64,000 nt of DNA, from contig NZ_KN046818.1 in NCBI RefSeq assembly GCF_000742135.1, positions 248,001-312,000 of the forward strand, given 5' to 3'. This document shows, piece after piece, positions 1 through 64,000 of this stretch. The translations under genes were made by a program, and so were the position numbers. Origin of the DNA: Klebsiella pneumoniae (GTDB taxonomy: Bacteria > Pseudomonadota > Gammaproteobacteria > Enterobacterales > Enterobacteriaceae). Each line of letters opens with the position of its first letter. Position 1 is the first letter of the stretch. Below the pieces are notes generated by a model. It was not told the origin of the DNA and searched no databases. It was given only the letters and a program-made list of their open reading frames with translations.

Positions 1-385
1 CGTCGCGCAGCAGGCTCTTTTTCTTGCGCTCAATATTGTCGAGGCGATATTGCGCATCTTCATCATAAAATTCGGTCAGCGGCAGGGTGACCACAATTTC
101 AACATCCTGCGGTTCCAGACCGCTGGTCAGCAGCGCATGATGGACAGCGATGGAGTTCAACGGGCTATATTGCCAGTCAATGTTATTGGTTGGGAGCGCA
201 TCGGGAGTGATCAGGTCGAATGAGTACTTTTCATCATCCACCGTGTAGTTAAAAGGCTTCCCCGAACCGAAGGTGGCAGACCAGCCGCGTTTAAAACTGT
301 TGGGGCTGATATGGGTGAAAGTTTCGCCATCTTGCTCCCACAGCATTTTGATATTGGTTGAACCATCATCGATAAAAATGCGCAT
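1..385 (-). CDS. ParM/StbA-like actin-family plasmid segregation protein (N-terminal part, runs off window)
   Basis: The minus strand from 385 reads [14 protein letters not shown] and continues open to the window edge for about 128 codons. It matches the N-terminus of ParM (StbA) of plasmid R1: the phosphate-1 loop [10 protein letters not shown], then [19 protein letters not shown] and TLPLTEFYD. ParM polymerises with ATP into filaments that push apart DNA bound by ParR. GGAG lies seven bases before the ATG at 385; an ATG at 390 is out of frame. Upstream is a repeat array resembling the parC centromere. A parR gene would be expected beyond the left edge and cannot be seen. Finding this gene beside melB in a chromosomal context is unusual. 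Family assignment is firm; function on the chromosome is inference. Confidence 0.85.
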
Positions 386-470
386 TGCATTGCTCCATCA
401 CTGAGACAAATAAGAGAAAAATGTAAGACCCCAAAAGAGTAGCAAGAGTTAAAAAGCAGCGCAAGAGCAC

Positions 471-620
471 GAAAAAGAGACAATTCTGAGTTTTATTTGA
501 GAACAATCGGAGAAACAAACAGTCCAGAACGCTCAAAAAGAGAAATAATTGAGATAAAATAGAGAACTACAGTTTTCTCTTTCTGTCTTTTTAAGACACT
601 GTTTTTTGCTCAAAAAGAGA
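471..620. repeat. 11-bp-periodic GAGA iteron array upstream of parM, candidate parC-like centromere
   Basis: GAGA (GAGT at 488) begins at 477, 488, 499 and 510, and again at 540, 551, 562 and 617. Steps within each block are exactly 11 bp, and 562 to 617 is 55 bp (5 x 11). A 13-mer GCTCAAAAAGAGA occurs twice, at 531-543 and 608-620, 77 bp (7 x 11) apart. Plasmid R1 parC is built of 11-bp ParR-binding repeats in two blocks around the parM promoter, so layout and position agree. No other gene fills 386-660. The periodicity is seen directly; the centromere role is inference. Confidence 0.6.
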
Positions 621-660
621 GCATCCCTCCCCTCTTTCGTCAGCGGTTTTCGCACGTTTT

Positions 661-2169
<1,509 letters not shown>

Positions 2170-3525
2170 TTAACGGTGCAGCCAGGCCGGCAGCCAGTCG
2201 CCGTGGCTGGCGATCAGATCGTCCACCAGCGCGTAGATCTCTTCGATCCCCAACACCGCGGCGGTGTGCGGATCCATCATCGTGGCGTAATAGACATAAT
2301 CGCGATTTTCGGTGAGGATCGCCTGCGTGAGCAGCGTCTGCACGTTGATATTGGTCTGCATGAGCGCCGCCAGATGCGCCGGCAGCGCGCCCACTTTGGT
2401 CGGCTGGATGCCGTTGGCGTCCACCAGGCAGGCCACTTCCACACAGCAGCCCTGAGGCAGGTTGTCGATGAGATTATCGTTGCGCACGTTGCCGTACACC
2501 ACGCTTGGCTCGCCGGTCCAGATGGCGTTCATGATGGTGCTGGCATATTCGCGGGAGGGTTTCACCTCAATGCGCTCCCCGCGCTTATAGCTCTCCAGCT
2601 CCTGATGCCAGTTGGCCAGTTGCTCGACGCAGCGTTTAGGGTATTCATCCAGCGGCACTTTATAGCGAGCGATAAGGTCATCGCGGCCCGGCTTGATAAA
2701 CCATGGCGTGTATTCCGCGAAATGCTCCGAGGACTCGGTGACGAAGTAGCCCAGCTTTTTGAACATTTCATAGCGGACAATGTTTTCGCAGCGCGGGTTG
2801 CCGTGCAGGTTCGGCTTCGGCGCCCGCCCGTCGGCGTAGGCCTGTAGCAGGTCGGGGTAGATACTGACGTAGCTGCCATCCGCGAGCTTTTTCTCCAGCG
2901 ACAGATAGAACGCCATATGGTTAATCCCGGCGCAGCGGTAGCGTAAATCCGCCGGATCGAGATCGAGGTCGCGCGCCAGCTCTTCCGCTGTGCCTTGCAC
3001 CGAGTGGCACAGACCCACCTGCTTGATATGCGGGTAGCGGGCGTACATCGCCCAGGTGTTCATCGCCATCGGGTTGACGTAGTTAAGCATGGTGGCGTCC
3101 GGGCAGACCTCGGTCATGTCGTCGCAGATAGCCCACAGGTGTGGGATGGTGCGCAGCGCGCGCATAATGCCTCCCGGCCCCAGCGTATCGGCAATGGTCT
3201 GCTCCAGGCCGTGGCGCTTGCAGACTGCAAAATCGGTGACGGTACAGGGCTCATAGCCGCCAATCTGGAAGGCAACGACGACAAAATCGGCGCCCTGCAG
3301 GGCGGTTTTCCGGTCGCGGTGGCAGCTGATTTCGCCGTTCGCGCCCACGGAATCCATCAGCTTGCGCACCACGATATGCGACTCTTCCAGCCGGGTTTCA
3401 TCGATATCCATCAGCGCGATATGCGCCGATTTCAGCGCCGGGCGCTGGAAAACATCACCGAGAATATTTTTGACGAACACCGTCGAACCGGCGCCGATAA
3501 AAGTAATTTTTGGGGCAGACATCAC
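2170..3525 (-). CDS. melA: Alpha-galactosidase MelA (glycoside hydrolase family 4)
   Basis: MelA hydrolyses melibiose to galactose and glucose in the cytoplasm by the NAD- and Mn-dependent redox mechanism of family GH4. The 451-aa product starts MMSAPKITFIGAGST, with the dinucleotide-binding FIGAGST motif. It carries the family signatures NYVNPMAMNTWA and GLCHSVQG (metal-binding Cys and His) and AGINHMAF, and is close to E. coli MelA over its full length. It leads the melAB operon and is divergent from melR, which activates it through the 3526-3761 intergenic region. Either Met1 or Met2 could be used; the longer start is kept, as in the E. coli annotation. Confidence 0.97.
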   Translation of the reverse strand: MMSAPKITFIGAGSTVFVKNILGDVFQRPALKSAHIALMDIDETRLEESHIVVRKLMDSVGANGEISCHRDRKTALQGADFVVVAFQIGGYEPCTVTDFAVCKRHGLEQTIADTLGPGGIMRALRTIPHLWAICDDMTEVCPDATMLNYVNPMAMNTWAMYARYPHIKQVGLCHSVQGTAEELARDLDLDPADLRYRCAGINHMAFYLSLEKKLADGSYVSIYPDLLQAYADGRAPKPNLHGNPRCENIVRYEMFKKLGYFVTESSEHFAEYTPWFIKPGRDDLIARYKVPLDEYPKRCVEQLANWHQELESYKRGERIEVKPSREYASTIMNAIWTGEPSVVYGNVRNDNLIDNLPQGCCVEVACLVDANGIQPTKVGALPAHLAALMQTNINVQTLLTQAILTENRDYVYYATMMDPHTAAVLGIEEIYALVDDLIASHGDWLPAWLHR

Positions 3526-3603
3526 GCACTCTCCATCAGGTCATTGAACACTTGCAGAGTGGCACGCCGCTCCCCGCTGCGCTGCCCTGTTCCCGCCGGA
3601 GCA

Positions 3604-3657
3604 TTCCCGAAAGCTCAGATCGGCCATTAAGCGCCACAAAATCTGAGATTTCGGGAA
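3604..3657. promoter_or_regulatory. Candidate MelR operator pair in the melA-melR intergenic region
   Basis: TTCCCGAAAGCTCAGAT at 3604-3620 is repeated in inverted orientation at 3641-3657 as ATCTGAGATTTCGGGAA, matching at 16 of 17 positions across a 20-bp spacer. MelR is an AraC-family protein that binds several roughly 18-bp sites between melR and melAB, including an inverted pair. Position and symmetry fit; the assignment to MelR is inference. Confidence 0.6.
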
Positions 3658-3761
3658 CAGATTGAGCAAAAAGGAGAGAAAATGGGCCGATTCTTCCGCT
3701 AAGCTGTCGTCAGTTCTGGCGAAAAATGCAGCCACTCTGACAATTCAGGAATACGCTAACG

Positions 3762-4700
3762 ATGGAACACCGCTTCACCTCTCTGCCCCCCGATCCCTTT
3801 ATGTGCAGCAGCGACGAAAAGCAGAGCCGCAGCCCGCTGGCGCTCTACTCCGAGTATCAGCGTATGGATATCGAACTGCGCCCGCCGCACGCCATGCCCA
3901 CCAGCCACTGGCACGGCCAGGTGGAGGTCAACGTGCCGTTCGATGGCGACGTGGAGTATTTGATTAATAACGAAGTGGTGCGCATTGAGAAAGGCTATAT
4001 CACTCTGTTCTGGGCCTGTACGCCGCATCAGCTGACCCGCCCCGGCGATTGCCAGCAGATGGCGATATTCAACCTGCCGATGCATCTGTTTCTCTCATGG
4101 CCGCTGGACCGGGAGCTTATCAACCACGTCACCCATGGGATGGTGATTAAATCCCTCGCTGCGCAGCAGTTGAGCGCCTTCGAAGTGCGCCGCTGGCAGC
4201 AGGAACTGAGCCACGAGAATGAACAGATACGCCAGCTGGCGATCGATGAAATCGCCCTGATGCTGAAGCGGCTGAGCCTCGCCGGCTGGCAGCCGATTCT
4301 GGTCAATAAAACCTCACGCACCCACAAGAACAGCGTCTCCCGCCACGCGCAGTTTTATGTCAGCCAGATGCTGGAGTTTATCGCTGCCCACTACGACCAG
4401 GCGCTGACCGTCAATGCCGTTGCCGAGCACGTGAAGCTCAACCCGAACTATGCGATGGGGGTCTTTCAGCGGGTGATGCAGCAGACCATGAAGCAGTACA
4501 TTACCGCCATGCGTATCAATCATGTGCGGGCGCTGCTGAGCGATACCGACAAGACCATCCTGGATATTGCCCTTACCGCCGGTTTTCGCTCCAGCAGTCG
4601 CTTCTACAGCACTTTTACCCGCTACGTGGGCATGCCGCCGCAGCAGTACCGTAAACTCAGCCAGCAGCGGCGTCACGGCCTGGCCTTGCCGGAGGCATAA
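3762..4700 (+). CDS. melR: Melibiose operon transcriptional activator MelR (AraC/XylS family)
   Basis: This 312-aa AraC-type regulator has an N-terminal cupin-like sugar-sensing domain (about residues 20-180; HWHGQVEVNVPF) and a C-terminal double helix-turn-helix domain (about 195-300; LTVNAVAEHVKLNPNYAMGVF then ILDIALTAGFRSSSRFYSTF). In E. coli MelR binds melibiose, activates melAB and represses its own gene. It is transcribed divergently from melA. The start MEHRFTSLPPD gives a product near the E. coli length (302 aa). It ends against a hairpin terminator shared with convergent proP. Confidence 0.95.
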   Translation: MEHRFTSLPPDPFMCSSDEKQSRSPLALYSEYQRMDIELRPPHAMPTSHWHGQVEVNVPFDGDVEYLINNEVVRIEKGYITLFWACTPHQLTRPGDCQQMAIFNLPMHLFLSWPLDRELINHVTHGMVIKSLAAQQLSAFEVRRWQQELSHENEQIRQLAIDEIALMLKRLSLAGWQPILVNKTSRTHKNSVSRHAQFYVSQMLEFIAAHYDQALTVNAVAEHVKLNPNYAMGVFQRVMQQTMKQYITAMRINHVRALLSDTDKTILDIALTAGFRSSSRFYSTFTRYVGMPPQQYRKLSQQRRHGLALPEA

Positions 4701-4731
4701 AAAATGCCGCCGGGGTTTCCCCAGGCGGCAT
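4701..4731 (-). terminator. Rho-independent terminator between melR and proP
   Basis: ATGCCGCC (4704-4711) plus GGGG pairs with CCCC plus GGCGGCAT (4724-4731) around a TTT loop with one bulged A. The A-run on the left gives a U-run for the minus-strand proP transcript; the melR side has no T-run, so termination of melR may be weaker. Confidence 0.8.
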
Positions 4732-4749
4732 GATTAACAGTGAAAACGG

Positions 4750-6252
4750 TTAGTCGTTGATACGCGGATGCTGCTGCACCAGACGCGACCGTTTTGCCTG
4801 CAGATCGGCGATCTCCTGATCGATATCTTCGATTTTTTGCTCGATGTTATCGTAGTGCTCGCCAAGGATTTCTTTCGCTTCCTGGATATCCGACGCCGCC
4901 GGGGTCGCCCCTTTCAGCGGACGGTTAGCCGTCTCTTTCATCGACAGGCCCGTCGCCATACCCACCACCGCGATAACCATCAGGTAGTACGCCGGCATCA
5001 TCAGGTTTTGGGTGGTCTCCACCAGCCACGCCGCCAGGGTTGGCGTCAGACCGGCAATCAGCACCGAGATGTTAAAGGCGCTGGCCAGGGCGCTGAAGCG
5101 GATGTGCGTCGGGAACATCGCCGGCAGCGAGGAGGCCATCACCCCGATAAAGCAGTTTAGCACCACCGCCAGCAGCAGCAGGCCGGCGAAGATCAGGCTA
5201 GTCACGTTGCTGTTGATCATAATGAAGGCCGGGATCGACAGGGCAAACAGCGCCACGCTACCAATCAGGATAAACGGGCGACGGCCGAAACGGTCGCTGA
5301 GCATACCGATAACCGGCTGTACAAACAGCATCCCGACCATGATAGCGATGATGATCAGCACCCCATGATCTTCCGAGTAGTGCAGGTTATGCGACAGATA
5401 GCTCGGCATGTAGGTCAGCAGCATGTAATAAGTCACGTTGGTGGAAATCACCAGACCGATACAGGTCAGCAGGCTACGCCAGTGCTTGGTGGCAATCTCT
5501 TTAAAAGAGACCTTCGGCCCGTCCTGCAGTCCTTCACGGTCGCCCTGCTCCATGGTGTCAACATGCTGCTGGAACGCCGGCGTCTCTTCCAGCGCATGGC
5601 GCAGGTAAAGACCAATGATACCTAACGGTAGCGCCAGGAAGAACGGGATACGCCAACCCCAGTCGAGAAAGTTCTGTTCACCCACCACGCTGGAGATGAG
5701 AACCACCACGCCGGCCCCCATCACAAACCCGGCGATGGAGCCAAAGTCCAGCCAGCTGCCCATAAAGCCGCGCTTGCGGTCAGGAGAGTATTCCGCGACG
5801 AAGATCGACGCCCCGGTATATTCACCGCCAACCGAGAAGCCTTGCGCCATTTTACACAGCAGCAGCAGGATCGGCGCCCAGATACCTATCGTGGCATACG
5901 ACGGAATAAGGCCGATACAGAAAGTACTTATCGACATGATCACGATAGTTATCGCGAGAATTTTTTGCCGACCATATTTATCGCCCAGCATCCCGAAGAA
6001 CAGGCCGCCTAACGGACGAATTAAAAATGGTACGGAGAAGGTACCCAGCGCGGCAATCATCTGCACGCTTGGGTTGGCATCGGGAAAGAAGACTTTACCT
6101 AAGGCGTAGGCCACAAAGCCGTAGACGCCGAAATCGAACCACTCCATCGCGTTGCCCAGGGAGGCCGCGGTGATCGCCTTTTTCAGTTTACCATCATCGA
6201 TGATGGTCACATCCTTAAGGGTGATGGGCTTTATTTTTTTCCTTTTAAGCAT
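4750..6252 (-). CDS. proP: Osmosensing proline/glycine betaine:H+ symporter ProP
   Basis: ProP is a 500-aa MFS permease that takes up proline, glycine betaine and ectoine in response to high osmolality. The sequence opens MLKRKKIKPITLKDVTIIDDGKLKKAI, as in E. coli ProP of the same length. It has 12 transmembrane segments, the MFS loop motif GDKYGRQK, and a long hydrophilic C-terminal extension (about residues 450-500; DIQEAKEILGEHYDNIEQKI) with the heptad pattern of the known antiparallel coiled coil that tunes the osmotic threshold. It is transcribed alone, convergent with melR. Its promoter must lie in the 6253-6450 region, where no CRP or Fis site could be assigned with confidence. Confidence 0.97.
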   Translation of the reverse strand: MLKRKKIKPITLKDVTIIDDGKLKKAITAASLGNAMEWFDFGVYGFVAYALGKVFFPDANPSVQMIAALGTFSVPFLIRPLGGLFFGMLGDKYGRQKILAITIVIMSISTFCIGLIPSYATIGIWAPILLLLCKMAQGFSVGGEYTGASIFVAEYSPDRKRGFMGSWLDFGSIAGFVMGAGVVVLISSVVGEQNFLDWGWRIPFFLALPLGIIGLYLRHALEETPAFQQHVDTMEQGDREGLQDGPKVSFKEIATKHWRSLLTCIGLVISTNVTYYMLLTYMPSYLSHNLHYSEDHGVLIIIAIMVGMLFVQPVIGMLSDRFGRRPFILIGSVALFALSIPAFIMINSNVTSLIFAGLLLLAVVLNCFIGVMASSLPAMFPTHIRFSALASAFNISVLIAGLTPTLAAWLVETTQNLMMPAYYLMVIAVVGMATGLSMKETANRPLKGATPAASDIQEAKEILGEHYDNIEQKIEDIDQEIADLQAKRSRLVQQHPRIND

Positions 6253-6690
6253 ATTTTTCCTCTGCTACTCCGCCTTGAGTGCACGCCTCTTCGCCGAATG
6301 GCAAGGCCATTCGCATCGTGCGTCAGGAGCGGTGAATTGCTGTGCTCCTCATTTCAAGCGTAGCAGGTTTGCCTGCACTGTCTGCTGACAGAATGTACAA
6401 CCGAACCTGTTGACGCCTGCTCTGGCTACTGGTGAATAAATGGAGCGGCTCATCGTGATGCTTGATGAAATTGACCTGCTCCCCTTTTTTACCCTAACAG
6501 TGTTTATATCTGCGATCAACTTCACAGAAATTTACCGCCTCATTACAGAGTGTCGGAAAATAAATAAGTTCATTTCCTGCCGATCGCGCGGAAATTATTT
6601 CGTCGATTTTGCTCCACTTCGGGCGGTTAATTTCAGCGTTTATTCGCTTCTTCCCGGAATAACACCACGGCTATTTTTTAGCAAAAAAAC
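6253..6690. other. Intergenic region between proP and yjdM without a supported gene
   Basis: About 440 bp separate the divergent proP and yjdM genes. The stretch is AT-rich near 6480-6680. An open frame at 6440-6709 on the plus strand (89 aa) has no recognisable domain and no convincing ribosome site, so it is not called. The right edge merges into the yjdM promoter. Confidence 0.5.
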
Positions 6691-6692
6691 AC

Positions 6693-6733
6693 CCGACAAA
6701 AGTGGGTGATTGCGCTATAATCATACCCACTTT
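6693..6733 (+). promoter_or_regulatory. Sigma-70-type promoter of yjdM with an overlapping palindrome
   Basis: TATAAT at 6716-6721 lies 17 bp after CCGACA (6693-6698, four of six matching TTGACA). A perfect 9-bp inverted repeat, AAAGTGGGT (6699-6707) and ACCCACTTT (6725-6733), straddles the -10 box, so a bound regulator would block RNA polymerase. The regulator is unknown. Confidence 0.6.
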
Positions 6734-6796
6734 CGGCTCTCAGCCGCTGTTTAAAGGACCAACGTCCTGTTTTTCGACGACATCATGAGGAGCGTC

Positions 6797-7132
6797 ATGC
6801 AACTGCCACACTGCCCAAAATGCGATTCGACTTACACTTATGAAGATAGCGGCATGTACATCTGCCCGGAATGTGCCCATGAGTGGAACCCTGCCGAGGC
6901 GACGGAAGAGAGCGACATTCTGATCGTTAAAGATGCCAATGGCAATTTACTGGCCGATGGCGACAGCGTTACCGTCGTGAAAGATCTGAAGGTTAAAGGC
7001 AGCTCTTCGATGCTGAAAATCGGCACCAAAGTGAAAAATATCCGTCTGGTCGAAGGCGATCACAATATTGACTGCAAAATTGACGGTTTTGGTCCGATGA
7101 AGCTCAAATCGGAATTTGTGAAAAAGAACTGA
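6797..7132 (+). CDS. yjdM: Zinc-ribbon protein YjdM (PhnA family)
   Basis: A 111-aa protein equal in length to E. coli YjdM (formerly PhnA). The N-terminus has a zinc ribbon with two CxxC pairs ([11 protein letters not shown] and [11 protein letters not shown]); the remainder is the conserved PhnA domain ending [11 protein letters not shown]. Despite the phn name it is not needed for C-P lyase and its role in E. coli is unsettled. The start at 6797 follows AGGAG by four bases; an in-frame ATG at 6785 lacks a ribosome site. It precedes yjdN on the same strand and has its own promoter. Confidence 0.95.
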
Positions 7133-7360
7133 TTTAATTTCGGGTAGGCGGCACGATTATTTTTTCACATAACCGTCGCCGCTCCCGATATCCTGGTGGC
7201 CGTTTGTCCACCGGCGCATCCTGTTATTTCCCTCGCCGGCAACCGCTATTTACACTGTCGCCTGCCGTCATATTTCAGCGCCCCTTTTCTCCCTGCCGTC
7301 TGGCTCAATCGCCTGCCGGGCGACTACGCTTTACGGGTTACGGTCACTGAGGTATTCACC

Positions 7361-7795
7361 ATGTCCTTAAGTCCCTACCTTGCCTTTGCGGGCAACTGCG
7401 CCGAGGCGATCGCCTTCTACCAGCAGACGCTGGGCGCAGAGCTGATGTTTAAAATGACCTTTGGCGAAATGCCGCCCCCGGCGCAGGAAGCGTCAGACGG
7501 CTGCCCGTCTGGCCAGAAGATGGCGGATGATGCTATCGCCCACGCCAGCCTGCGCATCAATAATGGCGAGCTGATGCTGAGCGACAGCGCCTTCGGGCCC
7601 GATGTGCATTACGCCGGCTTCACCCTCGTCCTCGATCCCAGCGATGTCGCTGAAGGCCAGCGCTGGTTCGACGCGCTGGCTGTCGGCGGGCGCATTGAGA
7701 TGGCCTGGCAGGAAACCTTCTGGGCCCACGGCTTCGGCAAAGTCGTCGACCGCTTTGGCGTCCCCTGGATGATCAACGTGGTCAAACAAGGCTGA
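7361..7795 (+). CDS. yjdN: Glyoxalase/VOC-fold protein YjdN (PhnB family)
   Basis: A 144-aa member of the PhnB/3-demethylubiquinone-9 3-methyltransferase-like VOC family (glyoxalase fold), close to E. coli YjdN. Recognisable segments are YLAFAGNCAEAIAFYQQTLG at the start, then FTLVLDPSD and the C-terminal AWQETFWAHGFGKVVDRFGV. No enzymatic activity is established for the family member. The frame is open upstream to 7196, but homology begins at MSLSPYLAFAG (7361). It lies 229 bp after yjdM and 155 bp before phnF. Confidence 0.93.
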   Translation: MSLSPYLAFAGNCAEAIAFYQQTLGAELMFKMTFGEMPPPAQEASDGCPSGQKMADDAIAHASLRINNGELMLSDSAFGPDVHYAGFTLVLDPSDVAEGQRWFDALAVGGRIEMAWQETFWAHGFGKVVDRFGVPWMINVVKQG

Positions 7796-7819
7796 CGCCC
7801 CCAGGGCGGCCCGGCCGCC

Positions 7820-7859
7820 CTGTCATCCGCCTGGCATCAACTCTTCATCCTTTGGTCAT
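7820..7859 (+). promoter_or_regulatory. Tandem Pho boxes upstream of phnF
   Basis: Four 7-mers of the PhoB half-site type start at exactly 11-bp intervals: CTGTCAT 7820, CTGGCAT 7831, TCTTCAT 7842, TGGTCAT 7853. PhoB binds CTGTCAT-like direct repeats with an 11-bp period, so two head-to-tail boxes are present. A Pho box precedes phnC in E. coli; here it sits in front of phnF. No convincing -10 could be fixed. Confidence 0.75.
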
Positions 7860-7950
7860 CGTCACTTAACCGAAATGCAACATAAACCGGTCAGGATCGG
7901 CCCACAACGCGAGGAAGCTCCTCGCCTATGCTGTGTGAGGCTTGATGACC

Positions 7951-8676
7951 ATGCACCTGTCCAGACATCCGACCAGTTACCCCACGCGCTATCAGGAAAT
8001 CGCCGCCCGACTTGAGCAGGAGCTGCGCCACCACTATCGCTGCGGCGACTATCTGCCCGCCGAGCAGCAGCTGGCGACGCGCTTCGACGTTAACCGCCAC
8101 ACCCTGCGCCGGGCTATCGACCAGCTGGTTGAGCGCGGCTGGGTTCAGCGCCGTCAGGGCGTGGGTGTGCTGGTGCTGATGCGCCCCATCGACTACCCGC
8201 TTAACGCCCAGGCGCGCTTCAGCCAAAACCTGCTGGAACAAGGCAGCGATCCCACCAGCGAAAAGCTGCTGTCGGTGCTGCGCCCCGCCAGCGCCCATGT
8301 CGCCGAGGCCTTTGGCATCAATGAGGGCGAGAACGTGATCCACCTGCGTACCCTGCGCCGGGTCAATGGCGTCGCCCTGTGCCTGATCGACCACTACTTC
8401 GCTGACCTGCGCTTCTGGCCGGTGCTACAGACCTTCAGCCACGGCTCGCTGCACGATCTGCTACGCGATCGGCTCGACGTCGAACTGACCCGCGTACGCA
8501 CCAAAATTAGCGCCCGCCGCGCGCAGGCAAAAGAGAGCAAGCTGCTGGAAATCCCCAATATGGCGCCGCTGCTCTGCGTCCGCACGCTCAATAGCCGCGA
8601 GGGCGAGTCGTTCACGGCGGAGTACTCCGTCAGCCTGACCCGCGCCGACATGATTGAATTTACCATGGAGCACTGA
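7951..8676 (+). CDS. phnF: Phosphonate operon regulator PhnF (GntR/HutC family)
   Basis: With the start at 7951 (MHLSRHPTSYPTRYQEIAAR) the product is 241 aa, the same as E. coli PhnF. An N-terminal winged-helix domain (about 10-75; YLPAEQQLATRFDVNRHTLR) is followed by a UTRA ligand-binding domain ending EYSVSLTRADMIEFTMEH. It is presumed to repress the phn operon until a phosphonate-related ligand is present; this is not proven in enterobacteria. GAGG lies ten bases before 7951 and four before an alternative ATG at 7945, so the start may be two codons earlier. phnG begins immediately after its stop. Confidence 0.95.
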   Translation: MHLSRHPTSYPTRYQEIAARLEQELRHHYRCGDYLPAEQQLATRFDVNRHTLRRAIDQLVERGWVQRRQGVGVLVLMRPIDYPLNAQARFSQNLLEQGSDPTSEKLLSVLRPASAHVAEAFGINEGENVIHLRTLRRVNGVALCLIDHYFADLRFWPVLQTFSHGSLHDLLRDRLDVELTRVRTKISARRAQAKESKLLEIPNMAPLLCVRTLNSREGESFTAEYSVSLTRADMIEFTMEH

Positions 8677-9129
8677 ATGCACTTCGATACCGCCACCCGC
8701 CAGCGCTGGATGTCCGTGCTGGCCCACAGTGAACCGCAGGACCTTCTGGCGCGCATGCAGTCCCTGCAGCTGGCGCCGGAATATGAATTGATTCGCACCC
8801 CGGAAACCGGGCTGGTACAGCTCCAGGCCCGCATGGGCGGTATCGGCGACCGCTTCTTTGCCGGCGACGCCACCCTTACCCGCGCAGCGGTACGCCTGGC
8901 TGACGGTACCCTCGGTTACAGCTGGATCTTAGGCCGCGACCGCCCGCACGCTGAACGCTGCGCGGCGATCGACGCCCTGCTGCAGTCGCCCCGCCATTTT
9001 CACACCTTAATGGAAACTCTGATAACCCCGCTGGAAGCGCTACGCAGCGCGCGCATTGAAGCCCGACGCGCCGAAGTCAACGCCAGCCGGGTCGACTTCT
9101 TTACCCTGGTTCGCGGAGATAACGCATGA
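8677..9129 (+). CDS. phnG: C-P lyase subunit PhnG
   Basis: PhnG (150 aa) is a core subunit of the carbon-phosphorus lyase complex PhnG2H2I2J2. With PhnI, PhnH and PhnL it makes ribose 1-methylphosphonate 5-triphosphate from ATP and methylphosphonate. The sequence [19 protein letters not shown] and [24 protein letters not shown] segments match the family over full length. The start abuts the phnF stop and its own stop overlaps phnH by four bases (ATGA), implying translational coupling. Confidence 0.95.
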
Positions 9130-9710
9130 CCTTACAACCCGCTTTTACCCTGGCTGTGCAGGATGCCCAACACAGTTTTCGTCGACTGCTGAAAGCGATG
9201 AGCGAGCCGGGGGTGATTGTCTCCCTGCAGCAGCTTCAGCACGGCTGGCAGCCATTGAACGTGGCCTCCACCAGCCTGCTGTTGACCCTTGCCGATCATG
9301 AAACCCCGGTCTGGCTCGCCAGCGCTCTGCGTAACGATCTGGTGGGACAGAATCTGCGCTTTCATACCGGCGCGCCGCTGGTGGACCAGCCGCAGCAGGC
9401 GGTTTTTGCCGTCGCCAATGACGGTATCAGCGCCGAGCAGCTCAACGTCCTTTCCGCTGGCACCGTCACCGCGCCGGAAACCGGCGTCACACTGATCGTT
9501 CAGCTTGCCAGCCTCAGCGGCGGACGCATGCTGCGCCTGACCGGGGCAGGCATTGCCGAAGAGCGAATGATCGCGCCGCAGCTGCCGGACTGCATCATCG
9601 ACGAATTAACCGAACGCCCGCATCCGTTCCCGCTGGGCATCGACCTGATCCTCACCTGCGGCGAGCGCCTGCTGGCGATCCCGCGCACCACCCACGTGGA
9701 GGTGTGCTAA
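9126..9710 (+). CDS. phnH: C-P lyase subunit PhnH
   Basis: PhnH (194 aa, as in E. coli) is a core C-P lyase subunit with a degenerate PLP-transferase-like fold and no cofactor. The start [20 protein letters not shown] overlaps the phnG stop through ATGA. Conserved stretches include [12 protein letters not shown] near residue 20 and [23 protein letters not shown] at the C-terminus. Its stop is directly followed by the phnI ATG, so all core subunits are made from a tightly coupled message. Confidence 0.95.
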
Positions 9711-10775
9711 ATGTACGTTGCCGTCAAGGGCGGCGAGAAGGCGATCCGCGCCGCTCACGCCTTACAGGAACAGAAACGACGGGGCGATGGACGGCTTCCC
9801 GAACTGAGCGTCGAACAGATAGGCGACCAGCTCAGCCTGGCGGTGGACCGGGTGATGACCGAGGGCGGGATCGCCGACCGCGAACTGGCGGCGCTGGCGC
9901 TGAAGCAGGCCAGCGGCGATAACGTCGAAGCGATCTTCCTGCTGCGCGCCTACCGCACCACCCTGCCGCGGCTGGCGGTCAGCGAACCGATTAATACCGC
10001 GGAGATGCGCCTCGAACGCCGCATCTCCGCAGTGTATAAAGATATCCCCGGCGGCCAGCTGCTGGGCCCCACTTACGACTACACCCACCGCCTGCTCGAT
10101 TTTACCCTGCTGGCCAACGGCGAAGCGCCGTCTGTGCAGCAAGCCGATGGCGAAGCAGAGCCGACGCCGCACGTCTTTAGCCTGCTCACGCAGCAGGGGC
10201 TGGCGAAGACCGAGGAAGATCGCGGCACGCCGCCCGACGATATCACCCGCACCCCGCCGGTCTACCCCTGCTCGCGTTCCTCGCGCCTGCAGCAGCTGAT
10301 GCGCGGCGATGAAGGCTACCTGCTGGCGCTGGCCTATTCGACCCAGCGCGGCTATGGCCGCAACCATCCGTTTGCCGGCGAGATCCGCAGCGGCTACGTG
10401 CAGGTGGAAATCGTCCCGGAAGAGCTGGGCTTTAGCGTCAATATTGGCGAGCTGCTGCTGACCGAGTGCGAGATGGTTAATGGCTTCGTCGCCCCGCAGG
10501 AGGAGCCGCCGCACTTCACCCGCGGCTACGGCCTGACCTTCGGCATGAGCGAGCGCAAAGCGATGGCCATGGCGCTGGTCGACCGTGCGCTGCAGGCGCC
10601 GGACTATGACGAAGAGATTGCCGGCCCGGCGCAGGATGAAGAGTTTGTGCTGGCCCACGCCGATAACGTCGAAGCGGCCGGCTTCGTCTCGCATCTGAAG
10701 CTACCGCACTATGTCGATTTCCAGGCCGAACTGGCGCTGCTGAAACGCCTGCAACGGGAGAACGAACGTGGCTAA
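9711..10775 (+). CDS. phnI: C-P lyase subunit PhnI
   Basis: PhnI (354 aa) is the nucleosidase-type core subunit that displaces adenine from ATP to form the ribose phosphonate adduct. The protein begins MYVAVKGGEKAIRAAHALQEQ and contains the conserved ERRISAVYKDIPGGQLLGPTYDYTHRLLDF region. The gene starts at the base after the phnH stop and overlaps phnJ by eight bases. Length and sequence agree with E. coli PhnI. Confidence 0.96.
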   Translation: MYVAVKGGEKAIRAAHALQEQKRRGDGRLPELSVEQIGDQLSLAVDRVMTEGGIADRELAALALKQASGDNVEAIFLLRAYRTTLPRLAVSEPINTAEMRLERRISAVYKDIPGGQLLGPTYDYTHRLLDFTLLANGEAPSVQQADGEAEPTPHVFSLLTQQGLAKTEEDRGTPPDDITRTPPVYPCSRSSRLQQLMRGDEGYLLALAYSTQRGYGRNHPFAGEIRSGYVQVEIVPEELGFSVNIGELLLTECEMVNGFVAPQEEPPHFTRGYGLTFGMSERKAMAMALVDRALQAPDYDEEIAGPAQDEEFVLAHADNVEAAGFVSHLKLPHYVDFQAELALLKRLQRENERG

Positions 10776-11616
10776 CCCACTGACTGGCTATAACTTTGCT
10801 TACCTCGACGAGCAAACCAAGCGCATGATCCGCCGGGCTATTCTCAAAGCGGTAGCGATTCCCGGCTACCAGGTGCCGTTCGGCGGGCGCGAAATGCCAA
10901 TGCCCTACGGCTGGGGCACCGGCGGCATCCAGCTGACCGCCAGCGTCATCGGTGAGAACGACGTGCTGAAGGTGATTGACCAGGGCGCGGATGACACCAC
11001 CAACGCGGTGTCGATTCGTCAGTTCTTTAAGCGCGTCACCGGCGTCGCCACCACCGAGCGTACCGAAGACGCCACCCTGATCCAGACCCGCCACCGGATC
11101 CCGGAGACGCCGCTGGTGGAGGATCAGATCCTGATCTACCAGGTGCCGATCCCGGAGCCACTGCGCTTTATCGAGCCGCGTGAAACCGAAACCCGCACCA
11201 TGCACGCCCTGGAAGAGTACGGCGTCATGCAGGTGAAACTGTATGAAGATATCGCCCGCTTCGGCCATATCGCCACCACCTACGCCTATCCGGTGAAGGT
11301 CAATGGCCGCTACGTGATGGACCCTTCGCCGATCCCGAAATTCGATAACCCGAAAATGCACATGATGCCGGCGCTGCAGCTGTTCGGCGCCGGGCGCGAA
11401 AAGCGGATCTACGCCGTGCCGCCCTATACCCCGGTGGAGAGTCTCGATTTCGACGACCATCCCTTTACCGTGCAGGAGTGGGATGAGCCCTGCGCCATCT
11501 GCGGCTCGCGCCACAGCTACCTCGACGAAGTGGTACTGGATGACAGCGGCCAGCGGATGTTTGTCTGCTCCGATACCGACTATTGCCGCCAGCAGAGCGA
11601 GGGGCAGAAAAAATGA
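10768..11616 (+). CDS. phnJ: C-P lyase PhnJ (radical SAM, alpha-D-ribose 1-methylphosphonate 5-phosphate C-P-lyase)
   Basis: PhnJ breaks the carbon-phosphorus bond by a radical SAM reaction, releasing methane from methylphosphonate. The unusual cysteine cluster is present near the C-terminus: CAIC, then 21 residues, C, five residues, C (CSDTDYC), as in E. coli PhnJ, which binds [4Fe-4S] through a CX2CX21C pattern. The 282-aa product uses a GTG start at 10768 that overlaps the end of phnI; an ATG further in would remove conserved residues. Its stop overlaps the phnK start. Confidence 0.97.
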   Translation: MANPLTGYNFAYLDEQTKRMIRRAILKAVAIPGYQVPFGGREMPMPYGWGTGGIQLTASVIGENDVLKVIDQGADDTTNAVSIRQFFKRVTGVATTERTEDATLIQTRHRIPETPLVEDQILIYQVPIPEPLRFIEPRETETRTMHALEEYGVMQVKLYEDIARFGHIATTYAYPVKVNGRYVMDPSPIPKFDNPKMHMMPALQLFGAGREKRIYAVPPYTPVESLDFDDHPFTVQEWDEPCAICGSRHSYLDEVVLDDSGQRMFVCSDTDYCRQQSEGQKK

Positions 11617-12371
11617 ACCAGCCATTACTTGCTGTGAATAACCTGACCCATCTCTACGCCCCGGATAAAGGTTTTCGCGATGTCTCCTTCGAGCTGTGGC
11701 CGGGAGAAGTGCTCGGCATCGTCGGCGAGTCCGGCTCCGGTAAAACCACCCTGCTGAAGGCAATCTCCGCCCGCCTGACGCCGCAGCAGGGCGAGGTGCT
11801 GTACCAGCAGCGCTCGCTGTACGCCATGAGCGAAGCCGAACGCCGACGCCTGTTGCGCACCGAATGGGGCGTGGTGCACCAGCACCCGATGGACGGTCTG
11901 CGTCGCCAGGTCTCAGCGGGGGGCAACATCGGCGAACGGCTCATGGCCACCGGCGCCCGCCACTACGGCAACATTCGCGCCACCGCCGAAAAGTGGCTGC
12001 AGGAGGTGGAGATCCCCCCCTCGCGCATCGACGACCTGCCCACCACCTTCTCCGGCGGCATGCAGCAGCGTCTGCAGATCGCCCGCAATCTGGTCACCCA
12101 GCCGAAGCTGGTGTTTATGGATGAACCCACCGGCGGGCTGGATGTGTCCGTGCAGGCGCGGCTGCTAGACCTGCTGCGCGGCCTGGCGGTGGAGCTGAAT
12201 CTGGCGGTGGTGATTGTTACCCACGATCTCGGCGTCGCTCGCCTGCTGGCGAACCGTCTGCTGGTGATGAAGCAGGGCCAGGTGGTGGAGAGTGGCTTAA
12301 CCGACCGGGTGCTCGACGATCCGCACCATCCTTACACCCAGCTGCTGGTGTCGTCGGTGTTGCAGAATTAA
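11613..12371 (+). CDS. phnK: C-P lyase ATP-binding subunit PhnK
   Basis: PhnK is an ABC-type ATPase that docks on the PhnGHIJ core rather than on a membrane permease. From the ATG at 11613 (overlapping the phnJ stop as ATGA) it is 252 aa, matching E. coli. Walker [10 protein letters not shown], signature [15 protein letters not shown], Walker [15 protein letters not shown] and a C-terminal oligopeptide-transporter-type tail ([10 protein letters not shown]) are visible. An upstream in-frame start at 11583 is not supported by homology. A REP pair separates it from phnL. Confidence 0.96.
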
Positions 12372-12380
12372 TGCTGTTTT

Positions 12381-12457
12381 GCCGGGTGGCGGCTGCGCCT
12401 TACCCGGCCCACAGGTGCGTTATTCGTAGGTCGGGTAAGCGACGCGCCACCCGGCAA
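12381..12457. repeat. Pair of REP palindromes (BIME) inside the phn operon
   Basis: Two inverted REP-type units are present: GCCGGGTGGCGGCTGCGCC at 12381-12399 extending to 12413, and its mirror at 12426-12457 ending GCCACCCGGC. They fill the 107-bp gap between phnK and phnL, the only sizeable gap in an otherwise overlapping operon. REP stem-loops usually affect mRNA decay or host gyrase/IHF binding. Confidence 0.85.
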
Positions 12458-12478
12458 CTCAACCTCGTGAGAGCTAAC

Positions 12479-13159
12479 ATGATCCGCGTTGAAAACGTCC
12501 ATAAAACCTTTGTTCTGCACCAGCAGCACGGCGTGCGTCTGCCGGTGCTGGCCGACGCCTCGCTGACCGTTAACGCCGGGGAGTGCGTGGTGCTCCACGG
12601 TCACTCCGGCAGCGGCAAATCGACCCTGCTGCGTTCGCTGTACGCCAATTATCTGCCGGACAGCGGCCATATCCATATCCGCCACGGCGACGAATGGGCG
12701 GACCTGGTCACCGCCACCCCACGCAAGGTGCTGGAAGTGCGCAAAATCACCATCGGCTGGGTCAGCCAGTTTCTACGGGTGATCCCGCGCATTTCGGCGC
12801 TGGAGGTGGTGATGCAGCCGCTGCTCGATCTTGGGACGCCGCGCGAAGCGAGCGCCGCGAAAGCCGCCCAGATCCTGACCCGCCTCAACGTTCCGGAACG
12901 CCTGTGGCACCTTGCGCCGTCCACCTTTTCCGGCGGCGAGCAGCAGCGGGTCAACATCGCCCGCGGTTTTGCGGTCGACTATCCGATCCTGCTCCTTGAT
13001 GAACCCACCGCCTCACTGGATGACAAAAACAGTGCTGCCGTGGTCAACCTGATCCACGATGCCAAAGCGCGCGGCGCGGCCATCGTGGGGATTTTCCATG
13101 ACGAAGGGGTACGCCGTCAGGTCGCCGACCGACTGCACTCTATGGGAATGACAGCATGA
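12479..13159 (+). CDS. phnL: C-P lyase ATP-binding subunit PhnL
   Basis: PhnL is the second ABC-type ATPase of the C-P lyase system and is needed with PhnGHI for forming the ribose triphosphate adduct. From the ATG at 12479 ([20 protein letters not shown]) it is 226 aa, as in E. coli. Walker [10 protein letters not shown], signature [15 protein letters not shown] and Walker [13 protein letters not shown] are intact. The open frame extends left into the REP pair, but nothing there is coding. It overlaps phnM by ATGA. Confidence 0.96.
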
Positions 13160-14292
13160 TTATCAATAACGTAAAACTGGTTCTCGACGACGAGGTGGTC
13201 CACGGTTCGCTGGAAGTCCAGGACGGTCGCATCCTCGCCTTCGCCGAAAGCCAGAGCCGGCTGCCGCAGGCGCTGGATGGGGAAGGCGGCTGGCTGCTGC
13301 CGGGCCTTATCGAGCTGCATACCGATAACCTCGACAAGTTCTTTACCCCGCGGCCGAAGGTAGACTGGCCGGCCCACTCGGCGATGAGCAGCCATGACGC
13401 CATGATGGTCGCCAGCGGCATCACCACCGTGCTGGACGCCGTGGCGATTGGCGACGTGCGCGATGGCGGCGATCGTCTTGAGAATCTGGAGAAGATGGTC
13501 AATGCCGTGGAGGAGACGCAAAAGCGCGGTCTCAACCGCGCCGAACACCGCCGGCACCTGCGCTGCGAGCTGCCGCATCACACCACGCTGCCGCTGTTTG
13601 AAAAACTGATCGATCGCGAGTCGGTGAGCATGGTCTCTCTGATGGACCACTCGCCGGGCCAGCGTCAGTACGCCGATCGCAGCAAGTACCGCGATTATTA
13701 TCAGGGCAAATATCATCTGACGCATGACGAAATGGACCGTTTTGAAGCCGAGCAGATGGCTCTGGCCGCCACCTGGTCGCAGCCCAATCGCCAGACCATC
13801 GCCGCCATGTGCCGCGCCCGCCGTATCGCCCTCGCCAGCCACGACGACGCCACCGAAGCGCATGTGGCCGAATCCCACCAGCTAGGGAGCGTGATCGCCG
13901 AGTTTCCCACCACGCTGGCCGCGGCGCAGGCTTCACGTCAGCACGGGATGCACGTCCTGATGGGGGCGCCGAATATCGTGCGCGGCGGTTCCCACTCCGG
14001 CAACGTCGCCGCCCACCAGCTGGCGAGCCACGGTTTGCTGGACATCCTCTCATCTGACTATTACCCCGCCAGCCTGCTGGATGCCGCTTTCCGCATCGCC
14101 GACGCCGAGGACAATGCCTTCACCCTGCCACAGGCGATCCGTCTGGTCAGTCAGCATCCGGCGCAGGCGCTGGGCCTTGACGATCGCGGCGTCATCGCCG
14201 AGGGGAAACGCGCCGACCTGGTGCTGGCGCACCGTCGCGGCGAACATATCCAGATCGACCATGTCTGGCGCCAGGGAAAGAGGGTCTTTTAA
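13156..14292 (+). CDS. phnM: Alpha-D-ribose 1-methylphosphonate 5-triphosphate diphosphatase PhnM
   Basis: PhnM removes pyrophosphate from ribose 1-methylphosphonate 5-triphosphate, giving the PhnJ substrate. It is a 378-aa member of the amidohydrolase superfamily; the metal-site motif appears as [12 protein letters not shown] near residue 53, and later metal or active-site segments are [21 protein letters not shown] and the C-terminal [10 protein letters not shown]. It overlaps phnL (ATGA) and phnN (TAATG), so the three are coupled. Confidence 0.96.
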
Positions 14293-14855
14293 TGCCAGGA
14301 AAACTGATTTGGCTGGTGGGCCCCTCCGGCTCCGGTAAAGATAGCCTGCTGGCGGCGCTGCGCCAGCGCGAGCACCCGCAGCTGCTGGTGGCCCATCGTT
14401 ACATAACCCGCCCGTTTAACGCGGGCAGCGAGAATCATATCGCCCTGAGCGAACATGAGTTTTTTACCCGCGCCGAGCAGCATCTTTTTGCTCTCAGCTG
14501 GCACGCCAACAATACTTACTATGGCATTGGCGTGGAGATCGACCTCTGGCTGCACGCCGGCTTTGACGTGGTGGCCAACGGCTCCCGCGCCCACCTGGCG
14601 CTGGCCCGGGAACGTTACGGCGAGGTGCTGGTGCCGATCTGTCTCGCCGTCTCGCCGCCGGTGCTGCGCCAGCGGCTGGAGCAGCGCGGCCGGGAAAACG
14701 CGCTGGAAATCGCCCAGCGTCTGGACCGCGCCGCGCGCTATAAGCCGGACAACTGCCTGACATTGAATAACGACGGCAGTCTCCGACAATCGGTCGATGA
14801 ATTTTTCCGCCTGCTGCGCAGCCACGTGGCGCGCGAAGCGGATCAACTGGTATAA
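14292..14855 (+). CDS. phnN: Ribose 1,5-bisphosphate phosphokinase PhnN
   Basis: PhnN phosphorylates ribose 1,5-bisphosphate to PRPP, returning the sugar from the C-P lyase route to central metabolism. The 187-aa protein is a guanylate-kinase-like P-loop enzyme: Walker A is GPSGSGKDS near residue 10, followed by [20 protein letters not shown]. It starts in the phnM stop (TAATG). In E. coli phnO follows; here phnP follows after 15 bp and phnO is missing. Confidence 0.95.
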
Positions 14856-14870
14856 ACAAAAGGTGATACG

Positions 14871-15629
14871 ATGAGCCTGACCCTCCGCTTAACCGGCACC
14901 GGCGGCGCTCAGCTGGTGCCGGTCTTCGGCTGCGACTGCGCGGCCTGCCGCCGCGCCCGCCGCGAGGAGAGCCACCGACGCCGCCCCTGTAGCGGAGTGG
15001 TCACGTTCAACAGCGCCGTGACGCTGCTCGATGCCGGACGACCGGATCTGATGGAACATCATCCCGCCGGCAGCTTTCAACAGGTGCTGCTGACCCACTA
15101 CCATCTGGATCATGTGCAGGGGCTGTTTCCGCTGCGCTGGGGAGTCGGCGCGTCGATTCCGGTCTATGGCCCGCCGGATGACGCCGGCTGCGACGATCTG
15201 CTCAAACACCCCGGTCTGCTTGACTTTAGCCATACCGTCACGCCGTTTGTGATGTTTAACCTGCAGGGGCTGCGGGTGACGCCCCTACCCCTTAATCACT
15301 CGAAGCTGACCTTTGGTTATCTGCTGGAGTCGGCCCACAGCCGGCTGGCCTGGCTCTCGGATACCGCCGGGCTGCCGGACAAGACGCTGAAGTTTTTGCT
15401 CAATAACCGCCCGCAGGCGATGATCATCGACTGCAGTCATGAGCCGCGCGCGCAGACCCCGCGTAACCATAACGATCTAAACACCGTCCGCAGCCTTAAC
15501 CAGGTCATTGGCTGTCCGCGGGTGATCCTCACCCATATCAGCCACCAGTTTGACGTCTGGATGATGGATAACCCGCTGCCGACAGGTTTCGAAGCGGGCT
15601 ATGACGGGATGGAAATAGCGCTGGATTAA
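14871..15629 (+). CDS. phnP: Phosphoribosyl 1,2-cyclic phosphate phosphodiesterase PhnP
   Basis: PhnP opens the 1,2-cyclic phosphate made by PhnJ, giving ribose 1,5-bisphosphate for PhnN. The 252-aa protein is a metallo-beta-lactamase-fold enzyme: [11 protein letters not shown] carries the HxHxDH motif, and an N-terminal Cys cluster ([10 protein letters not shown]) matches the extra structural zinc site of E. coli PhnP. It is the last gene of the phn operon and is convergent with yjdP. Confidence 0.96.
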
Positions 15630-15650
15630 GCGCTGGCCTGCGGGGGGCGA

Positions 15651-16019
15651 TCAGTAGCTATCATCCAGACGACGCTGGTCGCTTTCTAACTGACGACGAT
15701 CGCGGTCGAGCTGACGCTGGCGTTCATCCAGCTGGCGGCGGCGCTCGTCCAGCTGGCGTTGCCGCTCGTCATACTGGCGCTGACTGTCACGGCTCTGCTG
15801 ACGGCTCCCCTGATAGCGCCCGTCATCATACCGGCCATCGTCATCGTATCTGTCGTCGTCATCGGAGCGACTGCTGCCCGGGTTATAGGCGTCGTTAATG
15901 GCTTGCTGAATATTGCCGATCGCGTCATCGATAATATCGGCGCGAGCGGCCAGGCTGGTCAGCGACAGAGTGCAAAAGAGCAGTGCGGTTGCGTAACGTT
16001 TCATCGGGGCCAATCTCAT
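15651..16019 (-). CDS. yjdP: Secreted charged repeat protein YjdP
   Basis: A 122-aa small exported protein. A signal peptide ends near AARA-DIIDDAIGNIQQAINDAYNP, and the mature part is nearly all Arg, Asp and Gln, with a heptad-like run (RQLDERRRQLDERQRQLDRD) predicting a long charged coiled coil. E. coli YjdP, also just downstream of phnP, has the same N-terminal segment and composition. Function is unknown. The start at 16019 has AGGA five bases upstream; E. coli homology begins at the in-frame Met at 16004. Confidence 0.88.
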   Translation of the reverse strand: MRLAPMKRYATALLFCTLSLTSLAARADIIDDAIGNIQQAINDAYNPGSSRSDDDDRYDDDGRYDDGRYQGSRQQSRDSQRQYDERQRQLDERRRQLDERQRQLDRDRRQLESDQRRLDDSY

Positions 16020-16074
16020 CAGAGTCCTGCCGCTACCTTAATCATCCGCATGAAACCCGGGTAGCGGAGGAATC

Positions 16075-18360
16075 TCAAATCCTCGCGTACGCCGCGCTCA
16101 GCGCCTGCGCCAGCTGGGCGCGGGTAAACGGCTTACGCAGCCACTCAACCTCCGGCAGGGCCGGGTTCTGCGCTGGACGCAAATCCTGGCCGCTGATCAG
16201 TAGCACCGGCAGCGCCGGAAAGCGGCGTCGGGCGGTATGGATCACATCGGCGCCGCTCAGGGCGCCGGGCAGCATCAGATCGCTAATCAGCAGGGCAATA
16301 TCCGGCGAGGCCTCCAGCAGCTGCAGCGCCTCTTCACCGCTGGCGGTTTCCAGCGTCAGCCAGCCCAGCTGATGCAGCTGTTCACATAGCGTCTGGCGGA
16401 CATCCTCTTCATCTTCCAGCACCAGCGCCAGCCGCTCGCCCGCCGGGGGCGGCTCGTCCACCGCTGGCGCCACCTCCTTCTCAACCTCGGTCAACGCTCG
16501 CGGCAGCTGCAGCCGCACCGTCGTCCCCTGCCCCGGCGCGCTCTCCAGCGCCACCCGGCCGCCAGACTGGCGCACAAAGCCATACACCATCGACAGCCCC
16601 AGGCCGCTGCCGCTGCCGGTGGCTTTGGTGGTGAAGAAAGGTTCAAACACCCGGGCTTTCACCGCCTGCGACATCCCGCTGCCATGATCGATCACCTCCA
16701 GGGCCACCATATCCTGCCGCTGGCCGCTGCTGCGGGTGACCCGCTGATTCCAGGTACGTATTTTGATGACCCCGTCGCGCCCCGCCATGGCGTCGCGGGC
16801 GTTCATCACCAGATTGATCAGGGCGTTTTCCAGCTGGCCAACGTCTATCCATGCCGGCCACGCCGGCGACTGCGCCTCAATCTCCAGGCTTAAGGTCGCC
16901 GGCAGGGAGTGACGCATCAGCTCGCTGAGGTTCTCCAGTAGCGGCGCCATCGCCACCGCCTGGGGATGCAGCGCCTGCTTGCGTGAAAAGGCCAGCAGCC
17001 GCTGGGTCAGAAGCGCCCCACGCTCCGCCGCCTTCAGCGCCCTGGAGAGGCGCGGCGCATCGCGCGCATCCGGCTCCACCAGCTCAAGGCTGCCGATAAT
17101 CACCGCCAGCAGGTTGTTAAAGTCATGCGCCAGACCTCCGGTCAGCTGGCCGACGGCCTTCATCTTCTGACTATGCAGCAGCGCCTCCTCCAGCTCCTGG
17201 CGCTTAATCCGATCGATCTCCATCTGGTTGGTCTTCTCTTTCAGCAGCCGGGTGGTGTGCTCCAGCGACGCCATATTGCGGGCGAAAACGTTAAAGGCCC
17301 GCGCCAGCTCCCCCAGCTCGTCGCGCCGCTGCAGGGCCGGCACCGAGACGTTCGGCTCTCCCTGAGCCAGCCGCGACATCGCCCGCGAGATGGCGGTCAG
17401 GTTCGAGCCGAGATTACGGTAGATGTACCACCCGGCGCAGCCGGTGATCGCCAGCGCCAGCAGCGCGGAAAGCAGAATAAACATACTGATGGAGCGCAGC
17501 TCCCGATGGCTCTGCGCCGCCCGCTGCTCTGAGGCTTCCGCCACCCGGGTCACGTACTGATTGATATCTTCGTTAAGCAACGCGACCAGCGCTTTGATGT
17601 GATACATGTACCAGCTGATCGTCAGGTCGCTCTCCTCCAGCTGGGCCGACAGCGGGGCCAGCGTCGCCAGCTCGCGGGTCACATCAGGGAGGACAAACGC
17701 CAGCGCGGGATCGGCGCTGCGTGTCGGCAGGGCGCCGCGCAGCTGGTCGAGTTGCAGGACGATCGACCGCGGCGTGACGGTATGGATCGCAGCCACGATC
17801 AGCCGGTCCATCTCGGCCAGCCGGCGCGGATCGATCGCCTTATCCCCGCCGCGATCGTTAAGATCGGCGAGATGGCGCAGGTTACTCTGATTCTGGTAAA
17901 GCGAACTCAGCAGCGCATTGCGCTGCAGATGGCGGCGCTGGCCGCGCTCCAGCATCTCCGCCACGCTCTGCTGCAGCGCGTTGCTGAGGCGAATAATATT
18001 GGCCACCCGCGCCTGCTCCTGCTGCGCCAGCGGGGCCGCCGCCAGCTGGGCCAGCGAGTGCTTCAGCGCCTGCTGCGTCGCCAGCAGCCGTTCCGCTTCG
18101 CTTTTGTACTCCAGCGCCCCCACCACCTGCGACAGGCGCACCGCCGCCGTGGCGACATTCGCCGTGTCCCGCGCCAGATCCATACTGCCGCGCATGTCGT
18201 TGAGAGTCTGGCGCTGCACCTGCTCCTGCAGCTGGCTGGCGTGGTGAAAGCCGAACACCGCCACGCCGCTGACCAACAGGGTGACCACGCCCATCAGCAG
18301 ATTAAAGGAGAGCAGGCGGCCACGGGCGCTGGTGAAAAACGGGTGTCGGCGAGCGGTCAT
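16075..18360 (-). CDS. Hybrid sensor histidine kinase (TM sensor, HAMP, HisKA, HATPase, receiver)
   Basis: A 761-aa membrane sensor. Transmembrane segments near residues 15-37 and 292-315 enclose an all-helical periplasmic domain. HAMP follows (about 315-365), then HisKA with His412 in TGGLAHDFNN, HATPase_c with N-box LENALINLVMNARDAM and G-box SGSGLGLS, and a receiver domain with Asp694 (LLISDLMLPG) and Lys743 (WLRKPF). No histidine-phosphotransfer domain follows, so the receiver may act as an autoregulatory sink. It is divergent from the ribose-type ABC operon; the OmpR-type regulator at 25001 is the likely partner. The sensed ligand is unknown. Confidence 0.9.
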   Translation of the reverse strand: MTARRHPFFTSARGRLLSFNLLMGVVTLLVSGVAVFGFHHASQLQEQVQRQTLNDMRGSMDLARDTANVATAAVRLSQVVGALEYKSEAERLLATQQALKHSLAQLAAAPLAQQEQARVANIIRLSNALQQSVAEMLERGQRRHLQRNALLSSLYQNQSNLRHLADLNDRGGDKAIDPRRLAEMDRLIVAAIHTVTPRSIVLQLDQLRGALPTRSADPALAFVLPDVTRELATLAPLSAQLEESDLTISWYMYHIKALVALLNEDINQYVTRVAEASEQRAAQSHRELRSISMFILLSALLALAITGCAGWYIYRNLGSNLTAISRAMSRLAQGEPNVSVPALQRRDELGELARAFNVFARNMASLEHTTRLLKEKTNQMEIDRIKRQELEEALLHSQKMKAVGQLTGGLAHDFNNLLAVIIGSLELVEPDARDAPRLSRALKAAERGALLTQRLLAFSRKQALHPQAVAMAPLLENLSELMRHSLPATLSLEIEAQSPAWPAWIDVGQLENALINLVMNARDAMAGRDGVIKIRTWNQRVTRSSGQRQDMVALEVIDHGSGMSQAVKARVFEPFFTTKATGSGSGLGLSMVYGFVRQSGGRVALESAPGQGTTVRLQLPRALTEVEKEVAPAVDEPPPAGERLALVLEDEEDVRQTLCEQLHQLGWLTLETASGEEALQLLEASPDIALLISDLMLPGALSGADVIHTARRRFPALPVLLISGQDLRPAQNPALPEVEWLRKPFTRAQLAQALSAAYARI

Positions 18361-18539
18361 AACAACTCCGGTGAAGGATCGGTCGGCAGATAAGCGTGAC
18401 GGTGCAGAAAATGACGCCGCGTAACTGTGATCGCGGTTAACTATTTATCACTATGACAAATATGAATGGATTCTGACATTCTGCATTTATTTTCCGGTGG
18501 TGGACTGCAGCTATTGTTCTTACAGACAGGAGCGCCGCG

Positions 18540-20060
18540 ATGACCGCCACCCCGGTACTGGAAATGCGCCATATCGCCAAAGCTTTTGGCAAATTCTACG
18601 CGCTGAAGGGCGTCGACCTGACGGTCTGGCCCGGCGAGATCCATGCCCTGATGGGGGAGAACGGCGCCGGAAAAAGCACGCTGATGAAGATCCTCGCCGG
18701 CGCCTATACCGCCACCAGCGGCGAGATCCTGATCGACGGAAAACCGCAAACGATCCGCGGCCCCAAGGACGCGCTGGCCGCCGGGATCACGTTGATCTAC
18801 CAGGAGATGCAGCTGGCGCCGAACCTGACCGTCGCGGAAAACATTTTCCTCGGCAGCGAGCTGGCGCGCGGTGGTCTGGTGCAGCGCAAAGCCATGCTCA
18901 GCCAGGCGCAGGCGGTGATCGACCGTCTCGGCGCCCAGTTCAAAGCCAGCGACCGGGTGATGACCCTGACCATCGCCGAACAACAGCAGGTGGAGATCGC
19001 CCGCGCCCTGCACCGTCAAAGCCGCATTCTGGTGATGGATGAACCCACCGCCGCCCTCTCCTCGCGGGAAACCCAGCGCCTGTTCGAGCTCATCCTGCGC
19101 CTGCGCGATGAGGGGATGGCGATCATCTATATCAGCCACCGCATGGCGGAAGTGTATGAGCTCTCCGACCGGGTCAGCGTCCTGCGCGATGGGCAGTATG
19201 TCGGCAGCCTGGTGCGCGACAAGCTCAACGCGCCGGAGCTGGTGCGCATGATGGTCGGTCGGCCGCTCAGCGATCTCTTCAATAAAGAACGGGACATTCC
19301 CCGCGGCCAGCCGCGCCTGCGGGTCGAGGATCTGACCGATGGCGGCAAGATTAAGCCCAGCAGCCTGGTGGTGCATGCCGGCGAAATCGTCGGCCTCGCC
19401 GGGCTGGTCGGCGCCGGGCGTTCCGAACTGGCGCAGCTGATCTTCGGGGTGCGCAAAGCCACCGCCGGGGTGATTGAGATTGACGGCGAGCCGGTGGTGA
19501 TCCACTCGCCGCGGGAAGCCATCGACCTCGGGATCGGCTTTCTGACCGAAAACCGCAAAGAACAGGGGTTGTTTCTCGAACTGGCAGCCCAGGAAAACAT
19601 CACCATGGCGACGCTGGAGCGCGACGCGACCTGGGGGATGCTCAACCGCCGGAAGGCGCAAACCATCTCCGATGACGCCATCCAGTTGCTTAACATCCGC
19701 GTGCCGCACGCCCAGGTGCGCGCCGGTGGACTGTCCGGCGGCAACCAGCAGAAGCTGTTAATTTCGCGCTGGGTGGCGATTGGCCCGCGCATTCTAATCC
19801 TTGATGAACCCACCCGCGGCGTCGACGTCGGCGCGAAAAGCGAAATTTACCGCATCATGAACGACATGGCGCGCCAGGGCGTCGCCATTCTGATGATCTC
19901 CAGCGAGCTGCCCGAAGTGGTGGGCATGAGCGACCGGGTCTATGTGATGCGCGAGGGCGTTATCGCCGGCGAGCTACAGGCCGGTGATATTAGCCAGGAA
20001 AGTATCATGACGCTGGCCACCGGCGTGACCGATTCTCACCTTAAGGCAGGGCAACTATGA
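18540..20060 (+). CDS. Sugar ABC transporter ATP-binding protein (RbsA/MglA type)
   Basis: A 506-aa protein with two fused nucleotide-binding domains, the hallmark of CUT2 monosaccharide importers. The N-half has Walker [10 protein letters not shown], Walker [13 protein letters not shown]; the C-half has the degenerate P-loop GLVGAGRSE, signature [14 protein letters not shown] and [14 protein letters not shown]. It powers uptake through the permease encoded next, which starts in its stop codon (ATGA). It heads a four-gene operon (ATPase, permease, binding protein, PfkB kinase). The sugar cannot be read from sequence. Confidence 0.93.
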
Positions 20061-21055
20061 GCATACCGAAAGAGAACTCCGCGCCGGTCGCGAAATCCGC
20101 TTCGGCGAAAAAAATGTTGATGGGCGACCTGATGCAGACCGTCGGCATTCTGCCGATCCTCATCCTGATCGTCGCCGTTTTCGGCTTTATCGCCCCCAAC
20201 TTTTTCACGGAAAGCAATCTGCTGAATATCACCCGCCAGGCCTCGATCAACATTGTGCTGGCGGCGGGAATGACCTTCATCATCCTCACCGGCGGCATTG
20301 ACCTTTCCGTCGGCTCCATCCTTGGCACCACCGCAGTGGCCGCGATGGTGGTGTCGCTGATCCCGGAGTTTGCGTTGCTGTCGATTCCGGCGGCGCTGAT
20401 GCTCGGCCTGCTGCTCGGCCTGTTCAACGGCGCGCTGGTCGCCTTCGCCGGGCTACCGCCGTTTATCGTCACCCTCGGCACCTACACGGCGCTGCGCGGC
20501 GCCGCCTATCTGCTGGCCGACGGCACCACGGTGATCAACTCCGATATCAGCTTCGAGTGGATCGGCAATGACTACCTCGGCCCGGTGCCCTGGCTGGTAG
20601 TCATCGCCCTGGCGGTGATCGCGATGTGCTGGTTTATCCTGCGCCGCACCACCCTTGGGGTGCATATCTACGCGGTGGGCGGCAACATGCAGGCGGCGCG
20701 GCTGACCGGCATCAAAGTCTGGCTGGTGCTGCTGTTTGTCTATGGCATGAGCGGCCTGCTCTCCGGCCTTGGCGGGGTGATGAGCGCTTCGCGGCTGTAC
20801 AGCGCCAACGGCAACCTCGGCGTCGGCTACGAGCTGGACGCCATCGCCGCGGTCATTCTCGGCGGCACCAGCTTCGTCGGCGGTATCGGCACCATCACCG
20901 GTACGCTGGTGGGGGCGCTAATTATCGCCACCCTCAATAACGGCATGACCCTGATGGGGGTCTCCTACTTCTGGCAACTGGTGATCAAAGGGGCGGTGAT
21001 CATCATTGCGGTGCTGATCGACAAATACCGTACCCGACATCATCAAAGTGCATAA
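20057..21055 (+). CDS. Sugar ABC transporter permease (RbsC type)
   Basis: A 332-aa CUT2-family permease with about eight to ten hydrophobic segments. Family signatures include [23 protein letters not shown] near residue 70 and [20 protein letters not shown] near 265. It forms the inner-membrane channel for the sugar bound by the following periplasmic protein. The four-base overlap with the ATPase gene indicates coupled translation. Confidence 0.93.
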
Positions 21056-21085
21056 CAACAACATCTTACCTGCGAGGAAAAGCGA

Positions 21086-22027
21086 ATGCGTTTAAAACCG
21101 ATAGTCACCGCGCTGTGTGCTGGCGCGCTGCTGGCCGCCTCCCCTTTTGCGTCGGCCAAAGAGCTGAAAGCGATTGGCGTGACGGTGGGCGACCTTGCCA
21201 ACCCGTTCTTTGTACAGATCACCAAAGGGGCGGAGCTGGAGGCCCGCAAACTGGCGGGGGATAACGTCAAAGTGACGCTGGTCTCCAGCGGCTACGATCT
21301 GGGCCAGCAGGTGGCGCAGATCGATAACTTTATCGCCGCCAAAGTCGATATGATCATCCTCAACGCCGCCGATTCGAAAGGCATTGGCCCGGCGGTGAAG
21401 CGGGCCAAAGAGGCCGGGATCGTGGTGGTGGCGGTTGACGTCGCCGCCGAAGGGGCCGACGCCACCATCACCTCCGATAACACCCAGGCGGGCGAGCTGG
21501 CCTGTAAATACATTAGCGACCGCCTGAACAACAAAGGCAACGTGGTGATCATCAACGGGCCGCCGGTCTCCGCCGTACAAAACCGCGTCGAAGGCTGCGA
21601 AACGGAGTTCAAAAAACACCCGGACATTAAAATCCTCTCCGCCAACCAGAACGCCAAAGGCAGCCGGGAAGGCGGCCTGGAGGTGATGACCTCCCTGCTG
21701 GCGGCCAATCCGAAGATTGACGGCGTGTTCGCGATCAACGATCCGACGGCGATTGGTGCCGATCTGGCAGCGAAACAGGCGCAGCGCAGCGAGTTCTTCA
21801 TCGTCGGCGTCGACGGCAGCCCGGACGGCGAAGAGGCGCTGAAGCGTAAGAACTCGCTGTTCGTCGCCACCCCAGCGCAGGACCCACAGGTGATGGCAGC
21901 GAAGGCGGTGGAGATTGGCTACGACATCCTGCAGGGCAAACCGGCGCCGACCGCGCCGGTACTGATCCCGGTGACGATGATCGACAAAAATAACGTCAGC
22001 TCTTACAAAGGCTGGACCGTGAAATAA
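21086..22027 (+). CDS. Periplasmic sugar-binding protein (RbsB family)
   Basis: A 313-aa exported protein; the signal peptide ends near SPFASA-KELKAIG. The mature part is a type I periplasmic-binding fold: IGVTVGDLANPFFVQITKGAE at the N-terminus, DMIILNAADSKGIGPAVKRA, GVFAINDPTAIGADLAAK, and IVGVDGSPDGEEALK. It captures a monosaccharide for the transporter encoded just upstream. Gene order (ATPase, permease, binding protein) follows the rbs pattern. A strong hairpin after the stop may protect its message. Substrate is unknown; pentoses, fructose-like and allose-like sugars are all possible. Confidence 0.93.
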   Translation: MRLKPIVTALCAGALLAASPFASAKELKAIGVTVGDLANPFFVQITKGAELEARKLAGDNVKVTLVSSGYDLGQQVAQIDNFIAAKVDMIILNAADSKGIGPAVKRAKEAGIVVVAVDVAAEGADATITSDNTQAGELACKYISDRLNNKGNVVIINGPPVSAVQNRVEGCETEFKKHPDIKILSANQNAKGSREGGLEVMTSLLAANPKIDGVFAINDPTAIGADLAAKQAQRSEFFIVGVDGSPDGEEALKRKNSLFVATPAQDPQVMAAKAVEIGYDILQGKPAPTAPVLIPVTMIDKNNVSSYKGWTVK

Positions 22028-22037
22028 GCGCAACCCG

Positions 22038-22065
22038 GCGCACAATCGTTCCGCCGATTGTGCGC
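22038..22065 (+). other. Stable hairpin after the sugar-binding-protein gene
   Basis: GCGCACAATCG (22038-22048) and CGATTGTGCGC (22055-22065) form a perfect 11-bp stem with a six-base loop and no U-run. Similar structures after binding-protein genes protect the upstream mRNA and raise its level relative to downstream genes, here the kinase. Confidence 0.6.
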
Positions 22066-22101
22066 TACGCTTAACGAATATGACGGCGCGGAGTAGCGAT
22101 C

Positions 22102-23109
22102 ATGGAACGGAAAGGCATTATTGCCGCAGGCAACATGCTGGTCGATCATGTCCACCAGATCGGGCAGTGGCCGGAGCGCGGCTGGCTGGTGGAAATTGTC
22201 CATAGCGAACGCGCCACCGGCGGCGCGCCGCTGAATGTCCTGCTGACCCTGGCCAAAATGCACGCCGGGCTGACGCTGCAGGCGGTCGGCCTGATTGGCG
22301 AGGATAACGATGGCGACTACATCACCGCCATGCTCGATCAGTACCATATCAATCGCCAGCTCGTACAGCGCACCAGCTCCGCCCCCACCTCGATGACCCA
22401 GGTGATGACCGACGCCGAAGGCCAGCGCACTTTCTTTCATTCTCCCGGCGCCAACCGCCTGCTTGATCTCCCGGCTTTTGAGCCGCTGGATGCGCCGCTG
22501 AAAATTTTCCATCTCGGCTATCTGCTGCTGCTCGAAAGCCTCGATCGCCCCGATGAAGTGTACGGCACCCGCAGCGCGCGACTGCTGGCGCAGATGCGCG
22601 AGCGAGGCTATGAGGTGTCCCTCGATCTGGTGTCGCGCAAGGGCGACCCGCGCTACCGGCCGCTGGTCCTGCCGGCGCTGAAGCATCTTGACTACCTGAC
22701 CATCAATGAACTGGAAGCCAGCGAGTTTAGCGGGCTGGAGATTCGTCTACCCAACGGCGAGCCGCACGTCGCCAATATCGCCCGCGCCGCCAGCGCATTG
22801 CTTGACGCCGGCGTACGCCAGCGGGTAGTGATCCATTGTCCGGAGGGGGCATGGGGCGTCTCCCGTACCGAAGCCGGGCGCTGGGTACCGTCATGGCGGC
22901 TGCCGCCGGAGGAGATTATCGGCAGCGTCGGCGCGGGGGACGCCTTCTGCGCCGGCCTGCTGTACGGCAGCCACGAACGCTGGCCGTTAACCGCCAGTCT
23001 GCAGCTGGCCCACGCCTGCGCCCGCGCCAGCCTGCAGGCCGCCAACGCGATCGACGGCGCCAAAACGCTCCCTGAGCTGCAGACGTTTATTCAGTTGCAG
23101 AATGTTTAG
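22102..23109 (+). CDS. PfkB-family carbohydrate kinase
   Basis: A 335-aa ribokinase-family enzyme: the N-terminal substrate-binding segment ERATGGAPLNVLLTLAKM and the C-terminal anion-hole and catalytic-base motif GSVGAGDAFCAGLLYG (PfkB signature 2) are both present. It probably phosphorylates the sugar imported by the preceding ABC transporter. It lies 75 bp after the binding-protein gene on the same strand, behind the hairpin, so it is likely the last and less expressed gene of the operon. Exact sugar is unknown. Confidence 0.9.
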   Translation: MERKGIIAAGNMLVDHVHQIGQWPERGWLVEIVHSERATGGAPLNVLLTLAKMHAGLTLQAVGLIGEDNDGDYITAMLDQYHINRQLVQRTSSAPTSMTQVMTDAEGQRTFFHSPGANRLLDLPAFEPLDAPLKIFHLGYLLLLESLDRPDEVYGTRSARLLAQMRERGYEVSLDLVSRKGDPRYRPLVLPALKHLDYLTINELEASEFSGLEIRLPNGEPHVANIARAASALLDAGVRQRVVIHCPEGAWGVSRTEAGRWVPSWRLPPEEIIGSVGAGDAFCAGLLYGSHERWPLTASLQLAHACARASLQAANAIDGAKTLPELQTFIQLQNV

Positions 23110-23233
23110 ATCGAGTAGATCCCGCTATCAGGGCGATGCCACAGGAGAACGGCGTGTCATGGCGAGAAAAGGGATACGGTTTATTCAAATCACGCCTGTT
23201 TTACGCTGAGTTCAACAAGGGCGGGCCAGGTAA

Positions 23234-24151
23234 CTAACTGCGCCACTCGGCCAGCACCTTTTCCAGTTTATCTAATGACTCAGCGCGTTTTATCGCTGGC
23301 ATCTGATGAATATTGCGCAATTTCCACTGCACGGCAGGCAAATCCTGAATACGCATTTCCGGCGCTAAACGCCAGTCTGGTTCGCCTCGTTTAAATGACA
23401 GTAAAAAATCGACATCCTGTTGTGTGAAACAGGATTTTAACGCAGCAATCATCCTGTTGGGGACTGCTGTCAGTTCCTCCAAGGCTATCGTCTCAAATGT
23501 CATCCCGCTGAATTCACGGTAAAAAGGTTCAGCAATATCTTTCCAGCGAGGATTCAGCACTTCAGCCAGAGGCCGATTATGGCTCAGTAAATACGCGATA
23601 AACCCATTGAAAATGGGACGGTCAAGCTCCTGCGCATCAAGAAGTAATTTCACGTCATAAAAATCTCTGGGATGCTGGCGATCCAGCGCCGCGCATAATT
23701 TTCCACCGTAGAGGTCAGGCAACGAAACCACTGGAAGGCTGGCATAGCCAAAAACGTCCTCTACCGCCCCCACCACTTCTCGCTCCTGTGGTGGATATAA
23801 TGTTCCCCGGGCGACCGGTGAAACCTCTATCTTTATTTGCGCGCTATCGGTAGTAACAATGACACGCATCTCATCTGAACGATTAGCTTGTAATACAGCG
23901 CTCATACCTGCCTGTTGTTGCAGATTGGCGGCAATACGTGCAAGCGCATCCCGTATATGAGGTAAAGCGATGGCTCTGCTTTCCAGGGGCACCCAGGCGA
24001 GGTCGATATCCACCGATAATCGAGGGAAATCGCGGATAAAGAGATTGATGGCAGTGCCACCTTTCAGCGCAAATTCCCGTTCGACAGCAACATAGGGTAA
24101 AACCTGCATTAGCAGAGCAACCTGCCGATAATAAGGCGCCTGTATATCCAT
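23234..24151 (-). CDS. AbiEii-type nucleotidyltransferase toxin
   Basis: A 305-aa protein of the AbiEii/AbiGii toxin family (DUF1814, nucleotidyltransferase fold). Conserved motifs are KGGTAINLF followed by RLSVDIDLAW (metal-binding DxD), IKIEVSPVARG, and LYGGKLCAALDRQHPRDFYDV, all in the usual order. In characterised AbiE systems the toxin is bacteriostatic, modifies tRNA by nucleotide addition, and causes phage-abortive infection. The gene follows the antitoxin by five bases. Codon use is more AT-rich than the flanking sugar operon, suggesting acquisition. Confidence 0.88.
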   Translation of the reverse strand: MDIQAPYYRQVALLMQVLPYVAVEREFALKGGTAINLFIRDFPRLSVDIDLAWVPLESRAIALPHIRDALARIAANLQQQAGMSAVLQANRSDEMRVIVTTDSAQIKIEVSPVARGTLYPPQEREVVGAVEDVFGYASLPVVSLPDLYGGKLCAALDRQHPRDFYDVKLLLDAQELDRPIFNGFIAYLLSHNRPLAEVLNPRWKDIAEPFYREFSGMTFETIALEELTAVPNRMIAALKSCFTQQDVDFLLSFKRGEPDWRLAPEMRIQDLPAVQWKLRNIHQMPAIKRAESLDKLEKVLAEWRS

Positions 24152-24156
24152 ATTTT

Positions 24157-24915
24157 TTATTCCTTTTGAAAGCGTTCAGGCACTGTGATTTGGTATTGAG
24201 CATTGAACTTTCCATTTTCCACGATTTGCCGCTTGCCCGCTCCCAGATCGATTTTTTGGCTATCGATTCGTTTGAGCCAGCCATGCTCGTAAAAACTGGC
24301 GAAGAAGAGATACAAACGCTTGGCCTGCACGGACTGGCTGACGGAAAGAAGATACTCTACTTTACGAGGATTAAGATTAACCAGCCCCTGGAAAAGCTCT
24401 GCAGCGTGGTTAAATGAGAGGGTCCCCGGCACCGCGCTCAGCAACTCGTAAGCAGCCAGTTCTGGCGCACTGCCGATGAGTTTTTTCCCTTTTATATCAA
24501 GCGTTACACGGTATCTATCATCCAGCACCGGCAGTTTTTTCCCCGATATGACTATCCACTCCACACCCGGGAATTCCCTGAACCATTTCGGCAGCAGCGC
24601 TTTATTTTCCACACTAAGCCAGCACTGGTTTTGTTTTAGCTGTAGATAGTGTGAACGGCCCTGCCAGACTAAGCTACTGAGCCCCGCAACATACACCGGA
24701 GCGGCAAGCTGATTTTGCAAACATGCTAATGCATCGTTCCACTCCGGCTCACGTCCCGCACGCGCATATACGCCGTTGCCTCTTTTTTTTAACCAGCCAC
24801 TTTGCGCGTATTTAAAGGCCAGAGAGGGAGAGATGGCATGCTGGCTTAACCAGGACTGAAGGATCACATCTCCGGGAGCGCTGTTTTGCAGCAGCCAGTT
24901 TAATTTTGTTGCCAT
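24157..24915 (-). CDS. AbiEi-family antitoxin
   Basis: A 252-aa protein with the AbiEi architecture: an N-terminal winged helix-turn-helix (about residues 1-90; SLAFKYAQSGWLKKRGNGVYAR) and a C-terminal domain ending in a basic segment with VPERFQKE. It would neutralise the adjacent AbiEii and repress the operon through its N-terminal domain by binding inverted repeats. It is the first gene of the pair, as in known AbiE loci, and an imperfect inverted repeat lies just before its start. Confidence 0.87.
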   Translation of the reverse strand: MATKLNWLLQNSAPGDVILQSWLSQHAISPSLAFKYAQSGWLKKRGNGVYARAGREPEWNDALACLQNQLAAPVYVAGLSSLVWQGRSHYLQLKQNQCWLSVENKALLPKWFREFPGVEWIVISGKKLPVLDDRYRVTLDIKGKKLIGSAPELAAYELLSAVPGTLSFNHAAELFQGLVNLNPRKVEYLLSVSQSVQAKRLYLFFASFYEHGWLKRIDSQKIDLGAGKRQIVENGKFNAQYQITVPERFQKE

Positions 24916-24926
24916 AGATTAACCCA

Positions 24927-24956
24927 GAGTGTCACTTTAATAAAAAAAGTAAACTC
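24927..24956 (-). promoter_or_regulatory. Candidate AbiEi operator
   Basis: GAGTGTCACTTT (24927-24938) faces AAAGTAAACTC (24946-24956), an inverted repeat with one bulge, starting 11 bases upstream of the antitoxin ATG. AbiEi proteins are known to autoregulate through inverted repeats at their promoter. The match is by position and symmetry only. Confidence 0.45.
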
Positions 24957-25000
24957 CCTGCGCCAAATAAAGTCAACAGCGGGTTGGCAGCAAACCCGCC

Positions 25001-25729
25001 CTACGCCGCCTTCTCGCTGTGGGTCACGTCGGCGGAAAAGACATAGCCCAGACCGCGCAGGGTTTTAATCAACGTCGGCTGATGCGGGTTGAGCTCAATT
25101 TTGCGCCGCAGGCGCATGATCAGCACATCGATGGTCCGGTCGAATACCTCGGTGCTTTCGTTATGAGTCAGCGCCAGCAGCTGTTCGCGATTCAATACCC
25201 GGCGCGCGTTCTGCGCCAGCGCCAGCAGCAGGCCATATTCTCCCTGGGTCAGCGGGATCGCCTGCTGCTGCGGGTTATACAGTTCACAGCGCGTGGTATC
25301 CAGCCGCCAGCCGTTAAACGTCAGGCCAGCACCGGCGCCCGACGCCTCGCCGGCCAGCGCCCCACTGCGTCGCAGTACCGCTTTCACCCGGGCGACCACC
25401 ACCCGCGAGCTGAACGGTTTGGCGATGTAATCATCGGCGCCCATCTCCAGGCCCACCACCACATCAGACTCACTGCCCAGACCGGAGAGCATCACCACCG
25501 GCAGCTCAGGCCGCGTGCGCTGCAGCTGCTGGAGCACCTGCAGGCCATGGGTATCCGGCAGGATCATATCCAGTAAGACCAGCGCGATATCCGCCCGCTG
25601 CGCCACCGTCGTCAGCGCGTCGTTGCCGGTCTGGCTGACAAGCACTTCAAACGCGTGCGCGCCGAGCACATCGCTGAGCAGCTCGCCCATTGCCCTGTCA
25701 TCATCCACCACTAAAATGACTGGTTTCAT
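25001..25729 (-). CDS. OmpR/TorR-type response regulator
   Basis: A 242-aa two-component regulator starting MKPVILVVDDDRAMGELLSD. The receiver domain has Asp9-Asp11, the phospho-acceptor Asp54 (LVLLDMILPD), and the Thr/Ser and Lys switch (VVMLSGLG; YIAKPFSSR). The winged-helix output domain covers about residues 135-232 (EYGLLLALAQNARRVLNREQLL; TLIKTLRGLGYVF). The start at 25729 has GAGG at good spacing; an upstream open frame to 25819 is not needed. No kinase is adjacent, so the hybrid sensor kinase at 16075 is the likely partner. It is divergent from fdhF. Confidence 0.9.
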   Translation of the reverse strand: MKPVILVVDDDRAMGELLSDVLGAHAFEVLVSQTGNDALTTVAQRADIALVLLDMILPDTHGLQVLQQLQRTRPELPVVMLSGLGSESDVVVGLEMGADDYIAKPFSSRVVVARVKAVLRRSGALAGEASGAGAGLTFNGWRLDTTRCELYNPQQQAIPLTQGEYGLLLALAQNARRVLNREQLLALTHNESTEVFDRTIDVLIMRLRRKIELNPHQPTLIKTLRGLGYVFSADVTHSEKAA

Positions 25730-25840
25730 TTTTGCCTCTGCCCGCCGGGAATTAGTGTCAGTCTGATCGATTCTGCAAGCCTGCGCCGACAAATTCCTCT
25801 CCCGGTGACATTTTTTCAAGCGCCGTCACATCTCCAGGGT

Positions 25841-25866
25841 ATCGACACGTCAAATCTGTCGACAGG
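25841..25866 (+). promoter_or_regulatory. Possible FhlA upstream activating region of fdhF
   Basis: Two GTCGAC/TCGACA-type elements (ATCGACACGTCA and CTGTCGACAGG) lie about 95-120 bp before the expected fdhF transcription start, where FhlA binds in E. coli. The FhlA consensus contains TGTCG and TGACA half-sites. Tentative. Confidence 0.35.
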
Positions 25867-25931
25867 CTGTTTTTCGTCAGCATTCCGCCCAAAAAACCCG
25901 CGTATCATCAAGGAATACCCACAATGAAAAT

Positions 25932-25949
25932 ATGGCATAGAAGATGCAT
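25932..25949 (+). promoter_or_regulatory. Sigma-54 promoter of fdhF
   Basis: ATGGCATAGAAGATGCAT has GG at 25934-25935 and GC at 25946-25947, separated by exactly ten bases, the -24/-12 spacing of RpoN promoters. It lies about 55 bp before the fdhF ATG, and fdhF of E. coli is RpoN- and FhlA-dependent. Confidence 0.85.
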
Positions 25950-26001
25950 AGTGACGGCGCGATAGCGCAAACGCGCCCATTGAATAACTGGAGCAAGACC
26001 G

Positions 26002-28149
26002 ATGAAAAAAGTCGTCACGGTTTGCCCGTATTGCGCATCAGGTTGCAAAATCAACCTGGTGGTCGATAACGGCAAAATCGTTCGGGCTGAAGCGGCGCAG
26101 GGGAAAACCAACCAGGGAACCCTGTGCCTGAAGGGCTATTATGGCTGGGACTTCATTAACGATACCCAGATCCTAACGCCGCGCCTGAAAACCCCCATGA
26201 TCCGCCGTCAACGCGGCGGCAAGCTGGAAGCCGTCTCCTGGGACGAGGCGCTGGATTACGTCGCCACCCGCCTCAGCGCCATTAAAGCCAAATATGGCCC
26301 GGATGCGATCCAAACCACCGGCTCCTCCCGCGGCACCGGTAATGAAACCAACTATGTGATGCAAAAATTCGCGCGCGCCGTTATTGGTACCAATAACGTC
26401 GACTGCTGCGCTCGCGTCTGACACGGCCCTTCGGTTGCAGGTCTGCACCAGTCGGTCGGTAACGGCGCCATGAGTAATGCCATCACGGAGATTGATAACA
26501 CCGATCTGGTGTTTATCTTCGGTTACAACCCGGCGGATTCCCACCCTATCGTGGCGAATCACGTCATTAACGCTAAACGCAACGGGGCGAAAATTATCGT
26601 CTGCGACCCGCGCAAAATTGAAACCGCGCGCATCGCCGATATGCACATTGCGCTGAAGAACGGCTCGAACATCGCGCTGCTCAACGCCATTGGCCACGTG
26701 ATTATTGAAGAGGATCTGTACGATAAATCCTTCGTCGCCAGCCGTTCCGAAGGCTTCGAGGAGTATCGCAAAATCGTTGAAGGCTATACGCCGGAGTCGG
26801 TGGAGGAGATCACCGGGGTCAGCGCCCAGGAGATCCGCGCCTGCGCCCGGATGTATGCCAGCGCCAAATCCGCCGCCATCCTGTGGGGCATGGGCGTCAC
26901 CCAGTTCTACCAGGGCGTGGAGACGGTGCGGTCGCTGACCAGCCTCGCGATCCTCACCGGCAACCTCGGCAAGCCGAGCGTCGGCGTCAACCCGGTACGC
27001 GGCCAGAACAACGTTCAGGGCGCCTGCGATATGGGTGCGCTACCGGATACCTATCCGGGCTATCAGTACGTCAAGTTCCCGGAGAACCGCGAAAAATTCG
27101 CCAAAGCCTGGGGCGTGGAAAGCCTGCCTGCGCATACCGGCTATCGCATCAGCGAATTGCCGCACCGCGCGGCGCACGGTGAAGTGCGGGCGGCGTACAT
27201 TATGGGTGAGGATCCGCTGCAGACCGACGCCGAACTCTCGGCGGTCCGCAAAGCGTTCGACGATCTGGAACTGGTTATCGTCCAGGACATTTTCATGACC
27301 AAAACCGCCTCCGCGGCTGACGTCATCCTGCCGTCCACCTCGTGGGGCGAGCACGAAGGCGTGTATACCGCAGCGGACCGCGGCTTCCAGCGCTTCTTTA
27401 AAGCGGTGGAGCCGAAGTGGGACCTGAAAACCGACTGGCAGATCATCAGCGAAATCGCCACCCGGATGGGCTATCCGATGCATTACAACAACACCCAGGA
27501 GATCTGGGACGAGTTGCGGCATCTGTGCCCGGACTTCTACGGCGCCACCTACGAGAAAATGGGTGAGCTCGGCTATGTCATGTGGCCGTGCCGCGATGAG
27601 TCCGACGCCGATCAGGGGACGTCATATCTGTTTAAAGAGAAGTTCGATACCCCGAACGGACTGGCGCAGTTCTTCACCTGCGACTGGGTCGCGCCGATCG
27701 ATAAGCTTACCGATGAGTACCCGATGGTATTGTCGACGGTGCGCGAGGTCGGCCATTACTCGTGCCGTTCAATGACCGGTAACTGCGCGGCGCTGGCGGC
27801 GCTGGCGGATGAACCAGGCTATGCGCAAATCAACACCGCCGACGCCGAACGGCTAGGCATTGAAGATGAAGAGCTGGTATGGGTCAATTCGCGTAAGGGG
27901 CGCATCATCACCCGCGCGCAGGTCAGCGATCGGCCGAATAAAGGCGCGGTGTACATGACCTACCAGTGGTGGATCGGCGCCTGTAACGAACTGGTCTCAG
28001 AGAACCTGAGTCCGATAACCAAAACGCCGGAGTACAAGTACTGCGCGGTCAACGTTGAGCGGATTGCCGATCAGCGCGCCGCGGAACAGTACGTGATCGA
28101 CGAGTACAACAAGCTGAAATCCCGCCTGCGCGAAAGCGCGATGGGTTAA
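26002..28149 (+). CDS. fdhF: Formate dehydrogenase H, selenoprotein (FdhF)
   Basis: FdhF oxidises formate to CO2 as the catalytic subunit of formate hydrogenlyase. The 715-aa reading frame includes an in-frame TGA at codon 140 (26419-26421), in the context CCARV-Sec-HGPSV, identical to the E. coli selenocysteine site. A SECIS hairpin follows directly. Cys8, Cys11, Cys15 and Cys42 match the [4Fe-4S] ligands, and the rest matches the molybdopterin-guanine-dinucleotide domains closely. An automatic caller would split it at 26421 and restart at 26470. It has a sigma-54 promoter upstream. Confidence 0.97.
26422..26458 (+). promoter_or_regulatory. Bacterial SECIS element of fdhF
   Basis: Immediately after the Sec TGA, the apical part GGTTGCAGGTCTGCACC (26433-26449) is the SelB-binding hairpin known from E. 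coli fdhF, with the loop AGGTCT flanked by complementary TGC/GCA and GGT/ACC-type arms. The coding sequence is preserved through it. Confidence 0.92.
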
Positions 28150-28181
28150 GGTTCGGCGGTCTGACCCGGCTCGCGCGATGC

Positions 28182-28274
28182 GTAGGCCGGGTCAGGCGCA
28201 GCCGCCACCCGGCACATAAACGGCTCCGTGTCCACAGTCTGTCGCCCGGCGGCGCTGCGCTTGCGCGGGCCTAC
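28182..28274. repeat. REP palindrome pair (BIME) between fdhF and yjcO
   Basis: GTAGGCCGGGTCAGGCGCAG at 28182 opens a REP unit ending in CACCCGGC (to 28215); an inverted partner, GCCCGGCGGCGCTGCGCTTG, begins at 28244 and ends GGGCCTAC at 28274. They occupy most of the 230-bp gap. Confidence 0.85.
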
Positions 28275-28378
28275 GGTCAGGTAGCGCAAATCGGCCCTAC
28301 CTACCGATACCCGCCATTTTCTTCTTTTTCGCCTCCCTTTATACTGCGCGCTATGTTCCTTACTGATAATAAATACAA

Positions 28379-29065
28379 ATGAAATACCTCTTTTTATTTC
28401 TACTGGTTTTCACCAGCGGCGCAGCGGTGGCCACCGAACCTGGCAGTCAGTATCAACAGCAGGCCGAAGCCGGCGATCGACGCGCGCAATATTACCTTGC
28501 CGATACCTGGGTCAGCTCCGGCGATTATCAAAAAGCCGAATACTGGGCGCAGAAGGCGGCCGCCCAGGGCGATGGCGATGCGCTGGCGCTGCTGGCGCAG
28601 CTCAAAATCCGTAACCCCCAACAGGCGGACTATCCGCAGGCCCGCCAGCTGGCGGAAAAAGCCGTCGAGGCCGGCAGTAAATCCGGAGAGATCGTCCTCG
28701 CGCGGGTGCTGGTCAACCGTCAGGCTGGCGCCACCGACGTAGCGCACGCCATCACGCTGCTGCAGGATGCTGCCCGGGATAGCGAAAGCGATGCGGCGGT
28801 AGATGCCCAGATGCTGCTGGGGCTGATCTACGCCAGCGGCGTACACGGCCCGGAGGATGATGTGAAAGCAAGTGAATACTTTAAAGGCAGTTCATCACTT
28901 TCCCGCACCGGCTATGCCGAATACTGGGCCGGGATGATGTTCCAGCAGGGAGAGAAAGGCTTTATCGAACCGAATAAGCAGAAGGCGCTGCACTGGCTCA
29001 ACGTCAGTTGCCTGGAGGGGTTTGATACCGGCTGCGAAGAGTTTGACCGGATTAGTAAAGGATAA
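28379..29065 (+). CDS. yjcO: Sel1-repeat periplasmic protein YjcO
   Basis: A 228-aa exported protein with a short signal peptide (ending near SGAAVA) and several Sel1-type helical repeats, for example AEAGDRRAQYYLADTWVSSG, AQKAAAQGDGDALALLAQL and KQKALHWLNVSCLEGFDTGC. It matches E. coli YjcO in length and position between fdhF and gltP. Such repeats mediate protein-protein contacts; no specific role is established. A bidirectional terminator follows. Confidence 0.92.
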   Translation: MKYLFLFLLVFTSGAAVATEPGSQYQQQAEAGDRRAQYYLADTWVSSGDYQKAEYWAQKAAAQGDGDALALLAQLKIRNPQQADYPQARQLAEKAVEAGSKSGEIVLARVLVNRQAGATDVAHAITLLQDAARDSESDAAVDAQMLLGLIYASGVHGPEDDVKASEYFKGSSSLSRTGYAEYWAGMMFQQGEKGFIEPNKQKALHWLNVSCLEGFDTGCEEFDRISKG

Positions 29066-29068
29066 GAA

Positions 29069-29096
29069 AAAGCCCGGCGCTATCGCGCCGGGCTTT
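29069..29096. terminator. Bidirectional terminator between yjcO and gltP
   Basis: AAAGCCCGGCGC and GCGCCGGGCTTT form a perfect 12-bp stem with loop TATC, flanked by A-rich and T-rich sequence, between two convergent genes. Confidence 0.9.
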
Positions 29097-29101
29097 GTGT
29101 T

Positions 29102-30430
29102 TTATTGGGCGGTTTTATCAAACTTGCCCAGCACTTCGCGTTCATAGGCCAGCGCTTTTTTGCGATCGAACTTATGCTCCCACTTGGCGATAACCAGCAC
29201 CGCCAGCGCATTACCCACCACGTTCAGCGCGGTACGCGCCATATCGAGGATACGGTCGACGCCGGCAATAAAGGCAAGCCCTTCCAGCGGGATCCCGACG
29301 CTACCCAGGGTGGCCAGCAGCACCACGAAGGAGACGCCCGGCACGCCGGCGATCCCTTTCGAGGTCACCATCAGGGTCAGCACCAGGGTAATCTCCTGCC
29401 AGATAGAGAGGTCAATACCGTACAGCTGGGCGATAAAGATCGCCGCGATGCTCTGATACAGCGTTGAACCATCGAGGTTGAAGGAGTAACCGGTCGGCAC
29501 CACAAAGCTGGTGATCGACGCCGGCGCGCCGTAGGCTTCCATCTTCTCAATAATGCGCGGCAGTACGCTCTCCGAACTGGCGGTAGAATAAGCCAGAATC
29601 AGCTCATCTTTCAGGATGCGGATCAGGATCCAGATGCTCAGACCACACAGGCGCGCGACAATCCCCAGCACCACCAGCGCGAAGAACAGGATCGCAAAGT
29701 AAACCAGCAACACTAGCTTGGCCAGCGGCCACAGCGAGGCGAAACCGAAGGTGGCGACGGTTACCGAAATCAGGGCGAATACCCCGACCGGCGCATAGCG
29801 CATCACCATATGGGTGACTTTAAACATGGTCTCGGAGATAGAGCGGAAGACCGTCACCAGCGGCTCACGGTGGGTCGCCGGCAGCGAGGAGAGCCCCAGG
29901 CCAAACAGCACCGAGAAGAAGATAATCGGCAGCATATCGCCTTTCGCCATCGATGCCACGATATTGGTCGGCACCAGCGACAGGATGGTGCCCATCAGGC
30001 CGTGCGCATGGCTCTGCACTTCGGCGGTGGTGTTCTGATATTTCGAAATATCAACTGCCGCCAGCTGCGACATATCAATGCCCGTCCCCGGCTGGAAGAC
30101 GTTGGCCAGGGTGATACCCAGCACAATCGCCACCGTGGTGATCACTTCGAAATAGATAATGGTTTTGGCACCGATCCGCCCTAACTGTTTGGCGTCACCC
30201 ACGCCGGCAATCCCGACCACCAGGGTCGAAATGACAATCGGGACCACGATCATTTTAATCAGATGGATAAAGATATCGCCCGCCGGCGTCAGCAAATTGC
30301 TAATTAACCAATCGCGACTTTCAGCGTGGTAATGCAGATAACTGCCCAGAAGGATACCCAGCACCAGGGCTAGCAAAATTTGCCAAGCCAGACTGACTTT
30401 TTTTGTTTTCTTCACTACTGACTTCCTCAA
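29102..30430 (-). CDS. gltP: Glutamate/aspartate:proton symporter GltP
   Basis: GltP is a 442-aa inner-membrane DAACS carrier that imports glutamate and aspartate with protons. The re-entrant hairpin motif AYSTASSESVLPRI and the second one, TGYSFNLDGSTLY with MVTSKGIAGVPG, are intact. It is nearly identical to E. coli GltP, with a slightly longer lysine-rich N-terminus (MRKSVVKKTKKVSLAWQ). It is divergent from acs; in E. coli the nrf operon separates these genes, but none is present here. Confidence 0.96.
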   Translation of the reverse strand: MRKSVVKKTKKVSLAWQILLALVLGILLGSYLHYHAESRDWLISNLLTPAGDIFIHLIKMIVVPIVISTLVVGIAGVGDAKQLGRIGAKTIIYFEVITTVAIVLGITLANVFQPGTGIDMSQLAAVDISKYQNTTAEVQSHAHGLMGTILSLVPTNIVASMAKGDMLPIIFFSVLFGLGLSSLPATHREPLVTVFRSISETMFKVTHMVMRYAPVGVFALISVTVATFGFASLWPLAKLVLLVYFAILFFALVVLGIVARLCGLSIWILIRILKDELILAYSTASSESVLPRIIEKMEAYGAPASITSFVVPTGYSFNLDGSTLYQSIAAIFIAQLYGIDLSIWQEITLVLTLMVTSKGIAGVPGVSFVVLLATLGSVGIPLEGLAFIAGVDRILDMARTALNVVGNALAVLVIAKWEHKFDRKKALAYEREVLGKFDKTAQ

Positions 30431-30827
30431 TGAAAGGCACCATTCCTTTTCGTCATGGTACCCACTGCAGGGGGTATGAATTGTGTTGCGTTGCTTTGTG
30501 GGGTTATTTAACGCGCAATATCAGTATCATTTGCACGGCATGCTGCGCAAGCCTTTAAGAACAGGGCTTTCCTCTGCTTTTATGCATAAAGCAGCGAATT
30601 TCCCCCAGTTATATTGCATAAGTATTTGTAATAAAAAAAATTTCACAGCTTCCGTTTCTATAAATTCATTTGCGTAATTATTTCGCTTCAAAGTTTCATT
30701 TGATGAAATTTCACCCAGTTTAATCATTGCGTGATCTGCCCCCCAATTAACAAACAAAGCTGTCAAAACCCCTACTCTTAACGTTTGTTTGACATATATT
30801 TAACAAGTTCAAAGGAGAAAAAAAGCC
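30431..30827. promoter_or_regulatory. Divergent control region of gltP and acs
   Basis: Nearly 400 AT-rich bases separate gltP and acs. No protein-coding gene is supported. TTGACA at about 30789 and the half-site TGCGTGATCTGC near 30729 may be parts of the acs promoter and a CRP site, since acs is CRP-activated in E. coli, but spacing could not be settled by eye. A pyrimidine-poor leader with GGAG precedes the acs ATG. Confidence 0.5.
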
Positions 30828-32786
30828 ATGAGCCAAATTCACAAACACCCTATTCCCGCTAATATTGCGGAACGTTGCCTGATTAACCCGGATCAGTACA
30901 AGGCGCAGTACCAACAATCCATAACCGACCCTGATACATTTTGGGGCGAGCAGGGCAAGATCCTTGACTGGATGCGGCCCTATACCCTTGTAAAGAACAC
31001 CTCCTTCGCACCGGGTAATATTTCCATCAAATGGTATGAAGATGGCACCCTGAACCTCGCCGCTAACTGTCTCGACCGCCACCTCGCCGAACGCGGCGAT
31101 CAAACCGCCATCATCTGGGAAGGCGACGACGCCAGCCAAAGCAAGCACATCACCTACCGTGAACTGCATGCCGACGTGTGCCGTTTCGCCAATGTGCTGC
31201 TCGACCTCGGGATTAAAAAAGGCGACGTGGTTGCTATCTATATGCCGATGGTGCCGGAAGCCGCGGTGGCGATGCTGGCCTGCGCCCGCATCGGGGCAAT
31301 CCACTCGGTCATTTTCGGCGGCTTCTCGCCGGAGGCGGTGGCCGGACGCATTATCGACTCCAGCTCACGTCTGGTGATCACCGCTGACGAAGGGCTGCGC
31401 GCCGGTCGCGCCATCCCGCTGAAGAAAAACGTCGATGACGCGCTGAAAAACCCGAACGTGAAAAGCATTGAGCACGTGGTGGTCCTGAAACGCACCGGCG
31501 GCAATATCGACTGGCAGGAAGGCCGCGATCTGTGGTGGAGCGACCTGATTGCGAACGCCAGCGCCGAACACCGGCCCGTCGAAATGAACGCCGAAGATCC
31601 GCTGTTCATCCTCTATACCTCCGGCTCCACCGGTAAACCGAAAGGGGTGCTGCACACCACCGGCGGCTATCTGGTCTATGCGGCCACCACCTTTAAATAC
31701 GTTTTCGACTACCATCCGGGCGATATTTATTGGTGCACCGCCGACGTGGGCTGGGTCACCGGCCATAGCTATCTGCTGTACGGCCCACTGGCCTGCGGCG
31801 CCACCACCCTGATGTTCGAAGGGGTGCCGAACTGGCCTACGCCGGCGCGCATGTGCCAGGTCGTCGATAAGCATAAGGTCAGCATTCTCTATACCGCCCC
31901 GACGGCTATTCGCGCCCTGATGGCGGAAGGCGACAAAGCTATCGAAGGCACAGACCGCTCCTCGCTGCGCATTCTTGGCTCGGTCGGCGAACCGATTAAC
32001 CCGGAAGCCTGGGAGTGGTACTGGAAGAAGATCGGTAACGAGAAGTGCCCGGTGATGGACACCTGGTGGCAAACCGAAACCGGCGGCTTTATGATCACTC
32101 CGCTGCCGGGCGCGATTGAGCTGAAGGCCGGCTCCGCGACGCGTCCGTTCTTCGGCGTCCAGCCGGTGCTGGTGGATAACGAAGGCCTGCCGCTGGATGG
32201 CGCCACCGAGGGCAACCTTGCCATCGCCGACTCCTGGCCCGGCCAGGCGCGTACCCTGTTCGGCGACCATGAGCGCTTTGAGCAAACCTACTTCTCCACT
32301 TTCAAAAATATGTACTTTAGCGGCGACGGCGCGCGTCGTGATGAAGATGGCTATTACTGGATCACCGGCCGGGTGGATGACGTCCTGAACGTCTCCGGAC
32401 ACCGTCTGGGGACCGCCGAGATCGAATCGGCGCTGGTGTCGCACCCAAAAATCGCCGAAGCGGCGGTGGTGGGGATCCCGCATAACATCAAAGGCCAGGC
32501 CATCTATGCCTACGTGACGCTCAATCACGGCGAAGAACCGACGCCGGAGCTGTATGCCGAAGTGCGTAACTGGGTACGCAAAGAGATCGGTCCGCTGGCG
32601 ACGCCGGATGTGCTGCACTGGACCGATTCGCTGCCGAAAACCCGCTCGGGCAAAATCATGCGCCGCATTCTGCGTAAGATTGCCGCAGGCGACACCAGCA
32701 ACCTCGGCGATACCTCGACCCTCGCCGATCCTGGCGTCGTGGAAAAACTGCTCGAAGAGAAGCAGGCCATTACCATGCCATCGTAA
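30828..32786 (+). CDS. acs: Acetyl-coenzyme A synthetase Acs
   Basis: Acs (652 aa) converts acetate, ATP and CoA to acetyl-CoA through acetyl-AMP and scavenges low acetate. The adenylation core shows [23 protein letters not shown] and [18 protein letters not shown]; the acetylatable lysine that controls activity lies in the C-terminal motif [11 protein letters not shown]. It heads the acs-yjcH-actP operon. A small hairpin follows its stop. Confidence 0.97.
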
Positions 32787-32807
32787 GTAAGGACCGATTC
32801 CCTACAC

Positions 32808-32829
32808 CCTCTCCCCTTCCGGGGAGAGG
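32808..32829 (+). other. Hairpin between acs and yjcH
   Basis: CCTCTCCCC (32808-32816) pairs with GGGGAGAGG (32821-32829) around a four-base loop. A-rich sequence rather than a U-run follows, so it may partially attenuate or stabilise the operon message. The acs-yjcH gap (183 bp) holds no gene. Confidence 0.5.
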
Positions 32830-32969
32830 ATAAAAATAAGTCCCTCCCCCAGGATTTCACTCGCAGGAACGCCGTCAGCAACACCTGTCCCGGCTCCGTC
32901 GCCGGAGGGGTTGCTGTCGCCAGCGTCCGCCGAGTGGATGACGAAAGGGAGACCTCTGGAGACGCTAAG

Positions 32970-34933
<1,964 letters not shown>

Positions 34934-34941
34934 TCGTCCTC

Positions 34942-34971
34942 TCCCTTCCCCGGCATCGTTCGGGGAAGGGA
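34942..34971 (+). terminator. Terminator after actP
   Basis: TCCCTTCCCCG (34942-34952) pairs perfectly with CGGGGAAGGGA (34961-34971), followed by TTCTCCCCT. It lies between convergent actP and the fimbrial operon. Confidence 0.75.
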
Positions 34972-34979
34972 TTCTCCCC

Positions 34980-36077
34980 TCAGTTATAAGTAAAGGTGAT
35001 CACCCCGGTGGCGTTGGCTGTCCCCGCGGTCACCGCGCTCCCCGTCCTGTAATAGTTAGTGGATAAGGCGAGCGTCTGCATGGCCGCTGCGCCTCCGGGG
35101 CTGTCGGGGTTGGTGAAATAGCTGTAGCTGGCATCCGCGCCGCTGTTGGTCACCGTCGCGCGGCTCGAAGTATAGAGGCTGATATCGGTATTTAACGGCA
35201 GTGCTTTGCCATTCAAATTTAACTGCACTCCCACGCCAGTGGCGGCATTCTGTTCCGCCGTGAGGGCCATCACCGTATTGTCAGGGTTATCCCCGCTTGC
35301 AGAAGCAGCCGCCACACGCATCGAAACGTTAGTTCCCGGCTCGCAGGAGAGGCTCAGAGACTGCCGCGCGCTACCCACCTTCGTCGCGGTATTAAACTCA
35401 CTGGCATTGATGCTGCCCATGGAAAAACTGAGATTATTGCTACCGACAATACACCCCATCGGGATTAGCTGGATGCTGGTGGTGCCGCTGATGTGCAGTT
35501 GTGAAATAGCGATGGTCCCCTTTTTATCCTTGGCCGATACCGTGGCCACCGGGTCGCTGAACGATAATTGACTCTTGCTGGCGATGGCGCCGCCGGTGGC
35601 CACCAGCTGCAGCTGATACGCCGGGGTATAATGAGTCGACGCGAAAGAGTCGAAAAGACCTGTCGGCTTTCCGAGGTAATAATTCACATCACCAATATAA
35701 TGCACCTGCGAGTCGGGGCTGAAATCATCGGTGTCATCGCCATATTCACCGCTGATATTGAGCCACACCTTGACGCGGATACCGATCCCCTGCACCGAGG
35801 TGGCATAGATATTATCCCCTATCAGTGCCCCGGCATTGTTCGAGGACCAGGCAAAAACCGCGTAGGTGCTCCCCTCACAGTTAAGCAATTCCGTTTGCGA
35901 GCGCGTAATCTTCCCCGAGTCATACAGTACCGTCCCTGCGGTATAGCTCCCGGCATTGACCAGGATCTTTTCCGGCAGGTTGGTCATCGAGACATCGCCA
36001 TAGTTGGTTCCCGTGCAGGCCGCCCAGCTATAGACGGGACACAGTGCCAATATGAGCAATAAGATCAGTTTTTTCAT
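34980..36077 (-). CDS. Fimbrial tip adhesin of a chaperone-usher operon
   Basis: A 365-aa two-domain protein: a signal peptide (MKKLILLLILALCPVYSWA), an N-terminal lectin-like domain (about 21-190) and a C-terminal pilin domain (about 205-365) ending GVITFTYN, the incomplete Ig fold completed by the neighbouring subunit. This layout is that of FimH-type adhesins. It is the last gene of the operon. AGGG lies six bases before the ATG at 36077; longer in-frame starts to 36113 lack a signal-peptide-like N-terminus. The receptor is unknown. Confidence 0.85.
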   Translation of the reverse strand: MKKLILLLILALCPVYSWAACTGTNYGDVSMTNLPEKILVNAGSYTAGTVLYDSGKITRSQTELLNCEGSTYAVFAWSSNNAGALIGDNIYATSVQGIGIRVKVWLNISGEYGDDTDDFSPDSQVHYIGDVNYYLGKPTGLFDSFASTHYTPAYQLQLVATGGAIASKSQLSFSDPVATVSAKDKKGTIAISQLHISGTTSIQLIPMGCIVGSNNLSFSMGSINASEFNTATKVGSARQSLSLSCEPGTNVSMRVAAASASGDNPDNTVMALTAEQNAATGVGVQLNLNGKALPLNTDISLYTSSRATVTNSGADASYSYFTNPDSPGGAAAMQTLALSTNYYRTGSAVTAGTANATGVITFTYN

Positions 36078-36096
36078 ACCCATCCCTGTCGAAACG

Positions 36097-36645
36097 TTAT
36101 TTGTAGGCCACATCGAACGTGGCGGTAAACCCGACCATCCCGGACCTTACCTGGCCATAAGGCGAAAACATACGTGCCACCATATTAAAGGTATGGATAT
36201 CCGCATCGTCCCCAAAGGTATAGAGATACTGGTCGCCGGGGCCAAGGGGCTGCTGGTCGGCCATGCTCTGCAGCTGCAAACCGACGCCGCTGGCACCGTT
36301 GCTGCCAGTCTGGAAGTTTTTATAGATTGAAGCGTGGGTGCTATCGAAGCTGGTGCCGCTAAACGCGATGGTCACCGCCGACGCATCGGCGGAACAGCTG
36401 GAAAAGACCAGCTTAACCGGCACGCTGGCGCCGCTCGCCCCGGCATGTCCGGAGAACGTCTGCGAGGAGGCGGTGCCTAAATCGATACTGTTCGACGGCT
36501 CCACGGCCACCTCACAGGAAGGCGCTTCGATGGTGCCCGTGACGTTAAAATTGACCGTGCTGCTGCCCTCATAAGCCAGCGCCGGAAGGGAGAGCAGCAA
36601 AATGGCCACCAGGAGGCCCCTTGTGCTGCCGTCTCGCATATTCAT
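36097..36645 (-). CDS. Minor fimbrial subunit
   Basis: A 182-aa pilin-family protein with a signal peptide (ending near LPALA) and the conserved pilin pattern: GTIEAPSCEVAV near the N-terminus, a second cysteine in LVFSSCSADA, and a beta-zipper-type C-terminal strand ATFDVAYK. It lies between usher and adhesin and is probably the tip or linker subunit. The start at 36645 follows GAGGGG by five bases; the open frame continues to 36690 and would overlap the usher stop. Confidence 0.85.
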   Translation of the reverse strand: MNMRDGSTRGLLVAILLLSLPALAYEGSSTVNFNVTGTIEAPSCEVAVEPSNSIDLGTASSQTFSGHAGASGASVPVKLVFSSCSADASAVTIAFSGTSFDSTHASIYKNFQTGSNGASGVGLQLQSMADQQPLGPGDQYLYTFGDDADIHTFNMVARMFSPYGQVRSGMVGFTATFDVAYK

Positions 36646-36680
36646 ATCAGCCCCTCTTCCATGTTGAAAACCTGCATCCA

Positions 36681-39260
36681 TTACCGACATTCGGCCTGAT
36701 AGAACAGAATATCGTCGCCAAGGGCCATGCCGGAGAAGTCATAATGAACGGTGCACTGCTCACTGCTTTTCTCCCCCCAGCGCGCTAACAGCTGGCCTTT
36801 TTTCTGCAGCCCCGTTAGATACACCTGCCCCTCATCGCCAACGATATTGCTGCGCGACGCGCTACCGTGATCATTATCGAGGGTCACCAGCGCGCCGAAA
36901 GGCACCACGCCATTGCGGGTACGCAGGGTGAGCATCGCCTTATAGCCAATTCGCGTGTCGTACTTCACTTTGACGATCGCATTGCGCGTCGGAACCACCG
37001 TTCTGGCGACGTTATCCACTTCAGCGCCAGGTATTTCCTGTTCATCCAGCGCCAGGCTGTTACGATGGTACGGACGGACGTAAGGCACCACCGCATATCC
37101 GGCGGCATCCGTCGTCACGTTTGTCTGACCGCGCACTGTCACATCGCTGACGCCAGGCGTTTCGACCAGCGCAGAACTCTCGCCCAGAAACCGTGATAGC
37201 GTGAGTCCGCCCGCATGGGCGACCATGCCCCCGCGCAGCGAATAGTTGTAGTGATTGCTGTAGCGGTCGTAGCCATAGCCGCCAGCCACATCCCCTTTCG
37301 AACCCTGGTAGTTGACGCTGAGGTTGCCGGAGGTGCTTTTATCCTGCGTGTTGTACCCTTCCAGTACGCTCCAGTTCAGGGAACGATCCTCGAACGCCGA
37401 GCCGTTGAGCCCCACGCTGTGCGTGGTGTCGTTATGCCGACCATGGTTCAGGGTGTAATTTGCCGAAAGCGTCTCACCAAGCGGAATACTTAACGTCAGG
37501 GAGACGACCGTATCGCTGGATGGCCGGTTATTGCTGCTGTCATCGGTACGTTGCACATTGCGGTTATAGGAATAGTTAATAAAGTAGGAGGCCTTGCCAA
37601 TCGACCCGCTATAGCCCACGCCCACCGATTCCATACGCGAACTGTCCCAGTAGGTCTCATTGACCAACGAAAGCGAGAGCGAACCATAGCCAAACAGCGT
37701 CTGCGACAACGATGCGTCAAACCGGCCTTTCGTTCTGCCGCTCTGCGTACAGCAGTCGCGCTGTGTGGAAGAGTTATCGACAAAGTCCTGAAACGAATAA
37801 TATCCCGAGGTGGAGTAGCGATAACCGGCCACGGAAAAGCTGGTGCCCGTCTGCAGAAAGCTTTTACTGAAGCGGACGCGATACGATTGCCCTTGCTCTT
37901 TACTGGTTGACGAGGCCGTATCGCTGGTTTTCACGTCGGCCCACGACTGAGAGCCATCAAACGACAGCGCACCGATAGTACCGAGGTTAAAGCCAGCGCC
38001 TAACAACAGGTTGGTATATTTATCTTCCGCCTGCTGGAAACCAGTATAAAGAGTGATGTTGCTGGTGGCGCCATAGGCCAGGGAAGACTGAATAAAGTTA
38101 TATTCTTTATCGTCGGAGCTACCCGATCGCGTCCTGCCGCTGCTCAGCGCATAGTCCAGCTGGCCCTCACGTTGCAGGATCGCCAGCGACGCGAAAGGCA
38201 CCACAAAGTTTTGCTCGCTGCCGTCAGACTCTTTAATGTTGACGTACAGGTCGCCGGCGCTGCCGGTGGCGTACAGATCGTTAATTTCAAAGGCGCCGGG
38301 AGCAACGGTGGTTTTATAAATGCTGTAACCATTCTGATAAACCGAGACCTCCGCGGTGGTGCGCGCGATCCCTCGAATCGTCGGCGCAAAGCCATGCAGG
38401 CTATCCGGCAGCATCTCTTTGTCCGAACTGAGCTGCAGACCGGTAAAACTCAAACTGTCGAAAATGCCGGAAGAGGTATACGTATTACCGACCACCAGCT
38501 GGCTGCGTAGGGTGTGAATATCGCGGGCAAGATAGGAGTAAACCGACTCCCAGCGGCTGTTGTTATCGCTGTGGCTATAGGTGCTGTAGTTGCGCAGGCG
38601 CCATGGTCCCAGATTCAGCCCAGGCTGCAGGCTGACGAACTGACTGTCGATAGTGGCGCCGTTATGCCGCGGCGCATTACGCTGCCCGGTGACGCTATAG
38701 TTGAGAAGACCGGCATTGATCCCCTGTTGCCACTGGCTCTCGGGAATATAGTCTCTGGGGCGATTCAGCATGGCGGCCTGCGGCACGGTAAAATCAATGC
38801 GCTGCTGGGCAAGAGATACCGAGAACGTCATCCCGGGGATCGCCGACAGCCGGGCGCAGGTTTCCCCTGCCTCGAACAACTGCGGATAGGCGGTGGTATT
38901 AATCAACCATGAATTCAGATACTCCGCGGACAGGCAGGGAGAAGCAGTCGCGCCTGCGTCATGGCTAATTTCCTGAAAAGTCAGCGAGTCTGAACTGACG
39001 TACTTATCGTTGATGTAAACATCCAGGTGATAGGTGCCCGGCGGTATGCCATCTTGCGAAAAATAGGATAGATCAACCGAAGCCGCAGGACTCTCGGCGA
39101 CTTCGAGTAAATTTGGGTTGAAATATTCGCCGGCCTCCGCGCGAGAGGGTAGAGTACTTAGACACAGAATAATAGCGACGCAGATACTTTTAGTTGAAAA
39201 TAGCAGCTCAACGCTACTGAATGATAGCGGTATATTTCTTCCCTGACATACCATAATCAT
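36681..39260 (-). CDS. Outer-membrane fimbrial usher (FimD/PapC family)
   Basis: An 859-aa usher that translocates and assembles the pilus. After a signal peptide ending near RAEA, the N-terminal chaperone-binding domain begins EYFNPNLLEV; then comes the beta-barrel and plug, with RSQLVVGNTYTSSGIFDSLSF and YGATSNITLYTGFQ recognisable, and C-terminal domains with a cysteine pair in QCTVHYDFSG and AECR. Its start overlaps the chaperone stop by about 45 bases. Orientation and order (major subunit, chaperone, usher, minor subunit, adhesin) are typical. Confidence 0.92.
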   Translation of the reverse strand: MIMVCQGRNIPLSFSSVELLFSTKSICVAIILCLSTLPSRAEAGEYFNPNLLEVAESPAASVDLSYFSQDGIPPGTYHLDVYINDKYVSSDSLTFQEISHDAGATASPCLSAEYLNSWLINTTAYPQLFEAGETCARLSAIPGMTFSVSLAQQRIDFTVPQAAMLNRPRDYIPESQWQQGINAGLLNYSVTGQRNAPRHNGATIDSQFVSLQPGLNLGPWRLRNYSTYSHSDNNSRWESVYSYLARDIHTLRSQLVVGNTYTSSGIFDSLSFTGLQLSSDKEMLPDSLHGFAPTIRGIARTTAEVSVYQNGYSIYKTTVAPGAFEINDLYATGSAGDLYVNIKESDGSEQNFVVPFASLAILQREGQLDYALSSGRTRSGSSDDKEYNFIQSSLAYGATSNITLYTGFQQAEDKYTNLLLGAGFNLGTIGALSFDGSQSWADVKTSDTASSTSKEQGQSYRVRFSKSFLQTGTSFSVAGYRYSTSGYYSFQDFVDNSSTQRDCCTQSGRTKGRFDASLSQTLFGYGSLSLSLVNETYWDSSRMESVGVGYSGSIGKASYFINYSYNRNVQRTDDSSNNRPSSDTVVSLTLSIPLGETLSANYTLNHGRHNDTTHSVGLNGSAFEDRSLNWSVLEGYNTQDKSTSGNLSVNYQGSKGDVAGGYGYDRYSNHYNYSLRGGMVAHAGGLTLSRFLGESSALVETPGVSDVTVRGQTNVTTDAAGYAVVPYVRPYHRNSLALDEQEIPGAEVDNVARTVVPTRNAIVKVKYDTRIGYKAMLTLRTRNGVVPFGALVTLDNDHGSASRSNIVGDEGQVYLTGLQKKGQLLARWGEKSSEQCTVHYDFSGMALGDDILFYQAECR

Positions 39261-39903
39261 TAATCACGCTCCATGTGATCTCTTTTTTTCCTGTCGCCGA
39301 CAGGCTACTCTGCACGGGTATTTTTAATGTGGAAAACGGGGCAGCAAACCATGCGCCAGAAATATTTTTACCGTTAAGGCTAACCTGTGAGAAATTCATA
39401 TACAGCGGTGAGTTATTTTTTACCGTCACCGACGTCCCCTCTTTCCCCCACTGTAATTTTTCAGCGTACGATTCCGGTGTATTACCTTTTAACGCAGCGG
39501 GTCGATAAATCAATTTTATTTTCGAATTAATCGCAAACTGTACGACATTTTTATCAGGTACATACTCTGTTGCCGGGATCCCTTTAATATTGAGCCAAAA
39601 CATCGACTCGCGATCGTCGGGTAATTTCTTTCCTGATCGAACTACGCGGACAAATCCTTTCTCCCCGGCTTTGAGACGAAACAGCGGCGGCGTAATAATA
39701 AATGCGTCTTTGGCGGGTGAGGCTGCATCAACCACCGAGAGCCAGGACTGAACGATATTGCTGTTCTGATCTTTATTCTCAACCGTTATTACAGCGTTAT
39801 TTTTCGTACCATCAAAAACCAGACGCGTACCGCCAACGACCACGCTGGCCTGCGCGAAGGAAGAAGACAGCAATAAACCGATCGCAAAAAAAGGATATCT
39901 CAT
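39214..39903 (-). CDS. Periplasmic fimbrial chaperone (FimC/PapD family)
   Basis: A 229-aa periplasmic chaperone with a signal peptide (ending SSFAQA-SVVV). The two Ig-like domains show the family features: GTRLVFDGTKNNAVITVENK with the subunit-anchoring Arg, LFRLKAGEKGFVRVV, ESMFWLNIKGIPA and KIKLIYRPAAL with the conserved Lys and Arg of the chaperone signature. It stabilises subunits by donor-strand complementation and delivers them to the usher. It sits between the major subunit and the usher. Confidence 0.93.
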   Translation of the reverse strand: MRYPFFAIGLLLSSSFAQASVVVGGTRLVFDGTKNNAVITVENKDQNSNIVQSWLSVVDAASPAKDAFIITPPLFRLKAGEKGFVRVVRSGKKLPDDRESMFWLNIKGIPATEYVPDKNVVQFAINSKIKLIYRPAALKGNTPESYAEKLQWGKEGTSVTVKNNSPLYMNFSQVSLNGKNISGAWFAAPFSTLKIPVQSSLSATGKKEITWSVINDYGMSGKKYTAIIQ

Positions 39904-39963
39904 ATGTTTAATTTAAGGGGAATAGCAGGCGATTCCCCTTTCTCCATTCAACAAGAAGCCGAA

Positions 39964-40503
39964 TTAATGATAGGTCACGTTATAAGTCACGGTTGTCTGA
40001 ACGGTACCTTTCGTCGGATCGGCATCACCCGATTTCACCATTTTTACGGTGAACGGAATGGTTGCTGCACCCGAAGAGATATCAACATCAGAACCCTCTT
40101 CGTTATTCTTCATCACATTGCCCGCTTCGTCGAAAAGGGCCACAGCGACGCCGGTTGCCGGCTCATCAGTTGCCTGGTTTTTAAAATAATCGCTGTTCGC
40201 GCTATCGGAAACACCGCCAAAAGTGACGCGGGCGATACTGTTGCCACCTTCTTCCGCGGTCGGGCAATCAGCTAAGCTAAAGGAGAAGTTCTTGGCAGCG
40301 CCGAAGGTATACGCTTTCAGATCCGCCACTGAGGTGGTGCCCATATCAATAGCCGTTACACCGCCATCAATGGTCGCCGTACAGGTGGTATCGGAAACAA
40401 TACCATTAAAGGTAATGGTGTTATCAGCCTGCGCAACGGTAGACAGCGCGCTGCAGGCAGAGAAAATCAGGGCACCCGCCAGAAATTTTTTACTCATCTT
40501 CAT
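39964..40503 (-). CDS. Major fimbrial subunit
   Basis: A 179-aa type-1-like pilin: signal peptide ending near VAQA, mature start DNTITFNGIVSDTTC with the first conserved Cys, second Cys in FSLADCPTAEEGG, and the C-terminal beta-zipper TTVTYNVTYH. As the first gene of the operon it is the likely shaft subunit. The ATG at 40503 has GGGA at good spacing; earlier in-frame ATGs up to 40533 add a non-hydrophobic stretch. The mature protein is rich in Asp and Glu, giving an acidic fibre surface. Confidence 0.9.
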   Translation of the reverse strand: MKMSKKFLAGALIFSACSALSTVAQADNTITFNGIVSDTTCTATIDGGVTAIDMGTTSVADLKAYTFGAAKNFSFSLADCPTAEEGGNSIARVTFGGVSDSANSDYFKNQATDEPATGVAVALFDEAGNVMKNNEEGSDVDISSGAATIPFTVKMVKSGDADPTKGTVQTTVTYNVTYH

Positions 40504-40957
40504 ATTTATTCCCATATCCATTATAAACGACAATCAGTCCGTCAATTGTTTTATGCAGCGATATTAGAGAATGAAATTCAAGCAGCGCGGCGTCATGCAT
40601 GTATTTACATGACATATGGTTTATGACAATTAATATTATTCATAAATAAACGACCAGCATTTGAATCCATTCAATAATACAAGCTCGCGTAAAAATAATA
40701 ACTAGCATGAGGTAAGAACTCAATTATTAATGTAAAAATTGATTTTTTGCGACATAACATCGCAACGCATGAGTGGCCATACTCAAAACCATAAAAATCA
40801 AATAGTTATAAAGTTATAAAATTCGCAAAGATAATTGGATATTTATATAATATTTACCCCATAATTAAATACGGGCATGCAGAGAAACATTTAGTTACAA
40901 AGTCAGTGCTGATATAAGAATTGGCTTAATCTTTTATGATGAACCGTTAAATGCATC
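40504..40957. other. AT-rich non-coding region upstream of the fimbrial operon
   Basis: About 450 bp with markedly low GC content compared with everything around it. No open frame of merit occurs. It must contain the fimbrial promoter. No pair of invertible-element-type repeats like those of fimA could be found and no recombinase gene is nearby, so phase inversion is not supported. The composition suits H-NS silencing. Confidence 0.55.
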
Positions 40958-40992
40958 AATAACAAAAACAGGGAATAGCCGATAGCTATTCC
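40958..40992 (-). terminator. Terminator of the cidAB-like operon
   Basis: GGAATAGC (40972-40979) pairs with GCTATTCC (40985-40992); on the minus strand the stem is followed by CTGTTTTTG, a U-run, about 40 bases after the cidB-like stop. Confidence 0.75.
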
Positions 40993-41031
40993 TCTCCTCA
41001 ATATTTATTAACATTCACTCTGGCGATAATG

Positions 41032-41721
41032 TTAAAACAGCAGCCAGCGGACGACCGGCGCAGCCAGCACCACTACTACGCCTGACAGCATCATCACCAG
41101 GCTGGCCACCACGCCCTCCTGCTGGCCCAGCTCATACGAGCGCGCCGTTCCCGCACCATGGGAAGCCGCGCCGAACCCGGCTCCTTTCGCCATCCCCTCC
41201 CGGATAGCAAGACGTAAGAACAGCATATCTCCCACCGCCATGCCAAACACGCCGGTGATCACCACAAACAGCGCCACCAGATCGGGTTGTCCGCCGAGCG
41301 GTTTCGCCGCCGCCAGCGCAAAGGGCGTGGTCACCGAGCGCACCGCCAGGCTACGCTGAATTTCATCAGACAACATAAACCCGCGCGCCAGCCATACGGA
41401 ACTGGTGACAGCCACCACTACCGCCGTCACCACCCCGGCGCTGAGCGACATCCAGTGGCGTTTAATCACCGCGACATTTTCATACACCGGAACGGCAAAG
41501 GCGATGGTCGCCGGGCCCAGCAGCCACAGCAGCCAGTGGGTCTCTCCCATATAGCTCTGATAAGAGATGTGGCCTACCACCAGAATCAGCACCAGCAGGA
41601 TCGGCGTGAACACCAGCGGCATCAGAGGGAGTTTATGAAAACGGCGATACAGTTTTTTGTTGGCGTAATAGAGGACCAGCGTCGCCACCAGGCACAGGAT
41701 ACTCAGCACGGCATCGCTCAT
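41032..41721 (-). CDS. LrgB/CidB-family membrane protein
   Basis: A 229-aa protein with about six hydrophobic segments, family LrgB/CidB (E. coli YohK). Recognisable are GPATIAFAVPVYEN, SVTTPFALAAAKPLGG and the C-terminal GAASHGAGTARSYELG. With its LrgA/CidA partner it forms a membrane pair linked to murein hydrolase export or cell lysis in Staphylococcus and to small-carboxylate transport in Bacillus and E. coli. The two genes overlap by four bases. Confidence 0.92.
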   Translation of the reverse strand: MSDAVLSILCLVATLVLYYANKKLYRRFHKLPLMPLVFTPILLVLILVVGHISYQSYMGETHWLLWLLGPATIAFAVPVYENVAVIKRHWMSLSAGVVTAVVVAVTSSVWLARGFMLSDEIQRSLAVRSVTTPFALAAAKPLGGQPDLVALFVVITGVFGMAVGDMLFLRLAIREGMAKGAGFGAASHGAGTARSYELGQQEGVVASLVMMLSGVVVVLAAPVVRWLLF

Positions 41722-42125
41722 TTTTTTAACCTGCCCACTTCGTAACGATAGACCTTGTCAACGACCCAGGCGGTGGCGCCGAGCACCATCAGCGTGCTTA
41801 AGGCAATCACCAGAAATATCCGCCAACCATCGACCATCAACAGCTGGGCGTAGTTCACCACCGCGACCACCGCCGGGACGAAAAACAGCAGCATCTCCGC
41901 CAGCAGCCAGCGGGCGCCGGCGCGCACCCAGCTTACCGGTATCACCCGGCAGACGATCAGCAGCAGGAGCATCACCATGCCGACCAGGTTAGCCGGCAGC
42001 GGTACCTGCCACCTGTTCACCAGATATTGTGCGAAGATGAATAACCCGACGTAGAGAAGTACCTGTACCGGGATCTGAAGTCGTTGCGCCACGGCGGGGG
42101 CAACGCGAGCTGGCGCGAAGGCCAT
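41718..42125 (-). CDS. LrgA/CidA-family holin-like membrane protein
   Basis: A 135-aa protein with four hydrophobic segments. The family signature region VPLPANLVGMVMLLLLIVCR and the ELLLFFVPA-like stretch (AEMLLFFVPAVVAVVNY) are present. It is the first gene of a two-gene operon divergent from a LysR regulator, the usual cid/lrg arrangement. Whether it acts in lysis control or metabolite transport cannot be decided from sequence. Confidence 0.92.
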   Translation of the reverse strand: MAFAPARVAPAVAQRLQIPVQVLLYVGLFIFAQYLVNRWQVPLPANLVGMVMLLLLIVCRVIPVSWVRAGARWLLAEMLLFFVPAVVAVVNYAQLLMVDGWRIFLVIALSTLMVLGATAWVVDKVYRYEVGRLKK

Positions 42126-42230
42126 GTGCGATAGTCCTGAAAAAAAGAAGTCAGGCGAGCAGTATAGAGAGCCGCCGAAGCGGACAGAAATGAATTAAAA
42201 TCATCGCAGGTATAGTCTCAGGGAATAATT

Positions 42231-43112
42231 ATGGATATCCGAACGCTGCGCTATTTCGTTGAAGTGGTTCGTCAGCAGAGTTTTACTCGCGCGGCGGAAA
42301 AGCTGTTTGTCACACAGCCCACCATCAGCAAGATGCTCAAGAATCTCGAAGATGAGCTGAACTGCACGCTGTTGATCCGCGACGGCCGCAAACTACTGCT
42401 CACCGATACCGGGCGCGTCGTTTTTGAACGCGGCCAGGCGATCTTGGGCGAGTTCAGCCAGCTGGAGTCAGAGCTGAGCGATATCAACCACCTGCATAAA
42501 GGGGTGCTGCGGCTTGGCATTCCGCCGATGGTCGGGATGTTGATGGCCGAGCCGATCAGTCGCTTCCGCCAGCGCTACCCGGGCGTCGAGCTGAAGATCG
42601 CCGAGTTTGGCGGCCTGACGGTCCAGCAGGCGGTCAGCAATGGCGAACTTGATATGGCGATGACCGCCCTGCCTGTCGAGGAGGATAGCAGCCTCACCAT
42701 CCTGCCGTTGTTCAATCACCCGCTGTGCGTCCTGACGCCAAGAACCGCGGAGTGGGAAGGTAAAACCTCGCTCTCGCCGGCCGAGCTGGCGTCGCATCCG
42801 CTGGTTATCTACAACGAGGAATTTGCCCTTAGCCAGCAGCTGATGCGGCTGTTTGCCGAGCATGACGTGAAGCCACGTATCGCAGTGCGCAGCGGCCAGT
42901 GGGATTTTCTCGCCGCCATGGTGCAGGCGGGCATTGGCGTAGCGATCCTGCCGGAACCGATTTGCCAGCGTCTCGACCGGCAGAATTTTTGCTGGATCCC
43001 GTTGCAAAGCGAGCTGCGCTGGGAGCTGGGGATGATTTGGCGGGAAGGCGTATATATGTCGCGCAGCGCTGAAGCCTGGCTGACGTGCAGCAAAGCGTTC
43101 TGGCTGGAATAA
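42231..43112 (+). CDS. LysR-family regulator (CidR-like)
   Basis: A 293-aa LysR-type regulator starting MDIRTLRYFVEVVRQQSFTR, with the winged helix-turn-helix at residues 1-60 (FVTQPTISKMLKNLEDEL) and a ligand-binding domain from about 90. It is divergent from the cidA/cidB-like pair across 105 bp, so it very probably regulates them. CidR of Staphylococcus and YwbI of Bacillus have the same relation to their targets. The inducer is unknown. Confidence 0.9.
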   Translation: MDIRTLRYFVEVVRQQSFTRAAEKLFVTQPTISKMLKNLEDELNCTLLIRDGRKLLLTDTGRVVFERGQAILGEFSQLESELSDINHLHKGVLRLGIPPMVGMLMAEPISRFRQRYPGVELKIAEFGGLTVQQAVSNGELDMAMTALPVEEDSSLTILPLFNHPLCVLTPRTAEWEGKTSLSPAELASHPLVIYNEEFALSQQLMRLFAEHDVKPRIAVRSGQWDFLAAMVQAGIGVAILPEPICQRLDRQNFCWIPLQSELRWELGMIWREGVYMSRSAEAWLTCSKAFWLE

Positions 43113-43146
43113 TTCCCTGGTGACAACGCGTTCCGCAAGGGAAGGG

Positions 43147-43216
43147 GTAGCCCGGGTCAGGCGCTTGCGCCGCTGCCCGGGTTTCCCCCGGTCGCGCTAA
43201 CGCTTACCGGGGCTAC
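43147..43216. repeat. REP palindrome pair between cidR-like gene and yjcE
   Basis: GTAGCCCGGGTCAGGCGCTT (43147 on) to CCCGGG at 43181 forms one REP unit; an inverted second unit CCCCGGTCGCGC to CCGGGGCTAC ends at 43216. A degenerate third copy may follow at 43240-43268. They lie between convergent genes. Confidence 0.8.
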
Positions 43217-43274
43217 ACATTTACTGCAGTCTCGCCAGTAGTCCGAATAAGCGTCGCGCTATCCGGATTACAGG

Positions 43275-44921
43275 TTATTGATCTTCGATTAACAGCGCTT
43301 CCAGCAGGTCGAGATCGTGGAGCAGCTTCTGCAGCGTCTCGTTACTGATCTGCCGGGTGGCGCGCAGATGATACAGCTCGCCGCGCTCAGAGCGCAGCGC
43401 CGCCAGGCGGAAGCGGCGTTCCAGACTCTCTTCGAGCATAGAGGTTTCCACGTCGTTACGCCCATCGGCGCGCCGGCGCAGGTTACCGATCACCCGCGAA
43501 CTGACTTCGGTCAGCAGCTGGGTATCGATATTCTCTTTGGTATCCGCCGCCAGACGCTCTTCCATCTTCTGGATCGCCACAATCGCCACGTCAGCCGTTG
43601 CCGCGCGCGCCAGACGCTCCTCTTTCCGCTGCTGCACATTATCGCTCGATTCAATGTGACGTAGCAGGATCGGCAGCGCAATCACCCCGACGAACAGCGA
43701 GAACAGGATCACCCCGGCGGCGAGGAAAATCAGCTCATAGCGCGCCGGAAAGACATTCCCGTCAGGCAGCAGCAGAGGAATGGAGAGCACACCGGCGAGG
43801 GTAATCGCCCCGCGCACCCCGGCAACGGAGGAGATCAGCAGCTCGCGCGTAGTCCAGGAGCCAAACTCCATCGGCTTCTTCTTCAGGAAGCGCTGACTGA
43901 GCTTACGCATCGACCACAGCCAGCCAAAACGCACCAGCATCAGCGCGGCATAGATCAGGATAATGTCGGTAAACAGCATCCAGGTCTCAACGTTGGGGTC
44001 GGCCTCCGCCGCCACCAGCGAACTGGAGAGGATATCCGGCAGCTGCAGGCCCAACAACAGGAAGACCATGCCGTTGAAGACAAACTCCAACATTGCCCAG
44101 GTGCTGTTGGCGCGCAGGCGCATGGCCAAGGGCGCGGTGCGCATCACGCCGGAACGGGTGATGGTCATCCCCGCCGCTACCGCCGCCAGGATGCCGGAGA
44201 CACCGATATGTTCGGCAATCAGATAGGAGGCAAACGGCAGCAGGAACAGCAGGACAATCTGCGTGGCGGGTTCATCCCCGCCCCAGCGGCTGAGGAAGCG
44301 CATCGAGCGGCCATACGACCAGCTCACCACAAACCCGGCCAGCACGCCGCCAATCGCCACCTTCAGAAATTCTACGGTGGCGCCGCCAACGGTAAAGACC
44401 ATGGTGCCCATCGCCACCGCGACGGCAAACTTGAGCGAGACCAGGCCGGAGGCGTCGTTCATTAGCGCCTCCCCCTGCAGAATGCCCATGATTTTCTTCG
44501 GTATCCGCCCTTCCCCAACGATGCCCGAAAGCGCCACGGCGTCGGTCGGCGACAGCACGGCCGCCAGCGCGAACGCAGGGATCAGCGGAATGCCCGGCAC
44601 AATCCAGTAGATCAGAAAGCCGATGCCGACCACCGTCACGACCACCAGCGCTAGCGCCAGGCCGAGGATCTCGCGCCCGTGTTCAATAAATTCGCGGGTT
44701 GGCGTTTTCCAGCCGTCGGCGAATAGCAGCGGCGGGATAAACAGTACCAGAAACAGCTCTGGATCAAATTCAACGTGCAAACCAAAGGTCGGCCACGCCA
44801 GAAGCGCGCCAATGGCGATTTGCATCAGTGGAAGTGGAACCTGAAAGGGCAGTACGCGCGTCACTACCCCGGAGAGTGAGACCACAAGGGTCATGATGAG
44901 GATGGTAAAGAATATTTCCAT
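43275..44921 (-). CDS. yjcE: Cation:proton antiporter YjcE (CPA1/NhaP family)
   Basis: A 548-aa protein close to E. coli YjcE. About 12 membrane segments span residues 1-410, with the ion-site motif AAVLSPTDAVALSGI and a second conserved segment GEALMNDASGLVSLKFA. A cytoplasmic tail of about 130 residues rich in Arg, Glu and Leu (RRADGRNDVETSMLEESLERR) is likely helical and regulatory. It exchanges sodium or potassium for protons. It is transcribed as a single gene after ghxP. Confidence 0.94.
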   Translation of the reverse strand: MEIFFTILIMTLVVSLSGVVTRVLPFQVPLPLMQIAIGALLAWPTFGLHVEFDPELFLVLFIPPLLFADGWKTPTREFIEHGREILGLALALVVVTVVGIGFLIYWIVPGIPLIPAFALAAVLSPTDAVALSGIVGEGRIPKKIMGILQGEALMNDASGLVSLKFAVAVAMGTMVFTVGGATVEFLKVAIGGVLAGFVVSWSYGRSMRFLSRWGGDEPATQIVLLFLLPFASYLIAEHIGVSGILAAVAAGMTITRSGVMRTAPLAMRLRANSTWAMLEFVFNGMVFLLLGLQLPDILSSSLVAAEADPNVETWMLFTDIILIYAALMLVRFGWLWSMRKLSQRFLKKKPMEFGSWTTRELLISSVAGVRGAITLAGVLSIPLLLPDGNVFPARYELIFLAAGVILFSLFVGVIALPILLRHIESSDNVQQRKEERLARAATADVAIVAIQKMEERLAADTKENIDTQLLTEVSSRVIGNLRRRADGRNDVETSMLEESLERRFRLAALRSERGELYHLRATRQISNETLQKLLHDLDLLEALLIEDQ

Positions 44922-45030
44922 GTGTTCCCTGTTTGCTGCGTTTTCTTTTATACCTGTAAGGCGTCGTGCCTGTGAATCATACGCTACCCAGATTAACGCA
45001 AATGGAAACAGGATGTGGCTTAAAAATAAA

Positions 45031-45052
45031 ACGGGCGGCCTGAGCCGCCCGT
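45031..45052 (-). terminator. Terminator after ghxP
   Basis: ACGGGCGGC (45031-45039) pairs with GCCGCCCGT (45044-45052); the minus strand continues TTTATTTTTA, a U-rich tail 17 bases after the ghxP stop. Confidence 0.85.
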
Positions 45053-45068
45053 GAGGAGCACGAAGGGT

Positions 45069-46418
45069 TTAAATCGCCCAGCCGCCGGCGTAGAACACCA
45101 CCAGCGCCACAGCGATAATCACCGTGCCGAGGTTCAGTTTGCGCCACTCGCCGGAGACCAGACGGCCAATAACCAGGGTCGCGAAACCGATCATGATGCC
45201 CGTCACGATGTTACAGGTCAGCACGATAAACACCGCGGTGATCAGGCCAGCCATCGCGTCAACAAAGTCATTGAAATCGATTTTCGCCACGTTGCTCAGC
45301 ATCAGCAGGCCAACGTACATCAGCGCCGGCGCGGTCGCGTAGGCCGGCACCAGATAAGAGAGCGGGGAGAGGAACAGGATCAGCAGGAACAGGACACCGA
45401 CCGTCACCGCGGTCAGACCGGTTTTACCACCGGCCGCGGTACCCGCCGCCGATTCGATATAAACCGCCGCCGGCGCCGCCCCGACTAAACCGGAGAAGAC
45501 GCTGCTCAGGGAGTCGGTGGTCAGCGCTTTACCGCCGTTGATGATCTGTCCGTCCTTATCCAGCAGGTTCGCCTGGCCAGCCACCGCGCGGATGGTACCG
45601 GTGGCGTCAAAGACCGCCGTCATCACCAGCGCCAGCACGCTTGGCAGCACGACCGGGTTGAGCGCGCCGACGATATCCAGGCTGCCGATCAGGGAATTAC
45701 CCTGGCCATCGCTCAGGGATGGCATAGCGAAAATGCCGGAGAAATGGACGTTGGGATCGAAAATCAGGCCGACAATCGACACGCCGATAATGGTCAGCAG
45801 AATGCCGCCCGGCACCTTCATTTTTTCCAGACCAATGATCACCGCGAGGCCAATCAGCGACATCACCACCGGGAAACTGTCAAAGTTGCCCAACGCCACC
45901 GGCAAACCGTCCAGCGGGTTTTTGATCACCAGACCAACGCCGTTGGCGGCGATCAGCAGCAGGAACAGGCCAATGCCGATCCCGGTACCGTGCGCCACGC
46001 CCTGCGGCAGGTTACGCAAGATCCAGCTGCGGATGCCGGTTGCCGAGATCACCGTAAACAGGACCCCCATCAGGAATACTGCGCCGAGGGCTACCGGAAT
46101 ACTGATCTGCTGCCCCAGCACCAGGCTGAAGGCGGTGAAGGCGGTCAACGAGATAGCGCAACCGATCGCCATCGGCAGATTCGCCCATAATCCCATCGCC
46201 AGCGAGCCAACGCCCGCTACCAGACAGGTCGAGACAAACACCGCGGCCGGCGGGAAGCCCGCTTTACCGAGCATGCCCGGCACCACGATGACGGAGTACA
46301 CCATCGCCAGAAAGGTAGTAAGACCTGCAACAATCTCCTGACGCACGGTGCTGCCGCGCGCCGAAATTTTAAACCAGGCGTCCAATGAACCGCCGGTACG
46401 CGCTGAAGGCGTAGACAT
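45069..46418 (-). CDS. ghxP: Guanine/hypoxanthine permease GhxP (YjcD)
   Basis: From the ATG at 46418 ([19 protein letters not shown]) the product is 449 aa, equal to E. coli GhxP, a high-affinity guanine and hypoxanthine symporter of the NCS2/AzgA family. Signatures include [39 protein letters not shown] and [20 protein letters not shown]. The open frame extends upstream to 46475 but homology does not. PurR-like boxes upstream fit purine repression. Confidence 0.95.
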
Positions 46419-46532
46419 AGAAAACTTCCCCTGAAAATTTTTATCGTTCGTTGATATGCGTGGTGGACCGTCCACTGCCAGTTAAACGCGATCTCCATGT
46501 ACCGAATCGCAGCGCCAGGGGGGCCGCAAAAA

Positions 46533-46547
46533 AGCAAACGTTTAACT
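46533..46547 (-). promoter_or_regulatory. PurR-like box proximal to ghxP
   Basis: AGCAAACGTTTAACT carries the CAAACGTTT core of the PurR operator (consensus ACGCAAACGTTTTCGT; about 12 of 16 match). It lies about 115 bp before the ghxP ATG. Confidence 0.5.
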
Positions 46548-46718
46548 CCGCGCATACACTACGGTGGTCAACCTTATCGCCTCCCCCGGACAGCAGAAAA
46601 AAGGGGGAGCGAAACAGAAAGGCAAACGATTATCCGGCCTTTAGATAACCCTTTTCAACCGATGTTTATCGTATTTCGCTAAATTTCGCTTATGACGAAC
46701 AGAAAATGACCAGCCGAT

Positions 46719-46734
46719 GCGCAAACGTTATCGT
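46719..46734 (-). promoter_or_regulatory. PurR box distal to ghxP
   Basis: GCGCAAACGTTATCGT matches the PurR consensus ACGCAAACGTTTTCGT at 14 of 16 positions. It lies about 300 bp from the ghxP ATG and 72 bp from the end of the GST gene. A weaker relative, AGGCAAACGATTATCC, is near 46618. The 46419-46806 gap holds no gene. Confidence 0.65.
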
Positions 46735-46806
46735 CTATGCGCAATCCGCTAACAATTTTTTAGTGAGTTGCTTTCATTTATCGACGTCATCGGATCCGCT
46801 GATATC

Positions 46807-47475
46807 TCAGGCGCCGGGTAAGGTGAAGGGGCCGCCGCGCTCGATGGCGCGTTGCCAGGCCGGTCGCTGTTCCACTCGCTGACGCCAGGCCTCGATATGG
46901 ACAAGGTCATGCATGCCGCCGCGCGCCAACAATGCCATCACCGGGAAGCTCATCTGGATATCGGCCATGCTCAGCCGCTCGCCAGCGAACCATGGCCGCG
47001 CGGCAAGATGGTCGTCAATGAACCGCGCATGGGTGGCCAGCTGCGGATCGAGCCACGTTTTCTGTATCCCCTTGCCCAGCAGCGAACCCAGCGAGCGAAC
47101 GCCAAAGGGCACAGGGGGTTTGCCAAGGCTGGCGAACACCAGCTTCATTAACAGCAGCGGCATCAGCGAGCCTTCGGCATAGTGCAGCCAGAAGCGGTAC
47201 TGCAGTTTGTCGTCAATTCCCTGCGGCTTCAACAACCCGCCGCTGTCCCAGGTTTCCTGCAAATACTCGAGGATCGCCCCGGACTCCGCCAGCACATAGC
47301 CGTTATCTTCCAGTACCGGTGATTTGCCCAACGGATGGATTTTTTTCAGCGCCGCCGGCGCCAGCATCGTTTTCTCCCGCTGATAGCGGACTATCTGATA
47401 AGGCAGCTGCAGCTCTTCCAGTGCCCACAGTACGCGTTGCGATCGTGATTGATTAAGATGATGTACCGTCAGCAT
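46807..47475 (-). CDS. Glutathione S-transferase family protein
   Basis: A 222-aa GST. The N-terminal thioredoxin-like domain (about 1-80) begins MLTVHHLNQSRSQRVLWALEE, in which Ser10 is the likely catalytic residue, and includes HPLGKSPVLEDNG and the glutathione-binding AESGAILEYL. The all-helical C-terminal domain has FAGERLSMADIQMSFPV. GGGAGAGG lies before the ATG at 47475; the upstream ATG at 47499 is less likely. Substrate is unknown. It is divergent from nothing and lies beside the soxR-sraL region, but there is no sign of SoxS control. Confidence 0.9.
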   Translation of the reverse strand: MLTVHHLNQSRSQRVLWALEELQLPYQIVRYQREKTMLAPAALKKIHPLGKSPVLEDNGYVLAESGAILEYLQETWDSGGLLKPQGIDDKLQYRFWLHYAEGSLMPLLLMKLVFASLGKPPVPFGVRSLGSLLGKGIQKTWLDPQLATHARFIDDHLAARPWFAGERLSMADIQMSFPVMALLARGGMHDLVHIEAWRQRVEQRPAWQRAIERGGPFTLPGA

Positions 47476-47589
47476 GAGCCTCTCCCGTAGTTTGTTCAAA
47501 TTAACTATAGAAACAGGCGCTCATTGCCGGGAAAATTTCAGCAAAATAGTGAGGAAAAAGCGACGGCAGATGCCATAGTTAAAGTGTCG

Positions 47590-47734
47590 ACGCAAACCGG
47601 AACCTCCATCAACAGATTGCGCAATACTGAGGGACGTCGACGTCGGGGGAAACCCTCTCGCGAACCAGCGAGATAATGCGAAAGACCAAGACCGGAAAAC
47701 AACTAAAGCGCCCAGTTGTGGCGCTTTAGTTTTA
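47590..47734 (+). ncRNA. sraL: Small RNA SraL (RyjA)
   Basis: Between the GST gene and soxR a non-coding stretch contains AACCTCCATCAACAGATT and TACTGAGGGACGTCGACG, which I recognise from E. coli SraL (RyjA), in the same place, facing soxR. A -10-like TAGTTAAA lies just before about 47587. It ends in a strong terminator: ACTAAAGCGCC (47702-47712) and GGCGCTTTAGT (47720-47730) followed by TTTT. The terminator reaches the soxR stop codon, so the two convergent transcripts overlap. About 145 nt, against 140 nt in E. coli. In Salmonella and E. coli it is RpoS-dependent. The 5-prime end is estimated. Confidence 0.8.
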
Positions 47735-48193
47735 TCACTCGTCTTCCAGCAGCCGGGCGCCGGTTCCCTCTTCCCCCAGTTTATCGCCCGGGTTGCGCAG
47801 CGGGCAGTCGCGTCGCGATAAACAGCCGCAGCCGATACAGCCGTCGAGCTGGTCGCGTAGCGCCGTCAGGGTATGAATGCGCCGATCCAGCTCCTCACGC
47901 CACTGCGATGACAGCATCTTCCACTCTTTTGCGCTGAGATTGTGCCCTTCCGGCAGCACGCCAAACGCGTCGCCGATAGTGGCCAGCGGGATGCCAATAC
48001 GTTGCGCAATTTTGATAATCGCCACCGCGCGCAGAACGTCACGCCGGTAGCGCCGCTGATTGCCGGCATTCCGCTGACTGTGGATCAATCCTTTACTCTC
48101 ATAAAAATGGAGGGCCGAGACCGCCACGCCGGTTCGTTTTGCCACTTCTCCAGGCGTCAACAGCATTTTGATGCGGGGTGATTTCTTTTCCAT
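47735..48193 (-). CDS. soxR: Redox-sensing transcriptional activator SoxR
   Basis: SoxR is a 152-aa MerR-family dimer whose [2Fe-2S] clusters, when oxidised by redox-cycling drugs, switch on soxS. The winged-helix DNA-binding region (residues 10-80; [20 protein letters not shown]) is followed by a dimerisation helix and the cluster motif [12 protein letters not shown] (CX2CXCX5C). It matches E. coli SoxR nearly throughout. It is divergent from soxS with the operator between them; its 3-prime end abuts the SraL terminator. Confidence 0.97.
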
Positions 48194-48200
48194 AAAGCGC

Positions 48201-48231
48201 TTTACCTCAAGTTAACTTGAGGAATTATACT
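48201..48231 (+). promoter_or_regulatory. SoxR operator within the soxS promoter
   Basis: CCTCAAGTTAACTTGAGG (48205-48222) is a perfect 18-bp palindrome identical in core to the E. coli SoxR site. It lies between TTTACC (48201-48206) and TATACT (48226-48231), a 19-bp spacer, longer than the usual 17 as in all MerR-type promoters. Confidence 0.93.
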
Positions 48232-48277
48232 CGCCTGCAGACAAAACGACGAATCGAGAATTGAGAGAGGCCGCTTT

Positions 48278-48607
48278 ATGTCCCATCAGGATATTATTCA
48301 AACTTTGATTGAATGGATTGATGAACATATCGATCAACCACTTAACATTGATATAGTCGCCAGAAAGTCAGGATACTCGAAGTGGTACCTGCAGCGGATG
48401 TTCCGTACCGTGATGCATCAGACGCTGGGGGACTATATTCGCCAGCGCCGCCTGCTGCTGGCGGCGGAAGCGTTGCGAACCACCCAGCGGCCGATCTTTG
48501 ATATCGCCATGGATCTGGGCTACGTCTCGCAGCAAACCTTCTCCCGGGTGTTCCGCCGCGAGTTTGACCGCACTCCCAGCGACTATCGCCATCAGATCTC
48601 CGCGTGA
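48278..48607 (+). CDS. soxS: Superoxide response regulator SoxS
   Basis: SoxS is a 109-aa AraC-family protein consisting of the DNA-binding domain only: two helix-turn-helix motifs, NIDIVARKSGYSKWYLQRMF and PIFDIAMDLGYVSQQTFSRVF. It activates sod, zwf, nfo, acrAB and other redox and drug-resistance genes. Expression is driven by oxidised SoxR from the palindromic promoter 55 bp upstream. Its 3-prime end overlaps the convergent pdeC by 16 bases. Confidence 0.97.
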   Translation: MSHQDIIQTLIEWIDEHIDQPLNIDIVARKSGYSKWYLQRMFRTVMHQTLGDYIRQRRLLLAAEALRTTQRPIFDIAMDLGYVSQQTFSRVFRREFDRTPSDYRHQISA

Positions 48608-50196
48608 CGCGGCGGCTGAGGCACGTTCGCGGGCGCGGGAGCATTGGCTAACCACTGCATAAACTCCCGCGCCGGCATCGCTTTCGCAAACAGCCAGCCC
48701 TGGCAATACTGTACGCCGCGCTTGTAGAGCCAGCTTACCTGCTCCGGCGTCTCCACGCCTTCTGCAATCGTCTTTAACCGCAACCCGCGCGCCATCTCGA
48801 TGATATGTTCAGCAATCAGGTGGCTGGTGTTGTTGGTGGTGAGCGTATCGACGAAGGTTTTATCGATTTTGAGGATATCGACGTTCAGCGCGTGCAGATT
48901 ATGCAGATTCGAGTAGCCGGTGCCGAAATCGTCGATGGCAATTTCATAGCCTGCTTCGCGGAACGCCTGGATCACCGGCGTGGTCTTCGGTACGTCGATA
49001 AACCCGCGCTCGGTCACTTCGATTTTGATTTGTCCGATACAGACCGCGTAGCTGTGCGCTTTCTCACTGATCTGTGAAATCAGCCGCGCCGAATGGAAAT
49101 CCGACGCAGAGAGATTGATGGCTATATACAACTGTGGATGGCTGGCCAGAAACTCACCCATTTCATAAAACAGTTCATCCACCACGTAGTCCGTGACCTG
49201 GGCAATCATGCCTTCATTTTCCGCCAGCGGAATAAACTCCGCCGGGTTCATCACCGGACCCTCAAACCCAGGCCAGCGCAGCAGCGCTTCCGCCCCAACG
49301 CAGCGGTTATTTTTAATATCGATAATCGGCTGGTAGTGCAGGCGCAGCTGGCGGCAGCTCAGAGCCCGCTGCAGCATATTGCGCGGCGAGTGATACTGTC
49401 GGCGGGTGCGCGACCACACCAGCACCAGTAAAATACTGCAAATTATCCCCAGCGGCAGCGTCAGACTGGCCTGGTCACAAAAGTTGTGATAGTAGCTGGC
49501 CCGCGAGGTGGACATAATGACGGCGATGGGGCGAATAGCGGAGCGGGCGATCGTATACACCCGGCCATTCTGATTAAAAAAGGTATCGCCTTCGCGAATT
49601 AACGCATGGAGTTCCGCGGGCTCGACATTGTTACTTACCGAGAAAAAGAGGTTGGTTTTGGTATCGAAAACGCCATAGGCTAAATCGCGGTCGCTGGCGA
49701 TCACCGAGCTGTACGAGAAGGGATTAACCACCACAACATAGGGCCCCTTCTGCATATAATTCATGGCAAAGCCCGGATAAAACGGCGTGTCCCGGTAATA
49801 GTAAATCGCGACATCCGGCTTTTTGGTGTAATTAGCCGCCGGCATCCGCCAGCCGGTTTGCTGATGAACGGACGTTGAACAGATAAAGCGCTGGCCGTTA
49901 GCGTAGATCAGATCTTCCACATACAGCAGGCCGCGCACAATATGCAGTAAATAACGCTGGTGATCCGCTGAACACAACTCACCGCGATACTGGCTGGCTT
50001 TAGCCCGAGCCTGATCCGCTTCCCGGATGACCATTTCCGTTTTTTGCAGCGCCAGCTGCGAAAATGAGTGTAATTGATCAATGGTTTCGGCTTTAGCCCG
50101 CAGCTGGGCAAACCACAATGCCAGCACCACTGGCAATAAAATAACCAAACCTGTTCCGATGACTCTTAGCGCCTTATGCGGCGCACTGTCACCCAT
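48592..50196 (-). CDS. pdeC: Cyclic-di-GMP phosphodiesterase PdeC (YjcC)
   Basis: A 534-aa inner-membrane enzyme that degrades c-di-GMP. Two transmembrane segments (about 15-30 and 235-258) enclose a periplasmic CSS-motif domain (ICSTSVH near residue 110), which senses disulfide redox state in this family. The cytoplasmic EAL domain (about 275-520) shows GAEALLRW, IAINLSASDF, KIEVTERGFID and AIDDFGTGYSNL with catalytic Glu and Asp residues in place. K. pneumoniae YjcC has been linked to oxidative-stress response and is SoxRS-influenced; the 16-bp overlap with soxS agrees with that neighbourhood. Confidence 0.95.
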   Translation of the reverse strand: MGDSAPHKALRVIGTGLVILLPVVLALWFAQLRAKAETIDQLHSFSQLALQKTEMVIREADQARAKASQYRGELCSADHQRYLLHIVRGLLYVEDLIYANGQRFICSTSVHQQTGWRMPAANYTKKPDVAIYYYRDTPFYPGFAMNYMQKGPYVVVVNPFSYSSVIASDRDLAYGVFDTKTNLFFSVSNNVEPAELHALIREGDTFFNQNGRVYTIARSAIRPIAVIMSTSRASYYHNFCDQASLTLPLGIICSILLVLVWSRTRRQYHSPRNMLQRALSCRQLRLHYQPIIDIKNNRCVGAEALLRWPGFEGPVMNPAEFIPLAENEGMIAQVTDYVVDELFYEMGEFLASHPQLYIAINLSASDFHSARLISQISEKAHSYAVCIGQIKIEVTERGFIDVPKTTPVIQAFREAGYEIAIDDFGTGYSNLHNLHALNVDILKIDKTFVDTLTTNNTSHLIAEHIIEMARGLRLKTIAEGVETPEQVSWLYKRGVQYCQGWLFAKAMPAREFMQWLANAPAPANVPQPPRHAEI

Positions 50197-50702
50197 TTAC
50201 GCTTACATCCATGCGATATGCCTTAATTAAGGTAGCCCGAACACGTTAGCAATCGCGATTGCGATAGACATCAGCTGACATCCGACAGCCCTCACGAGCG
50301 TCAGTTTTACCTCTGATGGTGATGAATAATACTTATTTATCAGGTATTCGGAAGATATTCCGGCAAGATTAAGAATAGACGCGCATCTGACTCGGTTTCT
50401 CCGTGTAATAAACAAGAACAGGTAATAAAACCCGCAGAATAATAATCATTAGGCAGTGAATGAAAATATGCTTCCCGGGGTTGCTCACCAATATCCACAC
50501 AAACTTCATAGTTATTAAACGCAGCAAAAGCTCATTTTTTGACTGGTGAATAAAGCGCCAAATGTGATATAGTTCACACAAGTTGATGAAACAGAAATGG
50601 CGTTTCATCACTCTCTAGTACGCCAGTTGAGACCAGAGCGCTATGCCATCGTCAGTCGCGTCAGGTCGTCCATGGCTCCCGACTTTCTTTGAGGATAGGT
50701 TA
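50197..50702. other. Intergenic region between pdeC and yjcB
   Basis: About 500 AT-rich bases between two divergent genes. Minus-strand frames at 50227-50415 and 50369-50611 have no recognised content. TGATGAAAC (50584-50592) and GTTTCATCA (50602-50610) form an inverted repeat with a nine-base spacer, about 95 bp before yjcB, that could be an operator or a short hairpin in the yjcB leader. Promoters of both genes must lie here. Confidence 0.45.
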
Positions 50703-50984
50703 ATGGCTTCCATTACTACCAGTGTCGTATTATTGCGCTGGCCCCTGGTGAGCGCGGTACTGATGTTTCTCGCCAGCTCACTGAATATTCAGCTTCGCAA
50801 AAGCGATTACGCCGGTCTGGCGGTGATCTGCAGCTGCCTCGGCCTGGCCGCCGCCTGCTGGTTCGCCACCGGTTTGCTCGGTATCACCCTGCTTGATATG
50901 GCCAAAATCTGGGGCAATATCAAAGATGTGATGATTGAAGTCATGAGTCAGACGCCGCCAGAATGGCCAATGATGATGACCTGA
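50703..50984 (+). CDS. yjcB: Small membrane protein YjcB
   Basis: A 93-aa protein equal in length to E. coli YjcB, with three hydrophobic stretches (about 8-28, 36-62). It starts MASITTSVVLLRWPLVSAV and ends TPPEWPMMMT, close to E. coli. Function is unknown. The open frame extends upstream to 50643, but homology and a GAGG box favour 50703. It is followed by a bidirectional terminator. Confidence 0.88.
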   Translation: MASITTSVVLLRWPLVSAVLMFLASSLNIQLRKSDYAGLAVICSCLGLAAACWFATGLLGITLLDMAKIWGNIKDVMIEVMSQTPPEWPMMMT

Positions 50985-50988
50985 GGTT

Positions 50989-51015
50989 AAAAAGCTTCCC
51001 GACGGGAAGCTTTTT
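50989..51015. terminator. Bidirectional terminator between yjcB and the ABC importer operon
   Basis: AAAAAGCTTCCC and GGGAAGCTTTTT form a perfect 12-bp stem with loop GAC, giving U-runs in both directions, between convergent genes. Confidence 0.93.
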
Positions 51016-51030
51016 CGTTTTCTGCAGCCC

Positions 51031-51888
51031 TTATTTCCCTAATTTGGCCATCATCTCCGGACGCATAAATTTATGGATCACCACCATAAAGAGCAGCGAT
51101 GGGGCCAGCAAAATCAGCGCGGTAATCGACGAGACCTGATAGTTACCCGACATGCTGGCGTTATAGAGCAGCAGCGGCAGCGTGGTGATATCCGGCGCCC
51201 CGACGAAGAAAGTGCCGGTAAACTCATCCAGCGACTCCAGAAAAACAAAGATGCTGGCGGCAACGATCCCCGGCGCCGCCTGCGGCAGCACGATGTGCCA
51301 GAAGGTATACATCGGTCCGGCGCCCAGGTTACGCGATGCCCGCGCCAGCAGCGGGTCGATGGCTGAAAACGCGGCCACACAGATCCACACCGAGTACATC
51401 AGACCGTGGACGCTATGCACCAGCACCACCCCTGCGATACTGCCGTTCAATCCCCACTGATAAAACAATCGGGCAACATTCATGTATACCGTCAGGTTAG
51501 GAAAGGCCTGCGGGATAAGAAATAGCAGCATGAACAGCATCCGTAATGGCATTTTCCGCCGGGAAAGCGCATAGCCGGCGGGTACGGAAATCAGCAAACA
51601 GACCCCCACCGATAACAGAGCGATCAGCACGCTGGTTAACAGCGAGCTGGAGACATCGCTGTATGGATTGAAAACCTGATACCAGTACTTCAGCCCCCAC
51701 CGGCTGGGCAGCGAATGGGGAAAATACCAGCTTTCCGCTACGGTCCAGATCAACAGGTTCAGCAGCGGACCAAACATCGCCAGCAGCATAAACAGCAGCA
51801 GCAGGGTCTGCAGCACCGGACTGGCGCGCACTTTACGGCGCCCTTTCACCCACCATGCCGGGGTTGATACGAGGGCCAGCGCTTTCAT
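51031..51888 (-). CDS. ABC importer permease subunit 2 (PotC/AfuB-like)
   Basis: A 285-aa binding-protein-dependent permease with six hydrophobic segments and the cytoplasmic EAA loop ASRNLGAGPMYTFWHIVLPQ near residue 195. It is the last gene of a minus-strand operon (ATPase, binding protein, permease 1, permease 2) and overlaps permease 1 by four bases. Permeases of this branch carry polyamines, iron, 2-aminoethylphosphonate or sugar phosphates; sequence alone does not decide. A long polar N-terminus (about 25 residues) precedes the first membrane helix. Confidence 0.88.
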   Translation of the reverse strand: MKALALVSTPAWWVKGRRKVRASPVLQTLLLLFMLLAMFGPLLNLLIWTVAESWYFPHSLPSRWGLKYWYQVFNPYSDVSSSLLTSVLIALLSVGVCLLISVPAGYALSRRKMPLRMLFMLLFLIPQAFPNLTVYMNVARLFYQWGLNGSIAGVVLVHSVHGLMYSVWICVAAFSAIDPLLARASRNLGAGPMYTFWHIVLPQAAPGIVAASIFVFLESLDEFTGTFFVGAPDITTLPLLLYNASMSGNYQVSSITALILLAPSLLFMVVIHKFMRPEMMAKLGK

Positions 51889-52718
51889 GATTCACCGCCT
51901 TTTTGCTGCAGGCTGTGGCGCAGGTAAAACCACGACAGCGCGCCGCAGATCGCCAGCGACACCACGCCAAGCCCATTCGCCACCGCGTAATCACCATAGG
52001 AATTGACGCGAAACGCCATATCCACGGTTAGCATCGTCGGGGTTCCCACGCCGATCATCAACGGTACCGACAGCACCGACATCATGGTCACCGTCGACAG
52101 CACCAGCGCCACGCCGATAGTCGGCAGGACCTGCGGCAGCATGATATCGAACAGGATCCGCGGCCGGGAGGCGCCAAGATTACGTGCAGCAAGGATCTGC
52201 GACGACTCCAGCGCCGCCATCGCCCCGCAGATCAGCAGCGTGGCAAAGGCCAGTTGCTTCCAGACAAAGGTGATCACTATCCCTTTCCATCCCAGCCAGG
52301 AGAGCGTCTCCAGCGGCGTGACCAGGTCGGCCGCCACCAGCGCATTGTTCATCAGGCCATTTTTGGCGAGAAAAGTGCGCATCATCTGGGCAACAACGAT
52401 AAAAGGAATAAACAGCGGCAGGCGATACAAAAAACCCAGCAGACGCACAACGGGTCGGCAGGGTGACAGCGCAATCACTGCCGACAGGGTAATGGCGAGC
52501 AGCGCTAACAGCGCCACCGAGATCAGCACAATAAGCAGCGAAAAGAGCACATCGCTGGCGTAGAGCGCATAGACCTTGCGGAAGTGATCGAGGGTGAACG
52601 GCTGTCCCGGCGCGGTAAACGCCGAGACCAGCGAAAACCCCAGCGGATACAAAAACAGGATCGCGATCATCAGCGCCGCCGGGGCAACCAGCAGCAGATA
52701 TTTTAATGAACTGGACAT
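51885..52718 (-). CDS. ABC importer permease subunit 1 (PotB-like)
   Basis: A 277-aa permease with six hydrophobic segments and the EAA loop AARNLGASRPRILFDIMLPQ near residue 180, which docks on the ATPase. Together with the next gene it forms a heterodimeric inner-membrane channel. It begins 60 bp after the binding-protein gene and overlaps the second permease by four bases, so the two are translationally coupled. Confidence 0.88.
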   Translation of the reverse strand: MSSSLKYLLLVAPAALMIAILFLYPLGFSLVSAFTAPGQPFTLDHFRKVYALYASDVLFSLLIVLISVALLALLAITLSAVIALSPCRPVVRLLGFLYRLPLFIPFIVVAQMMRTFLAKNGLMNNALVAADLVTPLETLSWLGWKGIVITFVWKQLAFATLLICGAMAALESSQILAARNLGASRPRILFDIMLPQVLPTIGVALVLSTVTMMSVLSVPLMIGVGTPTMLTVDMAFRVNSYGDYAVANGLGVVSLAICGALSWFYLRHSLQQKGGES

Positions 52719-52778
52719 AATAAACCTGGCGTCAGCACAAGCAAGCGCCCGGGACGGCGGCCCGGGCTGGAAAAAGGT

Positions 52779-53918
52779 TTAATTAGCCACCTGGCTTTCG
52801 TAACCCTCTTTGATATCGTCAAAGTAGGGGGCGATCGGGAAGCTTTTGCCATACTTCGCCAGCGCTTCCGGCGAGATTTCGGCAAACAGCTTTTGCCAGG
52901 TCGCCGCATCCAGCTTCGGCTTCACCTGCCCGGCGTCGATGCCCGGATACCAGTTGAACTGCTTGACGATCCCCTGCGCCTGCACTTCCGGGCTGGTGGC
53001 CAGCGCGATAAAGTCGCGCGCCAGCTGCGGATTCGCCGCCTTCGCCGGGATGACGTAATACATCGGCTGGCCCGGCATGCCCGGCGCCAGTAAAGCAAGC
53101 TTGATCGACGGCGGCAGCTTGCCCTGATCTTTCCAGCTATAGAACATATCGACCCACACCGGGCCCATGGCGATTTCCCCCCGGCTCAGCATATCGAGCG
53201 TCCCGGCGTTGCCCGGGGTGAAAGTTACGTTTTTATTGAACGCCTTTAGCTTCTCATAGGCCTGCTGCCAGCCTTTTTCGACGCTTTTATCATAGGGCCC
53301 GGCGGAGAGACGCTGGGCGTCGGTCCCGTAGGCGTAGATCCAGCCCACCACAAAGCTGACGCCGGACATGCCATTCTTGATGCCGTTATAGCCAAAAGCC
53401 TGCGGGTGTTTCTGCGTCCAGGCCACCAGCTCGTCATACGACGCCGGCGGGGTAGTGACCAGATCGCTGTTCCAGGCGATAGCGGTCTGGCTTAAGAACA
53501 TCGGCATCACGTATCCGTCAACGTTAACGCCCAGCGCCTGGGTGGCGCTCGGCGAACTCACCATGCCGCCGGTCTGAATATCCTGACGGTATTTTTGCAG
53601 CAATCCCTTTGCCACCTGCTCACCGCCCGCCTTCTGGTGCACTACCGCGACGTCGATATCCCACTGCTGCGCGCCGCTCTCCTGCTGGGCCGTTAGCTTC
53701 TCGCTAATTTTATTCGACCCGGCGTCGCCGGGGCCGGTACCGATCACCCGCACCTTGACGCCGGGATGAGCGGCTTCAAATTTTGGCCCCAGCCAGGTTT
53801 TTACATAATCCACCATATTCTGATCGCCCGCGGTGGCGACGTTGAGAATGGTGTCGGCCTGTGCGCCAAGGCTCAGGAAGAGGGTCGTTACGATCGCTGC
53901 TTTCGTCTTAGTCAACAT
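52779..53918 (-). CDS. Periplasmic solute-binding protein (family 1) of the ABC importer
   Basis: A 379-aa exported protein; the signal peptide (MLTKTKAAIVTTLFLSLGAQA) is cleaved before DTILNVATAGDQNMVDY. The fold is type II periplasmic binding protein of the extracellular solute-binding family 1: VKTWLGPKFEAAHPGVKVRV, YDELVAWTQKHPQAFGYN, and GMPGQPMYYVIPAKAANPQLA. The start at 53918 has GGGGA seven bases upstream; the longer open frame to 54029 runs into the ATPase gene. Neighbouring hydrolases suggest a phosphate-ester ligand, but this is inference. Confidence 0.88.
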   Translation of the reverse strand: MLTKTKAAIVTTLFLSLGAQADTILNVATAGDQNMVDYVKTWLGPKFEAAHPGVKVRVIGTGPGDAGSNKISEKLTAQQESGAQQWDIDVAVVHQKAGGEQVAKGLLQKYRQDIQTGGMVSSPSATQALGVNVDGYVMPMFLSQTAIAWNSDLVTTPPASYDELVAWTQKHPQAFGYNGIKNGMSGVSFVVGWIYAYGTDAQRLSAGPYDKSVEKGWQQAYEKLKAFNKNVTFTPGNAGTLDMLSRGEIAMGPVWVDMFYSWKDQGKLPPSIKLALLAPGMPGQPMYYVIPAKAANPQLARDFIALATSPEVQAQGIVKQFNWYPGIDAGQVKPKLDAATWQKLFAEISPEALAKYGKSFPIAPYFDDIKEGYESQVAN

Positions 53919-53947
53919 GGATTGTCCCCAGAATGAACACGCTGATA

Positions 53948-54979
53948 TCACTGTGATAGTGGTAAAGGAAAAATATGCAGGGCCGGCGTTGGCACATGGA
54001 GCCGAACGCGGCTTTTTGTCGGCCAGCACTGCGCGGCATCCGCCAGCAGCAGGCGGTCATGGCAGCGCACGCTGTGACGATACAGATTGCCCAGAAACGC
54101 GCTTTGCTCCACCACGCCTTCCAGAGCCAGCCCCTCCTGCGGCGCAGGCTGCGTTAATTCAGCGAGCGCGGCATCGGCGCTGCGAAAATAAATAACGTTG
54201 TCACCCTGCTGAGCGGCAGATAAACCGGATATTGCGGCAGCGGATAATTCACCGGAAATTATTTTATTATCGGCCCCCATAAAATCAGCGACGAAGGGCG
54301 TCGCGGGGCGTTGATATATTTCTTCCGGCGTGCCGGTTTGTTCAATACGCCCCTGATTTAATACCGCAATGCGGTCCGCCATCACTAAGGCTTCCTGCTG
54401 ATCGTGGGTGACAATTAATGACGTGAACCCCAGTCTCTTTTGCAGAGATTTAATTTCATGGCGCACATTCAGGCGCACTTTGGCATCCAGATTAGATAAC
54501 GGCTCATCCAACACCAGCACCTGGGGCTCTATGGCCAGGGCTCTCGCCAGCGCCACCCGCTGCCGCTGGCCGCCCGACAGTTCGGTCACTTTCACCTCGC
54601 CAAGCCCTTCGAGATTGACTATTCGCAGCAGCTCCGCCACCCGCCGCGCGATATCCGCCCCGCGCCATTTGCGCAGCTTCAGGCCATAGCCGATATTGCG
54701 CGCTACCGTCAGGTGCGGCCACAGGGCGTAGCTTTGAAATACCATGGTGATATTGCGCTGCTCCGGCGCAAGATGAGTGATCGTTCGGCTGGCAATAGCC
54801 ACCTCGCCGCTTTGCACCGGAATAAAGCCGCAGAGGGCGTTCAGCAGCGTGGTTTTTCCGCATCCCGACGGGCCCAGTAGAGCAATCATCTCTCCCTGCT
54901 CTACCGCCAGATCGATATTATGTAAAACCACCTTATCGCCATAACTAATTTTAAGGCCGGAGATCTGTAAATAACTCAT
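53948..54979 (-). CDS. ABC importer ATPase (PotA/FbpC-like)
   Basis: A 343-aa nucleotide-binding protein: Walker A GPSGCGKTT (near residue 37), Q-loop VFQSYALWPHLTV, signature LSGGQRQRVALARALA, Walker B VLVLDEPLSNLDAKVR and switch His in IVTHDQQEAL. A C-terminal TOBE-type regulatory domain covers about 245-343. The first gene of the four-gene operon; the start at 54979 (MSYLQISGLKISYG) has AGG upstream and is preferred over 55030, which would place the start inside the operator region. Confidence 0.9.
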   Translation of the reverse strand: MSYLQISGLKISYGDKVVLHNIDLAVEQGEMIALLGPSGCGKTTLLNALCGFIPVQSGEVAIASRTITHLAPEQRNITMVFQSYALWPHLTVARNIGYGLKLRKWRGADIARRVAELLRIVNLEGLGEVKVTELSGGQRQRVALARALAIEPQVLVLDEPLSNLDAKVRLNVRHEIKSLQKRLGFTSLIVTHDQQEALVMADRIAVLNQGRIEQTGTPEEIYQRPATPFVADFMGADNKIISGELSAAAISGLSAAQQGDNVIYFRSADAALAELTQPAPQEGLALEGVVEQSAFLGNLYRHSVRCHDRLLLADAAQCWPTKSRVRLHVPTPALHIFPLPLSQ

Positions 54980-55023
54980 ATTCGCTACCTGAAAGCGCTG
55001 CTGCGGCATTTTTTTTAGCAAGG

Positions 55024-55037
55024 TGAACACGTGTTCA
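55024..55037. promoter_or_regulatory. Candidate LacI-family operator between the divergent units
   Basis: TGAACACGTGTTCA is a perfect 14-bp palindrome with a central CG, the style of LacI/GalR-family operators. It lies between the divergent ABC operon and the MBL-LacI-IMPase operon, 44 bp before the ATPase ATG and 105 bp before the hydrolase ATG. The LacI-type gene at 55910 is the obvious candidate to bind it. Confidence 0.6.
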
Positions 55038-55142
55038 TTTGGCTGTAAAAAAAATGCAACGTTGACTCGACATGATATGAGCCTACTTTGTCGGGTATTT
55101 ATGACAATTTAATTAAGCGGCAAAAAATTTTGGCGAGGGTAA

Positions 55143-55913
55143 ATGAAAATAGATGTGCTTGGCTGCGGGAGCGCCTTTTCCTGCACGCAAAATACCTCCG
55201 CGCTGCGGGTGATCGATGCGGACAACAAACAGTGGTTAATCGACTGCGGCCCCACCGTTCCCCGCGCGCTCTGGCAGCGCGGCGGCGAGGTCAACGATAT
55301 CGACGCGATCTACTTCACCCACGTTCACCCGGACCACTGCACCGGCCTGACGGCGCTACTGAACCACTGGAAAAGTTATTCCCGTCAGAAGCCAGTCATT
55401 ATCTACTGCCAGCCGGCGCAGCAGCCGGTGCTCATGCAGCTGGCCGCGCTGGCGAACTGGCCGCAGGCGGACCTTGGTTTCACCATCGACTGGCAGGAAT
55501 GCCGCGAAGCCTGGACGTGGCAGGACTGGCAGATCCGCACTGCCCCCACCCAGCATGAGCTGAGTAATCGCGCCATCCGCATCACCATTGCCGGGCAGAC
55601 GCTGTTTTACAGCGGCGATGGCCGACCGACCGCCGACTCGATAGCCCTGATGGCCGGCGCCGGGCTGGCGTTTCAGGAGTGCGCCTCGGTAGCAGCCCTG
55701 GACGATGACGCCTCGCATGGCGATTTCCCCTCCTGCCTGATGCTGTTCAGAACGCTGCAGCTCCCGGCGCTGGGGCTCTATCACTGCGAGGATGCTTCCC
55801 TGTCGGCGCTAAAGCAGGCCTGTCAGCCGTGGCCGGGCTTATTCGTTTCCCGGGATGGACTCACCTTAACGCTGCCGCGTCCCACGCCCACTGACGAGAC
55901 GTACCTCCTATGA
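55143..55913 (+). CDS. Metallo-beta-lactamase-fold hydrolase (PhnP/RNase Z-like)
   Basis: A 256-aa enzyme beginning MKIDVLGCGSAFSCTQNTSA. The metal-binding THVHPDHCTGL (HxHxDH) near residue 60 and YSGDGRPTADS near 160 are conserved, and later His residues (SHGDF; YHCED) can complete a dinuclear site. It lacks the N-terminal zinc cluster of PhnP. Relatives are phosphodiesterases such as PhnP, arylsulfatase-like and RNase Z-like enzymes. It leads an operon with a LacI regulator and an IMPase-family phosphatase, divergent from an ABC importer, suggesting that it opens an imported phosphodiester or cyclic phosphate. No export signal, so cytoplasmic. Confidence 0.85.
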   Translation: MKIDVLGCGSAFSCTQNTSALRVIDADNKQWLIDCGPTVPRALWQRGGEVNDIDAIYFTHVHPDHCTGLTALLNHWKSYSRQKPVIIYCQPAQQPVLMQLAALANWPQADLGFTIDWQECREAWTWQDWQIRTAPTQHELSNRAIRITIAGQTLFYSGDGRPTADSIALMAGAGLAFQECASVAALDDDASHGDFPSCLMLFRTLQLPALGLYHCEDASLSALKQACQPWPGLFVSRDGLTLTLPRPTPTDETYLL

Positions 55914-56923
55914 ACCCACGCAAACCCAGCGTCACCGCCCAGGATGTTGCCCGGCGAGCGGGCGTCTCCCGGGCAGTGGTGTCCCGGGCGTTGAGCAACA
56001 ACGGCAGCATCTCTCCCGACGCCCGGGCGCGGGTACTGCGCGCCGCCGAAGAGCTGGGGTATCAGGTTAACTTTCTCGCCCAGGGGCTGAACCGCCAGCG
56101 CAGCCACTTAATCGGCGTGATCGTCTCGCGCATCAGCGATCCTTTTCGCAGTACCCTGCTTGATGCGCTGCTTAACGAGATCCAGCGCCAGGGCTTTCAG
56201 GCGCTGGTGAGCGAGATCCACAGCGAGCAGGATCTGGCGCAGACCTTGCGCCGTTTCGCTCAATTTCGCGTCTCCGGCGTTATCGTCACCTCCGGCCAGC
56301 CGCCGGAGGCGCTGGTGAACGAGTGCGTCCAGCAGCATATTCCGGTCGTGGGCATTAATCGACAGCCGACGATCCCCGGCGTGGATTACGTTTGTTCTGA
56401 CAACGCCGCCGGCGCCGAACTGGCCGCCGACCAGCTGCTGCGCAGCGGCTGTCAGCGCTTTGGCTGGCTCAACCACCATCCTTCCACCTGGGCCGGCCGC
56501 ATGCGCGGGGAAGCATTCGGCCGGGCGCTGCAAACGCGCGGAGTGGACGTCGAACGCCACCTGGCGATCCTCGCCTGTCAGCAAGAAGGTTACGCGGGCG
56601 GGTTACAGGCTGCGGCGCTCGCCGACGAGGCGCTGGAGGGGATCTTCTGCGCCAACGCCCAGCTTGCCTGTGGCTTTCTCGATGGAATGCGCCAGCGCGG
56701 CAGAGAGGCTCCGGCGGATTTTCAGCTGATTGGTTTTGATAACACGCCGACGACCGCGCAATATAGCTATCAGCTCACCACGCTACATCAGGATGTGGCG
56801 GCGATCGCCCGCCAGGCGCTCGCCCGGCTTCTGGAGCGCGCCGCCGACCCTTCGCAACCTTCACGCACCACCTGGGTGGAGGTAACCTTAATTCACCGGC
56901 GCACGTCGCCCTTTGTTATCTGA
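55910..56923 (+). CDS. LacI/GalR-family transcriptional regulator
   Basis: A 337-aa regulator: N-terminal helix-turn-helix VTAQDVARRAGVSRAVVSRALS, hinge region near residues 50-60 and a type I periplasmic-binding-like domain (LIGVIVSRISDPFRSTLLDALL; GVIVTSGQPPEALV; FQLIGFDNTPTTAQYSYQLTT). It overlaps the hydrolase gene by ATGA and precedes the phosphatase by ten bases. It most likely represses both divergent operons at the palindrome near 55030 and is relieved by the imported solute or a breakdown product. Confidence 0.92.
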   Translation: MNPRKPSVTAQDVARRAGVSRAVVSRALSNNGSISPDARARVLRAAEELGYQVNFLAQGLNRQRSHLIGVIVSRISDPFRSTLLDALLNEIQRQGFQALVSEIHSEQDLAQTLRRFAQFRVSGVIVTSGQPPEALVNECVQQHIPVVGINRQPTIPGVDYVCSDNAAGAELAADQLLRSGCQRFGWLNHHPSTWAGRMRGEAFGRALQTRGVDVERHLAILACQQEGYAGGLQAAALADEALEGIFCANAQLACGFLDGMRQRGREAPADFQLIGFDNTPTTAQYSYQLTTLHQDVAAIARQALARLLERAADPSQPSRTTWVEVTLIHRRTSPFVI

Positions 56924-56933
56924 GAGCAGGACT

Positions 56934-57695
56934 ATGACGGAAGCACAACGAGAGTCATTATGCGCCTTGATTCGCCAGGCAGGCACCCACGCCCAGGCGC
57001 TGCGCGATGCGGGATTACAGGTCGATAAAAAAGCGCGCCAGGACTTTGTGTCGCAGGCGGATCTCGCGGTAGAACAAGAGATTAAAGGCTGGCTGCAGGC
57101 CCACTTTCCCGAGGAGGGTTTCCTCGGCGAGGAGAGCGGTTTTGAAGGCGACGACCAGACCGTCTGGGTGCTGGATCCTGTCGATGGCACCACCAACTTT
57201 ATCCTCGGCATGGATTACTGGTGCATCTCACTGGCACGAGTGTGCCAGGGCGAGCTGTCGCTCGGCATCATTTACGCCCCCGATCGCGATGAATTTTTCT
57301 TCGCCGCCCGCGGCGAAGGCGCGTATCTCAACGGTCGGCGCCTGACGCTACGCGAGCCGGAGCCCGATGCGGTGGTGATCGGCATGGGGCGCTCCAGCCG
57401 GGCCCCGGCCAGCGACTACGCCCGGGCCATCGACACGCTGCTCGACGCCGGTCTGGAGTATCGCCGTTTTGGCGCGGGCGCCCTGATGCTGGCGCATGTC
57501 GCCGCCGGTCAGCTCCACGCCTATTATGAAGCGCATATGAACAGCTGGGATGCGCTGGCAGGCATGCTATTGATTGAGGAGGCGGGCGGAACGTGCAATG
57601 CGTTTCTCGCCAATGCGGGCCTGCGGCGAGGCAACCTCGTGCTGGCCGGCTGCGCAAGCGTCCAGCCTCGACTGGCCGCCCTGCTGGCGAAATGA
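56934..57695 (+). CDS. Inositol monophosphatase-family phosphatase
   Basis: A 253-aa Mg-dependent phosphatase. Metal ligands appear in GEESGF near residue 67, motif A LDPVDGTTNFI near 84, and motif B NSWDALAGMLLIEEAGG near 202. The family hydrolyses inositol 1-phosphate, fructose 1,6-bisphosphate, histidinol phosphate or nucleotide 3-phosphates, so the exact substrate is open. It closes the operon with the MBL hydrolase and LacI regulator, pointing to a route in which a diester is opened and the monoester dephosphorylated. ATG at 56934 is used; a TTG at 56913 lies inside the regulator gene. Confidence 0.9.
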   Translation: MTEAQRESLCALIRQAGTHAQALRDAGLQVDKKARQDFVSQADLAVEQEIKGWLQAHFPEEGFLGEESGFEGDDQTVWVLDPVDGTTNFILGMDYWCISLARVCQGELSLGIIYAPDRDEFFFAARGEGAYLNGRRLTLREPEPDAVVIGMGRSSRAPASDYARAIDTLLDAGLEYRRFGAGALMLAHVAAGQLHAYYEAHMNSWDALAGMLLIEEAGGTCNAFLANAGLRRGNLVLAGCASVQPRLAALLAK

Positions 57696-57698
57696 GGT

Positions 57699-57727
57699 CA
57701 CGCCGCCGGTGTCTGACCGGCGGCGTG
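57699..57727. terminator. Hairpin after the IMPase-family gene
   Basis: ACGCCGCCGGT (57700-57710) pairs perfectly with ACCGGCGGCGT (57716-57726) four bases after the stop, between convergent genes. No U-run follows in either direction, so it may act with Rho or stabilise 3-prime ends. Confidence 0.6.
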
Positions 57728-57733
57728 GACTGG

Positions 57734-58087
57734 CTAACGCCAGGGTTCACTGCGGGGAATATTATTCGGGCAACGCTTAATCGTGCAAAAGGACTGGTAA
57801 AAACAGGAGTCAGACCGCTCGCCACCGGCATGGTAAGGGCACGATGGTCGCTCACGTAATTTTTCCCACTGCGCCTCGTCGTACACCGTAATATTATAGA
57901 TTTTTAATGAATGATACTGGTCATTAATTAAAACTCTCGAGGAATAGAGTCTTATCGACTCACCGGGCAACAGGATTACATCAGCCTCGTACCACATGAT
58001 AAATTTCAAGAAACGCAGACTGGATATAGCCGAGAAGGCGATACCAGATTGCGGGCAGATCAGGGTATTAAGAATAGTCCATTTCAT
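57734..58087 (-). CDS. Unrecognised 117-aa protein
   Basis: An open frame reading MKWTILNTLICPQSGIAFSA with a hydrophobic start, no clear signal cleavage site, and five cysteines clustered toward the C-terminus (SCPYH, SCFYQSFC, KRCPN). I do not recognise a family. A purine-rich GGAAGG motif stands before the ATG (58088-58096 on the minus strand), which supports translation. GC content falls sharply just upstream, which suggests acquired DNA. Its 3-prime end faces the IMPase hairpin. Cysteines and a membrane-like start could suit a secreted disulfide protein, but that is a guess. Confidence 0.6.
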   Translation of the reverse strand: MKWTILNTLICPQSGIAFSAISSLRFLKFIMWYEADVILLPGESIRLYSSRVLINDQYHSLKIYNITVYDEAQWEKLRERPSCPYHAGGERSDSCFYQSFCTIKRCPNNIPRSEPWR

Positions 58088-58638
58088 ATTCCTTCCTTAT
58101 AAAGATGCTACAAATTATTACAATATATAGTGATAGCATTCATTGTTATAAATCGCAAGCACCCCTGACAATTATGTGATTTAAGACAATTCCTAACAAC
58201 ATACTCCATTATTAGTAACGTTTCATTTCCCTCTCTAAATTTATGGTTAGGCCTGATGAAAAACAGCCAAATTAACCTTAAAAAAGAAAATATAATAAAA
58301 AATAAGATAATATAAACTTAATTGACAATACGTCTTAGTCCCTCTGGATGAGGCCTCAGCCATTGGTATTAGATGATGCAGCACTGAGTATTACCCGCGG
58401 TTTGGCAAGAAGAGAGGACCATAGCAGGCAGCTATTTATTGCGTGGTTACCTCGTCGTACGTCACCAGGTCCGCGAGGCCCGCAGACCGCGCTCGGGTAA
58501 ATGTCGCGGGTGTCCCGCCAGATCGCATTCCTTAGCGATAATATCGACATAGCGGTTGAGTATATTCTGCTCAATCGCTATGTCGGAGGACAGTCCACAG
58601 AATATAGCCACGCCGGTCTATCAGGCCCCGTTGGAGCC
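58088..58638. other. AT-rich gap between the unknown gene and the BamA paralogue, with a long hairpin
   Basis: 58100-58330 is very AT-rich and probably holds the promoter of the minus-strand unknown gene. A long inverted repeat occurs at 58545-58585 (listed separately). A 72-aa minus-strand frame at 58356-58574 has no recognised content. The patchwork looks like decayed DNA downstream of the BamA paralogue. Confidence 0.45.
58545..58585. repeat. 16-bp-arm inverted repeat downstream of bamK
   Basis: CGACATAGCGGTTGAG (58545-58560) and CTCAATCGCTATGTCG (58570-58585) are complementary at 15 of 16 positions around a nine-base loop. It lies 54 bp after the bamK stop. No U-run follows; it could be a 3-prime stabiliser or a remnant of a mobile element. 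Confidence 0.7.
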
Positions 58639-61062
58639 CTACCAGGTTTTGCCGATATTAAACTGAAACTGTTCTGCTTTATCACCATCGTACTTTTTAA
58701 ACGGCTCTGCCCAGGAGAAGACCAGTGGACCGAGGGGAGACATCCACTGCACGGCAATCCCCGCGGAGAGACGAATATGACTCGGATCGCCGTAGTCAGG
58801 GATCCCTGCCGCCAGCGTCTGCGCGGTGTTGTGCCAGGATGTACTCCAGACCGTCCCCGCGTCAACAAACAGCGAGGTTCGCAGACTATCGGCGTATTTG
58901 TCATTCACAAAGGGGGTTGGAATGATAAATTCGCTGTTCAGCACCGCCATGGCATTCCCGCCGACCGCATCAGACGAGGCGTCCAGCGGGCAGGCGCTAT
59001 AGCTGCTTTCGCTACCGTTACAGCGGTAATAGGCCGCTTTAGGCCCAATGGTGTTAGAAGAAAATCCGCGCACTGACGACGAACCGCCAGCGTAAAAGTT
59101 ATCGTAGAACGGCACACTTTTGCCGTCTAACCCGCCGGCATAGCCTGCGCGCAGGCGTTCCATCCAGACCCAGCGCTTGTTCTCGCTCAGCGGCAGATAC
59201 TGGGCAGTGTCAAAAGAGAGTTTGTAGTAGCTATTATCCGAACCGGGGAGCGTCACTTTACCGCTCAGGCTGCTCTTGTTTCCCGCACGCGGGAAGAAGC
59301 CGCGATCGAGATCGTTGTAGCCCCATCCAAGACTCACAAAATAATCGTTGGCGCTATATTTTGCGCCGCTGTCGCCATCTTTCGTCACCACGCTGGGCTC
59401 GATTCCCCGAGAGCTGAGGTAGCGCCAGGTCGTCAGCTCCGGATCCATATTGGTCAGGCGATTATGGACATAATCCAGTCCCAGGTTCAGGGAGTTATTT
59501 TCGCTAATGGGAAACCCTAGCGTACTACCTAAACCATAGCTCTGCTGGTTGTAGCTCCCGGCATCCGCATCAGAAGCATCATAGCTGTTATAAAAAATCT
59601 TTCCGCCCAGGCTGATGCCATCTACGGTAAACCACGGGTTCGTCGCCCCCAGTTCAAGATAAGACTGGTAGCTGTTGCGCGTCCCATTGAAGCTAACGCT
59701 ATTACCCGTTCCCAGCCAGTTATCCTGCGTCACGCCAAGCTGATAGCTCACGCCGCTGTCCGTACCAAATCCCAGGCCCACATTGAATGAGCCGGTGTTG
59801 CGCTCCTTCACCTTGTAGACCACATCGACCTGATCCGCCGTTCCATTGACCGGAACGATCTGCTGTTCAACGTTCTCAAAAAAACCCGTTCGATCAAGAC
59901 GTACCTTCCCTTGATCGACTTTTTCGTTGTTGAGCCACGCCCCTTCCATTTGGCGCATTTCACGACGCAGCACCGCGTCCCGGGAGGTGTCGTTACCGGA
60001 AAAGCGGATCTGGCGTACCGAGTAGCGGCGGCCCGCGTTGACCTGAATATGCAGCACCACGCGGTGATGCGCATCATCGATTTCCGGCGTGGACGTCACC
60101 TGCGGCCAGGCATAACCATACTTACCAAAGTGCTTTTTGATCTCATTTTCAACCGTGGTGACTTGCGCCCCGCTATACCATGCCCCCGCCAGCGGCTGGG
60201 CAAGCGCCTCGATCTCCGGCCCATGCTGAGCCAGATCGCCTGTCACCTGAGTTCGGTCGACCCGATAACGTTCGCCTTCATTGAGGGCGATAGTGATATA
60301 CAGGGATTTTTTATCTGGCGTCATACTGACCTGCGTGGACTCGATAGCAAAGCGCGCATAGCCGCGATCGAGATAAAAACTGCGCAGCGTTTCCAGATCG
60401 GCTTCCAGCTTCTGCTTCTGGTATTTTTTATCGGCTACCACGTTCCACCACGGCACATTATCACGTAGCTGAAGCTGGTCCAGGAGCGTCTCTTCCCGAA
60501 ACGCCTGATTACCGATAATGTTTATTTGTGCGATTTTCGCCGAGATGCCTTCCTGAAAAACGAACGTTAAGTCAACGCGATTACGCGGTAACGGGGTCAC
60601 CACCGCGTGAACCTGCGCACTGTATTTCCCCGCGCTGTAATAGAAATCCTGCAACCCCTTTTCTATTTCGCTAAGCGAATTTCGATCCAGTGCACTACCT
60701 GCAGAAATACCGGACGCGGTGAGATTTTCCTTTAGCGCATCATCCTTCACTGCCTTATTCCCGGAAAAACTGACGCTGGCAATAGTGGGCCGTTCCTTAA
60801 CCTGCACCACCAGCGTTTTCCCATCGCGCAGGATCTGCACATTTTCGAAATTGCCGCTCGCATACAGCGCGCGCACTGCCTCGCTGACATCTTCTGGCGT
60901 CACCGCATCTCCCGCGTGCAATGGCATACTTAATAGCGCCGCCCCGACGGTCACGCGCTGTAGCCCTTCAAAACGGATATCATCAACTTGATATGATGTT
61001 GCGGCATATAACGTTAAAGGGGCGATCAATAATCCGCTGATGATATGAGTCTTTTTTAACAT
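58639..61062 (-). CDS. bamK: Omp85-family BamA paralogue (BamK-like)
   Basis: An 807-aa outer-membrane protein with a signal peptide (ending LTLYAA or nearby), five POTRA domains (starting about residues 25, 93, 173, 264 and 345; for example [36 protein letters not shown]) and a C-terminal 16-strand barrel from about 425, with the conserved loop motif SSVRGFSS and final residues FNIGKTW. It is clearly related to BamA but divergent and not in the rseP-bamA-skp context, so it is a second copy. A BamA paralogue called BamK has been described in K. pneumoniae. POTRA 5 and the barrel seem intact, so it may insert outer-membrane proteins. ATG at 61062. Confidence 0.88.
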
Positions 61063-61083
61063 GAATGTGTCGTCTACGAGATA

Positions 61084-61314
61084 ATGAGCAATAGCAGTGT
61101 TCTGCTGGCGTTGAGCTTATTTGTTCAGGATGCATCTCTAAAATATGCGACAGAAAATAACCTGAGCGAGGCGCAGAATTACATGCAATTATGGCGACAA
61201 AATGGAGAAAAAATGGATATTAAAGCATCTTTAAAAATATATTTAATGATGGAACTTTTTCTGAAGCGCATTGTTCTAATGGCCAACACCAGTACTATAT
61301 TTAGATTTGCCTGA
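61084..61314 (+). CDS. Doubtful small open frame divergent from bamK
   Basis: A 76-aa frame ([20 protein letters not shown]) begins 21 bp from the bamK start. It has no recognised domain and only a weak GAGAT before the ATG. A bamK promoter must lie within or close to it, which argues against a real gene. It is listed so the 61063-61687 gap is accounted for; I consider it more likely non-coding. Confidence 0.2.
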
Positions 61315-61325
61315 ACGTTTTATTA

Positions 61326-61360
61326 ATAAAAAGCCCCCTTTCTTATTAATGGAAAGGGGG
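61326..61360 (-). terminator. Orphan minus-strand terminator
   Basis: CCCCCTTTC (61334-61342) pairs with GAAAGGGGG (61352-61360); read on the minus strand it is followed by CTTTTTATTAATA, a good U-run. No minus-strand gene ends here: 61361-61687 contains no supported gene. An unannotated small RNA is one explanation. Confidence 0.6.
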
Positions 61361-61687
61361 AAGGATCTCGTTAGGAATGATGCTCTCTGGGATCACCAGG
61401 AACAGGGAGAAAAATAACCTGCAACCCAGCAGATTTAATGAAGAGAAATTGAATAAATTATGCAACTGATATCACAACATTCTACCCCGAATTCACCGCC
61501 AGACGCCGTTGGCAAACATCTCCATATTTTCCTCAAAATAGCAGAATACAGTAGGGTCGCCTTATCAAGGCATCAAGGAAAGTCTATCGTTATCTACAAT
61601 AGCCAAGCAGTGGCGCCTCGCCAGGGAAGGTGAGGCATAGGTTTCGCCATCCTGCCGCCTCCCATCATCAGCCACAGGGAACTGCGT

Positions 61688-63448
61688 ATGACACGCTTAC
61701 TCAAGACAATCTTGCCCATCATCCTCTGCGCCCTCTTCGGGTTATCGTTCGCTTCACCCACGCAGGCTGTCGCCAGTCTGCCGATCGTTCTTCCCGCGCT
61801 GACATGCGATGCGCTAAGCGCTACCGACTTCAGCGCGGCCGTTGGCGCAAAGGTCACTATCAATCACACTGAAATGCAGACCTCCGCGCAGGGAAGCTGG
61901 TGCAAGGTGAGCGCCACTATCGCCCCTGAGATTGGCGTGCAGATTGCCCTGCCGACTCAACGCTGGAGTCAACGTTTTTTGCAGGTCGGCTGTGGCGGAC
62001 TGTGCGGGAGTATTAACCTGAGTCTGTCGAATGCCAGCGGCTGCCTGCCGGCAATGAACGGCGAGTTTGTGGTGGCAGCAACCGATATGGGGCACCATGG
62101 CAGTATGATGGATGCGTCATGAGCCGAAGATCCGCAAAAGCGCATCGATTTTGCCTGGCGCGCCAACCACCTGACCGCCGTGCTGGCCAAAGCGGTGATG
62201 CAGACGCTTTACCGCCAGCCGCCAAAGTATGCCTACTTTATGGGCTGCTCAGACGGCGGTCGCGAAGCATTGATGGAAGCGCAGCGCTTTCCGCAGGATT
62301 TTGACGGTATCAGCGCTGGCGCGCCAGCGGCCTTTTTCCAGTTTCAGAACTCCTTCTTCCACGGCTGGAATGTGGCCGCCAATCAGCGCCCGGACGGTAC
62401 CGCTATCCTGCTGAAAAATCGCCTTCCTCTGATTCACCAGGCCGTGCTGGCTCACTGCCCGACGCTTTCCGGCGTGCAGGATGGTATCCTGCAAAATCCG
62501 TATGCCTGTCAGTTCTCTGAGTCATGGCTCCCCCGCTGTCCTGCCGATGCTCGGGATCGTTCTACCTGCCTGACGCAGGAAGAGATCGAGGTGGTGAAAA
62601 AGCTCTACCGCGGGGCTTACGACAGCCACGGCGCCCAGTTCGTCGCGGGCGGTCTGCCGCTGGGTTCCGAGCTACGCTGGCCGGTGCCCGAGACGCCGAC
62701 CGGCCACTCAATGTCGGAAATGATGGTACTACCGGCTCTGCAATCCGTGCTCCTGCCAGGAGAAAAACAGAAGATCCAATCGATGCGGGATTTCCCGCTT
62801 AACCAGCAGAATTTTGACGCCGTCGCCCAACTGGCGCCGCTCTATAACGCGGCAAATACCAATCTTCATGCCTATCAACAGCGCGGCGGCAAGCTTATCC
62901 TCTGGCACGGTCTGGCCGATGACTCCGTCAGTCCGGCCTTTTCTATCGCCTATTATCGCGGCGTAGAAGCAGAGATGGGCCATGCCGCAACGGATACCTT
63001 CCTGCGGTTATTCCTGCTGCCTGGGGTAGCCCATTGCGGTAATGGCGAAGGTTACGATCAAATTGATCTCCTTACTCCGCTGATGCGCTGGACCGAGGAA
63101 GGTATCGCGCCGCAGGAGATCATGGCCGGCAAACGGGCAACAGCCGCTGCCGACCTGCCGCCGATGACAGAAAAACCAGATGCGCAAACGCAGTTTCACG
63201 GCGTGCAGAAAGTCAGTCAGCCTTACGCTGACGCCGCTCCAGCTGTTATCGCGACTCGTCCGGTGTATCCCTTCCCGGCTATTGCCCGTTATAACGGGCG
63301 CGGCGACGTGAATGACGGCGAAAATTATCATGCAGAGCAAACTACCGCCTTTGGTCATCTGCAGCTGGCAAAACCCGCCAGCGACTATATTGGCCCTGAT
63401 AATCAAAAAAATTATCAGGTTCGCCACGGCACACTCACTGTTCAATAA
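61688..63448 (+). pseudogene. Tannase/feruloyl esterase-family gene interrupted by an in-frame TGA
   Basis: One continuous frame of 586 codons encodes a secreted tannase/feruloyl esterase, except for TGA at codon 145 (62120-62122). The first part has a signal peptide (FASPTQAVA), CDALSATDF and AATDMGHHGSMMDAS; after the stop the frame continues AEDPQKRIDFAWRANH. Family members have Trp at this place (WAEDPQ-like), so a single TGG to TGA change explains the break. Catalytic residues are intact: Ser in GCSDGG (codon about 188), Asp in GLADDSVSP, His in PGVAHCGNG, with paired Cys of the CS-D-HC motif. Unless read through, only a 144-aa fragment is made; an internal start at 62180 would lack the signal peptide. 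Confidence 0.85.
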
Positions 63449-63452
63449 ACCC

Positions 63453-63477
63453 CAGGGCTCCTCACTGAGGAGCCCTG
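63453..63477 (+). other. Hairpin between the esterase pseudogene and the AraC-type gene
   Basis: CAGGGCTCCTC (63453-63463) pairs perfectly with GAGGAGCCCTG (63467-63477) around ACT. No U-run follows. The right arm contains GGAG, the likely ribosome site of the next gene, so folding would hide it. Confidence 0.65.
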
Positions 63478-63481
63478 CGTT

Positions 63482-63850
63482 ATGGGATTGGCCGCAATTA
63501 TGCGTAGCAAAACGCTCCAGCAATCGGTCTTAAGCGACCTGCTCTTGTGGATCGATAATAATCTGGATAAGAAACTGACCGTAGACGATCTGAGCGATAT
63601 CTCTGGTTATTCCCCCTGGCATTTGTTTCGGCTCTTTCGTCATTATTTTGATCGTTCGCCAATGGAATATATCCGCCAGCAGCGCATGTCGCTGTGTTGC
63701 CGTTTATTACTGACAACGCCTGGTTACCGAATCGTCGATATTTGTATGATGGTCGGTTATGACGATCTCAGTGCGTTTAATCGTACCTTCAAAAAATATC
63801 ATGCGCTCACGCCCACTCAGTATCGCTATCAGATCACGCGGCAAAAATAA
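63482..63850 (+). CDS. Small AraC-family regulator (SoxS/MarA/RamA-like)
   Basis: A 122-aa protein made only of the AraC DNA-binding domain: first helix-turn-helix LTVDDLSDISGYSPWHLFRLF, second YRIVDICMMVGYDDLSAFNRTF, with the family Tyr-Arg tail TPTQYRYQI. It is a distant relative of SoxS in this same window and not RamA or MarA by sequence. Start at 63482 has GGAG nine bases upstream inside a hairpin; the in-frame Met at 63500 is an alternative. It may regulate the esterase gene or neighbouring genes outside the window; targets are unknown. Confidence 0.85.
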   Translation: MGLAAIMRSKTLQQSVLSDLLLWIDNNLDKKLTVDDLSDISGYSPWHLFRLFRHYFDRSPMEYIRQQRMSLCCRLLLTTPGYRIVDICMMVGYDDLSAFNRTFKKYHALTPTQYRYQITRQK

Positions 63851-64000
63851 GGAGGTCCCCCTCCTCCGCATCGCTGCGGTTGGGAATGGAAGGGGGACAG
63901 GGGATATTACAGAAGGGAAATAGCAGGATGCTATTATCGAACCCGGTCGGGATCAACGACCTTGCGCGACGGAAATCAGTATAAAAGGATATGTTGAGCT
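63851..64000. other. Right-edge intergenic sequence
   Basis: After the AraC-type gene, TCCCCCTCC near 63858 faces GGAAGGGGGA near 63888, an imperfect hairpin that may end the transcript. Nothing else can be identified up to the window edge. Confidence 0.4.

Follow-up and report, generated by a model that had tools for sequence, protein, structure and literature searches.

The locus described here is, as read from its sequence, a ParMRC partition system maintained on the chromosome of Klebsiella pneumoniae and not a relic, and its predicted ParR rather probably marks three chromosomal sites for ParM action in segregation or positioning. The window, the whole 64-kb stretch of DNA that was analysed, comprises bases 248,001-312,000 of the main contig C1, which measures 5.28 Mb out of a genome of 5.5 Mb and carries dnaA and a dif-like site. 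Judged by its genes, the parC-parM-parR operon is a complete type II (ParMRC) partition system; it sits on this 5.28-Mb dnaA contig and not in the location usual for such systems, a low-copy plasmid. The sequence bears out the earlier note's picture of a parC-like array before a chromosomal parM with melB adjoining.

The 5' part of parM occupies window positions 1-385 on the minus strand, with the start codon at 385; another 572 bases lie left of the window, and the whole gene as called from its ORF (C1:247429-248385) encodes 318 amino acids. Its product matches the Pfam families StbA_N (5.2e-65) and ParM C-terminal (5e-55), a sequence comparison with the PDB matches it to R1 ParM (4a62/1mwk, about 1e-106), and the nucleotide-pocket motifs expected of an actin-like ParM are intact. 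A parR-like gene, anticipated by the earlier note, is indeed present behind parM: the reading frame at C1:247048-247419, left of the window, starts 9 nt after the parM stop and encodes a 123-aa protein with matches to Plasmid_stab_B (1.5e-15) and, by sequence, to the PDB structure of pB171 StbB/ParR (2jd3, 1.9e-9). ParR of type II systems is a ribbon-helix-helix protein, a fold that the product of this gene may have. An AlphaFold2 model of the Raoultella orthologue reached a mean pLDDT of 46.7, too low for use. The annotated neighbours of the operon are metabolic and chaperone genes; on the right, outside the system, lies melB (661-2076, minus strand), which is annotated as such in K. pneumoniae NZ_CP129856. 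In the gap between cbpM and parR, left of the window (L004:6700-7060), a repeat of the GTAGGCCGGGTA... type occurs two to three times, and in genome G013 the same gap contains a transposase-like ORF.

Read on the minus (parM-coding) strand, each unit of the parC array consists of TCTC, in some cases ACTC, with seven free bases after it. On the plus strand GAGA stands at 477, 499, 510, 540, 551, 562 and 617, as the earlier note listed, and also at 403 and 414, which it missed; its further GAGA at 488 is in fact GAGT, with the GAG in phase. Three groups of sites, all on the minus strand, make up the array: a near pair of TCTC 11 bp apart at 403-417, closest to parM and with TCTC at both sites in 6/6 genomes; block 1 at 477-513, TCTC-TCTC-ACTC-TCTC in 11-bp phase (the 4-unit match C1:248477-248513, covered by the invariance test below); and block 2 at 540-565, three TCTC in 11-bp phase (the 3-unit match C1:248540-248565), kept in 6/6 genomes. 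The proposed 11-bp spacing holds within 477/488/499/510 and within 540/551/562, with a step of 30 bp between the blocks; 617 stands 55 bp from 562. The 13-mer GCTCAAAAAGAGA recurs at 531 and 608, exactly 77 bp apart as had been noticed; inspection of the six-genome alignment by eye shows that it is not conserved as a repeat in other species. Its second copy, together with the isolated TCTC at 617, forms an element at 608-620 (minus strand) that is probably peripheral to the array, the TCTC at 617 being present in 5/6 genomes and missing in the most distant. The span of 471-620 first assigned to the array had a real array in it but slightly wrong limits: the conserved sites cover 403-565 of the window, all before parM.

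Four GAGA pairs and six GAG pairs occur at lag 11, and either value was reached at lags 4-24 in 0/2000 dinucleotide shuffles. In the distal block, 25/28 TCTC columns are invariant across the six genomes vs 14/61 other columns (p 3e-9; here and below, Fisher tests on alignment columns take the columns as independent and ignore relatedness), and sliding the frame 5 bases either way lowers the invariant columns from 20/21 to 9/21, with the maximum at shift 0. The 11-bp phase, on whose persistence in relatives the earlier note had placed weight, is kept in all 6 parM-bearing genomes among 20 of the genus, with single sites altered (ACTC for TCTC at 540 in G002, TATC at 510 in G015). At least two in-phase direct repeats are thus found upstream of parM, as in ParMRC systems generally. 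A scan for sigma-70 promoters across the array found none.

A ParM at least 92% identical is encoded in 6/20 Klebsiella-genus genomes (parMR+ in what follows), the remaining parM matches there being 36-49% identical, and 14/20 members lack the system (parMR-); each species is represented in the sample by a single genome, with strains 176 and 2020S07-151 of K. pneumoniae in addition. Nucleotide identity of parM, parR, melB and cbpA to these two strains is 98.8-100%, which places the genome analysed in K. pneumoniae. Outside the genus, the best ParM match among 295 genomes drawn from the family is 72%. The operon adjoins cbpAM in five parMR+ genomes; in the sixth, G013, it stands behind a transposase gene. 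In the parMR- genomes, the gene next to cbpM, assigned by eye from ORFs, is melB in one (G006), melA-like in nine and proP-like in three, that of G011 being ambiguous and in none of these groups. Five of the six parMR+ genomes form one clade in a cbpA-cbpM tree and G015 falls among parMR- genomes, so either the operon is old and was lost several times, or it was acquired by G015; the first is favoured because dS between the K. pneumoniae genome and G015 is 1.01 for parM, 1.02 for cbpM and 1.17 for cbpA. Vertical descent fits as well, since parM dS is close to that of its neighbours cbpM and melB; cbpA dS in G001 and G002 exceeds that of the neighbours.

Selection on the operon is strongly purifying. 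Relative to K. pneumoniae, parM dN/dS is 0.000 in G019, 0.015 in G013, 0.023 in G001, 0.049 in G002 and 0.045 in G015, and parR gives 0.04-0.11 over five pairs; the corresponding ranges are 0.015-0.055 for cbpA (five genomes) and 0.025-0.034 for melB (the three genomes having it). The system is accordingly chromosomal, conserved within its lineage and under purifying selection, as is characteristic of cParMR. This contradicts the relic of plasmid integration entertained in the earlier note, which dN/dS and conservation of the phase led us to reject. A decaying relic of an integrated phage-plasmid in particular would agree with the closest non-Klebsiella relatives being D6-type phage-plasmids (about 78%), but it is hardly credible in view of the metabolic and chaperone neighbours, the intact ORFs, the near-zero dN/dS over species divergence and the kept phase.

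Arrays of the same motif are conserved at three places of the chromosome, two of them remote from the operon and not foreseen in the earlier note; as ParR sites they are predicted by motif. When the whole K. pneumoniae genome was searched for runs of three TCTC spaced 11 bp apart, four matches turned up, distributed over the parC array and two other loci, C1:70449 and C1:348504; the reversed control had none. Over 416 kb of this chromosome, of which about 408 kb are distinct, period-11 arrays of four units scoring at least 14/16 are confined to the three loci, the same search at periods 9, 10, 12 and 13 giving 1, 0, 0 and 0 arrays. Four units with at most one mismatch yielded 19 matches in 20 genomes, 18 of them in parMR+ genomes (6/6) and one in a parMR- genome (G018, 1/14), and the reversed control 2 matches in 20 genomes. 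Arrays outside parC were found by this 4-unit search in 5/6 parMR+ vs 1/14 parMR- genomes (Fisher p about 0.002, relatedness ignored; a single clade supplies five of the parMR+ genomes, so the co-occurrence counts lack independence). The looser 3-unit search matched in 12/20 genomes, namely the six parMR+ and six parMR- (6/14), where the matches comprise that in G018, one further single match (G016 C2:106675) and GATCTC repeats in five genomes. These repeats, at 11-bp steps, occur in G004, G005, G008, G014 and G016 and also on contig C2 of G013; three of the sites were inspected (G013:C2, G005 and G004), two lying no more than about 220 bases from a contig end and one on a 15-kb contig, and parM gave no match on the inspected contigs. 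All six GATCTC repeat sites were set aside as unrelated and probably plasmid-borne. L170, L171 and L172 are GATCTC 11-bp repeats on other Klebsiella contigs, unrelated to parM; a likeness to plasmid origins is a guess. G018, which gave no parM match, has its 4-unit TCTC array (C4:143900-143936, L173, minus strand) in what looks like intergenic DNA, and this orphan may be a leftover of a lost system.

The three arrays of the K. pneumoniae genome share one replichore, at 358, 536 and 636 kb from dnaA, the two remote ones being 178 kb (near a tRNA-Leu gene) and 100 kb (in a lyase gene) from the operon on the same arm. The distance from the tRNA-Leu array to parM is 178-237 kb in seven sequences and that from parM to the lyase-gene array 77-100 kb in four. 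All three are also found in K. pneumoniae strains 176 and 2020S07-151, and in NZ_CP129856, a 550-kb linear record, their order differs.

The tRNA-Leu array precedes the gene for tRNA-Leu(CAA), presumably leuX, by about 230 bp and stands between it and a carbonic anhydrase gene, in a C-rich, variable intergenic region that is 87-90% identical between our genome and the two further K. pneumoniae strains. Our genome, G013, G019 and both of those strains, 176 and 2020S07-151, have it with four units. G002 also has four, two mismatches included, while G015 has three and G001 two TCTC in phase. Across the six 4-unit sequences, with G015 and G001 left out, 15/16 motif columns are invariant vs 6/21 spacer columns (p 7e-5). 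In G002 the 80 kb examined hold no carbonic anhydrase gene beside tRNA-Leu, and the array is still there. In G013 (L099:5739-5921) the carbonic anhydrase gene matches only in two end pieces, the array being intact.

The other remote array lies inside a gene annotated as L-serine ammonia-lyase alpha, which we take to be cyuA/yhaM-like, between psiE and pgi, and is present in the lyase gene of our genome, G001 and strains 176 and 2020S07-151. In three sequences 16/16 motif columns are invariant vs 10/21 spacer columns (p 4e-4). The parMR- genomes G008 and G010, the only ones with a close lyase orthologue (84 and 83%), encode LSHLTAISIHSR as TCC CAC CTG ... TCC CGC, out of phase, whereas the parMR+ lyase genes encode a near-identical peptide as TCT CAT CTC ... 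TCT CGT, in phase; in the first unit Ser also stands in place of Ala, and random synonymous recoding yields a 4-unit array in 27/200,000 cases. In G002 the lyase gene is a remnant in which four TCTC remain intact and 11/21 spacer bases differ from ours. Neither lyase gene nor array was found in G013, G019 and G015, and because it is absent there the array is dispensable.

Could the remote arrays be chance pyrimidine-rich sequence or another protein's sites, with parMRC itself real and maintained? The C-rich and variable tRNA-Leu region, the weak array of G001 (its 3-unit score reached in 13/1000 shuffles), the orphan array in a parMR- genome and the two reversed-control matches in 20 genomes would suit such an origin. 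It is nevertheless very unlikely: among the eight tRNA-Leu regions, dinucleotide shuffles attained the 4-unit score 1, 1 and 3 times per 1000 for G002, G015 and G001 and 0 times per 1000 for the other five, and the motif letters are kept while the spacers drift, to which the codon evidence, retention past gene loss and the association with parMR must be added. A second reading makes ParR a repressor with parC as its own operator and the remote arrays as operators or silencers of tRNA-Leu, carbonic anhydrase and the lyase. ParR of ParMRC systems autorepresses from parC, and the tRNA-Leu array of our genome lies upstream of the tRNA gene, yet we regard this as quite unlikely: the lyase array lies within coding sequence and outlives loss of the gene, the tRNA-Leu array in G002 has likewise outlived the carbonic anhydrase gene, and ParM would not be needed. 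An operator role toward the neighbouring genes is weakened because the arrays are retained after those genes are lost.

The nearest relatives of the system outside Klebsiella are D6-type phage-plasmids, with ParM 78% identical in phage D6 and 78.6% in a 90.8-kb Enterobacter hormaechei plasmid that has capsid and tail genes; Providencia and Proteus plasmids follow with about 72%. In E. coli, 964/5426 genomes match part of the operon region at 60-80% DNA identity, and 1003/1010 of the places are on plasmids. D6, Enterobacter, Yokenella, Providencia and Proteus have phased sites shortly before parM with 11 or 12 of 12 letters over three units, and phased TCTC precedes parM in 4/5 relatives with 53-55% ParM identity, in one of them in opposite orientation; the upstream search for phased sites gave no match in L021, L026 (49%) and L051 (47%). 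In Yokenella regensburgei NZ_JMPS01000015.1 (L050, 4395-7328) a 72% parMR with array stands, by eye, directly behind an integrase-like gene and is possibly an integrated element; the matching genome G170 has two full-length and two partial parM matches. Candidatus Arsenophonus triatominarum has six contigs with ParM relatives of 44-48% (L051-L056), an unusual number. We considered the remote arrays as cargo of an integrated phage-plasmid and rejected this, both halves of the D6 genome having no 4-unit array of at least 14/16 away from parC and the lyase-gene array consisting of metabolic-gene codons.

Incompatibility against cognate phage-plasmids, a possibility that the earlier note had raised beside a role in chromosome organisation, is the main rival to a segregation role: chromosomal parMRC and its extra arrays would mis-pair with plasmids or phage-plasmids of the same parC and block their stable inheritance, the extra arrays adding dose. 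None of 185 plasmid records with a ParM 60-80% identical is from Klebsiella, despite the genus supplying 2704 of the best 5000 records with any related ParM (a plasmid search that may leave out records very near our genome), and there are precedents in the covered parts of PMC9426499, where ParR-parC specificity sets incompatibility in Clostridium perfringens and R1 parC is cited as expressing it. The absence from Klebsiella is explained equally by the host range of D6-type phages and by sampling; moreover, incompatibility needs parC, leaves purifying selection of housekeeping strength on parM unexplained, and predicts no preference for one arm. We therefore hold it to be unlikely. The two Klebsiella records with at least 99% ParM identity in the plasmid-collection search carry the chromosomal locus. 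CP125156.1, at 5.37 Mb a chromosome by size, is a K. pneumoniae entry filed among plasmids, and NZ_CP129856.1 is a linear 'plasmid' bearing chromosomal genes together with parMRC and the two remote arrays. The resident 96-kb plasmid was considered as a partner for cross-talk and dismissed, its ParM being 46% identical and the 345 bases upstream lacking a TCTC phase (best 9/16).

The preferred reading, action of ParM on the chromosome through ParR-marked sites, could proceed as follows. A D6-related ParMRC operon would have settled beside cbpAM on the chromosome of a Klebsiella ancestor and then been kept by selection. ParR would cover all three arrays, a binding that we infer because the remote arrays agree in motif and period with the one beside the parR operon. 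According to the part of PMC9426499 covered, at least two 11-bp repeats are required for R1 ParR to bind, so three or four units could suffice. A moderately strong guess, less certain than the binding, is that arrays coated with ParR might cap ParM filaments on sister chromosomes, and the origin-side region about 0.36-0.64 Mb from dnaA might then be pushed apart, paired or positioned during segregation. Together, the complete operon and the matching remote arrays suggest that a plasmid system has been taken over to act on the Klebsiella chromosome itself. A fuller version is put forward tentatively: a domesticated phage-plasmid ParMRC may provide actin-based chromosome segregation or positioning, with ParR on three arrays of one arm, two of which may have evolved in place, one of these out of metabolic-gene codons; the bacteria concerned are reported to have no dedicated chromosomal ParABS. 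That report, in the sections of PMC12270681 covered, concerns chromosomal ParABS in enterics generally and not Klebsiella specifically. Pairing, incompatibility or regulation would be equally possible mechanisms.

Chromosomal ParM is already known: cParM of Desulfitobacterium and Clostridium was described in 2025 as ParM and ParR encoded on the chromosome and conserved in the lineage, with a function beyond plasmids proposed and, in one case, with ParR binding a cparC adjacent to the operon (PMC12270681, sections covered). The Klebsiella system is alike in its chromosomal ParM and ParR conserved within a lineage; it differs in being enteric, the Figure 1 list of that paper, among the parts covered, consisting of Firmicutes and a Burkholderia entry. 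Klebsiella, Enterobacter and Escherichia have 0 occurrences in its main text, and the sections covered mention no remote parC arrays, and enterics only as lacking ParABS. Open-access PMC full text, to which the search was confined, yielded no paper that seems to describe this Klebsiella locus; the remote arrays and the enteric host are what was not found in the searched literature. K. pneumoniae is an enteric of clinical importance, is genetically tractable, and combines a conserved chromosomal ParMRC with predicted extra arrays at exact places, which makes a chromosomal role of ParMRC directly testable, and the locus may bear on which phage-plasmids the species can keep.

Among known systems, StbA/StbB of D6 is the most similar, sharing the 78% identical ParM, a similar C-terminal tail of ParR and an upstream 11-bp TCTC array; D6 is a phage-plasmid, unlike the chromosomal system of Klebsiella. 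Compared with ParMRC of plasmid R1, that of Klebsiella is chromosomal, vertically inherited and accompanied by further far-off arrays, and its parC groups are uneven, with seven or more sites far from parM and two near, R1 parC presumably having a 5+5 layout. Chromosomal ParABS uses one adaptor protein and several 16-bp parS sites on the origin side. The Klebsiella system would resemble it in working, with one predicted adaptor and several origin-side sites, and no homology is claimed: ParA is not an actin-type ParM, and a 16-bp parS is not a phased array.
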